From: Bacteroidia bacterium
Lineage (GTDB): Bacteria > Bacteroidota > Bacteroidia > Bacteroidales > UBA12481
Length of the DNA stretch: 6,789 bases
Direction of reading: 5' to 3'
Assembly: GCA_026391235.1 (NCBI GenBank)
Contig: JAPLDV010000247.1
Location: 1-6,789 of the forward strand
The translations under genes were made by a program, and so were the position numbers. The notes beneath the pieces were generated by a model. That model was not told the DNA's origin, did not search any database, and was given only the letters and a program-made list of their open reading frames with translations. Positions 1 to 6,789 of the stretch are shown in pieces (the first letter of the stretch is position 1; every line of letters starts with the position of its first letter).

Positions 1-8
1 TCCGGACG

Positions 9-3000
9 GTGCAAATCAGCTTTCCATCATTTATTAGATTTTTAATTCTGTTATTTTCATTATTAACCTTTACTGGTATAAAAGTTAATGGTCAGGACAG
101 TTTCTCCGGAGACAAAAGGGATACCTCCTTAGTATATGATGATATACCGGTGCGTGTTTTAATAGAAGGGATTGGTAGTTTTTACATTGATGCCTTGTAT
201 ACCAGTAGTGATTTGTTATTCGTGAATGTAGGAGATTTATTCACTAATCTGAAGATTCAATGCATGATTAGTCAGGATGGCGATAGTATTGGTGGATTTA
301 CAGAGAATGAAGGCAAGACTTATTTAATCAACTACCACTCAGGGCAAATAGAAATAGGTAATAAAAGAATAGAAATACGGAACGGATTATTAAAGGAATT
401 TGGCGCTGTTTATATGGAAACATCCTTATTCTCAGAAACTTTTGGACTATCCATGTCATTTAATTATCGTGCTCTCACTCTTGAAATAAAATCGAATTTC
501 GAACTACCAATCCTGAAACAAAAACGTCTTGAAAAGCTTCAATTAAATTTAACAAAGTTGAAAGGGGAAGCAACTGCGGACACGTTGGTACAACGTAAAT
601 ATCATATATTCAAGCCGGGCAATATGGATTGGTCCATAACTTCAATTCAAAAATGGCCGGGTTTAACTGAAAACTATCTCAGACTGGGCCTGGGAACTGA
701 ACTATTTTTTGGTGAAGCCAACATTTCAATTGATTATTCAAATCGGTATCCTTTCGATGATCGTCAGTTGCGATACCTTTGGCGCTGGGTTGATAATGAT
801 AAGCGATTAATAAAACAGGCTCAAATAGGCAAGATCAATGATCAGCCAATAGCATTTATTAATTCTCCGATAATCGGCGCAGCGGTCAGAAACACTCCGA
901 CCACAGTAAGAAAAGCAAACGGTTATTATTCCATCAATGACCATACGGAACCCAACTGGACGGTTGAACTCTACATCAACGATGTTCTGATTGATTTTAC
1001 CAAGGCCGATGCCTCGGGTTTGTATGTTTTTAAGGTGCCGATAGTTTATGGTTATACTACCTTAAAATTAAAATTCTACGGTCCTATGGGCGAGGAACGC
1101 ACTGATGAACGGATTATGAATGTTCCTTATACAATAATGCCGGCCAAGGAATTTGAATATGGATTGTCTGGTGGATTTGTGGAGGACAGTACCTGGAGCC
1201 GCTATGGGAAAGCTGATTTTAACTACGGTGTTAGCCGTTTATTGACTGTAGGCGGGGGACTCGAATATTTGTCTTCCATTTCTTCGGGTAACTTTATTCC
1301 TTATGCAAAGGCAACTTTCCAACCTTTCGGCAGATTAATAGTCAACGCCGAATATGCCTACCGAGTCAGGTTTAGAGGGATGTTGAATTATTTCATAGGG
1401 AAAAATGTCTTGTTGGAAATGGATTATTCCAAATATGCTGATGGCCAGATGGCTACACGATTTAATGCTTCTGAGGAAAGGAAAGTTAAGCTATCAGCTC
1501 CTTTCAGGATGAGAAAGATCTCCGGATTTGCGAGGTTGGAATATTCGCAAATGATTTACCCTGATTTTTACTTTAATCAGGGAAGTTTTATGTTGTCCGC
1601 ATACTATAAGCAACTTAGCATCAATTCATCCACGCAATTCAATTGGATTGGACAAAGAGCACCTTACGCTACATCTGATTTTGCATTATCCTATCGGTTT
1701 AACCGGGGATTTGTATTCCGTCCTTCTGCTCAGATAAATCTGAATGATGGAAATTTTGTCATGATCAAGGCGGAGATTGAAAAAAGGATGTCAAAGGCTT
1801 ATGTATCAGTTTCATTGCAAAGAAATATAGCAAATAAAAGTAACTATATCAACCTGTCCATCAGATATGATTTATCATTTGCCAGAGCCAATATTTCTGC
1901 TTTTCAAAGTAACGGGATAATTTCTACCTCCGAAAGCGCCCAGGGCAGCCTGGCTTTCGGCGGTGATAAATACATTCATGTCAGCAATAATTCTTCAGTC
2001 AGCAAAGGTGGTATCCTGCTCTATCCTTTTCTTGATCTCAATCAGAACGGAATCAGGGACAACGGCGAGCGGCTGGTGAAAATCGCATCGGTAAAAATCG
2101 GCGGCGGCAGGGCCATTTTCAGCAAAAAAGATTCCATCGTCCGTATCCCCGACCTCAACGCCTTTATCAGTTATACCGTTGAATTTGCCGATAACGACCT
2201 GGAGAACATCTCCTGGCGCTTCAAAAATAAAGTTTACTCTATATTGGTCGACCCGAACCAGTTTAAGCGTGTGGATGTTCCGGTGATTGCCGTTGGAGAG
2301 GCCAGCGGGATGGCCTATATGGACAAGAACAATGTATTGAAGGGAATCGGGAAAATCCTGATCAAATTCTATAAAAGAAACAGCAACACGGTAATCGCCG
2401 GAACACTCTCGGAATCCGACGGATACATCGATTATATGGGTTTGGCACCGGGCGATTACGTGGCCTGCGTGGATTCGGCCCAGCTCACCAATCTCGATTT
2501 TACCGTGGATCCGCTGTGCAGAGCCTTCACGATCAAAGCCACCGAACAGGGCGATATCGTTAACGGACTTGATTTTGTTCTCCGGGCAAAATTGGTTGAA
2601 CCGGCTAAAGAGCCGAATGAAGACCCGGAACCTGATGAAGAAGTACCTGAACCTGAACAGGTTGACAAACAGCAGCCAACCAAACCTATGGCTCCGGGCA
2701 AGCAACAAGCTGAAACCAAAACTGAAATATTGCAGGAACCCCCATCGCTATCCTCGAAACCTGGTAACCTCCTACCTGATACCCGAAACCCGAAACCCGA
2801 TAACCTGATAACTGATAACCCGATAACTGATAACCTGAAAACCGATAACCTGAAAACCGATAACCCGAAACCCGAAACCCTCTTCAAAGTGCAGCTGCTG
2901 GCTTCGCGCAAGCAGGTAAATGTGCGGGATTACTTTGCAAAGGTATTGGCCGGTCAGCCGGGCCTGACCATCGTGGAAACACCCGGGGCCGACGGATATT

Positions 3001-3119
3001 ACCGGTATACCGCCGGAACCTTCGTAAGTATGACCAAGGCTAAGGAACTGATGAGCCGGATCACCCTGGGCGGGTGGAAGGAGTGTTTTATCGCCGTTGA
3101 AAGGAGGGCGAAGCCATGA
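9..3119 (+). CDS. Usher-like outer-membrane barrel protein with C-terminal SPOR domain
   Basis: This encodes an exported protein of about 1036 residues. Residues 1-28 form a signal peptide (hydrophobic FLILLFSLLTF core, then NGQDS). Residues about 40-165 form a strand-rich periplasmic-type domain resembling copper-amine-oxidase N-terminal or stalk domains (weak call). Residues about 270-375 resemble the plug and barrel entry of fimbrial ushers (NSPIIGAAVRNTP, then WTVELYINDVLIDF, then YGPMGEERTDER). Residues about 381-660 are alternating polar and aromatic strands consistent with an outer-membrane beta barrel. Residues 676-687 read DLNQNGIRDNGE, as in SdrD-like or usher-associated domains. 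Residues about 764-859 match a carboxypeptidase-regulatory or usher C-terminal fold (SESDGYIDYMGLAPGDY). A Pro/Glu-rich linker and a SPOR domain follow. Classical ushers lack SPOR. The gene overlaps the next one by ATGA. The first codon in the window is GTG; the frame is open to its left with no stop, so the real start may be upstream. Barrel and SPOR calls are fairly firm; usher function is inferred. Confidence 0.85.
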   Translation: MQISFPSFIRFLILLFSLLTFTGIKVNGQDSFSGDKRDTSLVYDDIPVRVLIEGIGSFYIDALYTSSDLLFVNVGDLFTNLKIQCMISQDGDSIGGFTENEGKTYLINYHSGQIEIGNKRIEIRNGLLKEFGAVYMETSLFSETFGLSMSFNYRALTLEIKSNFELPILKQKRLEKLQLNLTKLKGEATADTLVQRKYHIFKPGNMDWSITSIQKWPGLTENYLRLGLGTELFFGEANISIDYSNRYPFDDRQLRYLWRWVDNDKRLIKQAQIGKINDQPIAFINSPIIGAAVRNTPTTVRKANGYYSINDHTEPNWTVELYINDVLIDFTKADASGLYVFKVPIVYGYTTLKLKFYGPMGEERTDERIMNVPYTIMPAKEFEYGLSGGFVEDSTWSRYGKADFNYGVSRLLTVGGGLEYLSSISSGNFIPYAKATFQPFGRLIVNAEYAYRVRFRGMLNYFIGKNVLLEMDYSKYADGQMATRFNASEERKVKLSAPFRMRKISGFARLEYSQMIYPDFYFNQGSFMLSAYYKQLSINSSTQFNWIGQRAPYATSDFALSYRFNRGFVFRPSAQINLNDGNFVMIKAEIEKRMSKAYVSVSLQRNIANKSNYINLSIRYDLSFARANISAFQSNGIISTSESAQGSLAFGGDKYIHVSNNSSVSKGGILLYPFLDLNQNGIRDNGERLVKIASVKIGGGRAIFSKKDSIVRIPDLNAFISYTVEFADNDLENISWRFKNKVYSILVDPNQFKRVDVPVIAVGEASGMAYMDKNNVLKGIGKILIKFYKRNSNTVIAGTLSESDGYIDYMGLAPGDYVACVDSAQLTNLDFTVDPLCRAFTIKATEQGDIVNGLDFVLRAKLVEPAKEPNEDPEPDEEVPEPEQVDKQQPTKPMAPGKQQAETKTEILQEPPSLSSKPGNLLPDTRNPKPDNLITDNPITDNLKTDNLKTDNPKPETLFKVQLLASRKQVNVRDYFAKVLAGQPGLTIVETPGADGYYRYTAGTFVSMTKAKELMSRITLGGWKECFIAVERRAKP
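2595..2873 (+). other. Pro/Glu/Lys-rich periplasmic linker of the usher-like protein
   Basis: Residues about 863-955 are low in hydrophobics and dominated by Pro, Glu, Asp, Lys, Asn and Thr. They begin with an acidic EPNEDPEPDEEVPEPEQ stretch and end in a five-residue repeat (DNLIT, DNPIT, DNLKT, DNLKT, DNPKP). The segment has no predicted fold. It sits between the last folded outer-membrane-associated domain and the SPOR domain, so it most simply acts as a flexible spacer from the outer membrane to the peptidoglycan. This role is inferred from composition and position only. Confidence 0.7.
2774..2877 (+). repeat. In-frame minisatellite of alternating 8- and 7-base units
   Basis: Fourteen near-identical short units run head to tail: ACCTGAT, ACCCGAAA, CCCGAAA, CCCGATA, ACCTGATA, ACTGATA, ACCCGATA, ACTGATA, ACCTGAAA, ACCGATA, ACCTGAAA, ACCGATA, ACCCGAAA, CCCGAAA. 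Most alternate 8 and 7 bases, so a pair is 15 bases and encodes five residues. From 2799 to 2873 this gives five in-frame DN-x-x-T/P repeats. The array is read directly from the sequence. It lies wholly within the linker, where gain or loss of a pair would change length without breaking the frame. Confidence 0.9.
2883..3110 (+). other. SPOR domain (peptidoglycan binding) at the C terminus of the usher-like protein
   Basis: Residues about 959-1034 have the two-half pattern of SPOR domains. The first half starts FKVQLLASRK and the second starts GYYRYTAGTFVSM, followed by a helix TKAKELMSRI and a closing strand ECFIAVE. SPOR domains of this family bind glycan strands lacking stem peptides, usually at division or remodelling sites. 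Here the domain would tether an outer-membrane protein to the cell wall. The match is by pattern. The length of about 75 residues is normal for the family, and the position at the very C terminus is also typical. Confidence 0.82.
3101..3107 (+). promoter_or_regulatory. Strong Shine-Dalgarno sequence for the adhesin gene, inside the upstream coding region
   Basis: AAGGAGG ends eight bases before the ATG at 3116, a near-ideal spacing. It is embedded in the Glu-Arg-Arg-Ala codons at the end of the usher-like gene. It fixes the start of the second gene at 3116 rather than the in-frame ATG at 3122. Such a perfect site is noteworthy in Bacteroidota, which as a group rely little on Shine-Dalgarno pairing. 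The Arg-Arg codons could also produce it by chance. Confidence 0.7.
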
Positions 3120-6100
3120 AGATGAACATCAAAACGATCGGTGCTGCTGTTTTAATGGCATTGGTTTTCCTGTTTTCAACGTCAGTGGTTAAAGCTGCAA
3201 CCATAACGAGTACCGCTGCGGGAGGTACCTGGTCCGTCACAACCACCTGGGTCGGAGGCGTGGTGCCCCTGTCAACAGATGCAGTAGTCATTGCAACAAC
3301 CGGTGCAGGAGTAGTCACCATATCAGCGACTACCACCTGCAACAGTCTGGTAATCAATAGCGGGTCTACCCTTGCGGTAACACGGAATTTTACGGTAACA
3401 ACCACAACCATTATATCAGGAACAATAAATTTTAGTTCCAATACTACTACAGCCCGGGCAATGACGTTCACAGGTGATGTAACCCTGAACAGTGGTGCGG
3501 TCTGGACCGAACCCGCTACCGGGAACGGTTCCACAAATACCTATAGCATCCGTGCAAACTTCACGAACAATGCCACTACATTCAATGCCCTGGGTACAGG
3601 AGTGCATACCTTCAGCGGATCCGCCAAAACAATCAGCGGATCAACTATCACTTCGATACCCCGTGTGGCCGTTACAGGAACTGTCACCAATGCAGGAACT
3701 CTTACGGTAGGAACAGCATTGACAGGTGCAGGAACTTTAACCAATGGTAACGGGACAACCGGAACCCTTAATATCGGGGGAACAGTTTCTGTAACCACCC
3801 TTACTGCCAATGCGGCCAATAACCTGGTAAATTATACCGGTGCTGCACAAACCGCCAAGGTAACCATCTACAATAATCTTACTTTATCCGGTTCGCTGGC
3901 AAAGACCTTCGCCACAACGCCTACCGTTAATGGTGTGCTTTCACTCGAAGGAACCGCCACCGTTACAGTTGCAACAGGAGTTGTAACCTATGGCGCGGCC
4001 GCTACCCTCCAATATAACAAACCCGCTGCCTATACGGCCACAACCAAGGAATGGATAAGCCCATTTACGGGCACGGGTGGAATAATCATTAAAAATGCAG
4101 GAGCCATCACCACGCCGGGTGCTGTGCAAATTGGAAATAATACCAGTGTTCCTTTAAACATCAATAGTGGTGCTACCTTAACACCGGGAGCAAACCTGAT
4201 AACCTTGCACGGAGATTTTATCAACGCCGGAACATTAACCAGCGGATCAGGGGGTATAACCATTGCCGGAACAGTAACCACACAATCCATCGCGGGCTTT
4301 ACCACAACCGGAACCGTTACCCTGACCAAAACTGCGGGAACGGCAACCTTGCAGGGAGGTGTTACCGCTGGGGCACTCACGATCAATGGATCGGGTGGTA
4401 CGTTAAATCTTGGAACATCATTGATGCATACCTTTTCAGGAGTAGTAACTTTAACTGCCGGCACTTTAAACGGAGGCAGCAGTACCCTCAACGAAACTGC
4501 GGTAAGCACAACTGCATGGAATGGTACCGGCACTGTTTTCAGTGCAGGCACCGGAACAGTAAATTTCAGTGCTGCCGGTGCACAAACGCTTTCTGCAACC
4601 GCCACCACTTTTTATAACCTGATCGTCTCCAATTCAGGAATAAAAACCTTTACAAATACACCAACAGTTAATGGGGTACTATCACTTGAGGGTACGGCAA
4701 CAGCTACTGCTGCCCCCACCTATGGTTCTGCCGCCACGCTTCAATATAATACGGCCACTTCGAGATCGGCAGGAGTTGAATGGGTAACCCCTTTTGCGGC
4801 CTCAGGCGGAGTTGTCATTGCCAATACCGGTGCCATTACCATGAATGCCGCCAAAGTATTCAATTCCACCGCCCCGCTCACGGTAAACAGCGGTTCATCC
4901 CTGTCCATGTCAACCTGGTTGTTGACCTTAAACGGCGATCTGATCAATAACGGGGGAACAGCGGGTGGAACCACCGGAGGTGTAACAATATCAGGAACTG
5001 CAACCCAAAGCATTGGTGCCTTTACTACCACCGGCACTGTTTCCATGACCAAAACCGGTGGAACCGCAACTTTTACCGGAAATGTAAACGGCGCTGGATT
5101 GACCATCAACGGATCGGGAGGCACGTTAAATCTGGGAGCAGCCCAAACGCATACCTTCACGGGCGTCGTAACTCTTACCGCAGGAAGCTTAAACGGCGGG
5201 AGCAGTACCCTCAACGAAAATGCGGTGAGTACCTCGGCCTGGAACGGGACAGGAAGTTTGTTCACACCCGCTTCGGGAACCGTGAATTTCGGCGGTGCCG
5301 GTAACCAAACCCTTGCAGCCTCATCATTATCATTCAATATTCTTGCATTTTCCGGTTCGGGTAATAAAATATTTTCTTCAATTGCCGCAATCAGTGGTAA
5401 CATGTCAATAAGTGGAACAGCAATAGCTGATCTTGGGACATTCGATCATAGTTCAAATTCGCTGACCTTCAGCGGAACCAATCAAAGTTCGGGAACCTGG
5501 GGATCGACTTCTTCAGGTGCATACCATAAGAATGATACTTACTTTTTATCGGGGTCCGGTACCATAAATGTGAATTGTACCGCTCCAAATGCTCCAACGA
5601 GCGGGGGAAACCATACCATATGTTCGGGTGCAACTATTCCTGCACTTTCTGTATCGGTAGGTGGTGGAGAAACCGCGGATTGGTATTCGCTTGCAGAAGG
5701 GGGAACCTTACTTGCTTCAGGTTCCCTGACGTATACTCCGTCGGCAGCAGGAACCTTTTATGCTGAAACCAGGGCAGGAGGCTGTTTAAGTGCATCACGA
5801 ACCGGTGTCACCCTGGTCGTTAACCCCAACCCTGCGTTGCTTTCATTAACAGGGAGTACCATCTGTACCAGTCCGGGCGGGAATGGGACAATCACCTCAA
5901 CAACATCTGTTACAGGTATCAATTATCAGCTTTACAATGGAAGTAATGCCGCCCAGGGAGCGGCAAAGGCAGGCACGGGTTCAGGACTGACCTGGACAAG
6001 TCTTTCGGCAGGTACAGGATATTATGTGATCGGTACAAATGCCACAACTAACTGTTATTCAACCAGTAGTACTGCAAACATTTCAACTAATACCAACCCT

Positions 6101-6789
6101 GCAGCCCTATCGCTAACCGGCAGCGCCATTTGCACGAGTCCGGGTGGTAACGGGTTTATAACTTCATCAACTTCAGTGGTTGGGGTAAACTATCAACTGT
6201 ATGACGGAAGCAATAACCCTGTTCAGTCGGCGCAACCGGGTACCGGAGCAGGATTGGATTGGTCAAATCTATCGTCCGGTACAGGGTATTATGTAATAGG
6301 TACCAATGCAACAACTTCTTGTGTTTCACCAAATAGTAATACAGTGAATATCACTTCAACTGCCAATCCTGTCGCACTTATTTTAACAGGAAGTACAATC
6401 TGTGCCAGTCCCGACGGCAATGGCACAATTACCTCATCAACCTCTCAATCCGGCATAGATTATCAGCTGTTTGATGTCACCGATTTAGAGGTGGGAAGTC
6501 CAATCGCGGGTACAGGATTCGGACTGACCTGGTCGGGCCTCACAGCTGCAAGCGGATATTACGCAGTGGGAACAAATGCAACCACTTTCTGTTCTTCAGA
6601 TAACAGCAATGCGGTGAATGTTTCCACCACTCCCAATCCCACGATAACCAGTTCTGCCACGGCCGCAGCCGTTTGTTTCAGCGCCGGTTCTCAAAATACA
6701 ACGCTTTCATACAGTGCAACAACCAATTCGCCGACAAACTTTACGATTACCTGGAATACAGTGGCCCACACGGCAGGGTTGGTTGATGT
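3116..6789 (+). CDS. Giant secreted repeat adhesin, beta-helix plus Ig-like domains (3' end beyond window)
   Basis: Hand translation stays open for 1224 codons to the window edge. Residues 1-27 are a signal peptide (MKMNIK, hydrophobic core, VKA before the cut). Residues 29-59 carry the opening motif of many Bacteroidota surface proteins: GTWSVTTTW, GGVVP, D55, VVI. Residues about 60-790 are Thr/Gly/Ser/Asn-rich, short-strand sequence consistent with a beta-helix, with a duplicated unit of about 245 residues. Residues 793-819 hold GTWGSTSS..KNDTYF, a block that often closes such regions. Residues about 820-904 form an Ig-like domain of the CHU_C-associated type (TICSG...WYS...AGTFYAE...GGC). 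Residues 905-1173 are three tandem Ig-like repeats. A new domain opens at 1174 (VCFSAGSQNTTLSY). The likely role is cell-surface adhesion or matrix formation. No catalytic motif was seen. It overlaps the usher-like gene by ATGA, so coupled translation is likely. The C-terminal sorting signal, if any, lies outside the window. Confidence 0.9.
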   Translation, partial: MKMNIKTIGAAVLMALVFLFSTSVVKAATITSTAAGGTWSVTTTWVGGVVPLSTDAVVIATTGAGVVTISATTTCNSLVINSGSTLAVTRNFTVTTTTIISGTINFSSNTTTARAMTFTGDVTLNSGAVWTEPATGNGSTNTYSIRANFTNNATTFNALGTGVHTFSGSAKTISGSTITSIPRVAVTGTVTNAGTLTVGTALTGAGTLTNGNGTTGTLNIGGTVSVTTLTANAANNLVNYTGAAQTAKVTIYNNLTLSGSLAKTFATTPTVNGVLSLEGTATVTVATGVVTYGAAATLQYNKPAAYTATTKEWISPFTGTGGIIIKNAGAITTPGAVQIGNNTSVPLNINSGATLTPGANLITLHGDFINAGTLTSGSGGITIAGTVTTQSIAGFTTTGTVTLTKTAGTATLQGGVTAGALTINGSGGTLNLGTSLMHTFSGVVTLTAGTLNGGSSTLNETAVSTTAWNGTGTVFSAGTGTVNFSAAGAQTLSATATTFYNLIVSNSGIKTFTNTPTVNGVLSLEGTATATAAPTYGSAATLQYNTATSRSAGVEWVTPFAASGGVVIANTGAITMNAAKVFNSTAPLTVNSGSSLSMSTWLLTLNGDLINNGGTAGGTTGGVTISGTATQSIGAFTTTGTVSMTKTGGTATFTGNVNGAGLTINGSGGTLNLGAAQTHTFTGVVTLTAGSLNGGSSTLNENAVSTSAWNGTGSLFTPASGTVNFGGAGNQTLAASSLSFNILAFSGSGNKIFSSIAAISGNMSISGTAIADLGTFDHSSNSLTFSGTNQSSGTWGSTSSGAYHKNDTYFLSGSGTINVNCTAPNAPTSGGNHTICSGATIPALSVSVGGGETADWYSLAEGGTLLASGSLTYTPSAAGTFYAETRAGGCLSASRTGVTLVVNPNPALLSLTGSTICTSPGGNGTITSTTSVTGINYQLYNGSNAAQGAAKAGTGSGLTWTSLSAGTGYYVIGTNATTNCYSTSSTANISTNTNPAALSLTGSAICTSPGGNGFITSSTSVVGVNYQLYDGSNNPVQSAQPGTGAGLDWSNLSSGTGYYVIGTNATTSCVSPNSNTVNITSTANPVALILTGSTICASPDGNGTITSSTSQSGIDYQLFDVTDLEVGSPIAGTGFGLTWSGLTAASGYYAVGTNATTFCSSDNSNAVNVSTTPNPTITSSATAAAVCFSAGSQNTTLSYSATTNSPTNFTITWNTVAHTAGLVD
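3872..4612 (+). repeat. Adhesin long repeat, unit 1 (about 247 residues)
   Basis: This is the first copy of a long duplicated beta-helix-like unit, residues about 253-499. Landmarks in order are KTF, TPTVNGVLSLEGTAT, YGAAATLQYN, a GD-x-INAG segment, TTTGTV, LTINGSGGTLNLG, LNGGSSTLNE, W-x-GTGTVF and GTVNFSAAGAQTL. The second copy repeats the same landmarks in the same order. At the landmark TPTVNG the two copies are 741 bases apart. At GGTLNLG they are 723 bases apart, so an 18-base (six-codon) net length difference separates them. Confidence 0.85.
4613..5332 (+). repeat. Adhesin long repeat, unit 2 (about 240 residues)
   Basis: This is the second copy, residues about 500-739. It shares TPTVNGVLSLEGTAT exactly with unit 1, and also YG-S-AATLQYN, GDLIN, TTTGTV, LTINGSGGTLNLG, LNGGSSTLNE and GTVNF-GGAGNQTL. 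At DNA level the copies are clearly diverged at third positions. The identical 19-base block at 4478-4496 and 5201-5219 is the longest match I noticed. This points to an old duplication kept under protein-level constraint, not a recent copy. Confidence 0.85.
5333..5572 (+). repeat. Partial third unit and closing block of the beta-helix region
   Basis: The sequence FNILAFSGSGNKIF matches the opening of unit 2 (YNLIVSNSGIKTF) and unit 1, then diverges. After about 45 residues it becomes the closing block SLTFSGTNQSSGTWGS and KNDTYFLSGSGTINV, residues about 783-819. I have seen this block style at the end of filamentous repeat regions in Bacteroidota proteins, just before Ig-like modules, as here. 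This looks like a capped, truncated copy of the long repeat. Confidence 0.65.
5573..5827 (+). other. Ig-like domain (CHU_C-associated type) in the adhesin
   Basis: Residues about 820-904 start NCTAPNAPTSGGNHTICSG and continue through WYSLAEGGTLLASG, the turn TYTPSAAGTFYAE and GGCLSASRT to a final VTLVVNPNP strand. The W-Y-S, AGTFYAE and GC positions fit the Ig-like domains found in large Bacteroidota gliding or adhesion proteins. It differs from the three repeats that follow, although it shares the paired-cysteine plan. Confidence 0.7.
5828..6634 (+). repeat. Three tandem Ig-like repeats of 89, 90 and 90 residues
   Basis: The units begin at 5828, 6095 and 6365, each with N-P-x-x-L/I, then LTGS-x-IC-x-SP-GNG-x-I-TS. 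Each continues with YQL, a G-L-x-W segment, GYY(V/A)-x-GTNATT-x-C and a Thr/Ser/Asn-rich strand. Cysteines fall at residues 917/980, 1006/1069 and 1096/1159, a spacing of exactly 63 in all three. This suggests one disulfide per domain in an exported protein. The overall plan resembles SprB-type repeats of gliding bacteria, but I would not name the family without a profile search. Confidence 0.88.
6635..6789 (+). other. Start of a further adhesin domain, cut by the window edge
   Basis: Residues 1174-1224 read NPTITSS, then VCFSAGSQNTTLSYSATTNSPTNF, then TITWNTVAHTAGLVD. This breaks the 90-residue pattern (no LTGS-x-IC start) and opens a different strand-rich module. I have seen the SYSATTNSPT and TITWN style in other giant Bacteroidota proteins, where it occurs in multiple copies. 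The gene therefore probably continues well past the window. Confidence 0.6.

Follow-up and report, generated by a model that had tools for sequence, protein, structure and literature searches.

A probable chaperone-usher-type pilus operon in Bacteroidia with a SPOR-tailed usher and an adjoining repeat adhesin

Introduction

The window analyzed here, a 6,789-nt stretch of DNA from a member of the Bacteroidia, carries two plus-strand genes joined by an ATGA overlap, which raises the question of what a barrel protein ending in a SPOR domain does for the repeat adhesin encoded directly after it. An earlier note on this DNA proposed that the pair could be a Bacteroidota analogue of chaperone-usher systems, with the barrel exporting, anchoring or organizing the adhesin. 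We examined by computation the fold of the barrel protein, its SPOR domain, the gene order and protein families in relatives, two pilin-like subunit types and the type IX signals of the adhesins. Taking the explanation as a whole, we consider it likely that the window covers the right half of a pilus operon of chaperone-usher type, from a divergent branch with a wall-binding usher.

Results

Organization of the window

The stop-start overlap reported in the earlier note was confirmed, with the TGA of the first gene at 3117-3119 and the ATG of the second at 3116, as was the ribosome-binding site of the adhesin gene, AAGGAGGG at 3101-3108 (Table 1). ORF 1 runs from a GTG at position 9 and encodes 1036 amino acids; its frame is open from base 3, reaching the left edge of the window, and the true start may lie outside. 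The adhesin gene is open at the right edge, making 1224 amino acids a minimum.

Table 1. Features of the window and positions of motor-type genes in relatives
Feature	Position	Strand	Basis
Usher gene (predicted outer-membrane pilus assembly barrel, C-terminal SPOR)	9..3119	+	ORF, AF2 model, PDB matches
Likely signal peptide of usher, residues 1-30	9..98	+	By eye, inference
Usher N-terminal periplasmic domain, residues 43-165	135..503	+	Folded domain in AF2 model
Usher barrel strands 1-6, residues 201-294	609..890	+	DSSP on model, strands counted by hand
Plug-like domain between strands 6 and 7, residues about 295-379	891..1145	+	Model, conservation
Usher barrel strands 7-24, residues 382-650	1152..1958	+	
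Usher C-terminal beta domains, residues 651-861	1959..2591	+	Pfam scan, model
Weak SdrD_B match within the C-terminal beta domains	2340-2477	+	Pfam, sub-threshold
Pro/Lys/Glu-rich linker of usher, residues 862-956	2592..2876	+	Low model confidence
SPOR domain, residues 957-1022	2877..3074	+	Pfam PF05036, PDB 1x60
Ribosome-binding site AAGGAGGG of adhesin gene	3101..3108	+	Sequence
Repeat adhesin gene, open at right edge	3116..6787	+	ORF, Pfam, relatives L004/L008
Two copies of ~244-aa adhesin repeat, residues about 274-520 and 521-761	3935..5398	+	DNA repeats, local alignment
Ig_7 repeats (4 stretches in protein) and three 106-nt DNA repeats	5585..6468	+	Pfam, DNA repeat search
Motor cassette after usher (relatives)	L119:3829-8752; also L120, L121, L122, L130, L131, L133, L136, L138, L139		
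Second FliG-like frames (relatives)	G133:C15, G044:C61, G149:C8, G145:C1, G083:C2, G060:C12, G052:C33		

The first gene product is predicted to fold as an usher

On a first AF2 model of the ORF 1 product (39 sequences, pLDDT 59), Foldseek ranked ushers top and VIA-align scored ushers level with porins. Because of this tie, the final model was built on a trimmed, deeper alignment and reached a pLDDT of 90. Consistent with the usher-like barrel, plug and C-terminal regions described in the earlier note, this model has 24 barrel strands, counted by hand from the DSSP string, an insert after strand 6 and C-terminal domains. The insert sits at what we take to be the position of the plug in PapC and FimD, and the plug-like stretch is well conserved in the alignment of relatives. 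The 17 best PDB matches of the model were all FimD or PapC, with E values down to 1.7e-26, and a second structure aligner matched it to FimD up to FimD residue 833; in our reading of the model, the C-terminal beta domains number two, as in FimD. The model also has a folded N-domain, which is barely covered by the second aligner, whose rows begin near model residue 156.

ORF 1 had no match to the Pfam usher model at E ≤ 1 and falls outside the curated Pfam Usher family (PF00577), a scan of NCBIfam returned no match, and a profile comparison of window-type ushers with E. coli ushers was not significant (probability 2.6%). Besides SPOR, the Pfam scan gave only a sub-threshold SdrD_B match at residues 778-823 (27.3 of 29.7 bits). 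At least 647 homologues were found at E ≤ 1e-3. Given the lack of a Pfam Usher match, we place the protein in a separate branch of the same architecture, outside PF00577. Since the fold, the plug-like insert, the C-terminal domains and the operon partners of relatives (below) all fit, the predicted product is better called an outer-membrane usher than an usher analogue. The proposal of a Bacteroidota analogue is partly supported: the barrel appears to belong to a system of chaperone-usher type that includes SPOR.

Relatives encode a chaperone and DUF4402 subunits ahead of the usher

Neither a chaperone nor a pilin gene lies in the window, and the operon partners were read from relatives. Scanning genome contigs with the window protein as a single sequence gave 15 pattern matches and no relative. 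From an alignment-based scan we took the best 80 of 136 loci on genome contigs, which together with one plasmid locus make up the 81 loci analyzed. Their gene order is a DUF4402 pilin-like gene, a PapD-type chaperone gene, a second DUF4402 gene and the usher gene. Of the 78 loci that extend at least 600 bases upstream of the usher, 73 have a DUF4402 gene directly before it, and the stop of that gene is at most 10 bases from the usher start in 54 of 74. A chaperone gene is found within six upstream ORFs in 62 of the 74 loci with at least 2 kb, as the earlier note had suggested checking, and the second DUF4402 gene likewise in 62 of 74. By extension, a DUF4402 shaft pilin, a PapD-type chaperone and a shorter DUF4402 subunit would be expected just left of the window.

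In 10 of the 12 loci initially without a chaperone, an adhesin gene two ORFs upstream is open at the fetched edge. Whole-genome searches located a chaperone for one of the 12 (L080) and for eight of ten more (L030, L054, L060, L063, L064, L065, L068 and L071), with no match for L074 and L075 (L055 was left out). From contig numbers and coordinates, we infer that the chaperone gene of L064, L068 and L080 is on the same contig just past the adhesin gene. For four extra loci searched in the same way, the match was full for L078, partial for L031 and absent for L013 and L058, so that 10 of the 14 genomes of that search matched and G161, G162, G165 and G166 did not.

The chaperone assignment draws on several comparisons. 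The PapD_N cut-off (23 bits) is passed by the pre-usher gene products of Polaromonas JS666 (25.3), named in RefSeq as a fimbria/pilus periplasmic chaperone, and Pseudoalteromonas (23.2), while that of Sphingopyxis (L128) has no PapD_N match. Among 44 aligned chaperones drawn from 63, 24 give a PapD_N match at E ≤ 1, with 2.4e-5 the best value, a count of matches at that E value and not of passes of the cut-off; two other Ig-like Pfam families are commoner, fn3_5 (34/44) and a HYDIN-like family (30/44). Three chaperones scanned singly were all below the PapD_N cut-off (13.1 bits, 15.4 bits or no match), as were further ones (21.9 bits or no match). The chaperone profile matched that of seven E. 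coli chaperones with a probability of 92.6%, of which we discounted the part over the signal peptide, and EcpB alone matched the profile weakly. An Arg invariant in all 44 sequences aligns to the Arg of TRVIY in the E. coli chaperones, which we take to be PapD Arg8, and a second Arg, kept in 43 of 44, is at a place that we read as that of Lys112. NCBIfam gave only a weak match to TcfA (14.9 of 500 bits), and neither the chaperone profile nor the DUF4402 profile had a convincing match among solved structures (best E 0.047).

Of the 72 upstream subunits, 42 were scanned and every one matches DUF4402, with any other family matching at most two, and DUF4402 was the sole family above cut-off in six subunits scanned singly. 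The genes fall into two types by position. Among the 72 genes of the first, or shaft, type, 69 encode a penultimate Tyr and 55 a Gly at -14; in the 71 measured, the interval from the apparent mature N-terminus to the FG motif has a median length of 27 residues. The second, shorter type, directly before the usher (73 genes), has a penultimate Gln in 71 and Gly at -14 in 71, with 18 residues in that interval in 51 of 72 measured. A penultimate Tyr and Gly at -14 are a hallmark of chaperone-usher pilins. The nine residues fewer in the second type suggest that it has no donor strand and caps the fibre. The donor-strand pattern fits the DUF4402 subunits, yet neither profile nor structure comparison matched them to known pilins (probability 5.6% against E. 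coli pilins, not significant), and the DUF4402 proteins scanned do not match FimA/Mfa1-type families. A search with PF05229 (spore coat U) in two genomes gave no match and was uninformative, the controls being silent as well.

SPOR domains recur on and beside the ushers

The SPOR domain that had been noted on the barrel protein was recovered by Pfam at residues 957-1022, where a score of 21 bits just reaches the curated cut-off of 21 (E 4.4e-4), and by a profile of 39 usher relatives, which also matches the solved SPOR domain 1x60 (E 1.2e-4). With an HMM from 36 of the 39 rows of the usher relatives' alignment (A1), SPOR was detected on 43 of the 75 complete ushers among the 81 loci, with or without an adjoining adhesin. 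On the Pseudoalteromonas plasmid, a separate SPOR gene (L129:11715-12353; 31.2 of 21 bits by Pfam) begins with a 4-base overlap of the usher stop, and a further one (L129:6413-6898) lies ahead of the subunit genes. In a further set of 22 loci, 21 from a sister branch and one (L143) from the window's branch, SPOR-like matches, many with weak domain scores, were found on 5 of the 12 ushers without the motor cassette described below and on 0 of the 10 with it, but on MotB in 9 of those 10. The SPOR family binds glycan, and by analogy the domain may be the wall anchor of the usher. From the repeated pairing of SPOR with ushers, binding to the wall would seem to be important for this usher.

The adhesin is repetitive and its relatives mostly carry type IX signals

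The description of the second gene product as a secreted repeat adhesin also held up. The visible protein is rich in Thr, Gly, Ser and Ala and has an apparent signal peptide, judged by eye. BLASTP of the adhesin against itself returned only the full-length match, and we therefore compared local alignments with shuffled sequences. Residues 274-520 and 521-761 aligned with a score of 674 (windows of 260 residues); in five shuffles, the top-scoring pairs reached 116-156. The gene contains two DNA repeat families, D1 (2 x 300 nt) and D2 (3 x 106 nt), and Pfam detects Ig_7 in four stretches of the protein (E 2.6e-16).

Adhesins at the 81 loci were clustered by single linkage, a loose procedure whose members need not share the repeats of the window adhesin; members complete at both ends reach up to 2659 amino acids and incomplete ones up to 3341. 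At E ≤ 1e-5, the only ORFs of the 81 loci that the visible window adhesin matches are 11 of the 75 cluster members. Its closest relatives, in L004 and L008 (75% and 73% identity, 100% and 94% covered), likewise follow the usher, and both sequences end before the C-terminus. A cluster gene lies at most six ORFs upstream or five downstream of the usher in 62 of the 81 loci, in agreement with the proposed link between barrel and adhesin. The expectation that the next gene is always a repeat adhesin was borne out as proximity but not as position, since a cluster gene is next downstream in only 27 of 74; depending on the locus, it is placed upstream of, inside or downstream of the module.

Other genes follow the usher at some loci. 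In L025, L028, L029, L036 and L040, the place of one giant adhesin gene after the usher is taken by two smaller ones, of about 440-610 and 615-645 aa, the second of each pair having a type IX-like C-terminus by eye. Where the adhesin gene is upstream, the usher of L054, L055, L063 and L068 is followed by three conserved genes of about 223, 120 and 425-446 aa (clusters C5, C7 and C8), a set that is cut short in L060 and L064.

We searched for type IX sorting domains in the 49 cluster members of at least 500 amino acids with a visible C-terminus. At E ≤ 0.01, TIGR04183 (type A) matched 38 and NF033708 (type C) matched 30. These models are independent of our sequences; a C-terminal HMM that we made from the 49 adhesins themselves recovered 47 of them and was discarded as circular. 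On this evidence, the cluster adhesins appear to be mostly type IX cargo, and with such signals on 38 of 49, the usher is probably not their exporter. The C-terminus of the window adhesin lies past the window, as would any type IX signal. Additionally, four proteobacterial plasmid loci have no giant adhesin gene by the module in the annotated stretch, whose gene table is incomplete. Both results count against the idea that the barrel exports the adhesin, which we regard as unlikely.

Distribution of the branch and a possible motor cassette in a sister branch

In a sample of 148 genomes from one phylum, that of Chitinophaga ginsengisoli, whose own genome was counted, the usher profile matched 35; only the SPOR end was matched in nine, leaving 26 usher genomes, most of them from a more distant sister branch. 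Pfam Usher matched 0 of the 148, while the E. coli control matched. Isolates that carry the locus include Flavobacterium frigoris (L015) and Chitinophaga ginsengisoli (L077). Usher relatives are also found in Polaromonas, Roseateles and other Proteobacteria. The DUF4402-chaperone-usher module is carried on plasmids of Polaromonas, Sphingopyxis and Pseudoalteromonas (L081, L127, L128 and L129), with transposase genes near it in both Polaromonas loci.

In 10 of the 21 sister-branch loci, the usher gene is directly followed by genes for a FliG-like protein, a TPR protein, MotA/ExbB and MotB (Table 1). This cassette was defined by Pfam on L119 only, by hydrophobicity in four cases and by gene order with HMMs from L119-L122. 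In L119, Pfam detected FliG_C (E 8.5e-9), MotA/ExbB (E 4.1e-18) and a MotB with OmpA and SPOR domains, and the FliG-like protein has a hydrophobic segment near residues 210-240. FliG_C occurs near the usher in 11 of the 26 usher genomes, counting G028, which is known by coordinates only, and the flagellar export gene FliP was not found in 8 of these 11. A second FliG-like frame of 616-652 amino acids is present away from the usher locus in seven genomes. The cassette may encode a motor that works without a flagellum and is linked to a pilus.

Discussion

Our preferred explanation is a chaperone-usher pathway whose strand exchange, fibre formation, wall anchoring, adhesin cooperation and genes left of the window we infer. 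Subunits would reach the periplasm by Sec, where the chaperone would lend a strand to complete their fold. The usher would receive the chaperone-subunit complexes, open its plug and thread the growing fibre through the 24-strand barrel, with the N-terminal extension of each shaft subunit displacing the chaperone strand of the previous one and the short subunit, seemingly without an extension, capping the fibre. Through SPOR at its periplasmic C-terminus, the usher would keep the assembly platform attached to peptidoglycan. The repeat adhesin, co-expressed, would exit by the type IX system and act with or beside the pilus. Several results weigh against this explanation: the window itself has neither chaperone nor pilin, sequence profiles link neither the usher nor DUF4402 to their E. 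coli counterparts, the chaperones match fn3_5 and HYDIN-like families more often than PapD_N, with some below its cut-off, and 4 of 14 genomes searched whole gave no chaperone match. Gly at -14 is limited to 55 of 72 shaft subunits, SPOR to 43 of 75 complete ushers and resemblance to the visible window adhesin to 11 of 75 cluster members, and the weaker first model did not set ushers apart from porins in the second aligner.

The system shares with chaperone-usher pili (FimD/PapC, FimC/PapD) the 24-strand barrel, the insert after strand 6, the C-terminal domains and, in the operons of relatives, PapD-type chaperone and pilin-like genes. It differs in the usher, which lacks a Pfam Usher match, in the subunits, which are DUF4402 and not from Pfam fimbrial families, and in the SPOR tail of many ushers; the phyla table for fimbrial ushers in the excerpt of PMC4827864 does not list Bacteroidetes. 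Fimbriae of the same phylum, the Bacteroidales type V fimbriae (FimA/Mfa1), also have a proposed strand exchange, but the DUF4402 proteins scanned match none of their families, and the extract of PMC5789003 describes no chaperone or usher genes for those of P. gingivalis. A barrel gene beside a large repeat adhesin gene recalls two-partner secretion; however, those barrels have 16 strands according to the same excerpt of PMC4827864, while the barrel here is modelled as a 24-strand usher. Relatives of the window adhesin resemble type IX cargo adhesins in their C-terminal sorting domain, though here the gene lies beside or inside an usher operon and the C-terminus of the window adhesin is unseen. 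In all, this looks like a known kind of pathway in a Bacteroidota branch that standard gene models miss. As far as we have seen, what is new is that a branch separate from the Pfam usher family combines DUF4402 subunits with wall-binding ushers and linked type IX adhesins; the open literature searched, which excludes preprints and most subscription papers, gave no description of it.

How the adhesin relates to the usher is where other readings have most weight. The usher might also export the repeat adhesin, as a combined pilus and adhesin exporter, as reported for the Pseudomonas P-usher CupB3 and CupB5, whose operon likewise encodes a large adhesin-like protein. This precedent, the ATGA overlap, the presence of a cluster gene near the usher (sometimes between chaperone and usher) and the fact that the window adhesin, L004 and L008 all end off-sequence, with their own sorting signals unseen, favor such export. 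However, related adhesins mostly carry type IX signals, and the plasmid modules have no giant adhesin in the annotated stretch. CupB3 has an N-terminal POTRA domain and CupB5 is TpsA-like in the passages cited from PMC3031594, while Pfam finds no POTRA or TPS domain in either window protein, a weak argument since Pfam also missed the usher. Together, these points make export by the usher very unlikely. An adhesin that is independent type IX cargo, placed in the operon only for co-regulation and never meeting the usher, is a much stronger contender, to which we give not far short of an even chance: it fits the type IX signals, the variable placement of the gene and the 19 of 81 loci (some truncated) without an adhesin in the ORFs examined. 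Against it, the linkage recurs in Bacteroidales, Flavobacteria and Chitinophaga in varied gene orders, which suggests a shared task, though not necessarily contact.

Two readings would do away with the pilus itself. An ordinary porin or transporter, matched to ushers only as one barrel to another, is scarcely credible given that the top ranks of the good model are all ushers, aligned through their C-terminal domains, and that relatives have chaperone and pilin neighbors. An usher that secretes non-polymerizing DUF4402 proteins, forming a surface coat or short tip, would accord with the many loci with only two DUF4402 genes and with the lack of a DUF4402 fibre in the open literature; but having separate long-N and short-N subunits suits a polymer closed by an end subunit, and many sister loci have four likely subunit genes, some known only by size and C-terminus. 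We think a coat or tip unlikely.

The chaperone-usher reading points to a role for DUF4402 and to ushers that can be attached to the cell wall. The branch, which the Pfam usher model does not see and which is present in 26 of 148 genomes, offers a ready gene set for deletion and imaging. The sister branch raises the testable idea of a motor-linked pilus. It is improbable, in our estimation, that the two branches form one wall-coupled pilus lineage, with the usher pinned by SPOR in the window's branch and a motor of FliG-like rotor, MotA and SPOR-MotB driving the pilus in the sister branch; if true, an ion-driven, flagellum-independent motor would pull, turn or gate a chaperone-usher pilus.
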